Shown in pieces: positions 1 through 64,000 of a DNA stretch of 64,000 bases (the stretch's first letter is position 1; every line of letters starts with the position of its first letter). A model generated the notes under the pieces. It was given only the letters and a program-made list of their open reading frames with translations, did not search any database and was not told the DNA's origin. The position numbers and the translations under genes were made by a program. Source of the stretch: Rhizobium sp. Leaf371 (GTDB taxonomy: Bacteria > Pseudomonadota > Alphaproteobacteria > Rhizobiales > Rhizobiaceae); contig NZ_LMQB01000026.1 in the NCBI RefSeq assembly GCF_001424045.1, forward strand, positions 124,001 through 188,000, in the 5' to 3' direction.

Positions 1-219
1 CATCTGCCCGGGCTTGATCGATTTCAGCACGTTCGCGCCAACGGCCTTTTCGCGCACGCGGTCGGTGAACGACCGCACGACTTCCAGCGCCACGTCGGCT
101 TCCAGCAGCGCACGGCGAACCTCGCGCAGGGCCGCCGAAACATCGGCTTCCGACAGCGCACCGCGTCCCGTCAATCCGTTGAGGATCGAACCAAGGCGGT
201 CCTGGAGGCTTTCAAACAT
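1..219 (-). CDS. ffh: Signal recognition particle protein Ffh (5' end only)
   Basis: The minus strand encodes the first 73 residues of Ffh, the SRP54 GTPase that binds signal sequences together with 4.5S RNA and delivers ribosomes to FtsY. The visible part begins MFESLQDRLGSILNGLTGRG and continues with helices of the N domain (LREVRRALLEADVALEVV, then FTDRVREKAVG). This is the standard alphaproteobacterial opening. The G and M domains lie outside the window. The start ATG is at 219-217, preceded by a GGAAGAG-like ribosome site. The receptor gene ftsY is only about 5 kb away on the other strand. Identity is very likely; only the N domain can be checked here. Confidence 0.93.
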   Translation of the reverse strand, partial: MFESLQDRLGSILNGLTGRGALSEADVSAALREVRRALLEADVALEVVRSFTDRVREKAVGANVLKSIKPGQM

Positions 220-588
220 CGGCTCTTCCTTTTCGTCTGCGAGCATGTGCCGCAAACGTGGGTTCCGGGTCGTTTTGAAACAAGACGCAAAGCCGAACGG
301 CACCCGAGGGCGCATCGCGCTGTCGGGTGTTGACCTCCGGGAACGTTTATACCTTAAAAGGGTCCCGGTCGGCGGCTCGGAGTCGTGTCTCGTCGCAGAT
401 GGAGCGCGGTAAACAGCAAACCGCCCGGAAAGTCAAGGCTCAGCGCCATCCCACGGTCTGCGGCGCGCCCATCGGGGCTGCGATGCCGACGCTTTCCGAT
501 GGCGCCGGCACGAAAAAGCCGCCATCATCCGCCGCGTCAAGCGCCGCTTACATCGGAACGGTGAGACGGCTCTTTCACGGAGACAGGC
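220..588. other. Intergenic region, ffh / metallo-hydrolase divergent spacer
   Basis: About 370 bases lie between the divergent starts of ffh and the Tat-exported hydrolase gene, and the promoters of both should be here. On the minus strand a TATAAA stretch (near 347-352) could be a -10 element for ffh, but no convincing -35 is visible. Reading frames that cross this stretch have no recognisable protein content. I see no RNA gene. Confidence 0.4.
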
Positions 589-1689
589 ATGAAACGCCGT
601 ACATTCTTCAAATGGTCGCTGGCCGGCGCCCTGGTCGCCGTGTCCGGCGGGATCACGGCAAGGAGCAGCATGGCCGCCAACCGCTACTACAAAGGCCCTG
701 TCAGCGATCATTTCGACGGCACGCGGTTCTTCAACCCGGGCGGCGTCGAGCCGAACGGCTTTGGCGACCTGCTGCGCTGGCGGTTCAACGGGCAAAAGGC
801 GACCTGGCCGGAGACGCCCGATCCCCGCGCGACCGTGGTGAAGCCGGACGCGGCGGTCAACGGGCAGGCCCTGCGCGTCACCATGGTCGGCCACGCCTCC
901 ATGCTGATCCAGGTGGCCGGTCTCAACATTCTGACCGATCCCGTCTGGTCGGAGCGCGCAAGCCCCGTCTCCTTCGCCGGCCCGCGCCGCGTCTCGCCGC
1001 CCGGCATCCGCCTCGAGGACCTGCCCCGCATCGATGTCGTGCTGATCAGCCACAACCATTACGACCATCTGGACCAGCCGACGATCGCGAGCCTCGAGGA
1101 AGCGCACAAGCCGACCTTCGTGACGCCGCTCGGCAACGACGTCTTCATCCGCAAGGTGGCGCCCGACGCGCGCATCGCGCTGATGGACTGGGGCGATGCG
1201 CTCGATGTCGCGGAGGGCGTCAAGATCCATTGCGAGCCGGCGCATCACTGGTCGGCGCGGGGGCTGGGAGACCGGCGAAAGGCGCTCTGGGCGGCCTTCG
1301 TCCTCTCGACGCCGGCGGGTCGGATCTACCATGTCGGCGACACGGGCTTCCATGACGGCATCAACTATCGGGCAGCGGGCGAGAAATACGGCAGCTTCCG
1401 CCTCGCCATCCTGCCGATCGGCGCCTACGAGCCGCGCTGGTTCATGAAAGGGCAGCACCAGAACCCCGACGAAGCCATTCAAGGCATGCGCCTTGCGAAC
1501 GCCGCCTCTGTCGTCGGCCATCACTTCGCGACCATCCAGCTGACCGACGAGGCGATGGACGCGCCGGAAAAGGCGCTGGTCGCAGCGCTTCAGAAACACG
1601 ATATCGACCCCGCCCGCGTCCGCCCGCTTCACGCCGGCGAAGTGTTCGACGTGCCCCAGGACGTATCCGCGCAAAGGACCCCCGCATGA
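589..1689 (+). CDS. Tat-exported MBL-fold metallo-hydrolase (RomA/NAPE-PLD-like)
   Basis: This is a 366-residue member of the metallo-beta-lactamase superfamily, in the branch with RomA and N-acyl-phosphatidylethanolamine phospholipase D. The N-terminus ([20 protein letters not shown]) resembles a Tat signal, suggesting export to the periplasm. Metal-binding motifs are in the expected order: VGHASMLIQ, then the hallmark SHNHYDHLD around residue 150, [22 protein letters not shown] and a late VGHHF. The start ATG follows GGAG at good spacing. The stop overlaps the next gene in an ATGA, so the two are probably co-translated. The substrate is not predictable; related proteins act on phospholipids or lactones. 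Confidence 0.82.
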
Positions 1690-2642
1690 CCACCCCCTTT
1701 CACCAGCCGGTGGACGCCGCCGAAGTCCCGCGCTTTGCCGGCCACTCCACCTTCATGCGGCTGCCCGCCGTTGCCGACGCCACCGGCCTCGACATCGCGC
1801 TCGTCGGCATTCCCTGGGATGGCGGCACCACCAACCGGGCCGGCGCCCGCCATGGGCCGCGCGAGGTGCGCAACCAGTCGAGCCTGATGCGGCGCGTCCA
1901 CCACGTCACGCTGACCGAGCCGTTCAGCCTCGCCAATGTCGCCGATGTCGGCGATCTCAGCGTCAATCCGATCGATCTTCTCGACGGGTTGAAGCGGATC
2001 GAGACCGGGATGCGCGCCATCGTGGACGCAGGTGCCATTCCGCTGTCCGTCGGCGGCGATCACCTGACGACGCTGCCGGTGATGCGCGCCGTGGCGGCCG
2101 GCGGCCCGGTCGGCATGATCCATTTCGACGCCCATTCCGACACCAACGACACGTATTTCGGCGGCAATCCCTATACCCACGGCACGCCCTTCCGCCGCGC
2201 GATCGAGGAAGGCCTGCTCGATCCCAAACGCACGGTGCAGATCGGCATTCGCGGCTCGATCTACGCGACCGACGAGCACGACTGGGCGCGCGCGCAGGGC
2301 ATCCGCGTCATCTATATGGAGGAATGCACCCGGCGCGGCATCGCCGACGTCATGGCGGAGGCCCGCGGCATCGCCGGGGACGGGCGGACCTATGTGAGCT
2401 TCGACATCGACTGCATCGACCCGTCCATGGCGCCGGGAACCGGAACGCCCGAGATCGGCGGCTTTACCACGCGCGAGGCGCAGGCGCTGGTGCGGGAACT
2501 CGCGGGCGTGCGGATCGTCGGGGCCGACGTCGTGGAGGTCGCCCCGCCTTTCGATGTCGCCGGCATGACGGCGCTGGCCGGCGCGACCATCCTGTTCGAG
2601 CTGCTCTGCGTGATCGCCGAGGGTGTCGCCGCGCGCCGCTGA
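1686..2642 (+). CDS. speB: Agmatinase / arginase-family ureohydrolase
   Basis: This 318-residue protein belongs to the ureohydrolase family, which cleaves guanidino compounds to urea and an amine with two Mn ions. All metal-ligand motifs are present: [15 protein letters not shown] and [18 protein letters not shown]. The sequence is closer to agmatinase than to arginase, but guanidinobutyrase and guanidinopropionase share these motifs, so the exact substrate is uncertain. It begins inside the stop codon of the metallo-hydrolase gene (ATGA), which implies a two-gene operon. About 95 bases separate it from dapF. Confidence 0.8.
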
Positions 2643-2737
2643 CGGCAATCCTGCGCCGATCCCGCCCTCTGGTAATCGCGGCTGTTTTCCGCCATATACG
2701 CCCTCTCGCAAGGCCTTTGCGCAAGGTATGGACAGGC

Positions 2738-3697
2738 ATGGACACGACGGTCGAATTCGCAAGGATGAACGGGCTTGGCAATGCCATCCTGGTCGTGGAC
2801 ATGCGCGGCCGGAGCGATGCCGTGACCCCGGCCGCCGCCATCGCGCTCAATGCCGACCCGCAGACCCGCTTCGACCAGATCATGGCGATCCATGACCCGA
2901 AGGCCGCGGGAACCGACGCCTGGATCGACATTCTGAACTGCGACGGCACCAAGGCGCAGGCCTGCGGCAACGGCACGCGCTGCGTGGTGCAGGCGCTGGC
3001 GGCGGAAACCGGCCGCAAGACCTTCGCCTTCCACACGGTCGCCGGCGTCCTCAATGCCGAGGAACATGCCGACGGCACGATTTCCGTCGATATGGGCAAG
3101 CCGGTGTTCGACTGGAACCGCATTCCCCTCGCCGAAGACTTCCACGACACGAGCCGCATCGAGCTGCAGATCGGCCCGATCGACGATCCCGTGCTGCATT
3201 CGCCCTCCGTCATGTCGATGGGCAATCCGCATGCGATCTTCTGGGTGGATCGCGACGTCATGTCCTACGATCTCGCGCGCTTCGGTCCGCTGCTCGAAAA
3301 CCACCCGATGTTTCCCGAGCGCGCCAATATCACGCTTGCGGAGGTGACATCGCAGGGCGCCATGACGACCCGCACATGGGAACGCGGCGCCGGGCTGACG
3401 CTCGCCTGCGGCTCTGCCGCCTGCGCCGCCGCCGTCAGCGGCGCCCGCACGGGGCGCACCGGCCGCAAGGTGGCGGTGACCGTCGCCAGCGCCGTTCCCA
3501 AGGGCGTGCTGACCATCGACTGGCGCGAGCGCGACGATCATGTCGTCATGACGGGCCCTGCCGCCTGGGAATGGTCCGGCCGCGTCGATCCGCTGACGGG
3601 CGCCTTCACACGGGATCCGGAACCCGTCAATGCGGAGGCACAAGCGACAGGGGCTCAGGCGATAGGGGCGCTGGCGATAGGGGCACAGGCAGAGTGA
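2738..3697 (+). CDS. dapF: Diaminopimelate epimerase
   Basis: DapF interconverts LL- and meso-diaminopimelate in lysine and peptidoglycan synthesis. The two catalytic cysteines are visible in their motifs, ACGNGTRC near residue 77 and [11 protein letters not shown] near residue 225. I chose the ATG at 2738 ([15 protein letters not shown]); the frame stays open further upstream, but the family starts here. At 319 residues it is longer than usual because of an alanine/glutamine-rich C-terminal tail encoded by three 15-bp tandem repeats. The stop codon overlaps the GTG start of mtaB, so the two genes are coupled. Confidence 0.95.
3647..3691 (+). repeat. 3 x 15-bp in-frame tandem repeat at the end of dapF
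   Basis: Three consecutive 15-base units (pattern AYAGGGGCNCNGGCR) encode [10 protein letters not shown] and IGAQA as the last residues of DapF, immediately before the overlapping mtaB start. The unit length is a multiple of three, so gain or loss of copies would not break the frame. Confidence 0.8.
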
Positions 3698-4968
3698 GCG
3701 GCGTCGAGATCATCACCTTCGGCTGCCGCCTCAACACCTATGAATCCGAAGTAATGCGCGGGGCGGCCGAAAAGGCCGGCCTGAACAATGCCGTACTGGT
3801 CAACACCTGCGCGGTCACCGGCGAGGCCGTGCGCCAGGCGCGCAAGGCGATCCGCCGCGCACGGCGCGCGCATCCGGACGCCCGCATCATCGTCACCGGC
3901 TGTGCCGCCCAGACCGAGGCCGGCACCTTCGCCGCCATGCCCGAGGTGGACGCCGTTCTCGGCAATGCGGAAAAGCTGGTCAGCAGCGCCTATCGCGCCT
4001 TGCCGGATTTCGGCGTTGCCGGCGAGGAGAAGCTGCGCGTCAACGACATCATGAGCGTGCGCGAAACCGCGCCGCAGATGGTGCGGATGATCGAGGGCCA
4101 TGTGCGCGCCTTCGTGCAGGTGCAGAACGGCTGCGACCATCGCTGCACCTTCTGTATCATCCCCTATGGCCGCGGCAATTCCCGCTCGGTGCCGATGGGC
4201 GCGGTGGTCGATCAGGCCCGCATGCTGGTGGAGAACGGCTACCGTGAGATCGTGCTGACCGGTGTCGATGCCACCAGCTATGGCGGCGACCTGCCCGGCA
4301 CGCCGACGCTCGGCCTGCTCGCCAGGACGCTCCTGAAGCAGGTGCCGGAGCTTGCCCGCCTGCGCCTCTCCTCCATCGACAGCATCGAGGCCGACCGGCA
4401 CCTGATCGACCTCATCGCCGACGAGCCGCGCTTCATGCCGCATCTGCATCTCTCGCTGCAGCATGGCGACGACATGATCCTCAAGCGGATGAAGCGGCGG
4501 CATTCGCGCGCCGACGCGCTCGCCTTCATCACCGAGGCCCGTCGCCTGCGCCCCGGCATCGCCTTCGGCGCCGATATGATCGCCGGCTTTCCGACCGAGA
4601 CGGAAGAGATGTTCGCCCAGGCGGGGACGCTGGCGCAGGAAGCCGACATCGCCAGCCTGCACGTCTTCCCCTACAGCCCGCGCGAAGGCACGCCCGCCGC
4701 CCGCATGCCGCAGCACGATCCTCTCCTCATCCGGGAGCGCGCCGCGCGCCTGCGCGCGATCGGCGAGGACCTCGCGCGCCGTCATCTGGCCTCCATGGTC
4801 GGCACCGCGCAGACCGTGCTGGTGGAGAGCAACGGCGCCGGCCATACGGAAAATTTCACCCGCGTCGCGACACCGGGGCTTGAGCCCCGCTCGCTGGTCG
4901 CGACGACGATCACGGGCCACGATGGCAAGAACCTCTCCATCGCCACCGCCGAAAGACAGGCCGCGTGA
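3694..4968 (+). CDS. mtaB: tRNA t6A37 methylthiotransferase MtaB
   Basis: This is a radical-SAM enzyme that converts t6A37 of ANN-decoding tRNAs to ms2t6A. The N-terminal domain carries the three cysteines of the first Fe-S cluster ([29 protein letters not shown]). The radical-SAM motif CDHRCTFC lies near residue 148, and a TRAM-like RNA-binding region ends the protein. The start is a GTG overlapping the dapF stop (GTGA), giving 424 residues, normal for MtaB. MiaB is excluded by the FGCRLN motif and the overall MtaB-like pattern. The dapF-mtaB pair is common in alphaproteobacteria. Confidence 0.93.
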
Positions 4969-5000
4969 TATGAGCGGCCCTACAGGTTTCAGGATATAAG

Positions 5001-6413
5001 ATGGCGTTCGACTTCCTCAAAAGGGTCTTCACATTCGACCAGGTGCCGCCGGAAACACCGGCCGCCCCGCCCGCGGACGCGCGTGCGCCGGATGCCGCCC
5101 CGACCGTGGAAAGCGCACCCCAGATCCCGACCCCCGCGGCAGAAGATGCCAAGGCGTTCGAACCGTCCGATGCCATCGCCGACGCCGCCCTGCCCGTGGC
5201 CGACGATCCTGTTCTCGCCGAGGAGATCGCCACGGCCGGAGGCCCTGCCGCCGATGACGATGCTTCTGAAGACGACGCGGACGAAAACGACGAGCCACTG
5301 CTCCCGCTTCCGGCTGCCGAAGAGATCGGCGATCTCGGCATCGTCCCCCTGTCGCTGCTCGAAGCGGAGGCAGCGCTTGCTCCCGGCGAAAGCCCGACCG
5401 CCGATCTTGACCGACAGCGCGACCTCTCCGCCTTGCCCGCAGGCTTTGCCACGGGCCCGGCGCCTGAACCGGAAGCCGCCCCCGAGACGGAGCGCCTGAC
5501 CTGGTTCCAGCGCCTGCGCGCCGGCCTGTCGCGCACCTCCTCGCAGCTCACCGGACAGATCACCGCGCTCTTCACCAAGCGAAAGCTGGACGACGCGACG
5601 CTCGAAGAGCTGGAAGACCTCCTGATCCAGGCCGACCTCGGCGTCGAGACCGCGTTGCGCATCACCGACACGCTCGCCTCCGAGCGCTACGGCCGCGATG
5701 TGTCCGGCGCGGATGTCTCGCGCATCATGGCCAACGAGATCACCAAGGTCCTCGCCCCCGTCGCCAAGCCGCTGCAGCTCGACCTCAACCATCGTCCCCA
5801 TGTCATCCTCGTCGTCGGCGTCAACGGCACCGGCAAGACGACGACCATCGGCAAGCTTGCGGCAAAGCTCTCCGGCGCGGGCCTGAAGGTGATGCTCGCC
5901 GCCGGCGATACCTTCCGCGCCGCCGCCATCGAGCAGCTGAAGATCTGGGCCGACCGCACGAACAGCCACATCGTCTCCTCCAAGCTCGGCGCGGACGCAG
6001 CCGGCCTGGCCTATGAAGCCTTCGAGGAGGCGCGCCGGCAGAAGAGCGACGTGCTGATCATCGACACCGCCGGCCGTCTGCAAAACCGCACGGAGCTGAT
6101 GGCCGAGCTTGAAAAGATCGTCCGCGTGCTCGGCAAGCTCGATCCCGACGCGCCGCACACCGTGCTGCAGACGCTGGACGCGACCACCGGGCAGAATGCG
6201 CTCAATCAGGTGGAGATCTTCCGCAACGTCGCCGGCGTCAACGGCCTGATCATGACCAAGCTGGACGGAACCGCACGCGGCGGCATCCTCGTCGCCATCT
6301 CCGCCAAGCACAAGCTGCCGGTCTATTTCATCGGCGTCGGCGAGGGCATCGACGATCTCGAACCGTTCGAGGCGCAGGAGTTCGCCGAGGCGATCGCCGG
6401 GATCGCGGAATAG
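5001..6413 (+). CDS. ftsY: Signal recognition particle receptor FtsY
   Basis: FtsY is the membrane-associated GTPase that receives ribosome-nascent-chain-SRP complexes. Residues 1 to about 165 form a long acidic, alanine/proline-rich A domain. The NG domain follows, with G1 [13 protein letters not shown], the insertion-box segment [12 protein letters not shown]3 DTAGRLQN and G4 [10 protein letters not shown]. The length (470 residues) is typical of alphaproteobacterial FtsY. The ribosome site AGGAT precedes ATG at 5001. It lies 32 bases after mtaB and probably belongs to the dapF-mtaB-ftsY transcript. Its partner Ffh begins at the left edge of the window. Confidence 0.97.
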
Positions 6414-6493
6414 ACGCGCTTCTCCGCCGAAATTCCGCCGCCGTCTGCGGCCACATCACACGCACCTCACCCGAAGACCACAAGGCAGAGACG

Positions 6494-7177
6494 ATGAAGA
6501 CCGAACGGCCCGTAGACACCGACGTCACGCCGACACCGGCCGAGCGACACCATCCGGGCCTCAAGCTCGCGCTGGAACTCGGCCCCCTCCTGGTCTTCTT
6601 CTTTGCCAATCTGCGCGGACCCTGGCTTGCCGAGACCTTTCCGGTCCTGACCGAGCTTGGCGGACCGCTGTTCATCGCTACCGGCCTCTTCATGGCGGCA
6701 ACGGTGATCTCGCTGGTCGTCTCCAAGATCGTGCTCGGCCATCTCCCGGTCATGCCCTTCGTCTCGGGCATCGTCGTCGTGGTGTTCGGCTCGCTGTCGA
6801 TCTGGCTGCAGAACGACACCTTCATCAAGATGAAGCCGACCATCGTCAACACGCTGTTCGGCGCGGTGCTTCTGGGCGGCCTGTTCTTCGGCAAGTCGCT
6901 GCTCGGCCACGTCTTCAACGCCGCCTTTCAGCTGGACGCGGCCGGCTGGCGCAAGCTGACGCTGCGCTGGGGCATCTTCTTCCTGTTCCTGGCCGTCCTC
7001 AACGAGGTGGTCTGGCGCGGTGCCGCGGTCTGGTATGCGCCGGATGCGCAGGCCGCCGACGATTTCTGGGTGGCGTTCAAGGTCTGGGGCACCATGCCGA
7101 TCACCATCCTCTTCACCATGGCGCAGATGCCGCTGATCCTGCGCCATTCCGTCGAAACCGCATCCGACAAGCCATGA
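6494..7177 (+). CDS. yciB: Inner membrane-spanning protein YciB (septation protein A family)
   Basis: This is a polytopic membrane protein of 227 residues with about five transmembrane helices. It shows family features such as [10 protein letters not shown] near the start, LNEVVWR in the C-terminal third and a final FTMAQMPLI helix. YciB/IspZ proteins are linked to cell-envelope synthesis and septation; the molecular activity is not established. The stop overlaps the next ATG (ATGA), indicating coupling with the DUF2585 gene. Confidence 0.88.
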
Positions 7178-7767
7178 CCTCCGTTCCCCCGGTCGAGGCC
7201 CTGCCCAAAAGTCGCACCCTTCTCTGGATCGGCGCCGGCCTTGCCGTGCTCGCGCTTCAGGTGGCCGTGGAGCTTTTCATGGGGCGGACGCCGATCTGCA
7301 CCTGCGGATTCGTCAAGCTGTTCGAACCCGTGGTCAACAGTCCCGGAAATTCCCAGCACCTTGCCGACTGGTACACGCCCTCCCACATCATTCACGGCTT
7401 CCTGTTCTATGCGCTGACCCGCTGGCTGTCTCCGGGAAAGCCGTTCACGGCCCGGCTGTTCGTCGCGACCGTCATCGAGGCGGGCTGGGAGCTGCTCGAA
7501 AACTCGCCCATCATCATCGAGCGCTATCGCTCCGCGACCGTCTCGCTGAACTATGTCGGCGACAGCGTGCTGAACTCGGCCATGGACACCGTCTTCATGG
7601 GGCTCGGCTTTCTCGCCGCCGCCCGCCTGCCCGTCGCCGTCACGATCGTCCTCGCCATCGTCTTCGAACTTTTCACCGGCTGGCTGATCCGCGACAACCT
7701 GACGCTCAACGTGCTGATGCTCGTCTGGCCGCTGGACGCGGTCAAGGCCTGGCAGGGCGCGCTCTGA
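7174..7767 (+). CDS. DUF2585 (UPF0314) family membrane protein
   Basis: This 197-residue protein has several hydrophobic helices, a CTCG motif near residue 40 and the family signature of the segment [20 protein letters not shown]. Alphaproteobacteria often carry this family; no function is known. It overlaps yciB by four bases and faces the ccm operon tail to tail with almost no spacer. Confidence 0.8.
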
Positions 7768-7770
7768 CGC

Positions 7771-8367
7771 TTACGAGCCGCCCGCAGCCTTCTCGATGGC
7801 AGGCATCAGGCCTTCGCTGAGGCTGCGATCGTCGAAGGGGCCGACGCGCTTGTAGAGGATCGTGCCGTCCGGGCCGACGAGGTAGGATTCCGGAATGCCA
7901 TAGACGCCCCAGTCGATCGCGGCCCGACCACGCGGATCGACGCCGACGGCGGAGAAGGGATTGCCGAGCTCACCGAGGAAACGCAGCGCGTTGTCCGTCT
8001 GGTCCTTGTAGTTGATGCCGACGACCCGCAGGCGCGGGTCCTTCGCCAGAGCCAGCATGATCGGATTTTCCGCGCGGCAAGGCACGCACCACGACGCCCA
8101 GACATTGACGAGCGTCAGCCTGCCCTTGACCGCCGCATCGGTCAGCGCCGGCATGGGGACGTCCTTCAACGTCGCGCCTTCCAGAGGCGGAAGCGCCAGC
8201 GACGGCGCTTTCGTGCCGATCAGCGCGGACGGAATCTCGCTGATATCGCGACCGGAATCGAGCTGGCTCCAGAACATGGCGGCCAGACAGGCAAAGATGG
8301 TGAGCGGCAGGAGCGCAAGCGCGATCCGCCCCTTCGCCGTGCCGCGGCGCTCCGGCAGCGCGCTCAC
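7771..8367 (-). CDS. ccmG: Thiol:disulfide interchange protein CcmG/DsbE
   Basis: CcmG is a membrane-anchored periplasmic thioredoxin that reduces apocytochrome c before heme attachment. A single N-terminal TM helix (ALALLPLTIFACLAAMF) is followed by a thioredoxin fold with active site WASWCVPC and the family GIPESYLVGPDG loop. I chose the GTG at 8367 (198 residues), which overlaps the ccmD stop. Upstream sequence in the same frame is the ccmC/ccmD coding region read out of frame. It is the last gene of the ccm operon. Confidence 0.94.
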   Translation of the reverse strand: MSALPERRGTAKGRIALALLPLTIFACLAAMFWSQLDSGRDISEIPSALIGTKAPSLALPPLEGATLKDVPMPALTDAAVKGRLTLVNVWASWCVPCRAENPIMLALAKDPRLRVVGINYKDQTDNALRFLGELGNPFSAVGVDPRGRAAIDWGVYGIPESYLVGPDGTILYKRVGPFDDRSLSEGLMPAIEKAAGGS

Positions 8368-8531
8368 GGCGCACCTCCGCCGGCCGAGCGGCGGCGGATG
8401 CCGGCATCCTCCAGCGCCTTCAATTCGCGCCGCCGTGCACGCGCGTCGAGGACGACCCAGCCGATGAGACCGGCGCTGATGATCAGTGCCGCGCCATAGC
8501 TGGCAGCGACATAGGCCAGATGCGCGCTCAT
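8364..8531 (-). CDS. ccmD: Heme exporter protein CcmD
   Basis: This 55-residue single-pass protein (MSAHLAYVAASYGAALIISA...) ends in a basic stretch RARRRELKALEDAG, which is the CcmD pattern. CcmD helps release heme-loaded CcmE from the CcmABC complex. It overlaps both neighbours: its ATG sits in the ccmC stop and its stop overlaps the ccmG GTG. It is easily missed because of its size. Confidence 0.9.
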   Translation of the reverse strand: MSAHLAYVAASYGAALIISAGLIGWVVLDARARRRELKALEDAGIRRRSAGGGAP

Positions 8532-9286
8532 GCGGACGCCGCCCCGCGTGCCGCCTGCCGGCGCATGGCCGCGATCCGCCGCCGCCAGATTTCCGTGCGC
8601 ATGGCCGCCAGATGCAGCGTGAAGAACAGGCAGGTGAAAGCGAGCGCCATGACGAGCAGCGGTCGCAGGAATTCCGGATCGATCGCCGAACCGCCGAGAC
8701 GCAGCACGCTGGCCGGCTGGTGCAGCGTGTTCCACCAGTCGACCGAGAACTTGATGATCGGAATGTTGACGAAACCGACCAGGATGAGCACGGCCGAGAC
8801 CTTCGCCGCCCGACCGGCATCGTCCATGGCGCGGTTGAGCGCGATCAGGCCGAGATACATCAGGAACAGGATGAAGACGGAGGTCAGCCGCGCGTCCCAC
8901 ACCCACCAGGTCCCCCACATCGGCTTGCCCCAGAGCGAGCCGGTGATGAGGGCCAGCGCCGTGAAGCCCGCGCCGATCGGAGCTGCGCATTTCGCCGCGA
9001 CGTCGGCCAGCGGGTGGCGCCAGACGAGCGTGCCGAGGGCGGACGCCGCCATCACCGAATAGCCCATCATCGACAACCAGGCGGCGGGTACATGGATATA
9101 CATGATCCGCACCGTCTCGCCCTGCTGATAGTCGGCCGCGGTGGTGAAACAGAGCGTCAACCCGACGGCAAAGAGCACGGCCGTCAGGCCCGCAAGCCAG
9201 GGCAGCAGCCGCCCGGCCAGTGCGACGAAGCGCGTCGGATTGGCAAGATCGGTAAAGCTGCGAATGGCAAGGCTTCTGTCAGACAT
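8528..9286 (-). CDS. ccmC: Heme exporter protein CcmC
   Basis: CcmC is a six-TM heme-handling protein that loads heme onto CcmE on the periplasmic side. The tryptophan-rich WWD signature is clear (MWGTWWVWDARLTS near residue 135), and a conserved periplasmic histidine follows in VDWWNTLHQPAS. The length of 252 residues is normal. The gene overlaps ccmD by four bases. Confidence 0.96.
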   Translation of the reverse strand: MSDRSLAIRSFTDLANPTRFVALAGRLLPWLAGLTAVLFAVGLTLCFTTAADYQQGETVRIMYIHVPAAWLSMMGYSVMAASALGTLVWRHPLADVAAKCAAPIGAGFTALALITGSLWGKPMWGTWWVWDARLTSVFILFLMYLGLIALNRAMDDAGRAAKVSAVLILVGFVNIPIIKFSVDWWNTLHQPASVLRLGGSAIDPEFLRPLLVMALAFTCLFFTLHLAAMRTEIWRRRIAAMRRQAARGAASA

Positions 9287-9356
9287 GCGCTCTCTCTACC
9301 AAGTTCGATAGGTCTCTTCAATGAAGCTCACGGCACAGGGAATGGTCACCTTTGCG

Positions 9357-10016
9357 TCATTCCGAGGCGGCGCGCAGGGCGACGGCCGCCGCCGCCGGGC
9401 CGATGACGGCGAAGAACAGGGTGATGGCGATCAGGATCAGGAACGGCGGCAGGAAGGGCGCGGGGTCCTCGACGGCGGCATAGGCCGCGCTGACGCCGAA
9501 GATGAGCACGGGCACGACGAGCGGCAGCACGAGGATGGACACCAGAAGCCCGCCGCGCGGCAGGGCGACGGCAACCGCAGCGCCCATCGCGCCGATCAGC
9601 GTGATCGCCGGCGTTCCCGCAAGCAGCGTCAGCATCGTCGCGCCGATCGCCTGCGGCTCCATGTTGAGGAAGAGGCCGAGCAGCGGCGAGACGAGCACGA
9701 GCGGCAGGCCGGACGCCGTCCAATGGGCAAGGCACTTGATGAAGACGGTGAACACCAGCGGCGTCTCCTGCATCAGCATCACGTCGAGAGCTCCGTCCTC
9801 GCGCTCGGCCTGGAACAGGCGTTCGAGACCAAGCAGCGAGGCGAGCAGCGCGCCGATCCACAGCATGGCCGGCCCGACCCGCGCCAGGAGCTTCAGGTCC
9901 GGCCCGAGCCCGAAGGGCACGACCGCGACGACCGCGAGGAAGAACAGGATGCCGGTCAGCGCACCGCCGCCGGCCCGCGTCGCAAGCTTCAGATCGCGCA
10001 GGAAGAGCGCCGTCAT
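9357..10016 (-). CDS. ccmB: Heme exporter protein CcmB
   Basis: CcmB is the integral membrane subunit of the CcmAB ATPase that supports release of holo-CcmE. It has six hydrophobic segments and the family motif AEREDGALDVMLMQ near residue 70. I prefer ATG 10016 (MTALFLRDLKLA, 219 residues); a GTG nine bases upstream is also possible. The gene follows ccmA by about 50 bases. Confidence 0.95.
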   Translation of the reverse strand: MTALFLRDLKLATRAGGGALTGILFFLAVVAVVPFGLGPDLKLLARVGPAMLWIGALLASLLGLERLFQAEREDGALDVMLMQETPLVFTVFIKCLAHWTASGLPLVLVSPLLGLFLNMEPQAIGATMLTLLAGTPAITLIGAMGAAVAVALPRGGLLVSILVLPLVVPVLIFGVSAAYAAVEDPAPFLPPFLILIAITLFFAVIGPAAAAVALRAASE

Positions 10017-10065
10017 GGCCCGCACCCCGGAACAGGCAGGACGGGTGGACAGCAGCGACCGATCC

Positions 10066-10716
10066 TCATGCCGGCACCGCGAAGCCGGCCATGGTCAGCA
10101 TCTGCGCCCCCGGCACATCGAGCGCCTGGTGCGTGGCGGCGATGACGATGCCGCCGGTGGCCCGGTGTCCGGCGATCAGCGCCTCCACCATCCGTTCGCT
10201 CGCCGTGTCGAGGGCCGCCGTCGGTTCGTCCATGAGCCAGACCGGGCGGTGCGCGACCAGAAGCCGGGCAAGGGCCGCGCGGCGCTGCTGCCCGGCCGAG
10301 AGATAACCGAACGGCAGACCCCCGAGACCGCCGAGACCGACCGCCTCGAGGGCCTGAACCGTTTTGCCGGTCGCGTCGATGGGCTCTGCCACGTCATCGG
10401 TCGCCTGCGTGAACCGCGACCAGAACAGGAGGTTTTCCGCGACGGTCAGGTCGCGTTTCATCGCGTTTCGGTGGCCGAGATAGTGGAGTGATTCGCGCAC
10501 CGGCACTGTTGGATCCGTGCCCCCCTCGATGAGGATCGTGCCGCTGTCGGCCGGATAGAGACCGGCGAGCGTTCGCAGGAAGGTGGACTTTCCGGTGCCG
10601 TTCCGACCGGTGACCAGCAGTGCGCCGCCGGCCTCCAGAAGCAGGGAAATCTCCCGGAAGATCGGGTCTTCGCCGCGGCTGGCGCCCAGCCCGTCCACAC
10701 GCAGGCGAAATGGCAT
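10066..10716 (-). CDS. ccmA: Cytochrome c biogenesis ATP-binding protein CcmA
   Basis: This is the ABC ATPase of the CcmABCD heme-handling complex. It shows Walker A GRNGTGKST, the ABC signature LSAGQQRR and Walker B VWLMDEPTAALD in 216 residues. The start at 10716 has AAAAGGA upstream. It is the first gene of the operon ccmA-B-C-D-G, divergent from acnA. ccmE, ccmF and ccmH are not in this window. Confidence 0.95.
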   Translation of the reverse strand: MPFRLRVDGLGASRGEDPIFREISLLLEAGGALLVTGRNGTGKSTFLRTLAGLYPADSGTILIEGGTDPTVPVRESLHYLGHRNAMKRDLTVAENLLFWSRFTQATDDVAEPIDATGKTVQALEAVGLGGLGGLPFGYLSAGQQRRAALARLLVAHRPVWLMDEPTAALDTASERMVEALIAGHRATGGIVIAATHQALDVPGAQMLTMAGFAVPA

Positions 10717-10977
10717 TCATCGTCCTTTTACGACGTTGGTCGCATTGAAAAAAATTGTCTCGAATTGAGAGCGTTCGATCTGGCACGTTTTGGCGAAATT
10801 ATCTATAACCCGCCCAACACGCCAGCGGTCGGCGTGAATTTCATCCTAGCGCCGAACATGGAAGATTTTCCACGTGCGGACAGCGGAAATGACCGTACCC
10901 GCATCCCAATCTGCGCCTTCAGGCGCTCGGGCGTTCGCACGTCAGTTTATGGCGATCAGACGGAACGGGGTATCCAA

Positions 10978-13668
<2,691 letters not shown>

Positions 13669-13691
13669 GGCGCCCGCACCTGAAAAATCGC

Positions 13692-13719
13692 GAAGGCCGG
13701 AACCCCCGTTCCGGCCTTC
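13692..13719 (+). terminator. Rho-independent-type hairpin after acnA
   Basis: A perfect 12-bp stem (GAAGGCCGGAAC with its complement) closes a CCCC loop 24 bases after the acnA stop. No T-run follows, so it may act as an mRNA 3'-end stabiliser as much as a terminator. Confidence 0.65.
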
Positions 13720-13862
13720 CGCACGTCCGGCGTCCCGATCGCCTCATCGCCGAAATTTCACTCCAACGTGACTTTGTGTTGAGGACGCCGCGGCGTATGA
13801 AAGAGCGGTTTCCGGCTGCCGCAATCCTGCCCGAATTGGACTCTGCCCGAAGTGGAACCTGC

Positions 13863-14672
13863 ATGCCCGTCTCCAAGACCACCCGTCGAAGCCTGATCGG
13901 CAGCCTGTTCCTGCTGGCGGCACTGCCGGCCGCAGCGCAGGACGCAAACCGGCAGGCGGCGGCAGAGACGACGCAGGCGAGACCTGCGGGCAGCGGGCTG
14001 GAGGTGACGCAGCCGAAAGGCGTGGTCGAGCTTTTCACGAGCCAGGGCTGCGCCTCCTGTCCTCCGGCAGACGCAGCGCTCAAACACCTGATCGACGACG
14101 GGTCGATCGTCGCCCTTTCCTATCATGTGGACTACTGGAACTATCTCGGCTGGGCGGACACGCTCGCCTCGAAGGAAAACACCGCCCGCCAATATGCCTA
14201 TGCCAAGATGTTCGGCCGCAACGGCGTCTACACGCCGCAGGCGGTGCTGAACGGCCGCGATCAGGTCAACGGCGCCAACCTCTCTGGCATCAAGGGCCGG
14301 CTGGGCGCGCTGAACGGCGCCGACGAAGGCATGAAGGTGGCGATTTCGGCGGAACGGAAGAACGACGAAATCGACATCACCATCGGTGAAGGCGACGGCA
14401 AGGCCAATGTCGTCATCGTCTACTTCAACCGCCAGAAGGTGGTGGACGTGGAGAAGGGCGAGAACGGCGGCAAGAAGATGTCCTACTGGCACGCCGTACG
14501 CGACATCCAGACGATCGGCATGTGGGACGGAAAGTCCGCGCGGTTCGTCCTGCCCGCCTCCGTGCTCGACCAGGAGAAGGACAGCGGCTGCGCCATCCTG
14601 TTGCAACGGATGAAAGACGCGGAAACGCCCGGTGCCATCGTCGGCGCAGCGACGCTGATGGCATCGCAATAG
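13863..14672 (+). CDS. DUF1223 thioredoxin-like exported protein
   Basis: This 269-residue protein starts with a signal-like segment (MPVSKTTRRSLIGSLFLLAA...AAAQ). It contains the DUF1223 hallmark VELFTSQGCASCPPADA with a CxxC pair in a thioredoxin-like fold, then YHVDYWNYLGW and YTPQAVLNG. The likely location is periplasmic, with a thiol-redox role by analogy; no function is established. I chose the ATG at 13863 because the signal peptide begins there; the frame extends 29 codons upstream without family content. Confidence 0.82.
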   Translation: MPVSKTTRRSLIGSLFLLAALPAAAQDANRQAAAETTQARPAGSGLEVTQPKGVVELFTSQGCASCPPADAALKHLIDDGSIVALSYHVDYWNYLGWADTLASKENTARQYAYAKMFGRNGVYTPQAVLNGRDQVNGANLSGIKGRLGALNGADEGMKVAISAERKNDEIDITIGEGDGKANVVIVYFNRQKVVDVEKGENGGKKMSYWHAVRDIQTIGMWDGKSARFVLPASVLDQEKDSGCAILLQRMKDAETPGAIVGAATLMASQ

Positions 14673-14846
14673 CCTCGACCGACTTCCGCGCGAGACGCCG
14701 CGCGGGACTTAAGAGATGTCCGGTCCGGCATATCGAGGGCTGGGGGCTGAGGGTTCGATAAAACCGGACCGGGGGATCGGGCAGCACCGGCCTGAGACCG
14801 ATACCGACGCGACCATCTGTCGCCGCCCCCCGACCGGAGGTTGGAC

Positions 14847-15170
14847 ATGGCAGGCGGCACAGAGACCGGACCGTCGAAACAAGAAACGCTTTCGACCGGC
14901 CGGCCGGCGCGCGGCACCTCGGCGAAACCGAAGCAGCGGCGGCCGGCGGAGTTAAGCGCGGAATTCGGGCGCCTGTTTGACCGCAATGCGGCAGTGCAAA
15001 AAAAGCCATCGCTGCAGGAGCGGATCAGGACGCGCGCGCAGATCCGCCATTCCGGCTTGATTTTCAGCCGCACTCAGGCACACTGTTACCGTCCTGTCAT
15101 AACAAAAGGCCGGAATGTGCATGACCGATCAGACGGATTTGCAAGGTCGCCAAACCCCTGCGGCATCTGA
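14847..15170 (+). CDS. Possible small basic protein, unrecognised
   Basis: A GGAGG ribosome site (14836-14840) sits six bases before an ATG that opens a 107-codon frame. The middle part looks protein-like (AELSAEFGRLFDRNAAVQKK, then LQERIRTRAQIR), while the last third is less so and runs 56 bases into the DUF2794 gene. I do not recognise a family. It may be a real small gene, perhaps with a different 3' end, or a chance frame in the 440-base spacer. Confidence 0.35.
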   Translation: MAGGTETGPSKQETLSTGRPARGTSAKPKQRRPAELSAEFGRLFDRNAAVQKKPSLQERIRTRAQIRHSGLIFSRTQAHCYRPVITKGRNVHDRSDGFARSPNPCGI

Positions 15171-15516
15171 AAACGTGGTCGTCGATCTCAGCGACTACCG
15201 ACATGCCAAGGACCCGCTTCCCGTAACGTTCCATCGCAGAGAGCTCGATCAGATCCTGTGGGTCTATGGCCGCATGGTCGGCGAGGGCGAGTGGCGCGAT
15301 TACGCGCTGGACCATATGCGCGACAAGGCGGTGTTCTCCGTTTTCAAGCGATCGGGCGAACTGCCGCTCTATCGGGTGGAGAAAGTGCCGAAGCTCGCCG
15401 CCAAGCAGGGCGCCTACGCCGTGGTCAACACCCACGGCATGATCTTGAAGCGTGGGCACGAGCTGCCGCAGGTGCTGAAGGTCTTCGACAAGCTGCTGAA
15501 AGTCGTGAAGAGCTGA
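15115..15516 (+). CDS. DUF2794 domain-containing protein
   Basis: This 133-residue cytoplasmic protein has the family core VDLSDYRHAK, VTFHRRELDQILWVYGRMV and WRDYALDHMRDKAVFSVF. DUF2794 is nearly confined to alphaproteobacteria and has no assigned role. ATG 15115 has AAAAGG five bases upstream; ATG 15121 (MTDQ...) is an alternative start. The gene converges with the acetyltransferase gene. Confidence 0.8.
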   Translation: MCMTDQTDLQGRQTPAASENVVVDLSDYRHAKDPLPVTFHRRELDQILWVYGRMVGEGEWRDYALDHMRDKAVFSVFKRSGELPLYRVEKVPKLAAKQGAYAVVNTHGMILKRGHELPQVLKVFDKLLKVVKS

Positions 15517-15554
15517 TCCTGCGGACGTCCGCAGTCTCTCTCCGGGAACCAGAC

Positions 15555-16112
15555 TCAGCCGGCGTAAAGCGTATCCGGATAGACCCCGTCTGCCGGCACG
15601 GTCTCCAGCCCATCGCCGAGGGCCAGCTGCATGAAGGTCGTATCGAGCCAGCGGCCGAACTTGAAACCGCTCCCCTTCAGCGTGCCGCAGTCCACGAACC
15701 CCGTCGACCTGTGCACGGCAATGGAGGCCGGGTGCGCGCCGCCGATGACGGCCACCATCTGGCGGAAACCGAGATCGGTGCAACGCGCGATCAGCTCGGT
15801 GAGAAGGGCCTTGCCGACGCCGCGCCCCCGAGCCTCCGGCGCGAGATAGATCGAATCCTCCACCAGAAACCGATAGGCGCTGCGCGTGCGAAACGCCGAG
15901 GCGTAGGCATAGCCGATCACGGTCCCGTCGTCGTCTTCCGCGACGATGTAGGGATAGCTGTTGCCCGTGATGGTGGAAAAGCGCGTCGTCATCTCCGCCT
16001 GATCCGGAATGGCGATCTCGTAGGTGGCGACGCCGCTGCGAACGGACTCGCTGTAGATGTCCGTGATGGCGGAGATATCGGCAAGGGTGGCATCGCGCAG
16101 GGTAAAGGGCAT
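15555..16112 (-). CDS. GNAT N-acetyltransferase (phosphinothricin acetyltransferase-like)
   Basis: This 185-residue GNAT enzyme opens with FTLRDATLADISAITDIYSE and has the acetyl-CoA-binding motif ARGRGVGKALL and the C-terminal VHRSTGFVDCGTLKGSGFKFGRW. That pattern is typical of the Pat/Bar-like group, which acetylates phosphinothricin, methionine sulfoximine or related amino acids. The actual substrate is unknown. ATG 16112 was chosen because the domain begins there. Confidence 0.83.
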   Translation of the reverse strand: MPFTLRDATLADISAITDIYSESVRSGVATYEIAIPDQAEMTTRFSTITGNSYPYIVAEDDDGTVIGYAYASAFRTRSAYRFLVEDSIYLAPEARGRGVGKALLTELIARCTDLGFRQMVAVIGGAHPASIAVHRSTGFVDCGTLKGSGFKFGRWLDTTFMQLALGDGLETVPADGVYPDTLYAG

Positions 16113-16239
16113 GGCAGCAATCTCGAAAAAATGCGGGGATCTCGGACGTTTCCCCCGTCCTTCCACATTCCCCCCGCCCGATCAAGGCAGGAGAGCGAAA
16201 GGCCTCCGCTCAGCCGCTGCGCCCTGTTCAAGATAGGAA

Positions 16240-16261
16240 AAAGGCGGCCGAAGCCGCCTTT
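16240..16261 (-). terminator. Rho-independent terminator of the Bax-inhibitor-1 gene
   Basis: Read on the minus strand, a 9-bp stem AAAGGCGGC/GCCGCCTTT with a TTCG tetraloop is followed by a run of T. It lies about 33 bases after the BI-1 stop codon. Confidence 0.85.
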
Positions 16262-16293
16262 CCCAAGTTCAGGGTCGAACCCGTTTCTGTCGC

Positions 16294-17031
16294 TTAGTTG
16301 CGGTTTCCGAGGAAGCGCAGCATGAAGAGGAACAGGTTGACGAAGTCGAGATAGAGCGTGAGCGCGCCCATGATCGCCTTGCGGCCGGCCGCCTCGAAGC
16401 CATCGCTTTCGAAGTACATTTCCTTGATACGCTGCGTATCGTAGGCGGTCAGGCCCGCGAAGATCAGCACGCCGATGACCGAGATGGCGAACTGCAGGGC
16501 AGACGACACGAAGAAGATGTTAACGATCGAGGCGATGATCAGGCCGAACAGACCCATGACCAGGAACGAACCCATGGCCGACAGGCTGCGCTTCGTCGTG
16601 TAGCCGTAGAGCGAGAGCGCGCCGAAGGAGGCGGCGGTCACGAAGAACGTACGCACGATGCTCTGCCCGGTGTAGATCAGCATGATCGACGAAAGCGACA
16701 GGCCCATCAGCGCGGCATAGACCCAGAACGTGGTCTGCGCGGCCGAAACGCTCATGGAGTTGATCCGGAAGCTGAGGAACAGAACCATGCCGAAAGGGGC
16801 CAGCATGATCAGATACTTCAGCGGGCTGACATAGATCGCCTGGCCGAATGCGGTCAGCTGACCGTCGGCAAACGCGAACTGGAAGGCGAGAAACGCGGCG
16901 ACACCGGTGATGGCGACGCCGAGTGCCATGAGATTGTAGACCCGCAGCATATAAGCGCGCAGGCCCTGGTCGACAGCAGCGTCAGCGCGCGCGCCGGCGG
17001 TCTGCATGCGATAGTTTCTGGGATCGGACAT
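16294..17031 (-). CDS. Bax inhibitor-1 / YccA family membrane protein
   Basis: This 245-residue protein has about seven TM helices and BI-1 family features: YMLRVYNLMALGVAITG at the first helix, the central LSLYGYTTKRSL and the near-terminal YDTQRIKEMY followed by LDFVNLFLFMLRFLG. Bacterial members are proposed calcium-leak channels or FtsH partners. The start at 17031 (MSDPRNYR) fits the family; upstream sequence in frame has no similarity. A strong terminator follows. Confidence 0.9.
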   Translation of the reverse strand: MSDPRNYRMQTAGARADAAVDQGLRAYMLRVYNLMALGVAITGVAAFLAFQFAFADGQLTAFGQAIYVSPLKYLIMLAPFGMVLFLSFRINSMSVSAAQTTFWVYAALMGLSLSSIMLIYTGQSIVRTFFVTAASFGALSLYGYTTKRSLSAMGSFLVMGLFGLIIASIVNIFFVSSALQFAISVIGVLIFAGLTAYDTQRIKEMYFESDGFEAAGRKAIMGALTLYLDFVNLFLFMLRFLGNRN

Positions 17032-17226
17032 TCTTATCCTCTTATCAGCTCCAAGTGACGGACAGGTCGGGTTCCATCGGACCGGGCATCGCTGTGGAGC
17101 TTCAGCAAGCCTGAGGACAATATGATGCGGAACCGCCGATATCTCAAGGGCGGCCCGAGTGCATGACGCGATTGTAATGCGCGGCACGGTTAGCGGAAAG
17201 ATGACCGCACCGTGCCCGCCCGCGCG

Positions 17227-19776
17227 TCAGAGGTCGCGAAGCACGGGCGCGGCCTTCTGCCCGAGGACGCGCCATGTCCCGACAAGGCCGATACCGACCG
17301 TCATGACGAGGGCGATCGCGATCGTCAAAACGGCCACATCCGGCAGGAAGGACGACGGCAGCGTCATGATGCGCGCCACCACGAACCATGCCGCGACGCC
17401 CCCCGCCAGAAGCGCGAAGACGGCGGTGGAGAGGCCGAGAATGGCATATTCGTAGCAGAAGGCGCGGATCAGCGTCGCGCGCGTCGCCCCCAGCGTCTTC
17501 AGCACCACGGCGTCATGGATGCGCGCGCGGTTGCCCGCGGCAAGCGCGCCGGAGAGCACGAGAACCGAGGCGACGAGCGCGACGCCGGCAGCGGCCCGGA
17601 TCGCGGTCGCCAACTGCCCCAGCAGACCGTTGACGATGTCGAGCGCATCCTTCACCCGGACGCTGGTGATGGTCGGGTAGGTGTTGGTGATCTGGCGCAG
17701 GGCCGCAGCCTCCTGCTCGGCCGTGGCCGAGGGGTCGATGACCGTGGCAAGCCAGGCATGCGGCGCGCCCGCAAACGTATTCGGCGAAAACACCATGACG
17801 AAGTTGATCGACAGAGATTCCCACTCGACCGTGCGAAAATTGGAAATGCGCGCCGTGATGTTGCGCCCCAGGACGTTGACGGTCACGGTATCGCCGATCT
17901 TGAGGTTCAGCTCGCGCGCCTCCTGCTCGGAGAACGACACCAAGGGTTCGCCGCCGTAGCCATCCGGCCACCACGCACCCTCCACGAGGCGCGAATTTTC
18001 CGGCAGATTCTTCGCGTAAGTAATGCCGCGGTCGCCTCTCAGAACCCAGCGCCCGGCCGGTGCGACCTCGCGCTTGGCGACATCCTCGCCGTTGAAGGCG
18101 AGGATCCGCCCCCGCAGCATCGGCACTTCGATGACCTTGCCCGCCGGCAGGGCCGTGTTGAGCAGCGATCGAAAGCCCTCGATCTCGCTGCCCTGGATAT
18201 CGACGAAGAAGAAGTTGGGCGCCCGCTCCGGCAGGTTCCCCGTCAGCTCCCGCCGCAGGTTTCCATCGATCAGCGCCAGTGTGACCAGCAGAGCGAGACC
18301 GAGACCGAGAGAGAGCACGACGGAGGGCGTCAGCGCGCCCGGGCGGTGAATATTGCCGATCGCCAACCGCAGGGCCGGCGACGAAACCCGGGGGCTGCGC
18401 CGCGCAAGGGCCGCGACCAGCACGGAGACGCCGCGCAGCACGACGAAGGAAAAAGCGATGGCGCCGAGGAAGACGAGCGAGATCATCCGATCATAGGCGG
18501 TGAAGATGGCGAGACCGCCAAGCGCGGCAAGGCTGAGAGCCGCGGCCAGCAGATAGGGCCAGGTCGGCCAGCGGCTGCGATCGAAGTCCTGATTGCGGAA
18601 GAGCGCGGTCGCAGGCACGCTGCGGGCGCGACCGAGCGGCAGGCAGGCAAAGGCCAGCGCCGTCAACAGGCCGAACAGAGCCGCGAGCCCGAGGGCAGAG
18701 GGATAGAGCCGGAGATCCGTCGAGATCGGCAGGACATCGGCCAGGAAGCGGGCGGCAACCAGCGGAATGATGGCGCCGACGACAAGGCCGATGGCAATGC
18801 CGATCATCGCGATCAGCAGGATCTGGATGAGATAGATGGTGGAGACGAGCGCGCCGGGCGCGCCGAGGCACTTGAACGCCGCGATGACGCCGCGCTTGGC
18901 GTCGAGATAGGCCCGAACCGCATTGGCGACCCCGACCCCGCCGACGATCAGCGCCGTCAGTCCGACGAGCGTCAGAAATTGCGAGAAGCGCGTGATGTTG
19001 GCCGTGAGCGACGGTGCCGCATTCTGGCTGGAGCGGATCGACCAGCCGGCCTGCGGAAACTGTTGCTCGGCCTGGGCACGAACCGCCGGAACGCCGGTCG
19101 GATCGGCAAGACGCACCTTATAGGCATGTTCCACCAGGCTTCCGGTCTGCACCAGGCCGCTGGCCGTGAGCGCGTCCTGCGACACCATCAGCCGCGGCGC
19201 AAAGCCGAAACCATCTGAAAGCGCATCCGGCTCGCGCACCAGCGTGCCCGTGATCCTGAGCCGGACATTCCCGATCAGCAGCACGTCCCCCGTCTTCACG
19301 CCGAGACGCTCCAGAAGCAGAGGGGCGGCAAGCGCACCAAAAGTGCCGTTCTCGGCCGAAAGGAGCGTCTGAAGCGGCGCCTGCGGTTCGCTTTCCACCG
19401 TTCCGTACAGCGGATAGGCGGCATCCACCGCCTTCAGTTCCACCAATGCCTGGTTCGAGCCATCGACGAGCCGCGCCATGGAGCGCAGCCCCGAGGAGAG
19501 GGAGAGGTCGCCGGCACCGTCGAGAAAGGCCTTTTCTTCGGTATTGGCCAGACGGTTGTTGAGTTCGAACCGGAGATCGCCGGCCAGAAGCGACTGCCCC
19601 TGCGAAGCGATGGACCCGGTGATGGCCTGCGACAGCGAATTGACGCCGGCGATTGCGGCCGTTCCCAGCGCGATACAGGCGAGGAAGATGTAGAAGCCGG
19701 ACAAGCCGCCGCGCATTTCCCGCAGCGCCAGCCGCAATGCGAGCGAAAGGTTCGGCAGGCGCAAGGACGCCATCAT
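17227..19776 (-). CDS. FtsX-family ABC transporter permease (YbbP-like, large)
   Basis: This 849-residue permease contains two FtsX-type membrane units: an N-terminal anchor helix, a periplasmic domain, three TM helices, a second block, then three more TM helices near the C-terminus (from about residue 735). It resembles YbbP and the LolC/E class, which extract or move envelope lipids or lipophilic molecules mechanically. It starts inside the stop codon of the ATPase gene (ATGA). The convergent spacer to BI-1 is about 195 bases. Partner TesA in E. coli is likewise encoded next to ybbA-ybbP, supporting this assignment. Confidence 0.88.
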   Translation of the reverse strand: MMASLRLPNLSLALRLALREMRGGLSGFYIFLACIALGTAAIAGVNSLSQAITGSIASQGQSLLAGDLRFELNNRLANTEEKAFLDGAGDLSLSSGLRSMARLVDGSNQALVELKAVDAAYPLYGTVESEPQAPLQTLLSAENGTFGALAAPLLLERLGVKTGDVLLIGNVRLRITGTLVREPDALSDGFGFAPRLMVSQDALTASGLVQTGSLVEHAYKVRLADPTGVPAVRAQAEQQFPQAGWSIRSSQNAAPSLTANITRFSQFLTLVGLTALIVGGVGVANAVRAYLDAKRGVIAAFKCLGAPGALVSTIYLIQILLIAMIGIAIGLVVGAIIPLVAARFLADVLPISTDLRLYPSALGLAALFGLLTALAFACLPLGRARSVPATALFRNQDFDRSRWPTWPYLLAAALSLAALGGLAIFTAYDRMISLVFLGAIAFSFVVLRGVSVLVAALARRSPRVSSPALRLAIGNIHRPGALTPSVVLSLGLGLALLVTLALIDGNLRRELTGNLPERAPNFFFVDIQGSEIEGFRSLLNTALPAGKVIEVPMLRGRILAFNGEDVAKREVAPAGRWVLRGDRGITYAKNLPENSRLVEGAWWPDGYGGEPLVSFSEQEARELNLKIGDTVTVNVLGRNITARISNFRTVEWESLSINFVMVFSPNTFAGAPHAWLATVIDPSATAEQEAAALRQITNTYPTITSVRVKDALDIVNGLLGQLATAIRAAAGVALVASVLVLSGALAAGNRARIHDAVVLKTLGATRATLIRAFCYEYAILGLSTAVFALLAGGVAAWFVVARIMTLPSSFLPDVAVLTIAIALVMTVGIGLVGTWRVLGQKAAPVLRDL

Positions 19777-20489
19777 GCCGAAACCGCGGTCGGCGCGAGA
19801 CCGGCAGCCAAACGGCCATCATCGACGATGGTGCCGGACCGGACCTTGATCTGCCGCGAGCAGCGCGCCGCCAGACTGTTGTCATGGGTGACGAGGATCA
19901 ACGTCATGTTGCGCTCGGCCTGTTTGGAAAAGATCAGGTCGGCGATCTGCCGTCCGGTTTCCGTATCGAGATTGCCGGTCGGCTCGTCGGCGATCAGCAG
20001 TTTCGGCGAGGGCGCAAGCGCCCGCGCGATCGCCACCCGCTGCTGTTCGCCGCCCGAGAGCTGGCCGGGGTAATGCGTGAGCCGCTCACCGAGCCCGACC
20101 GAGGTCAGCTCGCGGCGGGCGATGTCGAAGGCATCGCGCACATTGGCAAGCTCCAGTGGCACGGCCACGTTTTCAAGAGCGGTCATGTTGGGGATGAGAT
20201 GGAAAGACTGGAACACGATGCCGATGTTGCGGCCCCGAAAATCGGCCACCCTGTCTTCGCTCAGCCCCTGAAGCGGCGTTCCGTCGATCACGATCTCGCC
20301 TTTGTCCAGGCGCTCCAGCCCGGCGAGCACCATCAAGAGGGTCGATTTTCCCGAGCCGGAAGGACCGACGATGCCGACGGATTGTCCGGCATCGATTTGA
20401 AGGCTCATCCCCTTCAGCACATGGACGGAGGCTGCGGCCTGCCCGAGGGTCAGATCCGCATTTTTCAGTTCGATCATGGTTTTTGCCAC
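19773..20489 (-). CDS. ABC transporter ATP-binding protein (YbbA-like)
   Basis: This is a 238-residue ATPase of the LolD/MacB class, with Walker [10 protein letters not shown], the Q-loop segment NIGIVFQSFHLIP, signature LSGGEQQRV and Walker B LLIADEPTGNLD. I chose the GTG at 20489 (VAKTMIELKNADL) by family resemblance; ATG 20477 is possible. It is coupled to the permease by a four-base overlap and is divergent from tesA, the same three-gene neighbourhood as ybbA-ybbP-tesA in E. coli. Confidence 0.9.
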   Translation of the reverse strand: MAKTMIELKNADLTLGQAAASVHVLKGMSLQIDAGQSVGIVGPSGSGKSTLLMVLAGLERLDKGEIVIDGTPLQGLSEDRVADFRGRNIGIVFQSFHLIPNMTALENVAVPLELANVRDAFDIARRELTSVGLGERLTHYPGQLSGGEQQRVAIARALAPSPKLLIADEPTGNLDTETGRQIADLIFSKQAERNMTLILVTHDNSLAARCSRQIKVRSGTIVDDGRLAAGLAPTAVSA

Positions 20490-20552
20490 GCTGGTCCGCC
20501 CTATATGTGGGGAATGCTGCAATTGCTCACATCCGGATTTAGGAGCGACGTG

Positions 20553-21188
20553 ATGCGAATGAAAGGTTTCAGGGCGCTTTTCCTGGCTGCTCTCGCAGGT
20601 TTGATCGCGGCGGGACCGCTTCGTGCCGCGCCCATCGAACTCGTCGGCTTCGGAGACAGCCTGATGGCCGGCTATCAGCTGCCACCGGCCGACGCCTTTC
20701 CGGCGCGGCTGGAGAAGGCTCTGCGCGACAAGGGCCTCGACGTATCGATCTCCAATGCCGGTGTTTCCGGCGACACGACGTCGGGCGGGCTCGCCCGTAT
20801 CGACTGGTCCGTCCCCGACGGCACCAAGGGCGTGATCCTGGAACTCGGCGCGAACGATGCGCTGCGCGGCATACCGCCCGAAGAAAGCCGCAAGAACCTC
20901 GTGGCCATGATCGAGAAGCTGAAAGCCCGCGGCATCGGCGTGCTCCTCGTCGGCATGCTCGCACCGCCGAACATGGGCGGCGACTATGCCGACCGTTTCA
21001 ACCCGATCTATCCGGATCTCGCCAAGACCTATGCCATCCCGCTCTATCCATTCTTTCTCGATGGCGTGGTGCAGGATGCCGGCCTCAAGATCGAGGACGG
21101 CATGCATCCCAATCCAAAAGGTGTCGGCGTGATGGTGGAGCGGATGCTGCCAGTGGTCGAAACATTCCTGCAGGGACTGCCGAAATGA
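20553..21188 (+). CDS. tesA: Arylesterase / acyl-CoA thioesterase I (GDSL family)
   Basis: TesA is a periplasmic SGNH hydrolase acting on acyl esters and thioesters. A signal peptide (ALFLAALAGLIAAGPLRA) is followed by GFGDSLMAGYQLP with the catalytic Ser, GANDALRG with the conserved Asn, and DGMHPNPKG with the Asp and His. The ATG at 20553 has AGGAG seven bases upstream; total length is 211 residues. It is divergent from the associated ABC exporter, which suggests a joint role in envelope lipid handling. Confidence 0.93.
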   Translation: MRMKGFRALFLAALAGLIAAGPLRAAPIELVGFGDSLMAGYQLPPADAFPARLEKALRDKGLDVSISNAGVSGDTTSGGLARIDWSVPDGTKGVILELGANDALRGIPPEESRKNLVAMIEKLKARGIGVLLVGMLAPPNMGGDYADRFNPIYPDLAKTYAIPLYPFFLDGVVQDAGLKIEDGMHPNPKGVGVMVERMLPVVETFLQGLPK

Positions 21189-21393
21189 GGCGTCCCGCCG
21201 AAACAAGGACGGCGGATCGGAAGGCATATTTGCGCGCGATCCCCTGTCATCCGGCGCGCGGTCGAGGTCTGACGATCACGAAACAGCGTTGGAGAAATGT
21301 TGCGGGTGCGAATTTGTAGTTGCCTACGGCCACGCGTCGTGGTCGGCTGGGGTGTCTGCAGGACGTTTCTGCAAGATTCGGGGAGTGCTCGTT

Positions 21394-21984
21394 ATGCCGA
21401 GACTATTTACCGCCCTCGAAATCCCGCGCAATGCGGCGATGAGCCTGTCCCTCATGCGCGGGGGCCTTCCGGGCGCACGCTGGATCGACGTCGAGAACTA
21501 CCACATCACCCTGCGCTTCATCGGCGATGTCGACAACCGCACGGCCGACGAGGTGGTCGATCGCCTCGACCGGATCGAGCGGCCCGAATTCGAACTCCAA
21601 CTGACGGGAACCGGCGCCTTCGGCTCCAAGAAGCCGCATTCGGTCTGGGCCGGCGTCAGCAATCCGCCGGAACTGATGGCCCTGCAGGCCGAGATCGAGC
21701 GCATCTGCCAGCGCCTTGGCCTTCCTGCCGATCCCCGTAAATTCACGCCGCACGTCACGCTGGCACGCCTGCGCGCCTCCCGGGTCGACGATGTGGTCCA
21801 TTATCTCTCGGGCCGTGGCGGTTTCTACACCAATCCCTTCACGGTCTCGCGCTTCGTGCTCCTGTCCTCGCGCGATTCCGTCGGCGGCGGACCTTACCTC
21901 ACGGAAGACGTGTTCCAGCTTCACGAACCGCGCTCCTCTGGTCTGGCAAGAGGCGAGGAACACGCAGCCAAGGGCATGCTATGA
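21394..21984 (+). CDS. thpR: RNA 2',3'-cyclic phosphodiesterase ThpR
   Basis: This 2H-family phosphodiesterase has 196 residues and the two HxT motifs YHITLRF (near residue 34) and PHVTLARL (near residue 125). It hydrolyses RNA 2',3'-cyclic phosphate ends, and homologues show RNA ligase activity in vitro. The ATG at 21394 has GGGGAG eight bases upstream; earlier in-frame sequence is noncoding. Its stop overlaps phhB (ATGA). Confidence 0.9.
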   Translation: MPRLFTALEIPRNAAMSLSLMRGGLPGARWIDVENYHITLRFIGDVDNRTADEVVDRLDRIERPEFELQLTGTGAFGSKKPHSVWAGVSNPPELMALQAEIERICQRLGLPADPRKFTPHVTLARLRASRVDDVVHYLSGRGGFYTNPFTVSRFVLLSSRDSVGGGPYLTEDVFQLHEPRSSGLARGEEHAAKGML

Positions 21985-22289
21985 CCACGCGGGACAGGTT
22001 GAGCCCCGAGGACATCTCCATGGGCCTTGCCGGTCTCCCGGGCTGGGCGCTGTCCGATGATGGCCTGGCGATCGAGAAGACCTACCGCTTTCCATCTTTC
22101 GTCGAGGCTTTCGGCTTCATGAGCCAGAGCGCGCTGGCAGCTGAAAAGCTCGACCATCACCCGGAATGGTTCAACGTCTACAATCGGGTCGAGGTGAAGC
22201 TGACGACGCATAGCGCCAAAGGCGTGACGGCCCTCGACCTTTCGCTCGCCGCACGCATGGAGAAGGCGGCATCCGCGGCAAAGCCCTGA
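21981..22289 (+). CDS. phhB: Pterin-4a-carbinolamine dehydratase
   Basis: This 102-residue protein has the signature EKLDHHPEWFNVYNRVEV followed by TTHSAKGVTALDLSLA. The enzyme dehydrates 4a-hydroxytetrahydrobiopterin formed by phenylalanine hydroxylase. No phhA lies nearby, so it may have another role such as molybdopterin-related recycling. It is coupled to thpR by a four-base overlap. Confidence 0.92.
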   Translation: MTTRDRLSPEDISMGLAGLPGWALSDDGLAIEKTYRFPSFVEAFGFMSQSALAAEKLDHHPEWFNVYNRVEVKLTTHSAKGVTALDLSLAARMEKAASAAKP

Positions 22290-22390
22290 TCGTCGTTGAC
22301 GGGATCGGCGTTTGAATTGCCAGAATGCTTTCCCATATCAAGCCTGAACAGACGACCCATACGAGGGAAGAGACAGGCGAGGTAAGGCGC

Positions 22391-22792
22391 ATGAAAGCGG
22401 AGACGACGATGGATGAGGTCAAGATCGGCGAAATCCTCCTGCCGGGCGACCGCAGCGAGCAGGAGTCCAAGGCGCAGAAGGTCCGCCGCCGATTCTGGCC
22501 GACCCTCAAGCGGGCCGTGCGTCAGGTCCCCTTCAGCCGCGATCTCGTCGCCGCCTATTATTGCGCGATGGATCCCTCGACCCCGCTGCGCACGCGCGGC
22601 ATCCTGCTCGGGGCCCTCGCCTATTTCGTGATGCCGTTTGACGTCCTGCCCGACGTTCTCGCCATGGTCGGCTTCTCCGACGATATCGCTGTGCTGACAG
22701 CGGCGTTTGCCGCCATCAGCGGCCAGATCAAGGAAGATCACTACGACAAGGCTGACACCGCGCTCGGCGAAGAAGGCCTCGCGGCGCGATAG
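22391..22792 (+). CDS. DUF1232 (YkvA-like) membrane protein
   Basis: This 133-residue protein carries the DUF1232 core from DPSTPLRTRGILLGALAYFV through MPFDVLPDVLAMVGFSDDIAVL, with two short hydrophobic segments. Function is unknown. The ATG at 22391 has a GAGGTAAGG ribosome site; the frame extends upstream but without domain content. It converges with the ECF sigma factor gene. Confidence 0.82.
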   Translation: MKAETTMDEVKIGEILLPGDRSEQESKAQKVRRRFWPTLKRAVRQVPFSRDLVAAYYCAMDPSTPLRTRGILLGALAYFVMPFDVLPDVLAMVGFSDDIAVLTAAFAAISGQIKEDHYDKADTALGEEGLAAR

Positions 22793-22807
22793 ATCGCGGT
22801 GAGATGC

Positions 22808-23380
22808 CTATTCCGAGCCCTCGATGCCGTCATCGTGAAGAAGCGTGCGCAGCTTGCCGAATGCGAGCCTGATCCGTGATTTCACGGTGCCGAGCGGCAA
22901 GCCGGTCGAAGCGGCAATCTCGGAATGCGACTGACCGAAGAAGAAGGCGAGCTGGATCAGCTTCACCTGCTCGCTCGGAAGCTTGGCCAGAGCGGTGCGC
23001 ACCACGTCCTCCCGATCCCCGCTCTGCACAAACTCGTCCGGTGCCGGCGGCGCGGACGGCAGGAGAAGCGGATCCTTCTCGTCCAGCTTGCGCGTCAACT
23101 GGCGCCGTGCGGCGTCGATCCGGCGGTTTCGCGCAATCCGAAAGAGCCAGGTGGAAAGCGAGGACTTCTCGGCATCATAGAGATCGGCCTTGTGCCAGAG
23201 CACGATCATCACCTCCTGCACGATCTCTTCCGCCTCGTTGGCAGGCGTGTTCTGTCGCAGCAGGAAAGACTTCAGCCGGGGCGCAAAAAAATGAAACAGT
23301 TCGGCGAAAGCGGCCTGGTCCCGCTTTTTCGCGACGGCATCCGCCAGCCCTGCGAAATGCTGTCTCGCGTCCCCTGTCAT
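22808..23380 (-). CDS. ECF-type RNA polymerase sigma factor
   Basis: This 190-residue sigma-70 family protein has region 2 (AFAELFHFFAPRLKSFL, EEIVQEVMIVLWHKADLYD, STWLFRIARNRRIDAAR) and region 4 (LPSEQVKLIQLAFFFGQSHSEIA followed by LPLGTVKSRIRLAFGKLR). It directs transcription of a regulon that cannot be named here. I chose ATG 23380; the frame continues upstream only to a TTG. No anti-sigma gene lies beside it, which is unusual because most ECF factors are encoded with theirs. Confidence 0.88.
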   Translation of the reverse strand: MTGDARQHFAGLADAVAKKRDQAAFAELFHFFAPRLKSFLLRQNTPANEAEEIVQEVMIVLWHKADLYDAEKSSLSTWLFRIARNRRIDAARRQLTRKLDEKDPLLLPSAPPAPDEFVQSGDREDVVRTALAKLPSEQVKLIQLAFFFGQSHSEIAASTGLPLGTVKSRIRLAFGKLRTLLHDDGIEGSE

Positions 23381-23854
23381 GCCTGCTTTCAGGGCCTCCG
23401 AGCCCAAGATCCGGTAATGGTAGAACAACAGGTAAAGCTCATTCGGGAAACGTCAAACTGTTGCCCGATTCTTTGTGACATTAGCCGTCCTTGGGGTGGA
23501 TTTCACACAAAATCGGATGCTCTTCTGGTACCGATCAGCCAATCTCATCTCTTTGACGGCTGCGTGTCGCAGATGTCGACAGTCGGTCGAGGATGTCACG
23601 CGCAGAGAATGAGCAGGCCGCCGGAGGGAACGTTCAGAAATAAGGCGACGGGCAGGTTCAAGGCGACGGGGTGCGACGACGTGCCCGTTGTCGCAAGCTT
23701 ATCGGGTCCGCCCGCTGCATTTCTGCACGCTCCTGCCTTATTCCTGTGATGTTGACGGTTTGGTAACCTGAATGAAGTCACAATAATCGTAATCGCGACC
23801 ATGCATCGCCCGGCCACGGACGGGCGCTGGCAGCAAGACAACCGGCAGGACAAG
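23381..23854. other. Intergenic region, sigma factor / ialB divergent spacer
   Basis: This 470-base spacer separates two divergent genes. Toward ialB there is an AT-richer block with TTGACG (23752-23757) and a later AATAATC, but spacing to a clear -10 is poor. The last part before the ialB start is GC-rich and could encode a few extra codons, but the signal peptide start fits ATG 23855. No RNA gene is recognised; an sRNA would fit in this space. Confidence 0.35.
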
Positions 23855-24358
23855 ATGTTTGTAAGACAGCTCTCAACCGCACTCGCAATCCTACTCGCCG
23901 GCGCAGGCATCGCTTCGGCACAGTCTCCGACGCGCATCCAGCAGTTCAACGCATGGGGTGCCTATTCCTACCAGTCGGGCAAGTCGAAGGTCTGCTACGT
24001 TCTGTCCGTGCCGAAGGAAAAGAGCCCGGCCAATGTCGATCATGGCGACGTCTTCTTCCTGGTGTCCCAGAGACCCGGCCAGAACATCTCCTACGAGCCG
24101 CAGGCCATGATGGGCTACGCCCTTCAGGAAAACTCCAAGGTCACCGTCACGATCGACGCCAAGAACTTCACCCTTTTCACCAAGGGCAACTCGGCCTGGG
24201 TCGAGAACGCTGCCGAAGAGCCGGCTCTGGTTGCAGCGATGAAGGTCGGCAAGGCCATGTCCGTCGTCGCGAAATCGCGCAAGGGCACGCAGACCAACTA
24301 TTCCTATTCGCTGTCCGGCATTTCGGCTGCCCTGAAGCAGGTCGAAAGCTGCAAGTAA
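23855..24358 (+). CDS. ialB: Invasion-associated locus B family protein
   Basis: This 167-residue exported protein has a signal peptide (MFVRQLSTALAILLAGAGIA, cleavage after SAQ-like residues). The IalB core follows: FNAWGAYSYQSGKSKVCYV, DVFFLVSQRPGQNISYEPQ, and a C-terminal cysteine. IalB of Bartonella is linked to erythrocyte invasion; in free-living and plant-associated relatives the role is unknown, probably envelope-related. A clear hairpin terminator follows. Confidence 0.87.
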   Translation: MFVRQLSTALAILLAGAGIASAQSPTRIQQFNAWGAYSYQSGKSKVCYVLSVPKEKSPANVDHGDVFFLVSQRPGQNISYEPQAMMGYALQENSKVTVTIDAKNFTLFTKGNSAWVENAAEEPALVAAMKVGKAMSVVAKSRKGTQTNYSYSLSGISAALKQVESCK

Positions 24359-24382
24359 TCACCTCCGCAACGCGGATCGATC

Positions 24383-24406
24383 AAAGGCCGGCACGTGCCG
24401 GCCTTT
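24383..24406 (+). terminator. Hairpin terminator after ialB
   Basis: A perfect 24-base palindrome (AAAGGCCGGCAC and its complement) lies 24 bases after the ialB stop and is followed by GTCGTTTT. The fold would have a small central loop and a short T-tract. Confidence 0.75.
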
Positions 24407-24671
24407 GTCGTTTTGGGCCGGCGCCATCGCATCGTCATCCCGCATGGTCACCCCGCATGGCCATCGGTCCTGGTCAGGCCCGCTTGCAGCGGCGGGAGGT
24501 GACGTCCGGCCAAAATCATGCTAGACGCGGCATCAATGACAGGCTGCACGGGTGAGACGCTCCTCGTGCGCCGGATATAGCCTGCTCCCGTTCCGCCTTT
24601 CCGTCCCTCTCGTCCAACCGAAAGGGAACCGTTTGGCGTGGCGGGCAAAGCTGCGACAGGAACATTGCGTT
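24407..24671. other. Intergenic region before rlmN with a 13-bp direct repeat
   Basis: With the terminator it makes a gap of 313 bases between ialB and rlmN. Two adjacent 13-base copies (TCATCCCGCATGG and TCACCCCGCATGG) lie at 24435-24460. The frame of rlmN stays open through the second half, but without family content. No clear promoter was identified. Confidence 0.35.
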
Positions 24672-25901
24672 ATGACCGATATCCTCTCCCTCGACCGTCC
24701 CGCACGCCCCGCCGCCCGACCCGTGGCGCTGTCGGAAATGCCCACCCTCATCGGCCTCACGCGCGAGGAGATGGGCAAGGCGCTGGCCGAAGTCGGCGTG
24801 GCCGAACGTCAGGTGAAGATGCGCGTCAGCCAGCTCTGGCACTGGCTCTACGTTCGCGGGGTCTCGGACTTCGACCATATGACGAATGTCTCCAAGGATA
24901 TGCGGGAGATGCTGAAGCGGCACTTCACCATCGCCCGGCCCGAAATCGTCGACGAGCAGATCTCCACCGACGGCACGCGGAAATGGCTTCTGCGGTTCCC
25001 TGCACGCGGCGCCGGCCGACCGGTCGAGATCGAAACGGTCTATATTCCCGAGGAAGGCCGGGGAACGCTCTGCATTTCGAGCCAGGTCGGCTGCACGCTG
25101 ACCTGTTCCTTCTGCCACACCGGCACGCAGAAGCTCGTGCGCAATCTCACGGCTGAAGAGATCCTCTCCCAGCTTCTGCTCGCGCGCGACCGTCTCGGTG
25201 ATTTCCCGGACCGCGACACGCCGCCCGGCACGATCGCACCAGCCGAGGGCCGCAAGGTCTCCAACGTCGTGATGATGGGCATGGGCGAGCCGCTCTACAA
25301 TTTCGAGAGCGTCAAGACCGCCCTCCTGATCGCAACCGATGGCGACGGCCTCTCTCTGTCGAAGCGCCGCGTGACGCTTTCGACCTCCGGCATCGTTCCG
25401 GAGATCTACCGCACCGGCGCGGAAATCGGCGTCATGCTGGCGATCTCGCTCCATGCCGTGCGGGACGACCTGCGCGACATGCTGGTCCCGATCAACAAAA
25501 AATATCCGCTGAAGGATCTGATGGACGCGTGCCGCGCCTATCCCGGCCTTTCCAACGCCCGCCGCATCACCTTCGAATATGTCATGCTGGAAGGCGTCAA
25601 CGACAGCCTTGAGGATGCCAAGGAACTGGTGAAGCTCTTGAAGGGCGTGCCTGCCAAGATCAATCTGATCCCGTTCAACCCCTGGCCGGGCACGAACTAC
25701 CAGTGTTCCCAATGGGAGCAGATCGAGAAATTCGCCGACTTCATCAACGCCGCCGGCTATGCCTCGCCCATCCGCACCCCGCGCGGCCGCGATATCCTCG
25801 CCGCCTGCGGCCAGTTGAAGTCGGAATCCGAGCGCATGCGCAAGGTCGATCGCATGGCCTTCGAAGCGATGATGATCGCCAATCACGGCGCCGACGATTG
25901 A
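24672..25901 (+). CDS. rlmN: 23S rRNA A2503 / tRNA A37 C2-methyltransferase RlmN
   Basis: RlmN is a radical-SAM enzyme that methylates C2 of A2503 in 23S rRNA and A37 in some tRNAs. The sequence shows an N-terminal RNA-contact region with [10 protein letters not shown], the radical-SAM cysteines in [40 protein letters not shown] and a C-terminal catalytic cysteine in AACGQL. The start [10 protein letters not shown] gives 409 residues, normal for alphaproteobacteria. Two tiny membrane genes follow at once. Confidence 0.96.
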
Positions 25902-25902
25902 G

Positions 25903-26127
25903 ATGAGCCTGATCCACAACGAGCGAACGAAGCTGACGGCGACCTATTTCAACGGTGCCGCAATTTCGATTTTCGCTATCGGTGGATTTGCACCTGTCGC
26001 TGCCGGCTTCGGCAGCGGCCTTCAAACCATCACGATCTCGTCAAGCCTGACGAGCGTCGTTTGTGTTTCCACCTCGATCATACTACATTTATTGGCAAGA
26101 CGTGTTTTGAAGGGATTGATCGCATGA
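25903..26127 (+). CDS. Small two-helix membrane protein, unrecognised
   Basis: This 74-residue protein begins one base after the rlmN stop. After a polar N-terminus (MSLIHNERTKLTATYFNGAA) come two hydrophobic segments, about residues 18-35 and 42-65, then a basic end (ARRVLKGLIA). The NERTKLTAT opening is one I associate with short integral proteins of unknown role in several proteobacteria. Base composition is visibly less GC-rich than rlmN. The stop overlaps the next ATG, so the pair is probably translated together. A holin-like or toxin-like role is conceivable but unsupported. Confidence 0.7.
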   Translation: MSLIHNERTKLTATYFNGAAISIFAIGGFAPVAAGFGSGLQTITISSSLTSVVCVSTSIILHLLARRVLKGLIA

Positions 26128-26249
26128 CCATCGCACAGTTCATGACCTTTCTGATCACCCCGACGGCAGCCATCGGCTTCGGGCTTGTCATGCTCGCGAT
26201 AACGCGTCGCGACCAGAAGCGAGAGCTTGCCAAGAAGCACTCGCACTGA
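26124..26249 (+). CDS. Very small single-helix membrane protein, unrecognised
   Basis: This 41-residue protein starts in the stop codon of the preceding small gene (ATGA). One hydrophobic helix (FLITPTAAIGFGLVMLAI) is followed by a charged tail (TRRDQKRELAKKHSH). Size, overlap and topology suggest it is the partner of the 74-residue protein. No family is recognised. Confidence 0.6.
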   Translation: MTIAQFMTFLITPTAAIGFGLVMLAITRRDQKRELAKKHSH

Positions 26250-26256
26250 CGTCCGC

Positions 26257-26898
26257 TCACCGCGCCTGCGTTAGCACGATCTTCACCGCAAACAGCGAAA
26301 AGACCCCTGCAAACACGTAGTCGATCGCGCGCATGACGCTCGGACGTGCCTGGAGCCATCCCGAAAGCTTGTCCGCCGTCAGCACGACCGCGATGTTGAT
26401 CGGCAGCGACACGGCAATCAGGATCAACCCGAGCACGATCAGCTTCGTTCGAAGGTTCGGATCTTCCGCCGTGACGAATTGCGGCAGGAAGGTCATGAAG
26501 AAGATGATGACCTTGGGATTGAGCAGATTGACCGACAGGCCGGACAGGATGTTCGCCATGGCCGATGCCTTGGGCGCCTCGGTGCGCTTCACCGAAAGAC
26601 TCGATCCATAACGGATCGCCTGAACGGCAATATAAAGCAGGTAGGCCGCACCACCGGTCTTCAGCACGAAGAAGGCGGTAGGAGAGGCGGTGACGAGCGC
26701 CGAGACGCCGAAGGCGACGAGGAAGGTGTGGACCAGGCACCCGAGATTGGTCCCCAGACTGACCTGGAACGCCGCCGCGCGTCCCTGGCTCAGCGCCCGG
26801 CTGATCCAGAGCGTCATGTCGGGACCGGGCGTGATCGCAAGCAGAAGACTTGCAGCGGCAAAGGCGAGCAGGATCGGCAGGCTGGGAATGAAGTCCAT
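26257..26898 (-). CDS. LysE/RhtB family amino-acid exporter
   Basis: This 213-residue membrane protein has about six TM helices and the family motif ITPGPDMTLWISRALSQGRAA near residue 22, then FVLKTGGAAYLLYIAVQAIR and GLSVNLLNPKVIIFFMTFLPQF. Members export basic or neutral amino acids or homoserine lactones; the substrate is not predictable. It converges with the small membrane genes and is divergent from tenA. Confidence 0.9.
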   Translation of the reverse strand: MDFIPSLPILLAFAAASLLLAITPGPDMTLWISRALSQGRAAAFQVSLGTNLGCLVHTFLVAFGVSALVTASPTAFFVLKTGGAAYLLYIAVQAIRYGSSLSVKRTEAPKASAMANILSGLSVNLLNPKVIIFFMTFLPQFVTAEDPNLRTKLIVLGLILIAVSLPINIAVVLTADKLSGWLQARPSVMRAIDYVFAGVFSLFAVKIVLTQAR

Positions 26899-26993
26899 GA
26901 CATCGTCTCGCGGATGGGTTCTGTGCTTTCCCAGCTTTTGCAGCTATTTCCTGGCAAGGCAAGAACCTCCCCATCTTCGCAGAGGGCACCTGA

Positions 26994-27656
26994 ATGACAT
27001 CCTCCTTCGAAACGCTGAAACGTCGGCACGCTGCGGAATGGCGGGCCTATCGCGAACATGATTTCGTTTGCCGGCTCGGAGACGGAACGCTGCCCGAAGA
27101 CGCCTTCCGCCATTATCTGAAACAGGACTATCTCTTCCTCGTCCAGTTCGCCCGCGCCTGGGGCCTTGCGGTCTACAAGAGCCGGGATCTCGATGAGATC
27201 CGACAGGGATTGGAGAGCCTGAGGGCCATCGTGGAGGTCGAGATCGGTCTGCATGTCGGCTATTGCGCCGAATGGGGCATTGCGGAAAAGGCGCTTGCCG
27301 ATGTGCCGCCATCGCCGGCGACCCTTGCCTATACCGATTACGTCCTTGAAACGGGCCTTGACGGCGACCTGCTCGACCTGCACGTGGCGCTTGCACCCTG
27401 CATCATCGGCTACGGCGAGATTGCGCTCTGGCTTGAGGGTCAGCCCTTCCTGAAAACGGACGGCAATCCCTACACGGCCTGGATCGAGATGTATGCGAGC
27501 CCGGACTATCAGGCGCTCGTGCGAAGCGAGATCGACTGGCTCGATCGCAGGCTTGCGAACCTCGACGACGACGCCGTCTCGCGCCTCTCCGGGATCTTCG
27601 GCAAGGCGACCCGGCTGGAGGCCGACTTCTGGCAGATGGGCCTCGATCTCGCCTGA
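26994..27656 (+). CDS. tenA: TenA family thiaminase II / aminopyrimidine aminohydrolase
   Basis: TenA proteins hydrolyse amino-HMP or thiamin for HMP salvage. The 220-residue sequence has FRHYLKQDYLFLVQFARAW near residue 37, a helical bundle and the catalytic cysteine in LAPCIIGYGEIA with the distal ADFWQMGL. GAGGG lies eight bases before the ATG. No thi genes and no thiamin riboswitch are visible around it, so regulation by thiamin is not supported here. It is likely to be an isolated salvage enzyme. Confidence 0.88.
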   Translation: MTSSFETLKRRHAAEWRAYREHDFVCRLGDGTLPEDAFRHYLKQDYLFLVQFARAWGLAVYKSRDLDEIRQGLESLRAIVEVEIGLHVGYCAEWGIAEKALADVPPSPATLAYTDYVLETGLDGDLLDLHVALAPCIIGYGEIALWLEGQPFLKTDGNPYTAWIEMYASPDYQALVRSEIDWLDRRLANLDDDAVSRLSGIFGKATRLEADFWQMGLDLA

Positions 27657-27807
27657 AAGGCCTTGAGCGACGCCGCGATTTTCTCCCGAGGCGGGATTTC
27701 GGATTTCGGCGATATGCAGTAAGAGTTCCGCCATTTCGAAGAGACACGGCGTATTCTGCCGCCGTTCACCCCCTTTACTCGCTTTACCTCAGACGGAACG
27801 GATCACC

Positions 27808-29031
27808 ATGGCACTTCCCAAAGACGTCAAGAAGGTCGTGCTCGCTTACTCGGGCGGGCTCGACACATCCATCATCCTCAAATGGCTGCAGACGGAACTC
27901 GGCGCGGAGGTCGTGACCTTCACCGCCGATCTCGGCCAGGGCGAGGAGCTGGAGCCGGCGCGCAAGAAGGCCGAGATGATGGGCATCAAGGACATCTTCA
28001 TCAAGGATGTCCGCGAGGAGTTTGTGCGCGATTTCGTCTTCCCGATGTTCCGCGCCAACGCCGTCTACGAAGGCGTCTATCTGCTCGGCACCTCGATCGC
28101 CCGCCCGCTGATCTCCAAGCACCTGATCGACATCGCCCGGGAAACCGGTGCAGACGCGATCGCGCATGGCGCGACCGGCAAGGGCAACGACCAGGTCCGC
28201 TTCGAGCTTTCCGCCTATGCGCTCAACCCCGACATCAAGATCATCGCCCCCTGGCGCGACTGGGCCTTCAAGAGCCGCACCGATCTGCTGGAGTTCGCCG
28301 AAAAGCACCAGATCCCCGTCGCCAAGGACAAGAAGGGCGAAGCGCCCTTCTCGGTCGATGCCAACCTGTTGCACTCCTCGTCCGAAGGCAAGGTTCTGGA
28401 AGACCCGGCTCAGGAAGCGCCCAACTACGTCTATATGCGCACCATCTCGCCCGAAGAGGCGCCGGATGTGGCAACCACCGTCACGATCGGCTTCCGCAAG
28501 GGCGACGCCGTCTCGATCGACGGCAAGGAAATGAGCCCCGCGTCCATCCTTACGGCGTTGAACGCCCTTGGCCGCGACAATGGCATCGGCCGTCTCGACC
28601 TCGTGGAAAATCGCTTCGTCGGCATGAAGTCGCGCGGCATCTACGAAACGCCCGGCGGCACCATCCTCTTGACCGCCCACCGCGCCATCGAAAGCATCAC
28701 GCTCGACCGGGGTGCCGCCCACCTCAAGGACGAGATCATGCCGCGCTACGCCGAGCTGATCTATTACGGCTTCTGGTTCTCGCCCGAGCGCGACATGCTG
28801 CAGGCCCTGATCGACAAGAGCCAGGAGCATGTGGAAGGCGAAGTGACGCTGAAGCTCTACAAGGGCAATGTCATGGTCATCGGCCGGACGAGCGAAAAGT
28901 CGCTCTACTCCGACAAACTGGTCACCTTCGAGGACGACCAGGGCGCCTACGACCAGAAGGACGCGGCCGGCTTCATCAAGCTGAACGCATTGCGCCTGCG
29001 CACCCTCGCCGCCCGCAACCGCAACCGGTAA
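27808..29031 (+). CDS. argG: Argininosuccinate synthase
   Basis: ArgG condenses citrulline and aspartate with ATP in arginine synthesis. The PP-loop [13 protein letters not shown] is at residue 14, followed by [25 protein letters not shown] and [14 protein letters not shown]. The 407-residue length is normal. A 150-base spacer separates it from tenA. Confidence 0.97.
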
Positions 29032-29038
29032 GCGAACA

Positions 29039-29063
29039 GGCCGGCGCGGTCGGGAAACCGGCC
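29039..29063. terminator. Weak hairpin between convergent argG and the MFS gene
   Basis: GGCCGG and CCGGCC flank a 13-base loop in the 48-base convergent spacer. There is no T-run on either side, so the terminator call is tentative. Confidence 0.3.
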
Positions 29064-29079
29064 GCTCCTGCCAAGCGCA

Positions 29080-30288
29080 TCAGGTCGCCACGGCGGCCTG
29101 CGTCAGGCGCACGAAGGCCAGATAGGACACAACGGCGAGGAGGCACATCAGCGGAATGATCGTGCCGAACGCGATCAACGGCGCGCCGACGAGCGCTGCC
29201 GCCAAGCCTCCGAGAAACCCGCTGGCCATCTGGATAAAGCCCAGCATGGCGGAGGCAGATCCCGCGATATGCGGGAACGACTGGAGCGCCGCCGTCGTCA
29301 TATGCGGCGTCAGGAAGGCGATGCCGAAGCTTGAGAAAGCAACCGGCGCCATGACCGAGAGATAGGTCGGCGGAAGGAGATGCGTCGAGAGCGCGATCAG
29401 CATGCCGCCTGAGCCGAGCATCGCCAGCCCCAGCTGCACAGACCGCTCGCCGCCGAGCCGCGCCGAGGTCAACCGCAGGCAGACCGATCCGAGAAAATAG
29501 AACCCCGACTGCATGAGCATGCCAAGCCCGAAGGCCGTGGGCGACAGCCCGACCCGGTCGATCAGGATGAACGGCAGCATGGTCGCCTGCGCATAGAGCG
29601 AACCGATCGACCCGCCCAGCACTCCCGTGGCCGCGAGAAACCGGATATCGCCAAGCACCTCCAGATAGCAGGCGGCAACCCGCCTTGGTTTCGCGAGGGC
29701 CGAATCCGGCCGTCCCGTTTCCCGCATGAAAAGGAACACGGAGAGGATGATCGTCAGCGAAAACCCGATCAGCGTCAGGAAGATCGCGTGCCATCCGAAG
29801 CCGACCAGCAAAAGCCCGCCGATCGCCGGCGCCATGGCCGGGCCGATGGCCAGCATGATCCCGATCAGGTTCATGATCCGCGACGCCTCCGCGCCCGTGA
29901 ACTGATCCCGCACGACCGCCCGCGCGACCGTGATGCCGACAGAGGCACCGATGCCTTGCACCAGGCGCCCGGCGAGCAGCCAGCTCACATCCGGCGAGAG
30001 GACGCAGATAAGACCACCGACCGCATTGATGCCGACAAAGAGCAAGGTGGCGGTCCGCCTCCCGAAAGCATCGGAAAACGGGCCGGACACAAGTTGCGCC
30101 AGCGAGAAACCGGCGAAATAGACGGTCAATGTCAGCTTGATCATCGACTCCGTGCTGGAAAAGGCGCTCACCAGCTGCGGCATGGCCGGCGTATAGATCG
30201 ACATGGAAATCGGCCCGAGCGTGGCAAGCAGCGCGCCGAGCATGCTGGTGCGACGCTCGCTCATGCGTCCGCGTGCCGCACCTTTCAT
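29080..30288 (-). CDS. Bcr/CflA-type multidrug MFS transporter
   Basis: This 402-residue protein has twelve TM helices, the motif-A loop FSDAFGRRTATL between helices 2 and 3, and the Bcr/CflA-like QLVSGPFSD and GRLVQGIGASVGITVARAVVRD. It probably exports drugs or small toxic compounds by proton antiport. I chose ATG 30288 because it overlaps the marR stop (ATGA); ATG 30264 is an alternative. The pairing suggests that the upstream MarR regulator controls it. Confidence 0.85.
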   Translation of the reverse strand: MKGAARGRMSERRTSMLGALLATLGPISMSIYTPAMPQLVSAFSSTESMIKLTLTVYFAGFSLAQLVSGPFSDAFGRRTATLLFVGINAVGGLICVLSPDVSWLLAGRLVQGIGASVGITVARAVVRDQFTGAEASRIMNLIGIMLAIGPAMAPAIGGLLLVGFGWHAIFLTLIGFSLTIILSVFLFMRETGRPDSALAKPRRVAACYLEVLGDIRFLAATGVLGGSIGSLYAQATMLPFILIDRVGLSPTAFGLGMLMQSGFYFLGSVCLRLTSARLGGERSVQLGLAMLGSGGMLIALSTHLLPPTYLSVMAPVAFSSFGIAFLTPHMTTAALQSFPHIAGSASAMLGFIQMASGFLGGLAAALVGAPLIAFGTIIPLMCLLAVVSYLAFVRLTQAAVAT

Positions 30289-30821
30289 GGACGCGATCGA
30301 TCGGCCGGCTGCACGGCATTGGCCGGATCGGCCTCTCCGCCCGGCGTCGCTCCCGGTGCGGCGGACGGCGTCGGATTGCGGTCGAGGTCGTGCAGATTGT
30401 CGCGCATCACCTTGAGGCTGCACCGCAGGATCTCGAGCTCCGCGGCATCGTGCCCGGCGGTGACCTCGTCCATCAGCGCGCGGACATGCGTCCGGATGTC
30501 GAGCAACACGCCGTCGGCCGCTGGTGTTGCGACCACGTTTTTCGCGCGCCTGTCCGACGGATCGGGGATCCGCTCGACGAAGCCCAGCGCCTCCAGTCGA
30601 TCGAGATAGGTTGAGAGCGTCATCGGCTCGATGCCCATGCGGATGGCGATATCGGCCTGCTTGATGCGCTGGTTTACCGCCACCTGGATGAGGGCGCGCG
30701 CTTCGCCGGGGGTCACGCCGAGATTGGCGGCATTGATCCGCCGGTCGAAGGCGCTACGCAGCAGCCGGGAAACATCGGTGAGAAGCATGCCGACAGTATC
30801 GGCTTCCAGTCGGACGGTCAT
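30285..30821 (-). CDS. MarR family transcriptional regulator
   Basis: This 178-residue regulator has a winged helix-turn-helix (LGVTPGEARALIQV, KQADIAIRMGIEPMTLSTYLDRLEALGFVER). The wing is DPSDRRAKNV. A proline/alanine-rich tail of about 30 residues extends beyond the usual MarR end. GGAG lies five bases before ATG 30821. It is cotranscribed with the MFS exporter gene and probably represses the operon until a ligand binds. Confidence 0.9.
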   Translation of the reverse strand: MTVRLEADTVGMLLTDVSRLLRSAFDRRINAANLGVTPGEARALIQVAVNQRIKQADIAIRMGIEPMTLSTYLDRLEALGFVERIPDPSDRRAKNVVATPAADGVLLDIRTHVRALMDEVTAGHDAAELEILRCSLKVMRDNLHDLDRNPTPSAAPGATPGGEADPANAVQPADRSRP

Positions 30822-31077
30822 GAGGTCTCCGTGATGCGCCGCCACGTCGGGGATGACAGGCGAGGATCGCCGCTGCATAACGCACTAGACCCATTCCTGT
30901 TTCAGAATAAATGCAATAAGCTTTTCTTATCATTTCCGAAGCAGGGAGGCAACCGGGATCCCCTGAGCCGGTCTTTGCACAACGCCCTGCCGCAGTGCTA
31001 CCTCTTTCGCCACCGAGTATGACTCGCCGAACCCGGATATTTTACGACCACAGACCGTTTCCCGAAGGATTTTGACG

Positions 31078-33165
31078 ATGGCCACGCCCGATCTGAACCC
31101 CGCCTTGACAGAATGGACTGGTCCGAGCGGGCTGCCGAACTTCGAAGCGGTCGCAGACACCGATTTTGCACCGGCCTTCGATGCGGCCCTTGCCGAGCAC
31201 GAAACGGAGATCGCCGGCATCGCCCATCATCCGGATATGCCGACCTTCGAAAACACCATCACGGCCCTCGAGATCGCAGGCGATCGCCTGTCCCGCGTGT
31301 CGGCGCTTTTCTGGAACCGTGCCGGTGCCCATACCAACGAGACGATCCAGTCGCTGGAGCGCGAGATCGCCCCGAAGATGTCGCGCCACTACTCGAAGAT
31401 CGGCATGGATGCCGTCCTCTTCGCCCGGATCGATGCGCTGTGGAACCAGCGCGAAACGTTGGGCCTGTCTCTGGAACAATCGCGCGTGCTGGAGCGTCAC
31501 TGGAAAGGCTTCGTCAAATCCGGTGCGCAGCTTGCCAAGCCCGAGCAGGAGCGCCTTGCCGCGATCAACGAACGGCTTGCGGGTCTCGGGGCCGCATTCG
31601 GGCAGAACGTGCTCGCCGACGAAAAAGGCTGGTCGCTGATCCTGACCGATGAGGCGGATCTCGCCGGCCTTCCCGGCTTCCTGCGCGACGCGATGGCCGC
31701 GGCCGCCCGGGAGGGCGGCGAAGAGGGCGGGTATGCCGTCACTCTTTCCCGCTCGATCGTCGAGCCGTTCCTGACCTTCTCCGACAATCGCGATCTTCGC
31801 GAGAAGGCCTTTCGCGCCTGGTCGTCCCGCGGCGAGAACGGCGGCGCGACGGACAATGGCGCCGTCATCCGGGAGACGCTCGCCCTGCGCGCCGAAAAGG
31901 CGAAACTGCTGGGCTACGAGAGCTATGCCGCGCTGAAGCTCGACAACACCATGGCAAAGACACCGGACGCCGTGAACGGCCTCTTGAGCGCCGTGTGGGA
32001 AAAGGCCGTTGCCCAGGCGCGCCGGGAGGAGGCGGATCTTGCAGCGCTCATCGCTCGCGAGGGGCGCAACCATCCCGTCATGCCCTGGGACTGGCGGCAT
32101 TATGCCGAAAAGCTCCGCGCCGAGCGGTTTGACTTCTCCGAAAGCGAACTGAAGCCCTATCTGCAGCTCGATCGCATCATCGACGCCTGCTTCGATGTCG
32201 CAAACCGGCTGTTCGGCATTACCGCCACGGAAAAGACCGGCGTGCGGGGCTATCACCCGGATGTTCGCGTCTTCGACATCCGCAATGCGGACGGCACGCT
32301 CGTCGCGCTCTTCCTCGGCGATTACTTCGCCCGGTCGTCGAAACGCTCCGGCGCCTGGATGAGCGCCTTCCAGTCGCAGCACCGCCTGCCTTTGCCCAAT
32401 GGCGCACAGGGCGAACTGCCGATCGTCTACAATGTCTGCAACTTCGCCAAGCCGGCCGACGGCAAGGCGGCGCTGCTGTCCCTCGACGACGCCCGCACGC
32501 TCTTCCACGAGTTCGGCCACGGCCTGCATGGCATGCTCTCGAATGTGACCTATCCCTCCGTCTCCGGGACAAGCGTCTCCCGCGACTTCGTCGAGCTTCC
32601 CTCCCAGCTCTACGAGCACTGGCTGACGGTGCCCGATATCCTGAAACGCTACGCCGTGCATGAGGCGACCGGCGAACCGATGCCGCAGGCGCTGTTCGAC
32701 AAGGTGATGGCCGCGCGCACTTTCAATGCCGGCTTCAACACGGTCGAGTTCACCGCCTCGGCCCTGGTCGATATGGCCTATCACACGGCCGGGAGCGTCG
32801 ATGATCCCGCCGCATTCGAGGCGGCCGTGCTGCAGCGCCTGGGCATGCCGCAGTCGATCACCATGCGGCACCGCTCGCCGCACTTCCAGCACATCTTCGC
32901 CGGCGACGGCTATTCGGCCGGCTACTATTCCTACATGTGGTCGGAGGTGCTGGACGCGGATGCCTTCTCGGCCTTCGAGGAAACCGGAAATCCGTTCGAT
33001 CCCGCCATGGCAAAGCGGCTGCGCGACCATATCTATTCCGTCGGCGGATCGATCGACCCCGAAGTCACCTATACCGCCTTCCGCGGCAAGCTGCCGAGCC
33101 CGGACGCCATGCTGCGCAAGAAGGGTCTTGGCGTTACCGAGGCGCTGGCCGGCAGCGACGCCTGA
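31078..33165 (+). CDS. M3 family oligopeptidase (oligopeptidase A / dipeptidyl carboxypeptidase)
   Basis: This zinc metallopeptidase has 695 residues. The catalytic motif FHEFGHGLHGML lies near residue 475 with the downstream glutamate in RDFVELPSQLYEHW, and the substrate-binding FAGDGYSAGYYSYMW is near residue 610. It degrades short peptides in the cytoplasm. The sequence does not settle between PrlC and Dcp naming. ATG 31078 has AAGGA eight bases upstream. Confidence 0.93.
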   Translation: MATPDLNPALTEWTGPSGLPNFEAVADTDFAPAFDAALAEHETEIAGIAHHPDMPTFENTITALEIAGDRLSRVSALFWNRAGAHTNETIQSLEREIAPKMSRHYSKIGMDAVLFARIDALWNQRETLGLSLEQSRVLERHWKGFVKSGAQLAKPEQERLAAINERLAGLGAAFGQNVLADEKGWSLILTDEADLAGLPGFLRDAMAAAAREGGEEGGYAVTLSRSIVEPFLTFSDNRDLREKAFRAWSSRGENGGATDNGAVIRETLALRAEKAKLLGYESYAALKLDNTMAKTPDAVNGLLSAVWEKAVAQARREEADLAALIAREGRNHPVMPWDWRHYAEKLRAERFDFSESELKPYLQLDRIIDACFDVANRLFGITATEKTGVRGYHPDVRVFDIRNADGTLVALFLGDYFARSSKRSGAWMSAFQSQHRLPLPNGAQGELPIVYNVCNFAKPADGKAALLSLDDARTLFHEFGHGLHGMLSNVTYPSVSGTSVSRDFVELPSQLYEHWLTVPDILKRYAVHEATGEPMPQALFDKVMAARTFNAGFNTVEFTASALVDMAYHTAGSVDDPAAFEAAVLQRLGMPQSITMRHRSPHFQHIFAGDGYSAGYYSYMWSEVLDADAFSAFEETGNPFDPAMAKRLRDHIYSVGGSIDPEVTYTAFRGKLPSPDAMLRKKGLGVTEALAGSDA

Positions 33166-33300
33166 GAAAGGCCCGAACCGGCGCTCATCGAAGCGAGCGC
33201 CGGGCACCCTCTTTCGCATTTGCAAAAAAACATGTAAGAGCCCGGACAATGAAGTTGCGGCGTTCCCAAGACACGCCCCGAGCCCCCGGATACCCAAATC

Positions 33301-35127
33301 ATGAATATGCGCAATATCGCGATCATCGCACACGTCGACCATGGGAAAACGACCCTTGTCGACGAGCTCCTGAAGCAGTCGGGCTCGTTCCGCGAAAATC
33401 AGCGCACCGTCGAGCGCATGATGGACTCGAACGACCTCGAAAAGGAACGCGGCATCACCATTCTTGCCAAGGCGACCTCGATCGAGTGGAAGGGCGTCCG
33501 CATCAACATCGTCGACACCCCCGGTCACGCCGACTTCGGCGGTGAAGTCGAACGTATCCTGTCGATGGTGGATGGCGCGATCGTTCTGGTCGACAGCTCG
33601 GAAGGCCCGATGCCGCAGACCAAGTTCGTGGTTTCCAAGGCGCTGAAGGTCGGCCTTCGCCCGATCGTCGCGATCAACAAGATCGACCGTCCGGACGGCC
33701 GCCACGAGGAAGTCATCAACGAGGTGTTCGACCTCTTTGCAAACCTCGACGCCACCGACGAGCAGCTCGACTTCCCGATCCTCTACGGTTCGGGCCGCGA
33801 TGGCTGGATGAACGTCAACCCGGAAGGTCCGAAGGACGAGGGTCTCGCACCGCTTCTCGATCTCGTGCTGAAGCACGTTCCCGAGCCGACCGTCGAAGAA
33901 GGCCCCTTCCGTCTGATCGGCACGATTCTGGAAGCCAACCCCTTCCTCGGCCGCATCATCACCGGCCGCATCGCATCCGGCACGATCAAGGCGAACCAGG
34001 CCGTCAAGGTTCTGGGCCAGGACGGCAAGCTGGTGGAAACCGGCCGCATCTCCAAGATCCTCGCCTTCCGCGGCATCGAGCGCACGGCCATCGAAGAAGC
34101 GCAGGCAGGTGACATCGTCGCGATCGCCGGCCTTTCCAAGGGCACCGTCGCCGACACGTTCTGCGACCCCTCGGTTACCGAGCCGATGAAGGCGCAGCCG
34201 ATCGATCCGCCGACCGTCACCATGTCCTTCATCGTCAACGACAGCCCGCTTGCCGGCACCGAAGGCGACAAGGTCACGAGCCGCGTTATCCGCGACCGCC
34301 TGCTGAAGGAAGCTGAAGGCAACGTCGCACTGAAGATCGAGGAAGCCGAAGGCAAGGATTCGTTCTACGTGTCCGGCCGCGGCGAATTGCAGCTCGCCGT
34401 TCTCATCGAAACCATGCGCCGCGAAGGCTTCGAGCTTGCCGTGTCGCGTCCCCGCGTCGTCATGCACAAGGACGAGGACGGCACGCTGCTGGAGCCGATC
34501 GAGGAAGTCGTCATCGACGTCGATGAAGAACACTCCGGCGTCGTCGTGCAGAAGATGTCCGAGCGCAAGGCCGAAATGGTCGAGCTGCGTCCCTCGGGCG
34601 GCAACCGCCTGCGCCTGCGCTTCTACGCACCGACACGCGGCCTCATCGGCTACCAGTCGGAACTTCTGACCGACACGCGCGGCACGGCGATCATGAACCG
34701 CCTTTTCCACGACTACCAGCCCTTCAAGGGCTCCATCGGCGGCCGCGTCAACGGCGTTCTGCTTGCCAATGGCTCGGGTGAGGCCGTGGCCTATGCCATG
34801 TTCAACCTGGAAGATCGCGGCCCGATGATCATCGAGCCCGGCGAGAAGGTCTATGCCGGCATGATCATCGGCATTCACTCGCGCGACAACGACCTCGAGG
34901 TCAACGTGCTGAAGGGCAAGCAGCTGACCAACATCCGCGCCGCCGGCAAGGACGAAGCCGTGAAGCTGACCCCGCCGATCCGTATGACGCTGGACCGCGC
35001 GCTGTCCTGGATCCAGGACGACGAGCTGATGGAAGTGACCCCGAAGTCCATCCGCCTGCGCAAGATGTACCTCGACCCGAACGACCGCAAGCGTTTCGAA
35101 AAGAGCCGTACGGCCGGCGCCGCATAA
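33301..35127 (+). CDS. typA: Ribosome-associated GTPase BipA/TypA
   Basis: TypA is a translational GTPase important under stress and cold. Residues 1 to about 200 form the GTPase domain with [33 protein letters not shown] and [12 protein letters not shown]-like domains and the BipA-specific C-terminus ([30 protein letters not shown] region) follow. The length of 608 residues is standard. No strong ribosome site is visible before ATG 33301. A good terminator follows. Confidence 0.97.
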
Positions 35128-35152
35128 AGCTTCGAGCCCGACCTGAACATGG

Positions 35153-35183
35153 AGCCCTGTCTTACCAAAGGCGGGGCTTTTTT
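35153..35183 (+). terminator. Rho-independent terminator after typA
   Basis: An 11-bp stem (AGCCCTGTCTT with AAGGCGGGGCT, including two G-T pairs) and an ACCA loop are followed by six T residues. It lies 26 bases after the typA stop. Confidence 0.85.
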
Positions 35184-35394
35184 GTGCCGGCCTGAAGTTC
35201 CGGTCCTGAAACCGCAGCGGCCCAGGGGCCCGCATGTGCGCTCCGAACGCACCCCGCGGCACGTATCCTGATCTCCGTGAGAAGCGCCTGCAGCGCCACG
35301 ATCGGCCCTTATCAGCGATAGGCGGTATGGTCATCGAGCAAGGCGGCGGCATTGATCCGCGCAACCCCGGCATCCCGTGCCTGCCGGACGGCAT
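35184..35394. other. Intergenic stretch between typA and carD terminators
   Basis: Together with the two terminators this makes a 320-base gene-free interval between the convergent genes typA and carD. No gene is recognised. One minus-strand frame gives a protein-like tail (QARDAGVARINAAALLDD) ending near 35312, but it has no credible start. Confidence 0.3.
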
Positions 35395-35428
35395 AAAAAA
35401 ACCCCGCCTCTTTCAAGGCAGGGTTTTT
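35395..35428. terminator. Bidirectional terminator, carD side
   Basis: AAAAACCC-C-GCCT and AGGC-A-GGGTTTTT form a stem with one mismatch. A-tracts and T-tracts lie on both sides, so it can stop transcription in either direction. It sits about 23 bases beyond the carD stop. Confidence 0.8.
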
Positions 35429-35450
35429 GAACAGAGAGAAGCGGGACCGA

Positions 35451-36023
35451 TTATGCGGCTTCTTCTTCCTGAGTTTCGTCTTCCTCGACGGTCTTGCCGC
35501 GCTTGGGACCCTTGGCAAGGTTTGCCTCGACCAGACGCACGGCCTCGGTGCCGGACATCTTGTTGACGGCGGCAATTTCGCGCGCCATGCGGTCGAGAGC
35601 GGCTTCGTAAAGCTGCCGTTCGGAATAGGACTGTTCCGGCTGATTTTCGGCACGGTACAGATCGCGAACGACTTCCGCGATGGCGATCAGGTCGCCGGAA
35701 TTGATCTTGGCATCATATTCCTGCGCACGGCGCGACCACATGGTCCGCTTCACGCGTGCCTTGCCCTGGACGACCTTCAACGCACGCTCGACGAAATCCG
35801 TCTCTGAAAGCTTGCGCATACCGATGCTGACGGCCTTGGCGACCGGCACCTTGAGGCGCATCTTGTCCTTGTCGAAATCGATCACGAACAATTCAAGAGA
35901 CATTCCGGCGACAACCTGCTCTTCGATAGCGACGATTTGTCCAACACCATGCGCCGGATAAACAATCGATTCACCGGTTTTGAAGCCATGGCGCGTGGAG
36001 GATTTTTTCTGCTGGGTCGTCAT
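35451..36023 (-). CDS. carD: CarD family RNA polymerase-binding regulator
   Basis: CarD/CdnL proteins bind the RNA polymerase beta subunit and stabilise open complexes, notably at rRNA promoters. The N-terminal Tudor-like RNAP-interaction domain (GFKTGESIVYPAHGVGQIVAIEEQ region) and the C-terminal helical domain with the conserved tryptophan in KRTMWSRRAQEY are both present. An acidic tail (VEEDETQEEEAA) ends the protein. ATG 36023 gives 190 residues; TTG 36032 is possible. The fdxA gene lies upstream on the same strand. Confidence 0.94.
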   Translation of the reverse strand: MTTQQKKSSTRHGFKTGESIVYPAHGVGQIVAIEEQVVAGMSLELFVIDFDKDKMRLKVPVAKAVSIGMRKLSETDFVERALKVVQGKARVKRTMWSRRAQEYDAKINSGDLIAIAEVVRDLYRAENQPEQSYSERQLYEAALDRMAREIAAVNKMSGTEAVRLVEANLAKGPKRGKTVEEDETQEEEAA

Positions 36024-36411
36024 TCGTTTCAAAAACTCCCTGTTACGCTCCCGGCATGGGCCGGGGTCGGGTCAGTCAGGCCCGGGATGGACGGGCATCC
36101 TGCGGGTCACTCCTTACTGAAACTCCCCAAACGAATTCAAACGCTTCGGCAAACAGATCACACACAGGCAACGGACGTTGCATGGAGACATGAACCGTGG
36201 CGAAGGAGAATTTGCTTTCGTGATGGTTCGGGCACGCAAAAGTGCCACGATGTGGATCAGTATCCGGACCCTACCACAAAAATCTGTCGAAATCAATGTT
36301 TCGCTTAAGCCACAGGCAAGCTTCGCCGCATGTCGTTAAAAACGGCGTGCCGGTTTCCCTCAAGGAGACCGCTATCGAATCACGCGCTGCAGAGCGCGCG
36401 GCCAGGCGACC
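36024..36411. other. Intergenic region between fdxA and carD (carD promoter region)
   Basis: This 390-base minus-strand leader contains the less GC-rich promoter region of carD. A candidate promoter, read on the minus strand, is TTGATT and TAGGGT separated by 17 bases (36268-36297). No RNA or protein gene is recognised. Confidence 0.4.
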
Positions 36412-36750
36412 TTAGTCGCCCTGACCCGGGTTGGGCGAGAAGAACTTTTCGTACTTCCCTTCAATCCCGTCCATTTCCTTGGCTTCCGGCATTTCGTCGC
36501 GCTTGATCGTGATGTTCGGCCACTGCGTCGAAAAATCGGCGTTCACCTTGAGCCACATGTCGAGGCCCGGCTCGGTATCCGGCTTGATCGCGCCTGCCGG
36601 ACATTCCGGCTCGCAGACGCCGCAATCGATGCACTCGTCCGGATGGATGACCAGAAAATTCTCGCCTTCGTAAAAGCAGTCGACCGGGCACACCTCGACG
36701 CAGTCGGTGTACTTGCAGCGAATGCAATTGTCGGTGACGACGTAGGTCAT
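36412..36750 (-). CDS. fdxA: Seven-iron ferredoxin FdxA
   Basis: This is a 112-residue [3Fe-4S][4Fe-4S] ferredoxin. The first cluster motif is [18 protein letters not shown] and the second [12 protein letters not shown], followed by the long alphaproteobacterial C-terminal extension ending [10 protein letters not shown]. It carries electrons in the cytoplasm; the partners are unknown. GGAG precedes the start. Order helicase-S4 gene-fdxA-carD is a familiar rhizobial arrangement. Confidence 0.95.
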
Positions 36751-37044
36751 GCTCTCACTCCAGTCGGTCTCGTCTCGAACCCGGGCGCTTGGGAAGCCTT
36801 GGGGTGAGCGAGGATCACACAGCTTTCGGCCCGAGGGCCCGATCGTCAGAAGAACCACATGGTCCGGTGCTGTTTGCGCCGGCCTGCAGCCAGGGTTTGC
36901 CCGAACCCGCAGCATGGGCCCGGATCGTCGGGCCTCAGCGCATTGCGCCCGGTGGCATTCCCGGTGTTGTTGCGTGAGGTAACGGCTTTGCCCAACCTTT
37001 GCAAGGCTCTTGCGTTCCAATCCGAGCCCGGGAAAAGGAGGATT

Positions 37045-37471
37045 TTACTCCTCGCCGCCGCCGTCCCACCCGTCCTGCAACCGATCGATCTCGCGGCGCT
37101 CCCGCTTGGTCGGCCGGCCACTGCCCGGCTCCCGCGTCGCCTGCTCGAAAGGCGTCAGGCGTTCTCCGGGAACGGGCGCGGGCGTCAGGTCGTCATAGAG
37201 CCGTCGCGCTTCCTCATAGGGGCCGCGCCGGCTGCCGCCGCTGCGCATGCGCACCGTGACATCGCGACGGTCGAGCGACAACATCACTACATCGCCGGCC
37301 TTCACAGCATGCGAAGGCTGGGTGACGCGATGATCGTTGACGCGAACCTTCCCCCCTTCGATCGCCTTCTGGGCGATCGAAGGGGGACTTCGTCAGGCGC
37401 GTGAAGAAGAGCCACTTGTCGAGGCGCTGGCGGGAGGCGGCCTCTGCAGGCGTGATCTCCGGGTCGGCCAT
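37045..37471 (-). pseudogene. S4-domain RNA-binding protein (HslR/Hsp15-like), frameshifted
   Basis: The first 29 residues (MADPEITPAEAASRQRLDKW, then LFFTRLTKS) match the start of an S4 domain. The rest of the domain (AQKAIEGGKVRVNDHRV, then QPSHAVKAGDVVML) is encoded in another frame and runs to a normal basic C-terminus. From ATG to stop is 427 bases, one more than a multiple of three, so a single-base gain (or two-base loss) broke the gene. The break is inside a perfect inverted repeat at 37352-37386. HslR binds the stalled 50S subunit carrying nascent chain. The gene starts 15 bases after the helicase stop. It may be a true mutation or a sequencing error. Confidence 0.85.
37352..37386. 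repeat. Perfect 15-bp-arm inverted repeat at the S4-gene frameshift
   Basis: Arms CCCCCTTCGATCGCC and GGCGATCGAAGGGGG are separated by five bases. The arm nearer the gene start contains the frameshift. The expected in-frame sequence there (codons for KSRSIAQK) would give only an imperfect repeat. Confidence 0.9.
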
Positions 37472-37485
37472 GACGTCGCAGCTCC

Positions 37486-40400
37486 TTATTTCTTCATCTG
37501 CTCCTTCAGGGCAGCCAGCTTTGCAAAGGGCGAATCCGGATCGATCGGCTTGTCCTTGCGCGGCGGGCGGGCCTCGAAGGTCGCCGGTGCCTGCGATTTG
37601 CCGTGGCCGCCCGTGCCGGGCTTGCCACCCGGACGGTCGTTGCGATCCCGGCGATCGCCACGATCGCCCTTCTGATCGGAGCGAGCGCCCTCACCCGGCT
37701 TGCCGTCGCGGCCGCGATTGCGATCCGGACGTCCGCCGTCAGGACGACCACCGCCGGCCTTGCGCTCGCCGTCACGGTCGTCACGCCGGCCCTGCGGCCG
37801 GCCTTCGGACGGTGCAGCACCTTCACTCGGCGCCGAAGCGGCCCTGTCCTGGCCCGGACGGTTGCCGCCACGGCGATCGCCCGAACGGGCCTCGCGCTGG
37901 CCGGGACGACGGTCGCCCTGGCGCTGGTTGTCGCTGCGACCACCCGGACGCCAGAGAAGCACGGGCTTGACCTCGGCTTCGGCCACGTCGCCGGCAACGG
38001 CATCCGACGGTGCAGCATCCGCGGCAGCGGGCGCCGTCTCCGCAACAGGCTCGGACACAGGTGCGTTCTCGGCGGTCGGCTCGTCCGTCGTCACCGGCGC
38101 ATCCGAAGCCGCTTCGGGCTCCGCAGCCGGGGCCTGGACCTCAGCGTCGGCCGAAGCAGCCACATCGGCTGCCTCCTCGGTCGTCGCATCGGAGGTATCG
38201 TCCGCGGTGGCCGCATCGGCCATCGGAGCGGTTTCGCCCTCCGTGTCAGACGTCTCCGTCTCGGTCGTCTCGGTCTCAGACGTCTCGACCTTGGGCGCAG
38301 CAGCGCTCGTGGCCGGCGCCTGCGCGCCGAGGAACGCTGCAGCCTCTTCCGGCTTCACGCTGTCGGCGCGATAGCCGAGACCCTTCAGGATCTCTTCCAT
38401 ATCGTCGGGCGTCGCACCCAGGATCGACAGCATGGCGGTCGTGGTCGTGAACCGGCGACCGTCATAAGCGCCGTCCGGCCGCGCCGTCGTGCCCGGCTTC
38501 CACTGCAGAAGCGGACGAATGAGATCGGCGAGACGCTCGAGAATATCGATGCGCACCGCGCGCTTGCCGAGGAAGCGGAAACCGGCAAGCTTGTAGAACA
38601 TGCGCTCATAGGACGGATCGGTGACGATCGACGTGCGGCCGGCTGCGAGGACCGGAATAAGCTCGCCATAGCCAGGCTTGTCGAGACCATCGTTCTTCAG
38701 CGCCCAGAGCAGCGTGATGAGTTCGGCCGGGGCCGGCTTCAAAAGTGCGGGCATGAAGATGTGATAGGCGCCAAACCGGATGCCATGGCGGCGGATCGAG
38801 GCACGCGCCTCCTGATCGAGCGACTTCACGTCTTCGGCGACATCGCGCCGGAAGAGGACACCGAGGCTTTCGACCAGCTGGAAGGCGAGACCCTTGGCAA
38901 GACCCTGCAGGTCTTCGGCGCGCGAGAGGTCGTCGAGCGGCTTCAGCACGGTGGCGATATGGTGATTGACGTAGCGCTCGATGCGGGCAGCGACATGATC
39001 GCGCGCCGCACCCTGCAGCTGTTCATCCGCCAGCAGGATGACGCGGGGCCGCATGATGTGCTCGCTCGGGGCAAGCCGCGCGACGGGATCGCCGAGCCAG
39101 CGCACGAGGCCGTCCGACGACAGCGCCAGATCGGCATTGCCGGCAGCGTGCAGACGGGCGGCACGGGCTTCGAACTCCAGCGCCAGCGCCTTCTGGGCGG
39201 CACCCTGCACGGCGCGGGCATCCAGCCCGTCCGTCGTGGTGGCCAGCACGAACCGGAAACCGGTGAGTTGTCCCACATGATGTCCCTCTACGAAGACATC
39301 GCCATTCACACTGATTTCCGCTTCCAGCATCGCATTCTCTCTCAGCCGCTTCATGAGCACAGATGTCCTGCGGTCAACGAACCGTTTCGTCAACCGTTCA
39401 TGTAACGCGTCGGACAATCGATCTTCGATTTCCCGCGTCTTTTCCTGCCAGTGTGTCGGATCGGCAAGCCAGCCGGGCCGGTTCGACACATAGGTCCACG
39501 TCCTGATCTGCGCGATTCGCGCTGATAGCGTGTCGATTTCCCCGTCCGTATGGTCCGCCCGACGCACCTGCTCGGACATGAAATCCTCGTTGACGGTGCC
39601 GCGTCGCACAAGGTCGGAATAGATCGTGGCGATGAGATCGGCATGCTGCGCCGGCGCGATCCGCCGGTAGTCGGGAAGCGCGCAGGCCTCCCAGAGCTTT
39701 TCCACCGTCTGCGCATTCGTCGCCAGCGCCTTGACCTCGGGAAGCGTCGTCAGGAATTCGAGCGCCTGCTGATCGACCGCCGGAAGCGCCCGTGTCAGGC
39801 CGTGAACGGCCGGCGGCGCTTCCAGCGTCTTCTTCAGCGTCGTCACCGAGGTGAAGTCGAGCGCCTTGGAGCGCCATTGCAGCACGCGCACCGGATCGAA
39901 CTGGTGCTGCTCGATGCGGTGGACGAGTTCGTCATCGAAAGGCTCGACGCGCGACGTGACGCCGAACGTCCCGTCGCGCAGATGCCGCCCGGCTCGGCCC
40001 GCGATCTGGGCAAGCTCGCCCGGATTGAGGTTGCGGAACTGGTAGCCGTCATATTTGCGGTCCTGCGCGAAGGCGACATGATCGACGTCGAGATTGAGAC
40101 CCATGCCGATGGCATCGGTCGCCACCAGATATTCGACCTCGCCTTCCTGGTAGAGTGCGACCTGTGCATTGCGCGTGCGCGGGCTCAGCGCGCCGAGCAC
40201 GACGGCAGCGCCGCCCCGCTGGCGGCGGATGAGCTCCGCGATGGCATAGACCTCGTCGGCCGAGAAGGCGACGATGGCAGAGCGCTGCGGCAGCCGCGTG
40301 ATCTTCTTGGAGCCGGCATAGAGGAGCTGCGACAGGCGCGGACGCTCGACGATGGTGATGCCCGGCAGGAGATGCTCAAGGATCGGCCGCATGGTGGACG

Positions 40401-40794
40401 CGCCGAGCAGCAGCGTCTCCTGCCGCCCCCGCAAATGCATCAGCCGGTCGGTAAAGATGTGCCCACGCTCGAGATCGCCGGCCAGCTGCACCTCGTCGAT
40501 CGCGACGAAGGCGGCCTTCGTCTCGCGCGGCATCGCCTCGACGGTACAGACGGAATAGCGGGCGAGATGCGGGGTGATCTTCTCTTCGCCGGTGACGAGC
40601 GCGACATTGTGCGCGCCGACCCGCTCGACCACCCGCGTGTAGACTTCGCGGGCGAGAAGACGCAGCGGAAGACCGATGACACCGGTTTCATGCGCGACCA
40701 TGCGTTCGATTGCATAATGCGTCTTGCCGGTGTTGGTCGGGCCGAGGACCGCGATCACGCCGCGGCCACTCAAGATCATCGGTTGGTCAGGCAC
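37486..40794 (-). CDS. SUV3-like superfamily 2 RNA helicase with long disordered tail
   Basis: This 1102-residue protein resembles mitochondrial SUV3, the RNA-degradosome helicase, a type common in alphaproteobacteria. Motifs are Walker A GPTNTGKTHYA at residue 18, DEVQL in motif II, LGASTMRP, YLVATDAIGMGLNLD and QIAGRAGRH. A central helical region follows. From about residue 850 the chain is low-complexity: first acidic and T/E/A-rich, then a basic R/G/D-rich block (many RR, GDRR and GGRP units), ending in FAKLAALKEQMKK. The start is GTG 40794 or ATG 40779. It is the first gene of the group containing the S4 gene and fdxA, which fits an RNA-related operon. Confidence 0.88.
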   Translation of the reverse strand: MPDQPMILSGRGVIAVLGPTNTGKTHYAIERMVAHETGVIGLPLRLLAREVYTRVVERVGAHNVALVTGEEKITPHLARYSVCTVEAMPRETKAAFVAIDEVQLAGDLERGHIFTDRLMHLRGRQETLLLGASTMRPILEHLLPGITIVERPRLSQLLYAGSKKITRLPQRSAIVAFSADEVYAIAELIRRQRGGAAVVLGALSPRTRNAQVALYQEGEVEYLVATDAIGMGLNLDVDHVAFAQDRKYDGYQFRNLNPGELAQIAGRAGRHLRDGTFGVTSRVEPFDDELVHRIEQHQFDPVRVLQWRSKALDFTSVTTLKKTLEAPPAVHGLTRALPAVDQQALEFLTTLPEVKALATNAQTVEKLWEACALPDYRRIAPAQHADLIATIYSDLVRRGTVNEDFMSEQVRRADHTDGEIDTLSARIAQIRTWTYVSNRPGWLADPTHWQEKTREIEDRLSDALHERLTKRFVDRRTSVLMKRLRENAMLEAEISVNGDVFVEGHHVGQLTGFRFVLATTTDGLDARAVQGAAQKALALEFEARAARLHAAGNADLALSSDGLVRWLGDPVARLAPSEHIMRPRVILLADEQLQGAARDHVAARIERYVNHHIATVLKPLDDLSRAEDLQGLAKGLAFQLVESLGVLFRRDVAEDVKSLDQEARASIRRHGIRFGAYHIFMPALLKPAPAELITLLWALKNDGLDKPGYGELIPVLAAGRTSIVTDPSYERMFYKLAGFRFLGKRAVRIDILERLADLIRPLLQWKPGTTARPDGAYDGRRFTTTTAMLSILGATPDDMEEILKGLGYRADSVKPEEAAAFLGAQAPATSAAAPKVETSETETTETETSDTEGETAPMADAATADDTSDATTEEAADVAASADAEVQAPAAEPEAASDAPVTTDEPTAENAPVSEPVAETAPAAADAAPSDAVAGDVAEAEVKPVLLWRPGGRSDNQRQGDRRPGQREARSGDRRGGNRPGQDRAASAPSEGAAPSEGRPQGRRDDRDGERKAGGGRPDGGRPDRNRGRDGKPGEGARSDQKGDRGDRRDRNDRPGGKPGTGGHGKSQAPATFEARPPRKDKPIDPDSPFAKLAALKEQMKK

Positions 40795-40891
40795 GTTTCA
40801 GACCTTGCGCATTGTATGGGCGGCAAACGTCGAAACGTCGGCGGCGCGACACACATGACCACGCTGTGCAGGAAACACAAGGCCACGCGGC

Positions 40892-40924
40892 CAAAAAGAC
40901 CGTCCATCGCGATGCGATGGACGG
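40892..40924 (-). terminator. Rho-independent terminator of phbB
   Basis: On the minus strand an 11-bp perfect stem (CCGTCCATCGC with its complement, ATC loop) is followed by TCTTTTT. It starts seven bases after the phbB stop. Confidence 0.9.
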
Positions 40925-40930
40925 AATTTC

Positions 40931-41656
40931 TCAGACGAAGAACTGTCCGCCATTGGCCGACAGCGTCGATCCGGTGATGAATCCGGCATCGTCCGATGCC
41001 AGGAACACCACGCAGCGCGCCACTTCCTCGGGCTCGCCGAGCCGGCCGACCGGGATCTGCGGAATGATCCGCTCGTTCAGGACCTTTTCGGGAATCGCCC
41101 GCACCATTTCCGTGCCGATATAGCCGGGGCAGATGGCATTGACGGTGATGCCCTTTGCGGCACCTTCCTGCGCCAGCGCCTTGGTAAAGCCGATGTCGCC
41201 GGCCTTGGAGGCGGAGTAGTTGGCCTGACCCATCTGGCCCTTCTGGGCGTTGATCGAGGAAATATTGACGACACGACCGAAGTTACGGTCCCGCATGCCG
41301 GACCAGACCGGATGCGTCATGTTGAAGAGACCGTTCAGGTTGACGTTGACGACCTCCGTCCACTGGGACGGCGTCATCTTGTGAAACATGGCGTCGCGCG
41401 TGATGCCCGCATTGTTGACCAGAACCTCGACCGGCCCGAAGGCCTCCTCGATCTTGGCGACACCGGCCGCGCAAGCGGCATAATCCGACACATCCCATTT
41501 GAAGACCGGCACACCCGTGACCTCGGAAAAGGCCTGCGCCTTTTCGTCATTGCCGGCATAATTCGCTGCAACGCGATATCCGGCACCCTTGAGTGCAATC
41601 GAAATGGCGGCACCGATGCCGCGCGTTCCCCCCGTTACCAAGGCAACCCTGCTCAT
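40931..41656 (-). CDS. phbB: Acetoacetyl-CoA reductase
   Basis: PhbB reduces acetoacetyl-CoA to (R)-3-hydroxybutyryl-CoA for polyhydroxybutyrate. This 241-residue SDR protein has TGGTRGIG at the N-terminus, NNAGIT, the catalytic Ser in NISSINAQKGQMGQ and the YSASK motif. It lies 124 bases downstream of phbA, with GGGAGG before the ATG. A strong terminator ends the operon. Confidence 0.96.
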   Translation of the reverse strand: MSRVALVTGGTRGIGAAISIALKGAGYRVAANYAGNDEKAQAFSEVTGVPVFKWDVSDYAACAAGVAKIEEAFGPVEVLVNNAGITRDAMFHKMTPSQWTEVVNVNLNGLFNMTHPVWSGMRDRNFGRVVNISSINAQKGQMGQANYSASKAGDIGFTKALAQEGAAKGITVNAICPGYIGTEMVRAIPEKVLNERIIPQIPVGRLGEPEEVARCVVFLASDDAGFITGSTLSANGGQFFV

Positions 41657-41780
41657 GCACGTCCTCCCTCTTCATGACGGTCTTTGAAATCCATCGTATT
41701 GTCCCGGCGGGTATCGGCGGGACGTTTGCAGGCCGGCTCAGCACCGGCCTTTGGCGTCAACCTGTGGCGTCGACCTCGTC

Positions 41781-42962
41781 TCAGAGCCCTTCGACGCAGA
41801 GGGCGATGCCCATGCCGCCGCCGATGCAGAGCGTGGCAAGGCCATGCTTGGCGCCCCGACGCTTCATCTCGAACAGCAGCGTGTTGAGAATGCGCGCGCC
41901 CGAAGCGCCGATCGGATGACCGATGGCGATCGCACCGCCATTGACGTTGACGACGGACGTGTCCCAGCCGAGATCCTTGTTGACGGCGCAGGCCTGCGCC
42001 GCGAAGGCCTCGTTGGCTTCCACGAGGTCGAGGTCGGACGCGGACCATCCGGCCTTTTCCAGCGCCTTGCGCGAGGCGGGGATCGGGCCGGTGCCCATGA
42101 TCTGCGGATCGACGCCGGCCGTCGCCCAGGAGGCGATGCGGGCCAGCGGGGTGATGCCCCGGCGCGTGGCTTCCTGCTCGCTCATCAGGAGCGTTGCCGC
42201 GGCACCGTCATTGAGGCCCGAGGCATTGGCGGCCGTCACGGTGCCTTCCTTGTCGAAGGCCGGGCGCAGCTTCGCCATGCTCTCGATCGTCGCGCCATGG
42301 CGGATATACTCGTCGCTGTCCACGGTCACATCGCCCTTGCGCGTCGAGACGATGAACGGGATGATCTCGTCGGCGAAGCGTCCTGCTTTCTGGGCGGCTT
42401 CGGCCTTGTTCTGCGACGCAAGCGCGAACTGGTCCTGGTCGTCGCGCGACAACTGCCACTTCTTGGCGATGTTTTCAGCCGTCACGCCCATGTGGTAACC
42501 ATGGAACGCGTCCGTCAGGCCGTCCTTGATCATGGTGTCGATCATCTTGAAATCGCCCATCTTCACGCCGGAGCGCAGATGCGCGCAGTGCGGTGCCATG
42601 GACATGGATTCCATGCCGCCGGCCACGATGATGGAGGCATCGCCCGTGGCGATCTGCTGCATGCCGAGCGCGACGGCCCGCAGGCCCGAGCCGCAGAGCT
42701 GGTTCATGCCCCAGGCCGTCTTTTCCTGCGGCACGCCGGCTTTCATGGCCGCCTGACGCGCCGGGTTCTGTCCCTCGCCGGCAGACAGCACCTGCCCGAG
42801 AATGACCTCATCGACCTCGGCGGCTTCGACGCCGGCGCGCGCCAGCACGCCCTTGATCACGGCGGCGCCCAGCTCATGGGCCGGCGTATTGGCGAACGAA
42901 CCATTGAACGCGCCGACGGCGGTGCGTCCTGCGCTGGCGATGACGATGGACGGTGTGCTCAT
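41781..42962 (-). CDS. phbA: Acetyl-CoA acetyltransferase (beta-ketothiolase)
   Basis: PhbA condenses two acetyl-CoA to acetoacetyl-CoA. Residues in the 393-residue thiolase are the nucleophilic Cys in [11 protein letters not shown], the His in [15 protein letters not shown] and the second Cys in [12 protein letters not shown] chose ATG 42962 over the adjacent GTG; GGAGGAG lies eight bases upstream. It is divergent from the PHB regulator gene phaR. Confidence 0.96.
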
Positions 42963-43111
42963 CACGGTCTCCTCCCTTTTGATGCAATCGGATCCGGCTG
43001 GCGAGACCCTCTATGAGAGGAGTCTGAACTAGGTCAGCGCGCAAGTCAAAGCGTAACTGGATAAACCTGTAAGTTGATACGCGAGCGTGATCGCCGCAGC
43101 GCACAAAGAGA

Positions 43112-43141
43112 TTGTCTTATGCTGCGCTTTCCGCATATCCT
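43112..43141 (+). promoter_or_regulatory. Candidate phaR promoter with internal inverted repeat
   Basis: TTGTCT and TATCCT are separated by 18 bases. The inverted repeat TATGC-n10-GCATA (43118-43137) fills the spacer. Its TGC/GCA composition is compatible with PhaR-type operators, suggesting autoregulation. This is inference from position and pattern only. Confidence 0.4.
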
Positions 43142-43183
43142 CATGAAATGCCATAAAAACAGCAATTTGGGGAGGAGACCCTG

Positions 43184-43765
43184 ATGGCGAAGCAGGACGG
43201 TCAGATCGTTATCAAGAAATACGCGAACCGGCGGCTCTACAACACCGGCACGAGCACCTATGTCACGCTCGACGATCTCGCGGTCATGGTCAAGAAGGGG
43301 GAGGAGTTCAACGTTCAGGACGCAAAGACCGGGGAAGACATAACCCATTCCGTCCTGACGCAGATCATCTTCGAGCAGGAGAGCAAGACCGGCAACACGC
43401 TTCTGCCGATCTCGTTCCTGCGCCAGCTTATCGCCTTTTACGGCGATCAGATGCAGGCGGTCGTGCCGAGCTATCTCGAACATTCCATGCAGGCCTTCAC
43501 AGACCAGCAGGTGCAGATGCGCGAGCAGATCGGCAAGGCCTTCGGAGACACGCCTCTGAGCAAGAACCTTCAGGTGCCGCTGCAGCTTGTCGAGGAACAG
43601 GTAAAGCGGAACACGGAGATGTTCCATCAGGCCATGCAGATGTTCTCGCCCTTCATGGCCGCAGCACCGCAGGCGCGCGAACCGCGCAAAGCCGAGGCCA
43701 AGGACATCGACGAGTTGAAGGAGCAGCTGCGCGCGCTCCAGAGCAAGCTCGAGAACCTGACCTGA
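43184..43765 (+). CDS. phaR: Polyhydroxyalkanoate synthesis repressor PhaR
   Basis: This 193-residue protein has the PHB/PHA accumulation regulator DNA-binding domain (IVIKKYANRRLYNTGTSTYV) followed by the PHB_acc segment (ISFLRQLIAFYGDQMQAVVPSYLE) and a leucine-rich C-terminal coiled coil. PhaR senses PHB or carbon surplus and represses phasin and other carbon-storage genes; in Sinorhizobium the equivalent is AniA. It has the same GGAGGAGACC leader as phbA, its divergent neighbour. Confidence 0.93.
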   Translation: MAKQDGQIVIKKYANRRLYNTGTSTYVTLDDLAVMVKKGEEFNVQDAKTGEDITHSVLTQIIFEQESKTGNTLLPISFLRQLIAFYGDQMQAVVPSYLEHSMQAFTDQQVQMREQIGKAFGDTPLSKNLQVPLQLVEEQVKRNTEMFHQAMQMFSPFMAAAPQAREPRKAEAKDIDELKEQLRALQSKLENLT

Positions 43766-43773
43766 GGTCTACC

Positions 43774-43805
43774 GGAGACGGCGCTCGTCACGGTCGCCGT
43801 TCTCC
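43774..43805. terminator. Hairpin between convergent phaR and the four-TM protein gene
   Basis: GGAGA-CGGCG pairs with CGCCG-T-TCTCC, giving a ten-pair stem with one bulged T and an 11-base loop. No long T-run follows. Confidence 0.4.
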
Positions 43806-43858
43806 CGCCCCCAGCTTCCCGCTGGCTCCCTTGGCTCTCTCTTGCCTTCAGGGCTTTC

Positions 43859-44266
43859 TCAAAGCCCGATCGAGACATCCCGCCCCGCCGTGCGCATCGA
43901 GATCGTGAAGCCGGCGATCACGTCGATGAAGCTGATCGCCATCAGGATGAAGAAGATGTCGGTCGCCGCGCCCGCCACCAGCAGGAACTCGACCAGAAAG
44001 ACGATGAAGAGCACCATCGACAGGATGTGATCGACCAGCGTCTTGGAACTCGTCCGGGTGGCTTTGAGAATTTCCACGAAGAGAAGAACCAGGCTTCCGA
44101 CGATCAGGAGATCGCCGAGGCTCATGTTCCACGTCGCGCCGGACAGCATGGCAAGGCTCGTCACGGTATCTGCGAAGACGGCAACGCCACCCGAGCCGAA
44201 TGCCCCCGTCATCGCGAGATTGTAGAGCGCGAACGGCAGGATCAGGAGGGGGATGGATGCGAGCAT
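43859..44266 (-). CDS. Four-TM membrane protein, unknown function
   Basis: This 135-residue protein has four hydrophobic helices, beginning MLASIPLLILPFALYN. A conserved-looking ATWNMSLGDLLIVG follows and the last helices contain FFILMAISFIDVIAGFTIS. Topology and length resemble an alphaproteobacterial family of unknown role. I chose ATG 44266; the open frame continues upstream without hydrophobic content. Confidence 0.7.
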   Translation of the reverse strand: MLASIPLLILPFALYNLAMTGAFGSGGVAVFADTVTSLAMLSGATWNMSLGDLLIVGSLVLLFVEILKATRTSSKTLVDHILSMVLFIVFLVEFLLVAGAATDIFFILMAISFIDVIAGFTISMRTAGRDVSIGL

Positions 44267-44443
44267 GGCGAGGTCCTGTCTGGCAAAAATCGTCTGTCCC
44301 GGTTTTGTCCCGGTTCCTGCCCTGGTTCTGGGCACGGCCGAGGTATGAACCAGGCATGTGCAGCAATCAAGGCAAGGGAAGGAGACGGCAATCGAGACGG
44401 TCGGCGGTCGGCCGTGCGGTCGGGACCGACCCTGAAAACGCGG

Positions 44444-44470
44444 AAAAGGCCAGCACGGGGCCAGCCTTTT
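44444..44470 (-). terminator. Rho-independent terminator of rpmF
   Basis: AAAAGGC and GCCTTTT flank a 13-base loop. Read on the minus strand it ends in TTTT about 70 bases after the rpmF stop. Its A/T ends could also serve the other strand. Confidence 0.6.
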
Positions 44471-44538
44471 TCAAAATCTATCGCTTTGACGCCCCGTTCG
44501 CAGCACCGCCAAGGTCAGGCGAGCCGAACGGATGACGA

Positions 44539-44721
44539 TCAGCTTGCCTTCGGCGTCAGGACCTGACGACCACGGTACATACCGGTCTTCATGTCGATGT
44601 GATGCGGGCGACGCAGTTCACCGGAGTTCTTGTCTTCGATGTAGGTCGGGGTCTTCAGCGCATCAGCAGAACGGCGCATGCCGCGCTTCGACGGGCTCGT
44701 TTTTCTCTTAGGAACAGCCAT
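44539..44721 (-). CDS. rpmF: 50S ribosomal protein L32
   Basis: This 60-residue protein has the L32 pattern [20 protein letters not shown], then [19 protein letters not shown]. The four cysteines of zinc-type L32 are absent, as is usual in alphaproteobacteria. GGAG lies before ATG 44721. The gene is 170 bases downstream of the glutathione S-transferase gene. Confidence 0.97.
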
Positions 44722-44893
44722 TTCAAACACTCCACGTATCGGGGGAAACCACCAGTCTGCGGACCGTTGAACGGGCCGGGATGAAGGCGTTTCAATCTCG
44801 GAATTGGCCGGGCTTATACATGCAAGATGCCATCTTGGCCAGACCCCACAGGTTTTTTTTGGCCTGCCAGTGCGAAGTTTCGGCAGGTCGCGC

Positions 44894-45541
44894 TCAGGCC
44901 TCGTCTTCCGGGACGATCCAGGTCTCTTTCAGGGCATCCGTCTGCCAGGCGACGAAGGCCGGATGCGCCTTGACCGCGGCCATGTAAGCCAGCGACACCG
45001 GATCTTTCGTCAGGGCATAGATCTCGAAGCGGTTGACGACCGGGGCGAACATGGCATCCGCGGCCGTAAAGCGTCCGAAGAGAAACGGCCCGCCCGATCT
45101 GGCGAGAGCCTGCGCCCAGATGGTCTCGATCCGCGCGACGTCCTCCGTCACGCCGTCCGGCAGGGCGATCGCGCCGACCGGCCGGCGGATGTTCATCGGG
45201 CAGGCGCCGCGCAACGCACGAAACCCCGCCAGCATTTCCATCGACATGCTGCGCGCCGTTGCGCGGTCGGTTCGATCCTCCGGCCACAAGCCGGCCTCGG
45301 GAAAGAGTTCGGCCGCATATTCGATGATCGCCAGCGATTCCCACACCCGGATATCGCCATGGTGCAGCACCGGAACCCGGGCTGTCGGCGAAATCTCCCG
45401 GAAGCGCGGATTGCCGTTGGGGAAGTCGAAGGGGATGACGACATCGGCAAAGGGGACGCCGCAGGCTTTCAGAGCCAGCCATGGCCGCAGCGACCAGGAG
45501 GAATAGTTCTTGTTGCCGACGTAAAGGACGAGGTCGCTCAT
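44894..45541 (-). CDS. Glutathione S-transferase family protein
   Basis: This 215-residue GST has an N-terminal thioredoxin-like domain ([42 protein letters not shown]) and an all-helical C-terminal domain ([14 protein letters not shown]). The [12 protein letters not shown] opening places it in the group that resembles maleylacetoacetate isomerase and zeta-class relatives. The substrate is unknown. Confidence 0.87.
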
Positions 45542-45612
45542 GCGGGGTCTCCTGTAACCGTCCCGGCGTTAGACCAGACCTTAGAAAGTCTATCCAATCA
45601 AAAGGCGTGATT

Positions 45613-46578
45613 TCAGGGATAAAGGCACTTGATGTATCCGCCCGACGCGCCCGCCCGACGCTCGATCATGGCGGCGAGCCGCTTTAGCCCCCGCCCCGGC
45701 TTGCCGGCATTGCGATCGATCGGATTGGGCAAGGAAACGGCAAGAAGGGCGGCTTGGCGCCGCGTCAGCTTGGAGGCGGGCACGCCGAAATGATGCTGCG
45801 CCGCCGCCTCCGCGCCGTAGATCCCCGGCCCCCATTCGGCGATATTGAGATAGATCTCCATCAGCCGTCGCTTGGTCCATACAAAATCCGCGGCCAGCGC
45901 CAAAGGCAGTTCCATGGCCTTGCGCACGAAGGAGCGGCCGTTCCAAAGAAACAGGTTCTTGGCCGTCTGCATGGGAATGGTGCTCGCGCCCCGCGTCTGC
46001 TCGCCCTCCAGCGCGTCGTCGACGACGCCGCGCATCTGTACCCAGTCGACCCCGGCATGCATGCAGAACTGCCCGTCTTCCGACATCATGACCGCCTGGA
46101 CGAGATTGGGCGAAATTTTCTCGAACGGCACCCATTGCCGGTCATAGCCGCGAAACAGCGCGAGGTCGCGCAGCATGAGTGAGGACACGGGATGCACGAC
46201 GTTCGGAGAATAGAGGATGATCAGTGCATAGGGCAGCAGCAGGAGAACGACGGCGATGACGACCAGCCGACGCCAGCGGCGCCTCATCCGCGCGAGCATG
46301 CCTCGTTTGGCGTTTGACGGCAGTTCCTCATCTCCACCTGTGTCCGGGCCACGGTCGTCCTGATCCGCCGGATGCCTTCCGCCAGCATCGCCCGACAGCA
46401 TTTCCGGGCATGCCTGGAAGGGCACGTCCGGTGGCGCGTCCGTGACGGGAAATACGGGCTCCGGCGCTTGGGACGCATCTGCCGGCAGCGTACGGGAATC
46501 TGGCCCCCGCGATTCTGACTCACGTGGTTCGGGTACGATATCCCAGTTCTGGTCGTCCCGCCTGATCAACCCATCCAT
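45613..46578 (-). CDS. mtgA: Monofunctional peptidoglycan transglycosylase MtgA
   Basis: MtgA polymerises lipid II on the periplasmic side. The GT51 domain shows [20 protein letters not shown] with the catalytic Glu, [17 protein letters not shown], and [18 protein letters not shown]. One TM helix ([17 protein letters not shown]) precedes it. Unusually, about 95 acidic and proline-rich residues lie before the helix, so the 321-residue protein is about 80 longer than typical. ATG 46578 or GTG 46596 could be the start. It is divergent from ispA. Confidence 0.93.
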
Positions 46579-46713
46579 GGCCCCATCCGTGCCCACCGTC
46601 TTAATCTAAGACGCTGGGGATTTGAACGTCATTTTCACGGCTGTCCCCGGTGGAAAGGGCCTTCCACGTGAAATTTATTGCAAGGCGCCGCACGCTCGTG
46701 CCAAAGAGCCGCC

Positions 46714-47628
46714 ATGAACGCAGTTGCCCCGACCTTCGATGCCCAACTCCGAAGGCGTGCCGACCAGGTCAAGGCCTGCCTCGACGCGCTCCTTGGCGAC
46801 GCGCTTGCAACCGACGAGATCGCCCGTCCGCCGGCGCTGCTGGCCGCCATGCGGCATGGCGTGCTGAACGGCGGCAAGCGTCTGCGCCCCTTCCTCGTCC
46901 TGGAAAGTACCGCGCTGTTCGGGGGAGACGAAAAGGCTGCCCTTCGCGTCGCCGCGGCGCTGGAATGCGTACACTGCTATTCTCTGGTCCATGACGATCT
47001 CCCAGCCATGGACGACGACGACCTGCGCCGTGGGAAGCCGACGGTCCACATCGCCTATGGCGAGGCGAACGCGATCCTTGCCGGCGACAGCTTGCTGACG
47101 CTCGCCTTCGACATTCTAGCGGGCCCCGAGACCGTGCTTCCGGATGCGGTGAAAACGGCGCTGGTGCTGGCGCTGGCCCGCGCTTCCGGCCTCGGCGGCA
47201 TGGCCGGGGGACAGGCGCTCGATCTTGCCGCCGAAAGCCAGGCACCCGATGAGCAGGGCATCGTCACGCTCCAGGCCATGAAGACCGGCGCGCTGATCCG
47301 TTTCGCCTGCGAAGCCGGCGCCATCGTTTCCGGCAAAGGTGCCGACGATCGCAGCCGGCTCCGCCAGTTCGGCGAGCATATCGGCCGCGCTTTCCAGCTT
47401 GCAGACGATCTGCTCGACCTCAAGGCGGACGCCAAGACCATGGGAAAGGCGACCGGCAAGGACGCGGCACGCGGCAAGGCAACCCTGGTCTCCCGCCGCG
47501 GCACCGACTGGGCCGAAACCGAGCTCGCGCGACTGATCGCAGAGGCCAGCGCTCTGCTGGCACCCCATGGCGATGCCGCGAGAACCCTGGTCGACGCCGC
47601 AGCCTTCGTCGCAAACCGCGATCACTAG
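46714..47628 (+). CDS. ispA: Polyprenyl synthetase, farnesyl diphosphate synthase type
   Basis: IspA condenses isopentenyl and allylic diphosphates to farnesyl diphosphate. The 304-residue protein has GGKRLRPFL, the first Asp-rich motif HDDLPAMDDDDLRRGKPT and the second FQLADDLLD. The two-residue insert in the first motif fits bacterial farnesyl or geranylgeranyl synthases, so chain length is not fixed by the motif alone. ATG 46714 matches the family. Confidence 0.93.
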   Translation: MNAVAPTFDAQLRRRADQVKACLDALLGDALATDEIARPPALLAAMRHGVLNGGKRLRPFLVLESTALFGGDEKAALRVAAALECVHCYSLVHDDLPAMDDDDLRRGKPTVHIAYGEANAILAGDSLLTLAFDILAGPETVLPDAVKTALVLALARASGLGGMAGGQALDLAAESQAPDEQGIVTLQAMKTGALIRFACEAGAIVSGKGADDRSRLRQFGEHIGRAFQLADDLLDLKADAKTMGKATGKDAARGKATLVSRRGTDWAETELARLIAEASALLAPHGDAARTLVDAAAFVANRDH

Positions 47629-47707
47629 GTCTTCGTTTCGCACGACAGGCGTCAGGCGACCCAGGCCCTGAACGACGCGTCACCATCCGTGCCCATCGGA
47701 TCTGCCC

Positions 47708-49114
47708 TCATCGAATGAGCGAAGATTTTCCCCGCGGCAGATAGGTGCCGCGGGGCACGCCGACATCGGCAGGCTTGCCGTCCTCAACGATCGTCCGGCC
47801 GCGCAGGAGCACGCGGATGGGCCAGCCTTTCAGATCCAGCCCCTCGTAAGGTGTGTAATCGGCACCGTGGTGGAGGAGGTCGTTGCTGAGCGTCGTGCGC
47901 TTTTCCGGGTCCCAGAGCGCGAGGTCGGCATCCGAGCCGATGGCGATCGTGCCCTTGCGCGGGTAGAGCCCGTAGAGCTTGGCATGATTGGTGGCGGTGA
48001 CCGCGACGAAGGTGTTGAGGTCGATCCGGCCCTTCATCACGCCTTCGGAAAAGAGGATCGGAAGACGCGTGGCGACGCCCGGGATACCGTTGGGAATCCA
48101 GCGGAAATGCCGTTTGCCCTTCTCGTTCAGCTTGCCTTCCCCATCATCGAAGCGGAAGGGGCAATGATCCGAGGAGAAGAGGTCGAACACGCCCTGTTCG
48201 AGACCCTCCCAGCAGGCGGCCTGACTGGCCTTGTCGCGCGGCGGCGGCGAGCAGACATATTTTGCGCCCTCAAGTGCCTCCTGGTCCAGATCATCCGCCG
48301 TCAGCATCAGATATTGCGGGCAGGTCTCTCCGGCGATCTTCTGGCCGCGCTGGCGGGCCCGGCGGATTTCCTCCATCGCCTCGCGGTTGGAGACGTGGAC
48401 GATGACGATCGGCACATCGACGATTTCGGCCAGCGACAAAGCGCGGTGCGTCGCCTCGCGTTCCGCCGCCACCGGGCGGGTCGTCGCATGGAATTTCGGC
48501 GCAAGCTTGCCCTCCGCCTCGTGACGACCGATGAGGTAGCGGATGGCATCCTCGTTCTCGCAATGGACCATGACGAGTGCGCCGGTGCGCCGCGCGGTGT
48601 CGAGCGTGGCGAGAATCTCGTCGTCCCGCAGGCGCAGGCCCTCATAGGTCATGAAGACCTTCATCGAGGTATAGCCGTCCTCGACCAGTGCCGGCACTTC
48701 CTGACCGAGCACGTCGGGCGTCGGATCGGTGATGACCATGTGGAAGGAGACGTCCACATGGCATTTGTCGTCGGCCTTGGCATGGTAGATCTTCAGGGCT
48801 TCGCGCAGCGACTGGCCCTTTTCCTGCATGCAGAAGGCCATGACCGTCGTGTTGCCGCCAATGGCCGCCGAGCGGGTGCCGCTGTCGAAATCATCGGCCA
48901 TGACGATGCCGTCGCCGGAAGGCTGGTCGAGATGCACATGGCTGTCGATCCCGCCGGGAAGAACCAGAAGGCCCGTCGCATCGATCACCTCGTCGGCGTC
49001 CGTCAGCTCGGCCGCGAGCGCAGCGATGCAGCCGTTACGGATGCCGATATCGCTCTTGAACGTATCGGAGGCCGTCACCACCGTTCCGTGGCGGATCACC
49101 GTATCGAAGCGCAT
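47708..49114 (-). CDS. Dihydropyrimidinase / D-hydantoinase family amidohydrolase
   Basis: This 468-residue cyclic amidohydrolase has the metal motif GGIDSHVHLDQP near residue 55, the carboxylated-lysine motif SMKVFMTYEG, HCENED, VHVSNREA and FSSDHCPFRFDD. The family opens six- or five-membered cyclic amides such as dihydrouracil, hydantoins and allantoin-like rings. No pydA, carbamoylase or racemase gene accompanies it, which argues against ordinary pyrimidine breakdown. It is the last gene of an operon with an amino-acid importer and a PLP enzyme, so a 5-substituted hydantoin or a related amino-acid derivative is a reasonable guess. Confidence 0.87.
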   Translation of the reverse strand: MRFDTVIRHGTVVTASDTFKSDIGIRNGCIAALAAELTDADEVIDATGLLVLPGGIDSHVHLDQPSGDGIVMADDFDSGTRSAAIGGNTTVMAFCMQEKGQSLREALKIYHAKADDKCHVDVSFHMVITDPTPDVLGQEVPALVEDGYTSMKVFMTYEGLRLRDDEILATLDTARRTGALVMVHCENEDAIRYLIGRHEAEGKLAPKFHATTRPVAAEREATHRALSLAEIVDVPIVIVHVSNREAMEEIRRARQRGQKIAGETCPQYLMLTADDLDQEALEGAKYVCSPPPRDKASQAACWEGLEQGVFDLFSSDHCPFRFDDGEGKLNEKGKRHFRWIPNGIPGVATRLPILFSEGVMKGRIDLNTFVAVTATNHAKLYGLYPRKGTIAIGSDADLALWDPEKRTTLSNDLLHHGADYTPYEGLDLKGWPIRVLLRGRTIVEDGKPADVGVPRGTYLPRGKSSLIR

Positions 49115-49151
49115 CGTTCTCTCCTTCTTTCCTGCGGTTGGTACGGCCTGC

Positions 49152-50417
49152 TCAACAGGCCCTGGCAAGCCCGGCATCGCCGGCAAGGATGCGGTCGAGC
49201 GCCGCGGTAAAGCGATCGACCTCTTCCAGCGTGTTGTAGTGAACCATCGAGACCCGCAGCATGCCGCCATGGTCGGTGAGGCCGAGATATTCGGCAAGGC
49301 GGCGGGAGTGGAAATCCCCGAACCGCATGGCGATCTTCTCGGCGTCCATCGCCTTGCAAAGTTCGCCGGCATCCCGGCCATCGAGGCGGAAGGCGATGGT
49401 GGGCACGCGCGTGTCGTCGCGATTGGTGGCCTGACCGACGATATGGCAGTCGTTGCGGGCGCGGAGATAGGCGAGCAGCCGCTCGGCCAGCGCATTCTCC
49501 TGTGCCGTGATCGCCGAAAACGCCGCCTCGATCTTTTGGCGGGTGGAGCCGGTCTCGCCGGACTGCTCGCCGAGCGTCGCAAGGTAATCGACGATGCCGC
49601 AGGTGGCATAGGCCAGCTCGTAGTTCGGGTTGCCCGGCTCCAGCTTGCCCGGCACTTTGTCCTTGCCGTAGAAGTAGTGGTAGAGCGTATCGAGTTCGAG
49701 CAGCAGGTCGTATTTGCCGTACATCAAGGCGTAGTGCGGACCATACGTCTTGTAGAGGCTGAAAACGTAATAATCGGCGTCGAAGGCCCGCACGTCGATG
49801 GCGCGGTGCGGCGCATAGGCGACCGCATCGACACAGATCCGCGCGCCGCGCGCATGCACGAAATCGGCGATCTCGCGGATCGGGTTGACCGAGCCGAGAA
49901 TGTTGGAGACGTGGGTGACGCAGACGAGCTTCGTACGCTCGGTCATCAACGGGGCGAGATCGGCGAGATCGAGCGTCATCGTCTCGGTATTGAGCGGCCA
50001 GATCTTCAGCGTGATGCCGGCCGCCTGCAGCCGGTCCCAGGGGCCGATATTGGATTCGTGATCGCTGACGGTGATGACGATCTCGTCGCCCGGCGACAGC
50101 TGGCTCTGCATGGCGCGGGCAAGGTTCTGCAGCAGCGCCGTGGTCGAACTGCCAAAGACGATCTCTTCCGGTCGGCGCGCATTGACGAGATGCATGGCGG
50201 CCGTGCGCGCCTCGTGGAGCGCGCGGGCGGCCTCCTGGGAAACGTCGTAGGAGCCGCCGATCTGGACGTTCTTTTCGATCAGGAACGTGTTGATGCGCTC
50301 GATCGCCCCCTTGAGGATCTGCGATCCCCCCGCATTGTCGAAAAACGCCCAGCCGCGGCCGAGCCCTGGAAACTGGCTGCGCACATAGTCGAGATCGAGC
50401 GGGGTCGTGGTGGCCAT
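49152..50417 (-). CDS. Cysteine desulfurase-like class V aminotransferase (VC1184-type)
   Basis: This is a 421-residue PLP enzyme of fold type I, class V. It has FFDNAGGSQILKGAIERIN near residue 25, FGSSTTALLQNLARA, SDHESNIGPW, CVDAVAYAPHRAIDVRAFDAD and the PLP lysine in FSLYKTYGPHYA. Sequence features place it with the cysteine-desulfurase-like VC1184 subfamily rather than IscS, SufS or NifS. Its reaction is unknown. GGAGG precedes ATG 50417. The operon context suggests an amino-acid lyase, desulfurase or aminotransferase acting on the imported substrate. Confidence 0.85.
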   Translation of the reverse strand: MATTTPLDLDYVRSQFPGLGRGWAFFDNAGGSQILKGAIERINTFLIEKNVQIGGSYDVSQEAARALHEARTAAMHLVNARRPEEIVFGSSTTALLQNLARAMQSQLSPGDEIVITVSDHESNIGPWDRLQAAGITLKIWPLNTETMTLDLADLAPLMTERTKLVCVTHVSNILGSVNPIREIADFVHARGARICVDAVAYAPHRAIDVRAFDADYYVFSLYKTYGPHYALMYGKYDLLLELDTLYHYFYGKDKVPGKLEPGNPNYELAYATCGIVDYLATLGEQSGETGSTRQKIEAAFSAITAQENALAERLLAYLRARNDCHIVGQATNRDDTRVPTIAFRLDGRDAGELCKAMDAEKIAMRFGDFHSRRLAEYLGLTDHGGMLRVSMVHYNTLEEVDRFTAALDRILAGDAGLARAC

Positions 50418-50443
50418 GGGAGTTCCTCCGTATCGTTTTCTTG

Positions 50444-51204
<761 letters not shown>

Positions 51205-51205
<1 letters not shown>

Positions 51206-51876
51206 CAGCGTTTCCCCCGTGCGAAATGTTTTTCGAGACGGGCGACGACCGCGACCATCGGCCAGAGCAGCAGGACATAGATGAGGGCGGCGCCGATCAG
51301 CGGCGTCGGATTGGCGGAGAGCGCCTGCGCCTGCGTCGCCTGCTTCAGAAGGTCCGGCATGGCAACGACGGAGGCGAGCGCCGTATCCTTCATGACGTTG
51401 ATGCAATTGTTGGTGAGCGGCGGAATGACGATGCGGACGGCCTGCGGCAGGATCACGTCGATCATCGTGTGCCGGTTGGAAAGGCCGAGCGCGGCCGACG
51501 CCTCGAACTGGCCATGCGGAATGGCCTCGATGCCGGCCCGGAAGATTTCGGCCGTATAGGCTGCCGACACCAGCGAGAGCGCCGCGACCGCCGAGAAGAA
51601 GGGCGACAGGCGGATGCCCACGAAGGGAAGCGCATAATAGATGACGATCAGCAACACGAGCAGCGGGATCGACCGGAAGATATCGATATAGATCCGGATC
51701 AGCAGCTTGAAGACGGCCGGCGCGTAAAGCCGCGCAATGGCAAGGAACAGGCCACCGGCAAGGCCGCAGAGAATGCTGGTGACGCCGATCTTCAGCGTGA
51801 CCAGAAGCCCCCACAGGAGCTGCGGCAGGCTATCGGCCAGCACCTGCATGTTGAAGAAGGTATTGATGAGATTCAT
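51205..51876 (-). CDS. Polar amino-acid-type ABC transporter permease
   Basis: This 223-residue HisM/GlnP-type permease has five TM helices. The EAA loop is [30 protein letters not shown]. There is only one permease gene, so the transporter is probably a homodimer in the membrane. It lies about 60 bases after the binding-protein gene and is translationally coupled to the ATPase gene. Confidence 0.94.
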
Positions 51877-51939
51877 GGCCGAAACGGTTCCCTGGCATCC
51901 GGCAGGATCTTTGACAGGCCCTGCCGGTGCGGTTGCGGC

Positions 51940-52737
51940 TTACTTGGCCTTGGGCATGTCCATGACGGCGACGGTCGAGGTCGTGTCCTCGGCCTTGGCG
52001 CCGAACCAGGTCTCGTGAAGCTTGGCGATGAAGCCCTCGCCCTTGAGCTTGGTGATCACGTCGTTCACCTCACTGGCCAGCGGATCGCCCTTGTTGAACA
52101 TGATCGAGTATTTCTCGCCGGTCGGGATCCGCTCGACAACCTTCAGCTCCGGCTTGTCCTTGGCATAATAGAGCAGCGCCGGAATGTCGGAGATGTAGCC
52201 ATCGACGCGGCCGGCGACGAGGTCGAGCATGGCGGGCTGGAGACCTTCGAAGCGGCGGATTTCACCCAGCTTGTACTCGGCCTTGTGCGCATCCGCCCAC
52301 ATGTCGCCGGTCGAGCCGGTATCGACGCCGACGACCTTGCCGCCCATGTCTTTCAGACCCGTGATGCCGGAGGCGGACGTGACGGTCAACGACTGGTCGC
52401 TGTCGTAATAGGGCTGGGCGAAGGTGACGGACGCGAGGCGCTTCTCGGTGATGGTGATCGAGGAGACCGCCATGTTGATGCGGCCGGACTGGACGGCCGG
52501 GAAGAGGCCGTTGAACGGCGTGTTGACGAACTCGACGGTCTTTCCGAGACGCTTGGCGATTTCGTTGACGAGATCGACTTCGAATCCGGTGACCTTGCCG
52601 CTGGCATCCTCGAATTCCCACGGCACGTTGCCGATATTGGCGCCGACGGTGAGATCGGCCGCGAATGCACCGGCTGCACCGAAGATCGCGAGGGCACCGG
52701 CGAGAAGCGTGGTCTTGAATGTGTTCGTTCGTGTCAT
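51940..52737 (-). CDS. Amino-acid-type ABC transporter substrate-binding protein
   Basis: This 265-residue family-3 periplasmic binding protein has a signal peptide (TLLAGALAIFGAAGAFA). NIGNVPWEFEDASGKVTGFE is near the start, and the carboxylate-contact Arg region ITITEKRLASVTF and the ligand-amine Asp region DGYISDIPALL follow. Retention of both contacts suggests a ligand with an alpha-amino-acid head group. GGGGAA lies before the start. It is the first gene of the operon, directly downstream of the palindromic operator. Confidence 0.92.
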   Translation of the reverse strand: MTRTNTFKTTLLAGALAIFGAAGAFAADLTVGANIGNVPWEFEDASGKVTGFEVDLVNEIAKRLGKTVEFVNTPFNGLFPAVQSGRINMAVSSITITEKRLASVTFAQPYYDSDQSLTVTSASGITGLKDMGGKVVGVDTGSTGDMWADAHKAEYKLGEIRRFEGLQPAMLDLVAGRVDGYISDIPALLYYAKDKPELKVVERIPTGEKYSIMFNKGDPLASEVNDVITKLKGEGFIAKLHETWFGAKAEDTTSTVAVMDMPKAK

Positions 52738-52777
52738 GAGAGTTCCCCTTGTTATTTGAACGTGACTCAATCTACAG

Positions 52778-52806
52778 TGGCCTGACTGGTCAGACCAGTC
52801 AGGCCA
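52778..52806. promoter_or_regulatory. Perfect 29-bp palindrome, FadR/FCD-type operator
   Basis: Arms TGGCCTGACTGGTC and GACCAGTCAGGCCA flank a single central A. The core CTGGTC-n-GACCAG matches the TGGT-n3-ACCA pattern bound by FadR-subfamily GntR regulators. It lies 41 bases before the binding-protein start and 165 before the divergent FadR-like regulator, so binding there could block the importer promoter. Confidence 0.8.
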
Positions 52807-52970
52807 AAGAAGCACGATGCTTTCCGCTTGGCAATGGCTGGGAACAAAATAGATTGGACGCCTGTCTCCGGGATCGTGGACCTGCATGGGGCAAGCGTTC
52901 ACAAGGTGATCGGACGTAACGGGTTGCGAGCGCTCGATGCCGAGCGCTTGAGGTGCGGAATGGGGTTTTC

Positions 52971-53669
52971 ATGTTGAACAAGACGCTCGTGCCGCAATCG
53001 GTCGCCCGCGAAATCCAGGCGATGATCCAAAACGGCACCTTGAAGGCGGGCGAAAAGATCCCCTCGCAGCGCGGCTTCTCCCAGACCCTCGGCGTCAGCC
53101 GCGCATCGTTGCGCGAGGCGCTGCTGACGCTGGAAACGCTGGGGCTTTTAAAGACCGAAGCCGGGCGCGGCACTTTCGTGGCAGCGGCAGGAGAGAATGC
53201 GAAGGGCGCGTCGGGCCACATGGCGCCATGGCGGTATTCCGACAGCTATTCGGTGTTCGACGTCTTCCAGACCCGGATCCTGCTTGAGGGGGAGATCGCG
53301 CGGCTGTCGGCGGGGCGCCTGACGCAGTTGCAGCTCGACCGCATGGAAATGGCGACGCAGACCATGGAGGAATGCTGGGCGCGCCAGGATCTCCTTGCCA
53401 ATGTCGAAGCAGACCTTGCCTTTCACGGCACGATCGTCTCGGCCTGTTCCAACGCCATGTTGAAGGCGCTCTACCAGACGGTGCGCGACCAGGTGACCGA
53501 GACCCAGCGTCAGCCGATCCCGATCACCGATCCGGAACGCATGCGCCACTCCATCGCCGAGCATCGCCGCATCATCGCGGCCTTGCGCAGCAACGACGCC
53601 GCGGCGGCGCGCGGGGAGATGGAAGCCCATATCCGCAACACGGCACGATGCGCCGGCCTATCGCCTTGA
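52971..53669 (+). CDS. GntR family regulator, FadR subfamily (FCD domain)
   Basis: This 232-residue regulator has an N-terminal winged helix (VAREIQAMIQNGTLKAGEKI, SQRGFSQTLGVSRASLREALLTLETLGLLKTE) and a C-terminal FCD helical ligand-binding domain (VFDVFQTRILLEGEIARLSA, DLAFHGTIVSACSN, with a metal-type His in EHRRIIAALRSND). FCD regulators sense small carboxylates or amino-acid-derived compounds. It is divergent from the importer-amidohydrolase operon and probably regulates it. ATG 52971 was chosen over the GTG at 52953. Confidence 0.92.
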   Translation: MLNKTLVPQSVAREIQAMIQNGTLKAGEKIPSQRGFSQTLGVSRASLREALLTLETLGLLKTEAGRGTFVAAAGENAKGASGHMAPWRYSDSYSVFDVFQTRILLEGEIARLSAGRLTQLQLDRMEMATQTMEECWARQDLLANVEADLAFHGTIVSACSNAMLKALYQTVRDQVTETQRQPIPITDPERMRHSIAEHRRIIAALRSNDAAAARGEMEAHIRNTARCAGLSP

Positions 53670-53688
53670 CAAGGCTGCCGCAGCCTCC

Positions 53689-55641
53689 TCAGGCCGTCTT
53701 TGCCAGGCGGATGCGCGGGCGGCCGAGCTTTCGGGTAATGGTCATCAGCGGCACCGGGCCGGTCTCGGTCAGCGCCGAACGCACCGTATCGGCGAGCGTC
53801 AGCGTGATGAAATCGGCATTCGTATCCTCCAGCGTGAGGCGCGGATTGTCCTGGCCATTGGCAAGCGGCACGAAGAGACCGACGCGCAGGCCGGGCTTCA
53901 AACGCTTCAGACGACGCACGAAGCTGCGGGCATGCGTCTTGGAGTTTCCATTGAGAAACGTAAAGACGACCGTGTCGATCGTATCGCTGTCCTTCAGCAT
54001 GCGCATGTCGGTCGTGGAATGGGCGACGCCGAGGGCATTGGCACCCTGAATTTCGAGAAGCTGGGCGAGCATCGTGGCGGCGGCATCGTCGATCTCTCCG
54101 CGCCCCCCGATGCAGAGAAGAGAGTGGCCGGTGCCGTCCGGCAGGTCCATCGCCACGCTCTCACCCGTCCCGTCGTTTTCGTCGTCTTTCGGAGCCTCTT
54201 CCTCGGTTTCCTCCTCGTCTGCGATCTCCGAGAGGTTGTCGACCAGCGACCGGACGCTGCCGGAAAAGCGCTCGACCTGCGCATCCGACATGACGCCGCG
54301 CTGCCTGTCGCCCTCGCCGAGAAGCAGCGCCGGCATGCCGACCTTTTCGTAATAATCGAGCAGATACTCGTCTTCGAGATACTCCTCCGCATTGGCCGTC
54401 GCCTCGTCCGGATCGCCCGCCAGGAGCCGCTGATAGAGCTTCTCGTGCGGCTCGAGCACGGGATCGTTGCCGAGCAACACGTCAAGAAAGCTGAATTGCG
54501 GGACGTAGCGCCCGAGAACGACAAGGCAGACGGTGAGAGGCGTCGACAGCATCAGACCAAGCGGCCCCCAGAGCCAGGACCAGAAGATGGCCGAGATGAT
54601 GATCGCGAGCGGCGACAGGCCCGTATGCGATCCGTAGAGCCAGGGCTCGACGACATTGTTGCTGATCAGCTCCGTCGTCAGGAACAGGGCGCCGACCCAG
54701 AACACGAGCGACCAGCCGGGCGCGATCGCGAGCGCCAGAAACAGCGGCAGGATCATGCCGATGACGGGGCCGATATAGGGCACGAAGCGCAGGACCAGCG
54801 TCAGGAGGCCCCAGAGAATGGCATTGGGGATACCGAGGATCCAGAGGCCGATGGTGATCGGAAAGGCATAGAGCGCGTTCACCACCAGCTGCATCAGCAG
54901 ATATTTTCCGACCCGCTTGCCGGCGTCCTGAAGCGCTTCGGTCGTTCGGTGCAGATCGTTGAGGCCGACGAGGCGGATGAAGCGATCGCGCAGATCCTCC
55001 CGCTCCAGAAGCATGAAGATGACGAGCACGATGACGAGACCGGCGGTTGCAAACGGACTGATCAGCGGCAGGATGAAGTTGCCGAGTGTCTGGATCGGAT
55101 TCGAGCGTGTGACGATCTCGACCGGCATGGGCTCGCGCGAGGTCGGCGCGGTCGCGGCGGCGGCCGTGGCGTCCTGGCTCTCCTCCGCCCGCGTCTGGAT
55201 TTCCTCCCCGACCCGTTCGACGATGCCGCTGAGATGCTTCATGATGCCGTCGCCGGACCCGGCCTGCGCCAGTGTCTGGACCTTGACGACGATATTGCGC
55301 TGATAGGCAGGGATATTCTGGGCGAGATTTGCCACCTGCGAAGCGACGATGACGCTGAAGAGTGCGATCGCGCAGAAAGCCGAGGCGACCGCGATCATCA
55401 CCGCGGCGATCTTCGGCACCGAACGGCGGCGCAGGAAGGAGACGATCGGCGCCAGCGTGAAGGTGAGAAGCAGCGACAGCGCGAGCGGAACGAAGATCTC
55501 CTGCCCCACCTTCAACACGACGGTGACGCCGATCAGGATCAGCAGGACATGACCCGACAGCCTGTTGGCGGTGCCAGGTTCGCGCGGCGATGAAAGGTCA
55601 GTCTTGCGAAGAGAGGTGGTAACGGTCGCTTTGGTGCTCAC
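53689..55641 (-). CDS. AI-2E family membrane protein with extra C-terminal domain
   Basis: Residues 1 to about 380 carry the AI-2E transporter fold with about eight TM helices and the motifs LLTFTLAPIVSFLRRR, FVPYIGPVIGM and GPLGLMLSTPLTVCLVVLGRY. The family transports varied solutes. The remaining 270 residues are soluble: a helical segment with an acidic linker (EEETEEEAPKDDENDG), then an alpha/beta domain beginning GHSLLCIGGRGEIDDAAATM that resembles a B12-binding-type fold without the cofactor histidine. The usual family length is about 350, so this is a domain fusion. The start is GTG 55641 with GGAGAG upstream. Confidence 0.85.
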   Translation of the reverse strand: MSTKATVTTSLRKTDLSSPREPGTANRLSGHVLLILIGVTVVLKVGQEIFVPLALSLLLTFTLAPIVSFLRRRSVPKIAAVMIAVASAFCAIALFSVIVASQVANLAQNIPAYQRNIVVKVQTLAQAGSGDGIMKHLSGIVERVGEEIQTRAEESQDATAAAATAPTSREPMPVEIVTRSNPIQTLGNFILPLISPFATAGLVIVLVIFMLLEREDLRDRFIRLVGLNDLHRTTEALQDAGKRVGKYLLMQLVVNALYAFPITIGLWILGIPNAILWGLLTLVLRFVPYIGPVIGMILPLFLALAIAPGWSLVFWVGALFLTTELISNNVVEPWLYGSHTGLSPLAIIISAIFWSWLWGPLGLMLSTPLTVCLVVLGRYVPQFSFLDVLLGNDPVLEPHEKLYQRLLAGDPDEATANAEEYLEDEYLLDYYEKVGMPALLLGEGDRQRGVMSDAQVERFSGSVRSLVDNLSEIADEEETEEEAPKDDENDGTGESVAMDLPDGTGHSLLCIGGRGEIDDAAATMLAQLLEIQGANALGVAHSTTDMRMLKDSDTIDTVVFTFLNGNSKTHARSFVRRLKRLKPGLRVGLFVPLANGQDNPRLTLEDTNADFITLTLADTVRSALTETGPVPLMTITRKLGRPRIRLAKTA

Positions 55642-55703
55642 ATGTCTCTCCAGAACCCGCGCCAGAACCCGCGGACGGCGCGGCTAAGGACCGAGCTTTA
55701 GAG

Positions 55704-55729
55704 AACACTGATGCCGAATATTGGTTCCC
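55704..55729 (-). promoter_or_regulatory. Possible general-stress (EcfG-type) promoter for the AI-2E gene
   Basis: On the minus strand GGGAAC is followed 16 bases later by TGTT. The EcfG/RpoE2 consensus in alphaproteobacteria is GGAAC-n16-17-CGTT, so one -10 base differs. It lies about 60 bases before the GTG start. Confidence 0.4.
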
Positions 55730-55862
55730 TTCGCCAGACCAATATCGGGCTAGAACGGGAAGATGCGAGAAGGCAGCAACGACGCTGCCGTCTCGGTGGC
55801 TCTAAAGGCCCGCCTGCGGGGCCGGGACGATCCGTCCTCAGCCATGGTATCGCGGCGTGGCG

Positions 55863-56396
55863 TTACTCGGCGTCGAGCGTCTGGGCCATTTCGTAGTGAT
55901 GCTGGAGCGCCGGCAGCGTCTTGGCAGCCCAGCTCTTCAGTTCCGCCGTCTCGCCTTCTTCGCCGTAGCGCTTGAAGAGATCGACGGCGTTCTCATGGGC
56001 GGTGACCTGCTGGTCGTGATACTCCTCGTTGAAATCGGCGCCCTGCAGCGCCTTCAGATCGTCGAGCATGCCTTTTTGGGCGGATGACAGGGCATTGGCC
56101 GGCGGCGGGCTGAGCTTGAGGTCGCCGACCATCGTCTTCAGTTCGCTGCTGGTCTTTTCGTGATCGGCGATCATCTGCTGAGCGAAGGCCTTGGTGGCCT
56201 CGTCGCCCCGCTCGACCGCAAGCTTGCTGGATTCGATCTCGAACATGTCGCTGGCCGCCGCTTCCTGCACGAAGTCCTGTGTCTTTGGCGCGATGCCGGC
56301 CACGCTGTTGATGCCGGATTTTTCAGCGGCCGACTGGGCGTGAACGCCGGTTGCAAGCAGAAGGGATGCCGTGACGGCGGCAAGAATGCGTTTCAT
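55863..56396 (-). CDS. DUF4142 exported protein
   Basis: This 177-residue protein has a signal peptide (MKRILAAVTASLLLATGVHAQ) and a DUF4142 four-helix domain: AASDMFEIESSKLAVERG, FAQQMIADHEKTSSEL, and HDQQVTAHENAVDLFKRYGEEG. Members resemble ferritin-like bundles and are often stress-linked; function is not established. GGAG lies before ATG 56396. The start overlaps the stop of a small upstream ORF. Confidence 0.85.
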   Translation of the reverse strand: MKRILAAVTASLLLATGVHAQSAAEKSGINSVAGIAPKTQDFVQEAAASDMFEIESSKLAVERGDEATKAFAQQMIADHEKTSSELKTMVGDLKLSPPPANALSSAQKGMLDDLKALQGADFNEEYHDQQVTAHENAVDLFKRYGEEGETAELKSWAAKTLPALQHHYEMAQTLDAE

Positions 56397-56626
56397 GGGG
56401 TGATCTCCTTTGAATGGATGCACCGTCGAACTACGGTCTGCCATCTCGGTTCCGTCGAGGCGCACAGAAAGGCCATCGCCCCGCGAGGCGCCTTGCCATT
56501 GGGCTCCTCGCGTTCGTCGTCCCTGTCCTTCGGCTCTAACGCGTTGAGCTGTCGCAGGATTTTTTGCGGCGAATCGATTCCGATTTCCCGGATAATGCAG
56601 TAGTAGTCATCCCTATCCCGATCCAT
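56393..56626 (-). CDS. Small protein upstream of the DUF4142 gene, unrecognised
   Basis: This 77-codon ORF begins MDRDRDDYYCIIREIGIDS and continues PQKILRQLNALEPKD. Its TGA overlaps the ATG of the DUF4142 gene (ATGA), as in translational coupling. The first 35 residues look like a short helical, charged domain; the second half is less convincing. No family is recognised. It is divergent from the hybrid histidine kinase gene. Supported by coupling and by the protein-like opening only. Confidence 0.5.
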   Translation of the reverse strand: MDRDRDDYYCIIREIGIDSPQKILRQLNALEPKDRDDEREEPNGKAPRGAMAFLCASTEPRWQTVVRRCIHSKEITP

Positions 56627-56654
56627 CACGCACAGCCGGCGAGATACGAACATC

Positions 56655-59600
56655 ATGAGCATTGGTTCCAGCAAGGCGACCTGGCCCTTCGGCGGTGGCG
56701 AGCTTGGCGGCCGCATTCGGGACTTCGACTGGGCCTCGACCTCGCTCGGGCCGATGTCCACCTGGCCCCCCAATCTGCGAATCAAGGTCAACTCGATGAT
56801 CAACTCGCCGATCCCGCAGGTGCTGATGTGGGGTCCGGATCATGTGATGATCTACAATGACGGCTACCGGGAAATCGCCGGCGGCAATCATCCGAGCGCG
56901 CTCGGCGGCAAGGTGCCGGAGATCTGGCCGGAAATCTGGGATTGGAACAGCCGGATCCTGAGCCGCGGCCTTCAGGGTGAGGTCCAGAGCTTTCGGGATC
57001 AGCCTCTGGTGCTGAACCGAAATGGTCGGCCCGAAGAGATCGTTTTCGACCTGTTCTACACGCCCATTTACAACGACGAGGGCGCGGTCGATGGCGTTCT
57101 CTGCACAGTGCTGGAGAACACCGATCGCGTGCGGGCCGTGCGGGCGCTGGCCGAAAGCCAGGCCGAACTGAGCCGGATCAGCGATGCGCTGCCCATTCTC
57201 GTCGGGTTCCTGGATGTCGATCACATCTACCGCTTTGCCAACAAGGGCTATCTGGACTGGTTCGGCCATCCCGCGAGTGCGGTCGTCGGCCGGCACATCG
57301 GCGAGATCATCGGCGAGGACTATTATCGCAAGCGGCTCCCCTTTCTCGATCGCGCCTTTGCCGGCGAGCCTGTCGTCACGGACACGGTGATCCGCAGGCC
57401 GGGCGGCGACGACCGGACCGCCGAGGTGCGATACCTTCCGCGGATGACCGATGGCGGCACGGTCGATGGCATCTACATCTTGCTGATCGACATCGAAGAC
57501 CGCAAGCGTGCCGAACGCGAGCTGGTGGCCAGCAACGACCGGTTTCGCGCCGCGGTGCGCGCCGTGCATGGCGTGCTCTGGACCAACAGCGCCGATGGCC
57601 GGATGATCGGGCCGCAGCCGGGCTGGGCCGAACTGACAGGCCAGGCCTACGAAGCCTATCAGGATTACGGCTGGGCGGATGCGGTGCATCCCGACGACCG
57701 GCAGGCGACGGTCGAGGCCTGGAACGGCGCCGTTGCACACCGGCACACCTTCATCTGGGAGCACCGGGTGCGCCGGCATGACGGCGCCTGGCGGATGTTT
57801 GCCATTCGCGGCGTTCCCATCTTCGATGAGCAGGGCGACATCACCGAATGGGTCGGCGTCCACACCGATATCAGCGACCAGCGGCAGGCGGAAGACGAGC
57901 TGCGCCGCCACGCGGTGCACCTGGAGCGGCAGGTTCGCCACCGCCAGCGCGCCGAAGAGCAGTTGCGTCTGCTCAACGAGACGCTGGAGGCCCGCGTCGG
58001 CGAGGAGATCGCCATACGCCGCCAGGCGGAGCGGGCTTTGCAACAGGCGCAGAAGATGGAGACGATCGGCAAGCTGACCGGCGGCGTCGCCCACGACTTC
58101 AACAATCTGCTGCAGGTCGTCTCCGGCAATCTGCAGCTTCTGTCCAAGGACGTGGCCGGCAATGAGCGAGCCGAACGGCGGGTCGCCAACGCACTGGCCG
58201 GCGTCAGCCGCGGCGCCAAGCTCGCAAGCCAGCTCCTCGCCTTTGGTCGCCGACAGGCCCTGGAGCCCAAGGTCATCAATGTCGGCCGCTTCATGTCGGG
58301 CATGGACGATCTGCTGCGACGCTCGATCGGCGAGGCGATCGAGCTCGAAACCATCGTCGCCGGCGGCTTGTGGAACACGTTTGTCGATCCGGTACAGGTC
58401 GAGAATGCGGTCTTGAACCTTGCGATCAACGCGCGCGACGCCATGGAAGGCAACGGCAAGCTCACGATCGAGGTCGGTAACGCCTATCTCGATGACGACT
58501 ATGCCCGCAACCATGCCGAAGTCGAGGCGGGCCAATATGTGGTTCTCTCGGTCAGCGATACGGGATCGGGCATTGCGCCGGAGGTGCTGGAACAGGTCTT
58601 CGAGCCGTTCTTCTCCACGAAGGCCGAGGGTAAGGGCAGCGGGCTTGGCCTGTCGATGGTCTACGGCTTCGTCAAGCAGTCGGGCGGTCATGTGAAGATT
58701 TACAGCGAGGTCGGTCACGGCACGACGGTCAAGCTCTATCTGCCCCGTGCCACGGCCGGCGAAGACCGCGAGGTCACGATCCAGTCCGGCCCCGTTGTCG
58801 GCGGCACGGAAATGATCCTCGTGGTGGAGGATGACGACGAGGTGCGCAACACGGTCGTGGAGATGCTGAGCGATCTCGGCTACGGCGTCTTGAAGGCGAC
58901 CAATGCGCAGAACGCCCTGAGCGTCGTGGAAAGCGGCATCGCGATCGATCTCCTGTTCACGGACGTCGTCATGCCCGGACCTTTGAAAAGCGTGGAGATG
59001 GCGCGCAAGGCAAAAGAGCGCCTGCCCGATATCGCCGTGCTCTTCACCTCGGGCTATACCGAGAACTCGATCGTTCACGGCGGTCGTCTGGATGCAGGCG
59101 TCGAGCTTCTCTCCAAGCCCTATACCCGCGAGGCGCTTGCCCGGAAAATCCGGCATGTCATCGCCAACCAGAAACAGCGCTCCGCCATGAACATGCGGGT
59201 CTCGGGCACGATCGCTCCCGGTCTCGACGCGTCAGGTGCAGCCACGTCCCATCCCGCAGCAGCAACGTCCGATGCGCCCATCCCAGCGGCTCCCGTATCC
59301 GTGCCGCTCGTGACACGGGCACCCGAGCCGGCGCCGCTGACGGTTCTGGTCGTCGAGGACGACCCGCTGATCCGCGCCAACACCGTCGAACTCGTCGAGG
59401 ATTTCGGCCATGCCGTGATCGAGGCAGGCAGTGCGCGCGAGGCGAGGGAGAGGCTGGCCGATCGCACGATCGACGTTCTCGTGACGGATCTCGGCCTTCC
59501 CGATGCCTCCGGCGCGGATCTGGCCGCGGAAGCTCTGGCGACGAACCCGTCCCTCGGCATCGTCTTTGCCACGGGCAACGATCACGCACCGGACAGGGCG

Positions 59601-59693
59601 CCACCGGATGCGGTGCTGTTGCGCAAGCCCTATGATGCAGATGGTCTGGAAGCCGCGATCAAGGCAGCCGTTCGCAGAGCTACCGCGACCTGA
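56655..59693 (+). CDS. Hybrid histidine kinase with PAS sensors and two receiver domains
   Basis: This 1012-residue protein has no TM segment. Three PAS-type domains fill residues 30-430 (first with QVLMWGPDHVMIYNDGYRE, second LPILVGFLDVDHIYRFANKG, third with HPDDRQATVEAW). A coiled coil (HRQRAEEQLRLLNETLEAR) leads to the HisKA box GGVAHDFNNLLQVVSGN, then the ATPase domain with NLAINARDAM, DTGSGIA and GSGLGLSMVYGFVKQSGG. Two receiver domains follow, with phospho-acceptor Asp in LLFTDVVMPG and in VLVTDLGLPD. It probably senses a cytoplasmic signal such as redox or light through PAS. No cognate response regulator lies next to it. Confidence 0.92.
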   Translation: MSIGSSKATWPFGGGELGGRIRDFDWASTSLGPMSTWPPNLRIKVNSMINSPIPQVLMWGPDHVMIYNDGYREIAGGNHPSALGGKVPEIWPEIWDWNSRILSRGLQGEVQSFRDQPLVLNRNGRPEEIVFDLFYTPIYNDEGAVDGVLCTVLENTDRVRAVRALAESQAELSRISDALPILVGFLDVDHIYRFANKGYLDWFGHPASAVVGRHIGEIIGEDYYRKRLPFLDRAFAGEPVVTDTVIRRPGGDDRTAEVRYLPRMTDGGTVDGIYILLIDIEDRKRAERELVASNDRFRAAVRAVHGVLWTNSADGRMIGPQPGWAELTGQAYEAYQDYGWADAVHPDDRQATVEAWNGAVAHRHTFIWEHRVRRHDGAWRMFAIRGVPIFDEQGDITEWVGVHTDISDQRQAEDELRRHAVHLERQVRHRQRAEEQLRLLNETLEARVGEEIAIRRQAERALQQAQKMETIGKLTGGVAHDFNNLLQVVSGNLQLLSKDVAGNERAERRVANALAGVSRGAKLASQLLAFGRRQALEPKVINVGRFMSGMDDLLRRSIGEAIELETIVAGGLWNTFVDPVQVENAVLNLAINARDAMEGNGKLTIEVGNAYLDDDYARNHAEVEAGQYVVLSVSDTGSGIAPEVLEQVFEPFFSTKAEGKGSGLGLSMVYGFVKQSGGHVKIYSEVGHGTTVKLYLPRATAGEDREVTIQSGPVVGGTEMILVVEDDDEVRNTVVEMLSDLGYGVLKATNAQNALSVVESGIAIDLLFTDVVMPGPLKSVEMARKAKERLPDIAVLFTSGYTENSIVHGGRLDAGVELLSKPYTREALARKIRHVIANQKQRSAMNMRVSGTIAPGLDASGAATSHPAAATSDAPIPAAPVSVPLVTRAPEPAPLTVLVVEDDPLIRANTVELVEDFGHAVIEAGSAREARERLADRTIDVLVTDLGLPDASGADLAAEALATNPSLGIVFATGNDHAPDRAPPDAVLLRKPYDADGLEAAIKAAVRRATAT

Positions 59694-59787
59694 CCATCGG
59701 CCTGCCGGGTGCAGACGTGATGACCGTGCGAGCGTTCTGGGATGCCATCGCATGGCAAGCTATGGAAATCCAAGCCGGAGCGCTGTT

Positions 59788-60000
59788 TTACGCCTCCGCG
59801 CCGACCACGCTCCACAGAAGCTCCTCTGTGTTCAGGCCGTCGCTGAACAAGGCGACGAGATAGGCGGCCTCGATTTCGGCCTTCGGGCCGGTATGGGGTA
59901 TCTGGCGATGATCGCAGAGACGCTGGAAGACGCGAAAGAGCATATCCATCTCTGTCGGCGTAATCACAGTCCCTTCCTGAAAAACATACGAGCCCAGCAT
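59788..60000 (-). CDS. Small protein, paralogue of the one at 60391
   Basis: This 70-residue protein has MDMLFRVFQRLCDHRQI in its first half and IEAAYLVALFSDGLNTEELL at its end. Both ATG 60000 (GGGAG upstream) and GTG 59967 (AGGAAGGG upstream) could be starts. The pattern is shared with the small protein encoded at 60391-60600. No family is recognised. It converges with the histidine kinase gene. Confidence 0.65.
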   Translation of the reverse strand: MLGSYVFQEGTVITPTEMDMLFRVFQRLCDHRQIPHTGPKAEIEAAYLVALFSDGLNTEELLWSVVGAEA

Positions 60001-60390
60001 GACCTGCTCCCGGCTACTCTACAGCAGCCTTTATTGCCGATCCGGCGCGGATGTCGTCGCCGTACGATCCATCTCATGTCACGTAACGTTTACCACAGCT
60101 ATTTCAATATGTCGTGGAAGTTGCAGTATGGATCAAAGCGGCTGTCGTAGAAAAACCTGCGCCCCGACGGATTCAGGAGGCCTGCTTGCTGTTTATAAGC
60201 CGTCAGCGTTGGAAGAATTCTTGCCTTCTACGCGCTTCTTTTTCGAGGAGAACCATTGTTTTTCCGTAAATCGAACCAAATGAGGTTTTACACTTTTACC
60301 CGAACTGCCCTATTTTCATTTACGGGATATCCCGAACATGAAAACTGCTCGGCCATCGCCTGGCAGCGTTAACGAGAAGAGACTGAACCG
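60001..60390. other. Low-GC intergenic region between two small paralogous genes
   Basis: This 390-base spacer is visibly more AT-rich than the rest of the window and separates two divergent small genes. It must hold both promoters. A 12-base perfect palindrome CGGGATATCCCG lies at 60323-60334. No long frame looks coding. A small RNA is possible but unsupported. Confidence 0.4.
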
Positions 60391-60600
60391 ATGCCTTGGC
60401 GTAACGAACCCATGCTTCCCGAGCATGTCGCTCTCTGTCAGCGCGTCTACGACGCCGCTCGCAAGAAACGCAAGATCGCGCCCGACAGCGATGCCAGCAA
60501 TCCTGTCGCCGCCCTCGTCCTCACGCTCTATCGACACGGCGTTCTCGACGAGGAAGAACTTCTCAAGCGTGTGCTGAAGGCGCTCGACGAGAAGAACTGA
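60391..60600 (+). CDS. Small protein, paralogue of the one at 59788
   Basis: This 69-residue protein is MPWRNEPMLPEHVALCQRVY with DAARKKRKIAPDSD in the middle and NPVAALVLTLYRHGVLDEEE, LLKRVLKALDEKN at the end. It aligns with the 59788-60000 product by a shared pattern: a hydrophobic helix, a basic turn ending in I, a variable linker, then a second helix with an EELL ending. Likely a small cytoplasmic helical protein. No function is known. Confidence 0.7.
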   Translation: MPWRNEPMLPEHVALCQRVYDAARKKRKIAPDSDASNPVAALVLTLYRHGVLDEEELLKRVLKALDEKN

Positions 60601-60631
60601 CGCGGCGGCAACAGGCGCGCTGCTGCGCGTC

Positions 60632-60676
60632 CGTTTTCAGGTCTGGGCGCTTTCAGGTCTGCCGCTTTCAGGTCAG
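60632..60676. repeat. Three tandem 14-16-bp copies before the pbpC stop
   Basis: Units CGTTTTCAGGTCTGGG, CGCTTTCAGGTCTGC and CGCTTTCAGGTCAG follow each other in the short convergent spacer between the 69-residue gene and pbpC. Confidence 0.7.
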
Positions 60677-60686
60677 AGAGCGTTGA

Positions 60687-62816
60687 TCACTGCAGGAAGA
60701 CCCGGACGCTTGCCGCGCGTCCCGCCGCGTCGATCACCGTCAGCGTGGAATAGCCGGCCCCATCCGGCACCCACTGGTTGACGCGCCGCCGGGTCAGATC
60801 GGCCAGGGGCCGGCCATTGGCCAGCCAGCGAAACGGCGCCCGGCCCCCCTGGAGCTTGAGCATCAGCGGCAAAGGCACGCCTGCGACATCCTTGCCGAGA
60901 TCGACGCGCGCGCCTTCGGGCGGATAGACGATCTGCGGTGCGGCTTCCCGAATGGTGGCGCGAGGCAGGCCGCTCGTCGTCATGGAGAAGCGGCGCTGGC
61001 TGATGGGCAACTCCTGTGCCGCAATGCGAACGGCGCCCGCCGGCGCCAGCGGCAGCGGCACGCCGGCAATGCCCGATTTGGCAAAGGCTTCGAACAGGAC
61101 CGGCGCCGCCGTGGCATAGCCGGTCATGCCCGGCACGGCACCGTTGTCGGCGCGCCCGACCCAGACGCCGAGCACCGTCCGCCCGTCATAACCGACCGAC
61201 CAGGCATCGCGATAGCCATAGCTCGTGCCTGTCTTGTAGGCGATCCCACGGCGGGCGCTTCCGGTGGGCGGCAGGACGCTGGAGAGAATATCGGCCACCT
61301 GCCATGTCGCGGCCGGATCGAGCATCGGCTCGCCGGACATCGGTCCGGGCACGGAATCGACCCCATCGCCGAGGCGCACAGGGTCGCCTTCATTGGCCAG
61401 CCCGGCATAGAGTTGCACCAGATCGCGCAGCGTCACGCCAAGGCCGCCGAGCCCGATCGCCAGACCCGGGGCCTCTTCGGGCGGCAGGATGGGGTTGATG
61501 CCGGCCCGGCGCATGCGCAACATCAGCCGGGACGGGCCGACGGCATCCAGCAAGCGGATGGCGGGAACGTTGAGCGACAATTGCAAAGCCTGACGGATCG
61601 TGACGTCGCCCTGATAGGTCATGTCGAAGTTGCGCGGGCGGTATCCGAAGAAGTCGGCAGGGCGATCTTCGATCACGGTCTCCTGCGAGACCAGCCCCTC
61701 CTCGAAGGCAAGGCCGTAGATGAAGGGTTTGAGCGTCGATCCCGGCGAGCGCGGCACGCGGGTCATGTCGATCCAGCCCTTGCGGCTCGAATCGAAGTAA
61801 TCCGAAGAACCCACCTCTGCCAGGATCTCGCCCGTGGCCGCATCGGCCATGACCATCGCGATCGAGAGGCGCGGCCCCGCCCGCTCCGCTGCAGCCTTCG
61901 CCACGGATTCGAGCGCGGCCTGAACGGGCGCGACCAGCGTGGTACGCAGCGTGGGAGCGGCAGGCGCCTTGCGGCGGGCGGTTTCGGCGAGATGCGGACT
62001 GAGCGTCGGCAAGGGACGCCGGCGACCGGGCACGGGCATAAGGCTTGCGCGCTCCGCCTCCCCCTCGCCGATCACGGCGGCAACTGCAGCACGCTCCAGC
62101 ACGCGGGCCCGGGCCGTTTCGGCCGCCCGGGGATGCCTGTCCGGGCGGCGACGTTCGGGCAGTTGCGGCAGGGCCACCAGCAGGGAGGCCTCCGCGACCG
62201 TCAGGCGGCGCGGCTCCTTTCCGAAATAGGCAAGACTTGCCGCCCGCACGCCCTCCAGATTGCCGCCATAGGGCGCATGGGTGAGGTAGAGGTCGAGAAT
62301 CTGCGCCTTGGTCAGCCGGCGCTCCAGCTGCCACGCGCGCACCATCTGCCGAAGTTTTGCACCGATCGACCGGCTTTCGCGCGGCTCGATCAGGCGGGCG
62401 ACCTGCATGGACAGGGTCGAGGCGCCAGACACGATGCGCCCATGGGTAATGAACTGCACGGCGGCACGGGCAAGCGCGCGAAAATCGATGCCGTCATGCT
62501 CGGCGAACCGGCGGTCTTCATAGGCGACCAGCATCCGGACGAATTGCGGATCGACATCCGTTGCGGTCGTCCTCAGCCGCCAGCGTCCATCGCCTGTCGC
62601 AAAGGCGCGCAACAGCCGGCCGTCGCGATCGACCATTTCGGCCGATGTCGCGAGCGCCGGGCCGTCGAGCGGCGGCGGATAGGCATGATCCGCGGCATCG
62701 ATGCCGAAACCGGCGACGACGACGATCGCGACAAGCATGCCGCCACCGACGAGGGTGGCGGTCATCGCCCGGGCAAGACCGCGAGGCTTCAAGAGTGGGC
62801 TATCCGAAGGACGCAT
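60687..62816 (-). CDS. pbpC: Penicillin-binding protein 1C
   Basis: PbpC is a bifunctional peptidoglycan synthase. The 709-residue protein has an N-terminal TM helix, a GT51 domain with VAYEDRRFAEHDGIDFRAL and GASTLSMQVARL, and a transpeptidase domain with SxxK in PGSTLKPFIYG, SLN in QLSLNVPAIRLL and KTGTS in IAYKTGTSYGYRD. A C-terminal BiPBP_C-like domain ends the chain. Its ATG shares a base with the alpha-2-macroglobulin stop (TGATG). The two proteins are thought to work together in periplasmic defence and wall repair. Confidence 0.95.
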   Translation of the reverse strand: MRPSDSPLLKPRGLARAMTATLVGGGMLVAIVVVAGFGIDAADHAYPPPLDGPALATSAEMVDRDGRLLRAFATGDGRWRLRTTATDVDPQFVRMLVAYEDRRFAEHDGIDFRALARAAVQFITHGRIVSGASTLSMQVARLIEPRESRSIGAKLRQMVRAWQLERRLTKAQILDLYLTHAPYGGNLEGVRAASLAYFGKEPRRLTVAEASLLVALPQLPERRRPDRHPRAAETARARVLERAAVAAVIGEGEAERASLMPVPGRRRPLPTLSPHLAETARRKAPAAPTLRTTLVAPVQAALESVAKAAAERAGPRLSIAMVMADAATGEILAEVGSSDYFDSSRKGWIDMTRVPRSPGSTLKPFIYGLAFEEGLVSQETVIEDRPADFFGYRPRNFDMTYQGDVTIRQALQLSLNVPAIRLLDAVGPSRLMLRMRRAGINPILPPEEAPGLAIGLGGLGVTLRDLVQLYAGLANEGDPVRLGDGVDSVPGPMSGEPMLDPAATWQVADILSSVLPPTGSARRGIAYKTGTSYGYRDAWSVGYDGRTVLGVWVGRADNGAVPGMTGYATAAPVLFEAFAKSGIAGVPLPLAPAGAVRIAAQELPISQRRFSMTTSGLPRATIREAAPQIVYPPEGARVDLGKDVAGVPLPLMLKLQGGRAPFRWLANGRPLADLTRRRVNQWVPDGAGYSTLTVIDAAGRAASVRVFLQ

Positions 62817-64000
62817 CACTCGACCGCCCGAACCTCCATGCGGCCCGTCGCCGTGCGGGCGGAAAATTGCGGACGGTACATATCCTCGACGGTTGCGGCG
62901 GGATGATCGTAGGTGCCGGGGGTCACGGCGCGCACGACATAGGCAACCGTCATCTCGTTCGCATCGCCGGACGCATGGTCGAAAGCGGCAACGAAACGGT
63001 CGCTTCGGAACTCGCTGTGGGCGGCCTGCATCTCGCCCAGCCACTCGAAATTCGACAGCTTGGCGCTGTCCACCAGCGTCGGATTGTCGATCTCGAAGCC
63101 GGCGGGCAGAAGGTCGGTCACCAGAATCCGGGCCGGACCGGGATTGAGATCGGTCGCCTTGATCACCACCACATAGCGCTCGTTCTGGCGGGCCTCGCTG
63201 ACATTCGCCGGTTCGCCGTCGAGCGTGTAGTAGCTGCGCTCGATCGCATAGCCATTGCCGCCGGCCGGCAGCGGGAAGGCAGGCGCGGCAACGGTTGTCA
63301 CCGTCGCGGTCACCGGATCCTGGCCGCTATTGGCGATGGTGACGGGCCGGGCAAGAATCTCGTCACCCGTCTTGCGGGCGGCAAAGGTGCCCGAGGTCGC
63401 CACGCCGTCTACGGTCAGGGAAAGGCCCTCGTCTCCGCCAGATACGGCACGGGCGGCAAGCAGCATCCACAATTGTTCCTGCGTGCTGGTCGTCGAGGTG
63501 CGATCCCAGGCGGCGGCCACCTGTTTCGCAAGTGCCGGAATGATCGTCGGAACAGGACGGCTTTCGGCGGCGAGCGTCAGGACGGCTGCATCGTCACGAA
63601 GCGCAGAGCCGTAATCCGACCGGGCGAGATCGGCCATCTTGGCATCCTTCGACATGGTGGCCGCCTGCGAAAATACCGTTTCCGCCCGGTTCGCATCGCC
63701 ATAGAGCGAAAGAGCCGCTGCCAGATGGCCCTTGGAAAGCGCGGTCGGGAATTCGCCGAGCTTCGTATCGACATAATAGCGTAGGTCGCTGATGGCAGCC
63801 TTGCGGTTGCGCGCAAGAACATAGAGCGCATAGGCGATGCCATTGCCCTGCTCCGCCACGTTGACGTCGTAGGAGAGGGAGTTCTGCAGATTGTCGAGCG
63901 CCTGCACCATGGCCTGCTCCGGCACGTCGAAGTTCTTCTCGCGGGCACGGGTCAGGAACTCGGTCACGTAGCTGTCGAGCCAGAGATCGCCGGAACCCGG
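62816..64000 (-). CDS. Bacterial alpha-2-macroglobulin (C-terminal part, YfhM-like)
   Basis: The window holds the last 394 residues of a large alpha-2-macroglobulin. The right edge starts in the helical TED domain (GDLWLDSYVTEFLTRAREKN), followed by MG10 with LPAGFEIDNPTLVDSAKL, SEFRSDRFVAAFDH and the ending PAATVEDMYRPQFSAR...MEVRAVE. Bacterial members are periplasmic protease traps anchored as lipoproteins, typically about 1,600-1,800 residues. The thioester site is expected beyond the window, so it cannot be judged. It is cotranscribed with pbpC. Confidence 0.93.
   Translation of the reverse strand, partial: PGSGDLWLDSYVTEFLTRAREKNFDVPEQAMVQALDNLQNSLSYDVNVAEQGNGIAYALYVLARNRKAAISDLRYYVDTKLGEFPTALSKGHLAAALSLYGDANRAETVFSQAATMSKDAKMADLARSDYGSALRDDAAVLTLAAESRPVPTIIPALAKQVAAAWDRTSTTSTQEQLWMLLAARAVSGGDEGLSLTVDGVATSGTFAARKTGDEILARPVTIANSGQDPVTATVTTVAAPAFPLPAGGNGYAIERSYYTLDGEPANVSEARQNERYVVVIKATDLNPGPARILVTDLLPAGFEIDNPTLVDSAKLSNFEWLGEMQAAHSEFRSDRFVAAFDHASGDANEMTVAYVVRAVTPGTYDHPAATVEDMYRPQFSARTATGRMEVRAVE

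Follow-up and report, generated by a model that had tools for sequence, protein, structure and literature searches.

Genes and features at the locus

The window, by which we mean the whole 64,000-nucleotide stretch analysed (G000:C26:124001-188000), belongs to a contig of 223643 bases in a soil/plant rhizobium genome of 5.09 Mb, 29 contigs and 98.97% completeness. It contains a putative HslR-like gene with a conserved, RNA-binding S4 domain, encoded on the minus strand and interrupted by a change of reading frame. A gap of 14 bases separates this gene from a long open reading frame lying upstream on the same strand. The region is 75-88% identical at the DNA level to the corresponding region of six congeneric genomes. 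Its features are the following:

37486..40794, minus strand: upstream neighbour, a long open reading frame of 1102 aa, presumably a helicase
37471-37045, minus strand: S4-domain (HslR/Hsp15-like) gene, broken by a frame change
37214..37471, minus strand: first open frame of the S4-domain gene, from the ATG at 37471 to the stop at 37214 (85 aa); out of frame past the break
37045..37392, minus strand: second open frame of the same gene, running to the stop at 37045; its first ATG, GTG or TTG is a GTG at 37305
37372..37386, minus strand: upstream (5') arm of an inverted repeat in the gene sense; one extra base and one substitution compared with relatives; site of the frame break
37367..37371, minus strand: loop of 5 bases, CAGAA in the gene sense
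37352..37366, minus strand: downstream (3') arm in the gene sense, covering codons for A-I-E-G

The first open frame shares 26 of its 28 initial residues with congener G003, and its 85-aa translation matches nothing in Pfam or NCBIfam at E 0.001. The second frame matches PF01479 (S4) at domain positions 17-48 (E 2.4e-9; 37.2 bits against a cut-off of 22.8). When the whole genome was searched for this domain, only positions 16-48 were recovered here, versus positions 1-48 at this gene in all six congeners. For the gene to continue, the frame must shift by +1 at the break. The product would otherwise end at 85 aa with an incomplete S4 domain and would presumably be inactive. The best named protein matches of the second piece, at 91-95%, are from Ferranicluibacter rubi and Rhizobium sp. 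strains. Against NF007673 the second piece (113 aa) scores 28.5 bits, with a resemblance over residues 4-106; this is well below the equivalog cut-off of 148, the score being that of the broken gene's second piece. Judged by its sequence, the gene appears to be an S4-domain, HslR-like gene, of which the piece scanned falls short of the HslR equivalog cut-off.

A search of the genome's own DNA found the gene once, together with a self-match of the 35-base hairpin and a 30-base match at 90% on another contig; the idea of a spare second copy making the loss harmless was rejected on this basis. S4-domain places number seven in this genome and six or seven in each of the six congeners, the remaining ones here being located in open frames of 237-754 aa.

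The inverted repeat at the frame break

The initial annotation had placed the break within a perfect repeat, and this proved correct: at 37352-37386, two 15-bp arms that are 100% complementary are separated by 5 nt, and the frame changes there. Folded as RNA, the hairpin has a predicted energy of -31.3 kcal/mol, and none of 200 shuffles was equally stable. The window has one pair of arms of at least 15 bp with a loop of 3-12, and 40 order-1 Markov copies of it have none. Twenty synonymous-codon shuffles of 123 gene models likewise gave 0 such arms; this control is little informative because the hairpin lies outside the broken gene's model, so that the unshuffled models hold 0 arms as well. Within 36900-37700, neither an Rfam match at E up to 0.1 nor a terminator-like site (a stem followed by a T-run) was found, and the hairpin was therefore rejected as a terminator or known RNA.

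The 19-base core of the repeat, GATCGCCCAGAAGGCGATC (37360-37378), is present exactly in 14 of 394 family genomes belonging to four genera, in every case (14/14) inside the S4 gene by coordinates. With one mismatch permitted, it was matched in 77 of the 394. The 13 other genomes with the exact core have perfect arms of 9-11 bp. The core hairpin is imposed by coding, arising from the codons for SIAQKAIE, and the 15-bp hairpin grew from this short core.

Elsewhere in the window, a hairpin at 47730-47755, with 10-bp arms and a 6-base loop, is perfect only here among six genomes. It is located at the end of a 633-aa minus-strand open reading frame, which we take to be a dihydropyrimidinase, and encodes PRGTYLPRG. 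In one arm, four consecutive bases match the opposite arm; all four are different in four of the five congeners, and three of them in G006. The opposite arm has itself changed, and the site is a candidate for an in-frame template switch. A coding hairpin at 50593-50616, also with 10-bp arms and perfect only here among the six, differs by two bases from two congeners and by three from the other three.

The site in related genomes

The window was aligned with 18 rows, six from congeners and twelve from named loci, which are not all independent, at least four of the loci (L011, L012, L013 and L018) looking identical to four congener rows. All 18 rows have one base fewer in the upstream arm and encode S-R-S-[I/V/L]-A-Q-K there. 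The sequence SRSIAQK, predicted in the initial annotation for the intact frame, is encoded by relatives such as G003, and the description of the observed arm as an exact complement of the other arm with a length changed by one base agrees with the base gained relative to all aligned rows.

Arm lengths were compared in 16 genomes, all of them either congeners or carriers of the core, exact or nearly so. The perfect arms measure 15 bp in this genome, 11 in G118, 10 in G002, G273, G329, G289, G108, G179, G363 and G237, 9 in G001, G003, G005 and G006, 4 in G392 and 0 in G004. Upstream of the loop, the frame is open for at least 34 codons in all 15 others, versus 7 codons in this genome, which is the only one of the 16 to combine 15-bp arms with a lost frame. 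Comparison with related strains had been expected to reveal imperfect repeats, and the arms are indeed imperfect (0-11 bp) with open frames in 15 of 15; the same perfect palindrome in an intact gene, held in the initial annotation to count against its proposal, was not encountered, 0 of the 15 having 15-bp arms. A recurrent hotspot was rejected, since the frame is open in 13 of the 14 genomes that have the exact core.

The S4 gene is present in 375 of the 394 family genomes, and in 342 of the 356 good ones; 12 of the 19 genomes lacking it are of 1.6 Mb or less. Among the matches listed, every one except that of this genome begins by query residue 13, and these matches give no pattern of breakage across the family.

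Changes on this branch and the age of the break

Compared with relatives, the upstream arm carries one substitution and one extra base. The downstream arm region has changed as well, a point absent from the initial annotation: third-codon positions 37354, within the arm, and 37351, immediately beyond it, are G, versus C or T in congeners. Both changes are synonymous, to GGG codons, so that Gly-Gly is kept; the change at 37354 adds pairing, and that at 37351 does not. The downstream arm needs no special process because the branch of this genome is the longest of six (0.111) and GGC-to-GGG changes are numerous elsewhere on it, affecting 37 of the 1068 codons at which the other five genomes have GGC, versus 6-32 of about 1000 in each of those. 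Other C-to-G third-position changes are also common here (GCC-GCG 70, GTC-GTG 54, CTC-CTG 56). Adjacent GGG pairs account for 3 of the 348 Gly-Gly pairs in the gene models of this genome, the pair in the hairpin not being among those three.

For the 108 codons between loop and stop, which make up the downstream piece, dN/dS between this genome and five congeners is 0.054-0.102, versus 0.050-0.177 among the congeners. The upstream 28 codons give 0.081-0.161, versus 0-0.14 among congeners, and 68 shared genes give 0.066-0.087 (four pairs computed). Both pieces of the broken gene look constrained and show no drift, so that the break is either recent, or an artefact, or bypassed.

Quality of the assembly

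Assembly quality was surveyed in samples of 160 kb from this genome and of 165-200 kb from each of five congeners. Perfect hairpins number 17 here (10.6 per 100 kb), inside the range of the congeners (15-18; 8.3-10.9 per 100 kb). Five of the 17 are clearly longer than those of every aligned relative, versus 2-4 of 15-18 elsewhere, in a count that needs at least two aligned orthologues and in which one of the five (contig 85676) has hardly any aligned sequence. This excess of longer hairpins is in keeping with the longer branch.

A frame survey, in which a place was counted when backed by at least two query genomes, flagged 15 places here (covered by 13 queries), the most of the six genomes, versus 6 in G002, 4 in G003, 13 in G006, 10 in G005 and 4 in G001. 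Besides the S4 gene, 11 of these lie within the query's first 60 residues, where the mechanical start may precede the real one, two lie in one alignment of 60% identity and one, at contig 68661, is intergenic: one base is absent after the stop of a gene and before the ATG of the gene that follows, and no frame is broken. At contig 175921, two pieces match at more than 90% (16 and 235 aa); in G002 and G006 this query breaks as well, and there is no gap peculiar to this genome. At L040:13430-13501 (contig 97430-97501), the first residues of the gene model match in another frame (24 aa, 83%), and at contig 97501 the relatives differ mutually by indels of several lengths; this stretch may precede the true start of the gene. 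The flagged places that were followed up, apart from the S4 gene, look like gene-start or intergenic effects. A generally bad assembly was rejected, as the sampled DNA gives no sign of it in hairpin density or in the followed-up frame flags; the site itself is not thereby cleared.

Origin of the break

We favour a recent quasipalindrome-associated template-switch mutation as the event that broke the S4 gene, with a probability of roughly 0.58. The codons for SIAQKAIE supply a built-in hairpin, 9-10 bp long with 5 bases in the loop. The nascent strand would copy one arm during replication and then fold back on itself, or hop to the sister strand, copying 3 to 6 bases from the opposite arm before resuming on its proper template. 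The outer upstream arm would thereby be swapped for the exact complement of the downstream arm, with one base gained and the frame shifted. We infer that this happened in the living strain, in one step and by the fold-back route.

Simulated fold-back, which covered the starting forms TCC-CGC and TCC-CGT from a 9-bp core, yields the observed upstream arm from both alike. Of 64 settings tried with a GGC-type downstream arm, 1 does so, by copying 3 bases, skipping 2 and returning without microhomology; of 64 tried with the downstream arm in its present form, 4 do, by copying 3-6 bases and returning on up to 3 bases of microhomology. The template-switch footprint recognised in the initial annotation stands in part. 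The derived repeat is more perfect than those of the relatives (15 bp versus 0-11 bp in 15 genomes), the opposite arm could have supplied its new letters as one contiguous tract of 3-6 bases, and one fold-back reproduces the changed upstream arm. The event should leave the template arm unchanged; the region of that arm is distinct from congeners at the two third-codon positions described above, in whichever order the changes arose, and a single switch would have to be supplemented by an ordinary synonymous change or by a second event. The existence of a two-step route from the sister genome G001 also counts against a single switch.

ExoI and ExoVII curb quasipalindrome template-switch mutations in E. 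coli. The ExoVII large-subunit family is present in seven of seven congeneric genomes, including this one, and the ExoI C-terminal family was found in none of seven (this genome and six congeners), though it was found in the E. coli control. An exonuclease loss special to this genome was therefore rejected, both states being common to the congeners.

Two ordinary mutations could also have produced the arm, a substitution creating a C-run and then a one-base slippage, with the perfect hairpin as a by-product. Genome G001, sister to this one in the tree, weakens the case for a template switch because from its arm, TCC-CGT, a substitution plus one-base slippage in the C-run suffices; 5 of 504 substitution-plus-insertion paths from that form give the observed arm, and substitutions are plentiful on this branch. 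Only 1 of 504 paths does so from TCC-CGC (G002, G003), and 0 of 504 from TCG-CGC (G005, G006) or from TCG-CGT. The ancestral arm is ambiguous, with CGT in G001 and CGC in five genomes, G004 included, and the two-step route is therefore not negligible. It requires that two hits within 6 bases give the single outcome with arms of at least 15 bp among the 319 distinct outcomes of one substitution plus one insertion (counts, not likelihoods), and we consider it rather improbable. A further reading holds that the gene is not lost, a +1 ribosome slip at CCC-U, aided by the strong hairpin, yielding a full-length product. CCC-U is prone to +1 slips, and the zero frame reads AAG UCC CCC UUC exactly where the +1 shift is needed, beside a very stable RNA hairpin and in a gene whose two pieces look constrained. 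However, the slip site overlaps the hairpin with no spacer, the arrangement is found in 0 of the 15 other genomes, the product would carry Pro for an Arg present in all 18 aligned rows, and a recent break accounts for the constraint equally well. We regard this reading as very improbable, and the same small chance attaches to the idea that the new hairpin by CCC-U is an accidental +1 recoding signal, which would allow low-level readthrough and place an ordinary gene under frameshift regulation.

Alternatively, the break could be an error of base calling or assembly, made at a hairpin whose context includes GGC and a G-run; the gene would then be intact in the living strain. Inverted repeats and GGC are reported Illumina miscall contexts in the part of PMC3622629 relied on here, and the downstream arm differs by GGC to GGG. 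Both gene pieces evolve like an intact gene (dN/dS 0.054-0.161 versus congeners), the gene is kept in most family genomes, and the count of flagged frame places is the highest here (15 versus 4-13). On the other hand, the same part of that paper describes miscalls as enriched in one read direction, so that reads of the opposite direction should correct them, and GGC alone as an unreliable predictor of error-prone places (PMC3622629). Substitution errors alone cannot add the extra base of the upstream arm, C-to-G third-position changes are common at codons besides GGC, and the site does not lie at a contig end (161352 of 223643). The ordinary hairpin density and the nature of the 14 other flagged places also argue against an artefact, which we judge unlikely, if a serious contender.

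Significance and comparison with known systems

If the template switch is accepted, the locus provides a natural case with close relatives, a young loss of function in which conserved codons create a hairpin that then breaks the gene. This case alone changes no textbook. It does suggest that bacterial pseudogenes could be screened cheaply for breaks located at hairpins that have newly become perfect, with the caution that such hairpins are also where short reads can go wrong.

The gene has the S4 domain in common with Hsp15/HslR, the ribosome-associated heat-shock protein (NF007673, PF01479), and differs from it in its score, far under the NF007673 cut-off. As for the mutation, the mechanism is already known and the instance, probably a natural template-switch frameshift in an HslR-like gene, is new. 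Quasipalindrome template switching corresponds to the Ripley model, with the E. coli thyA hotspot and the lacZ QP reporters as its examples in the sections of PMC7202029 drawn upon here; its signature in E. coli, according to the same sections, is a repeat that becomes perfect or more so with the nascent strand as template. The present case resembles the E. coli mutations, as far as those sections describe them, in the passage from an imperfect to a perfect repeat, in a clustered change with a frameshift and in the short loop. It differs from the reporters in being a natural event in a single genome, deduced from relatives, and in that the gene was broken here, whereas the reporter was restored there. 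In yeast genes, homogenisation of inverted-repeat arms makes multinucleotide changes, as set out in the portion of PMC8604942 used here. The Saccharomyces cases in that portion are alike in being coding, in having derived perfect arms where relatives have imperfect ones and in showing a clustered change; they are multinucleotide substitutions that replace amino acids, whereas the present case is bacterial, with a change of length and a broken frame.
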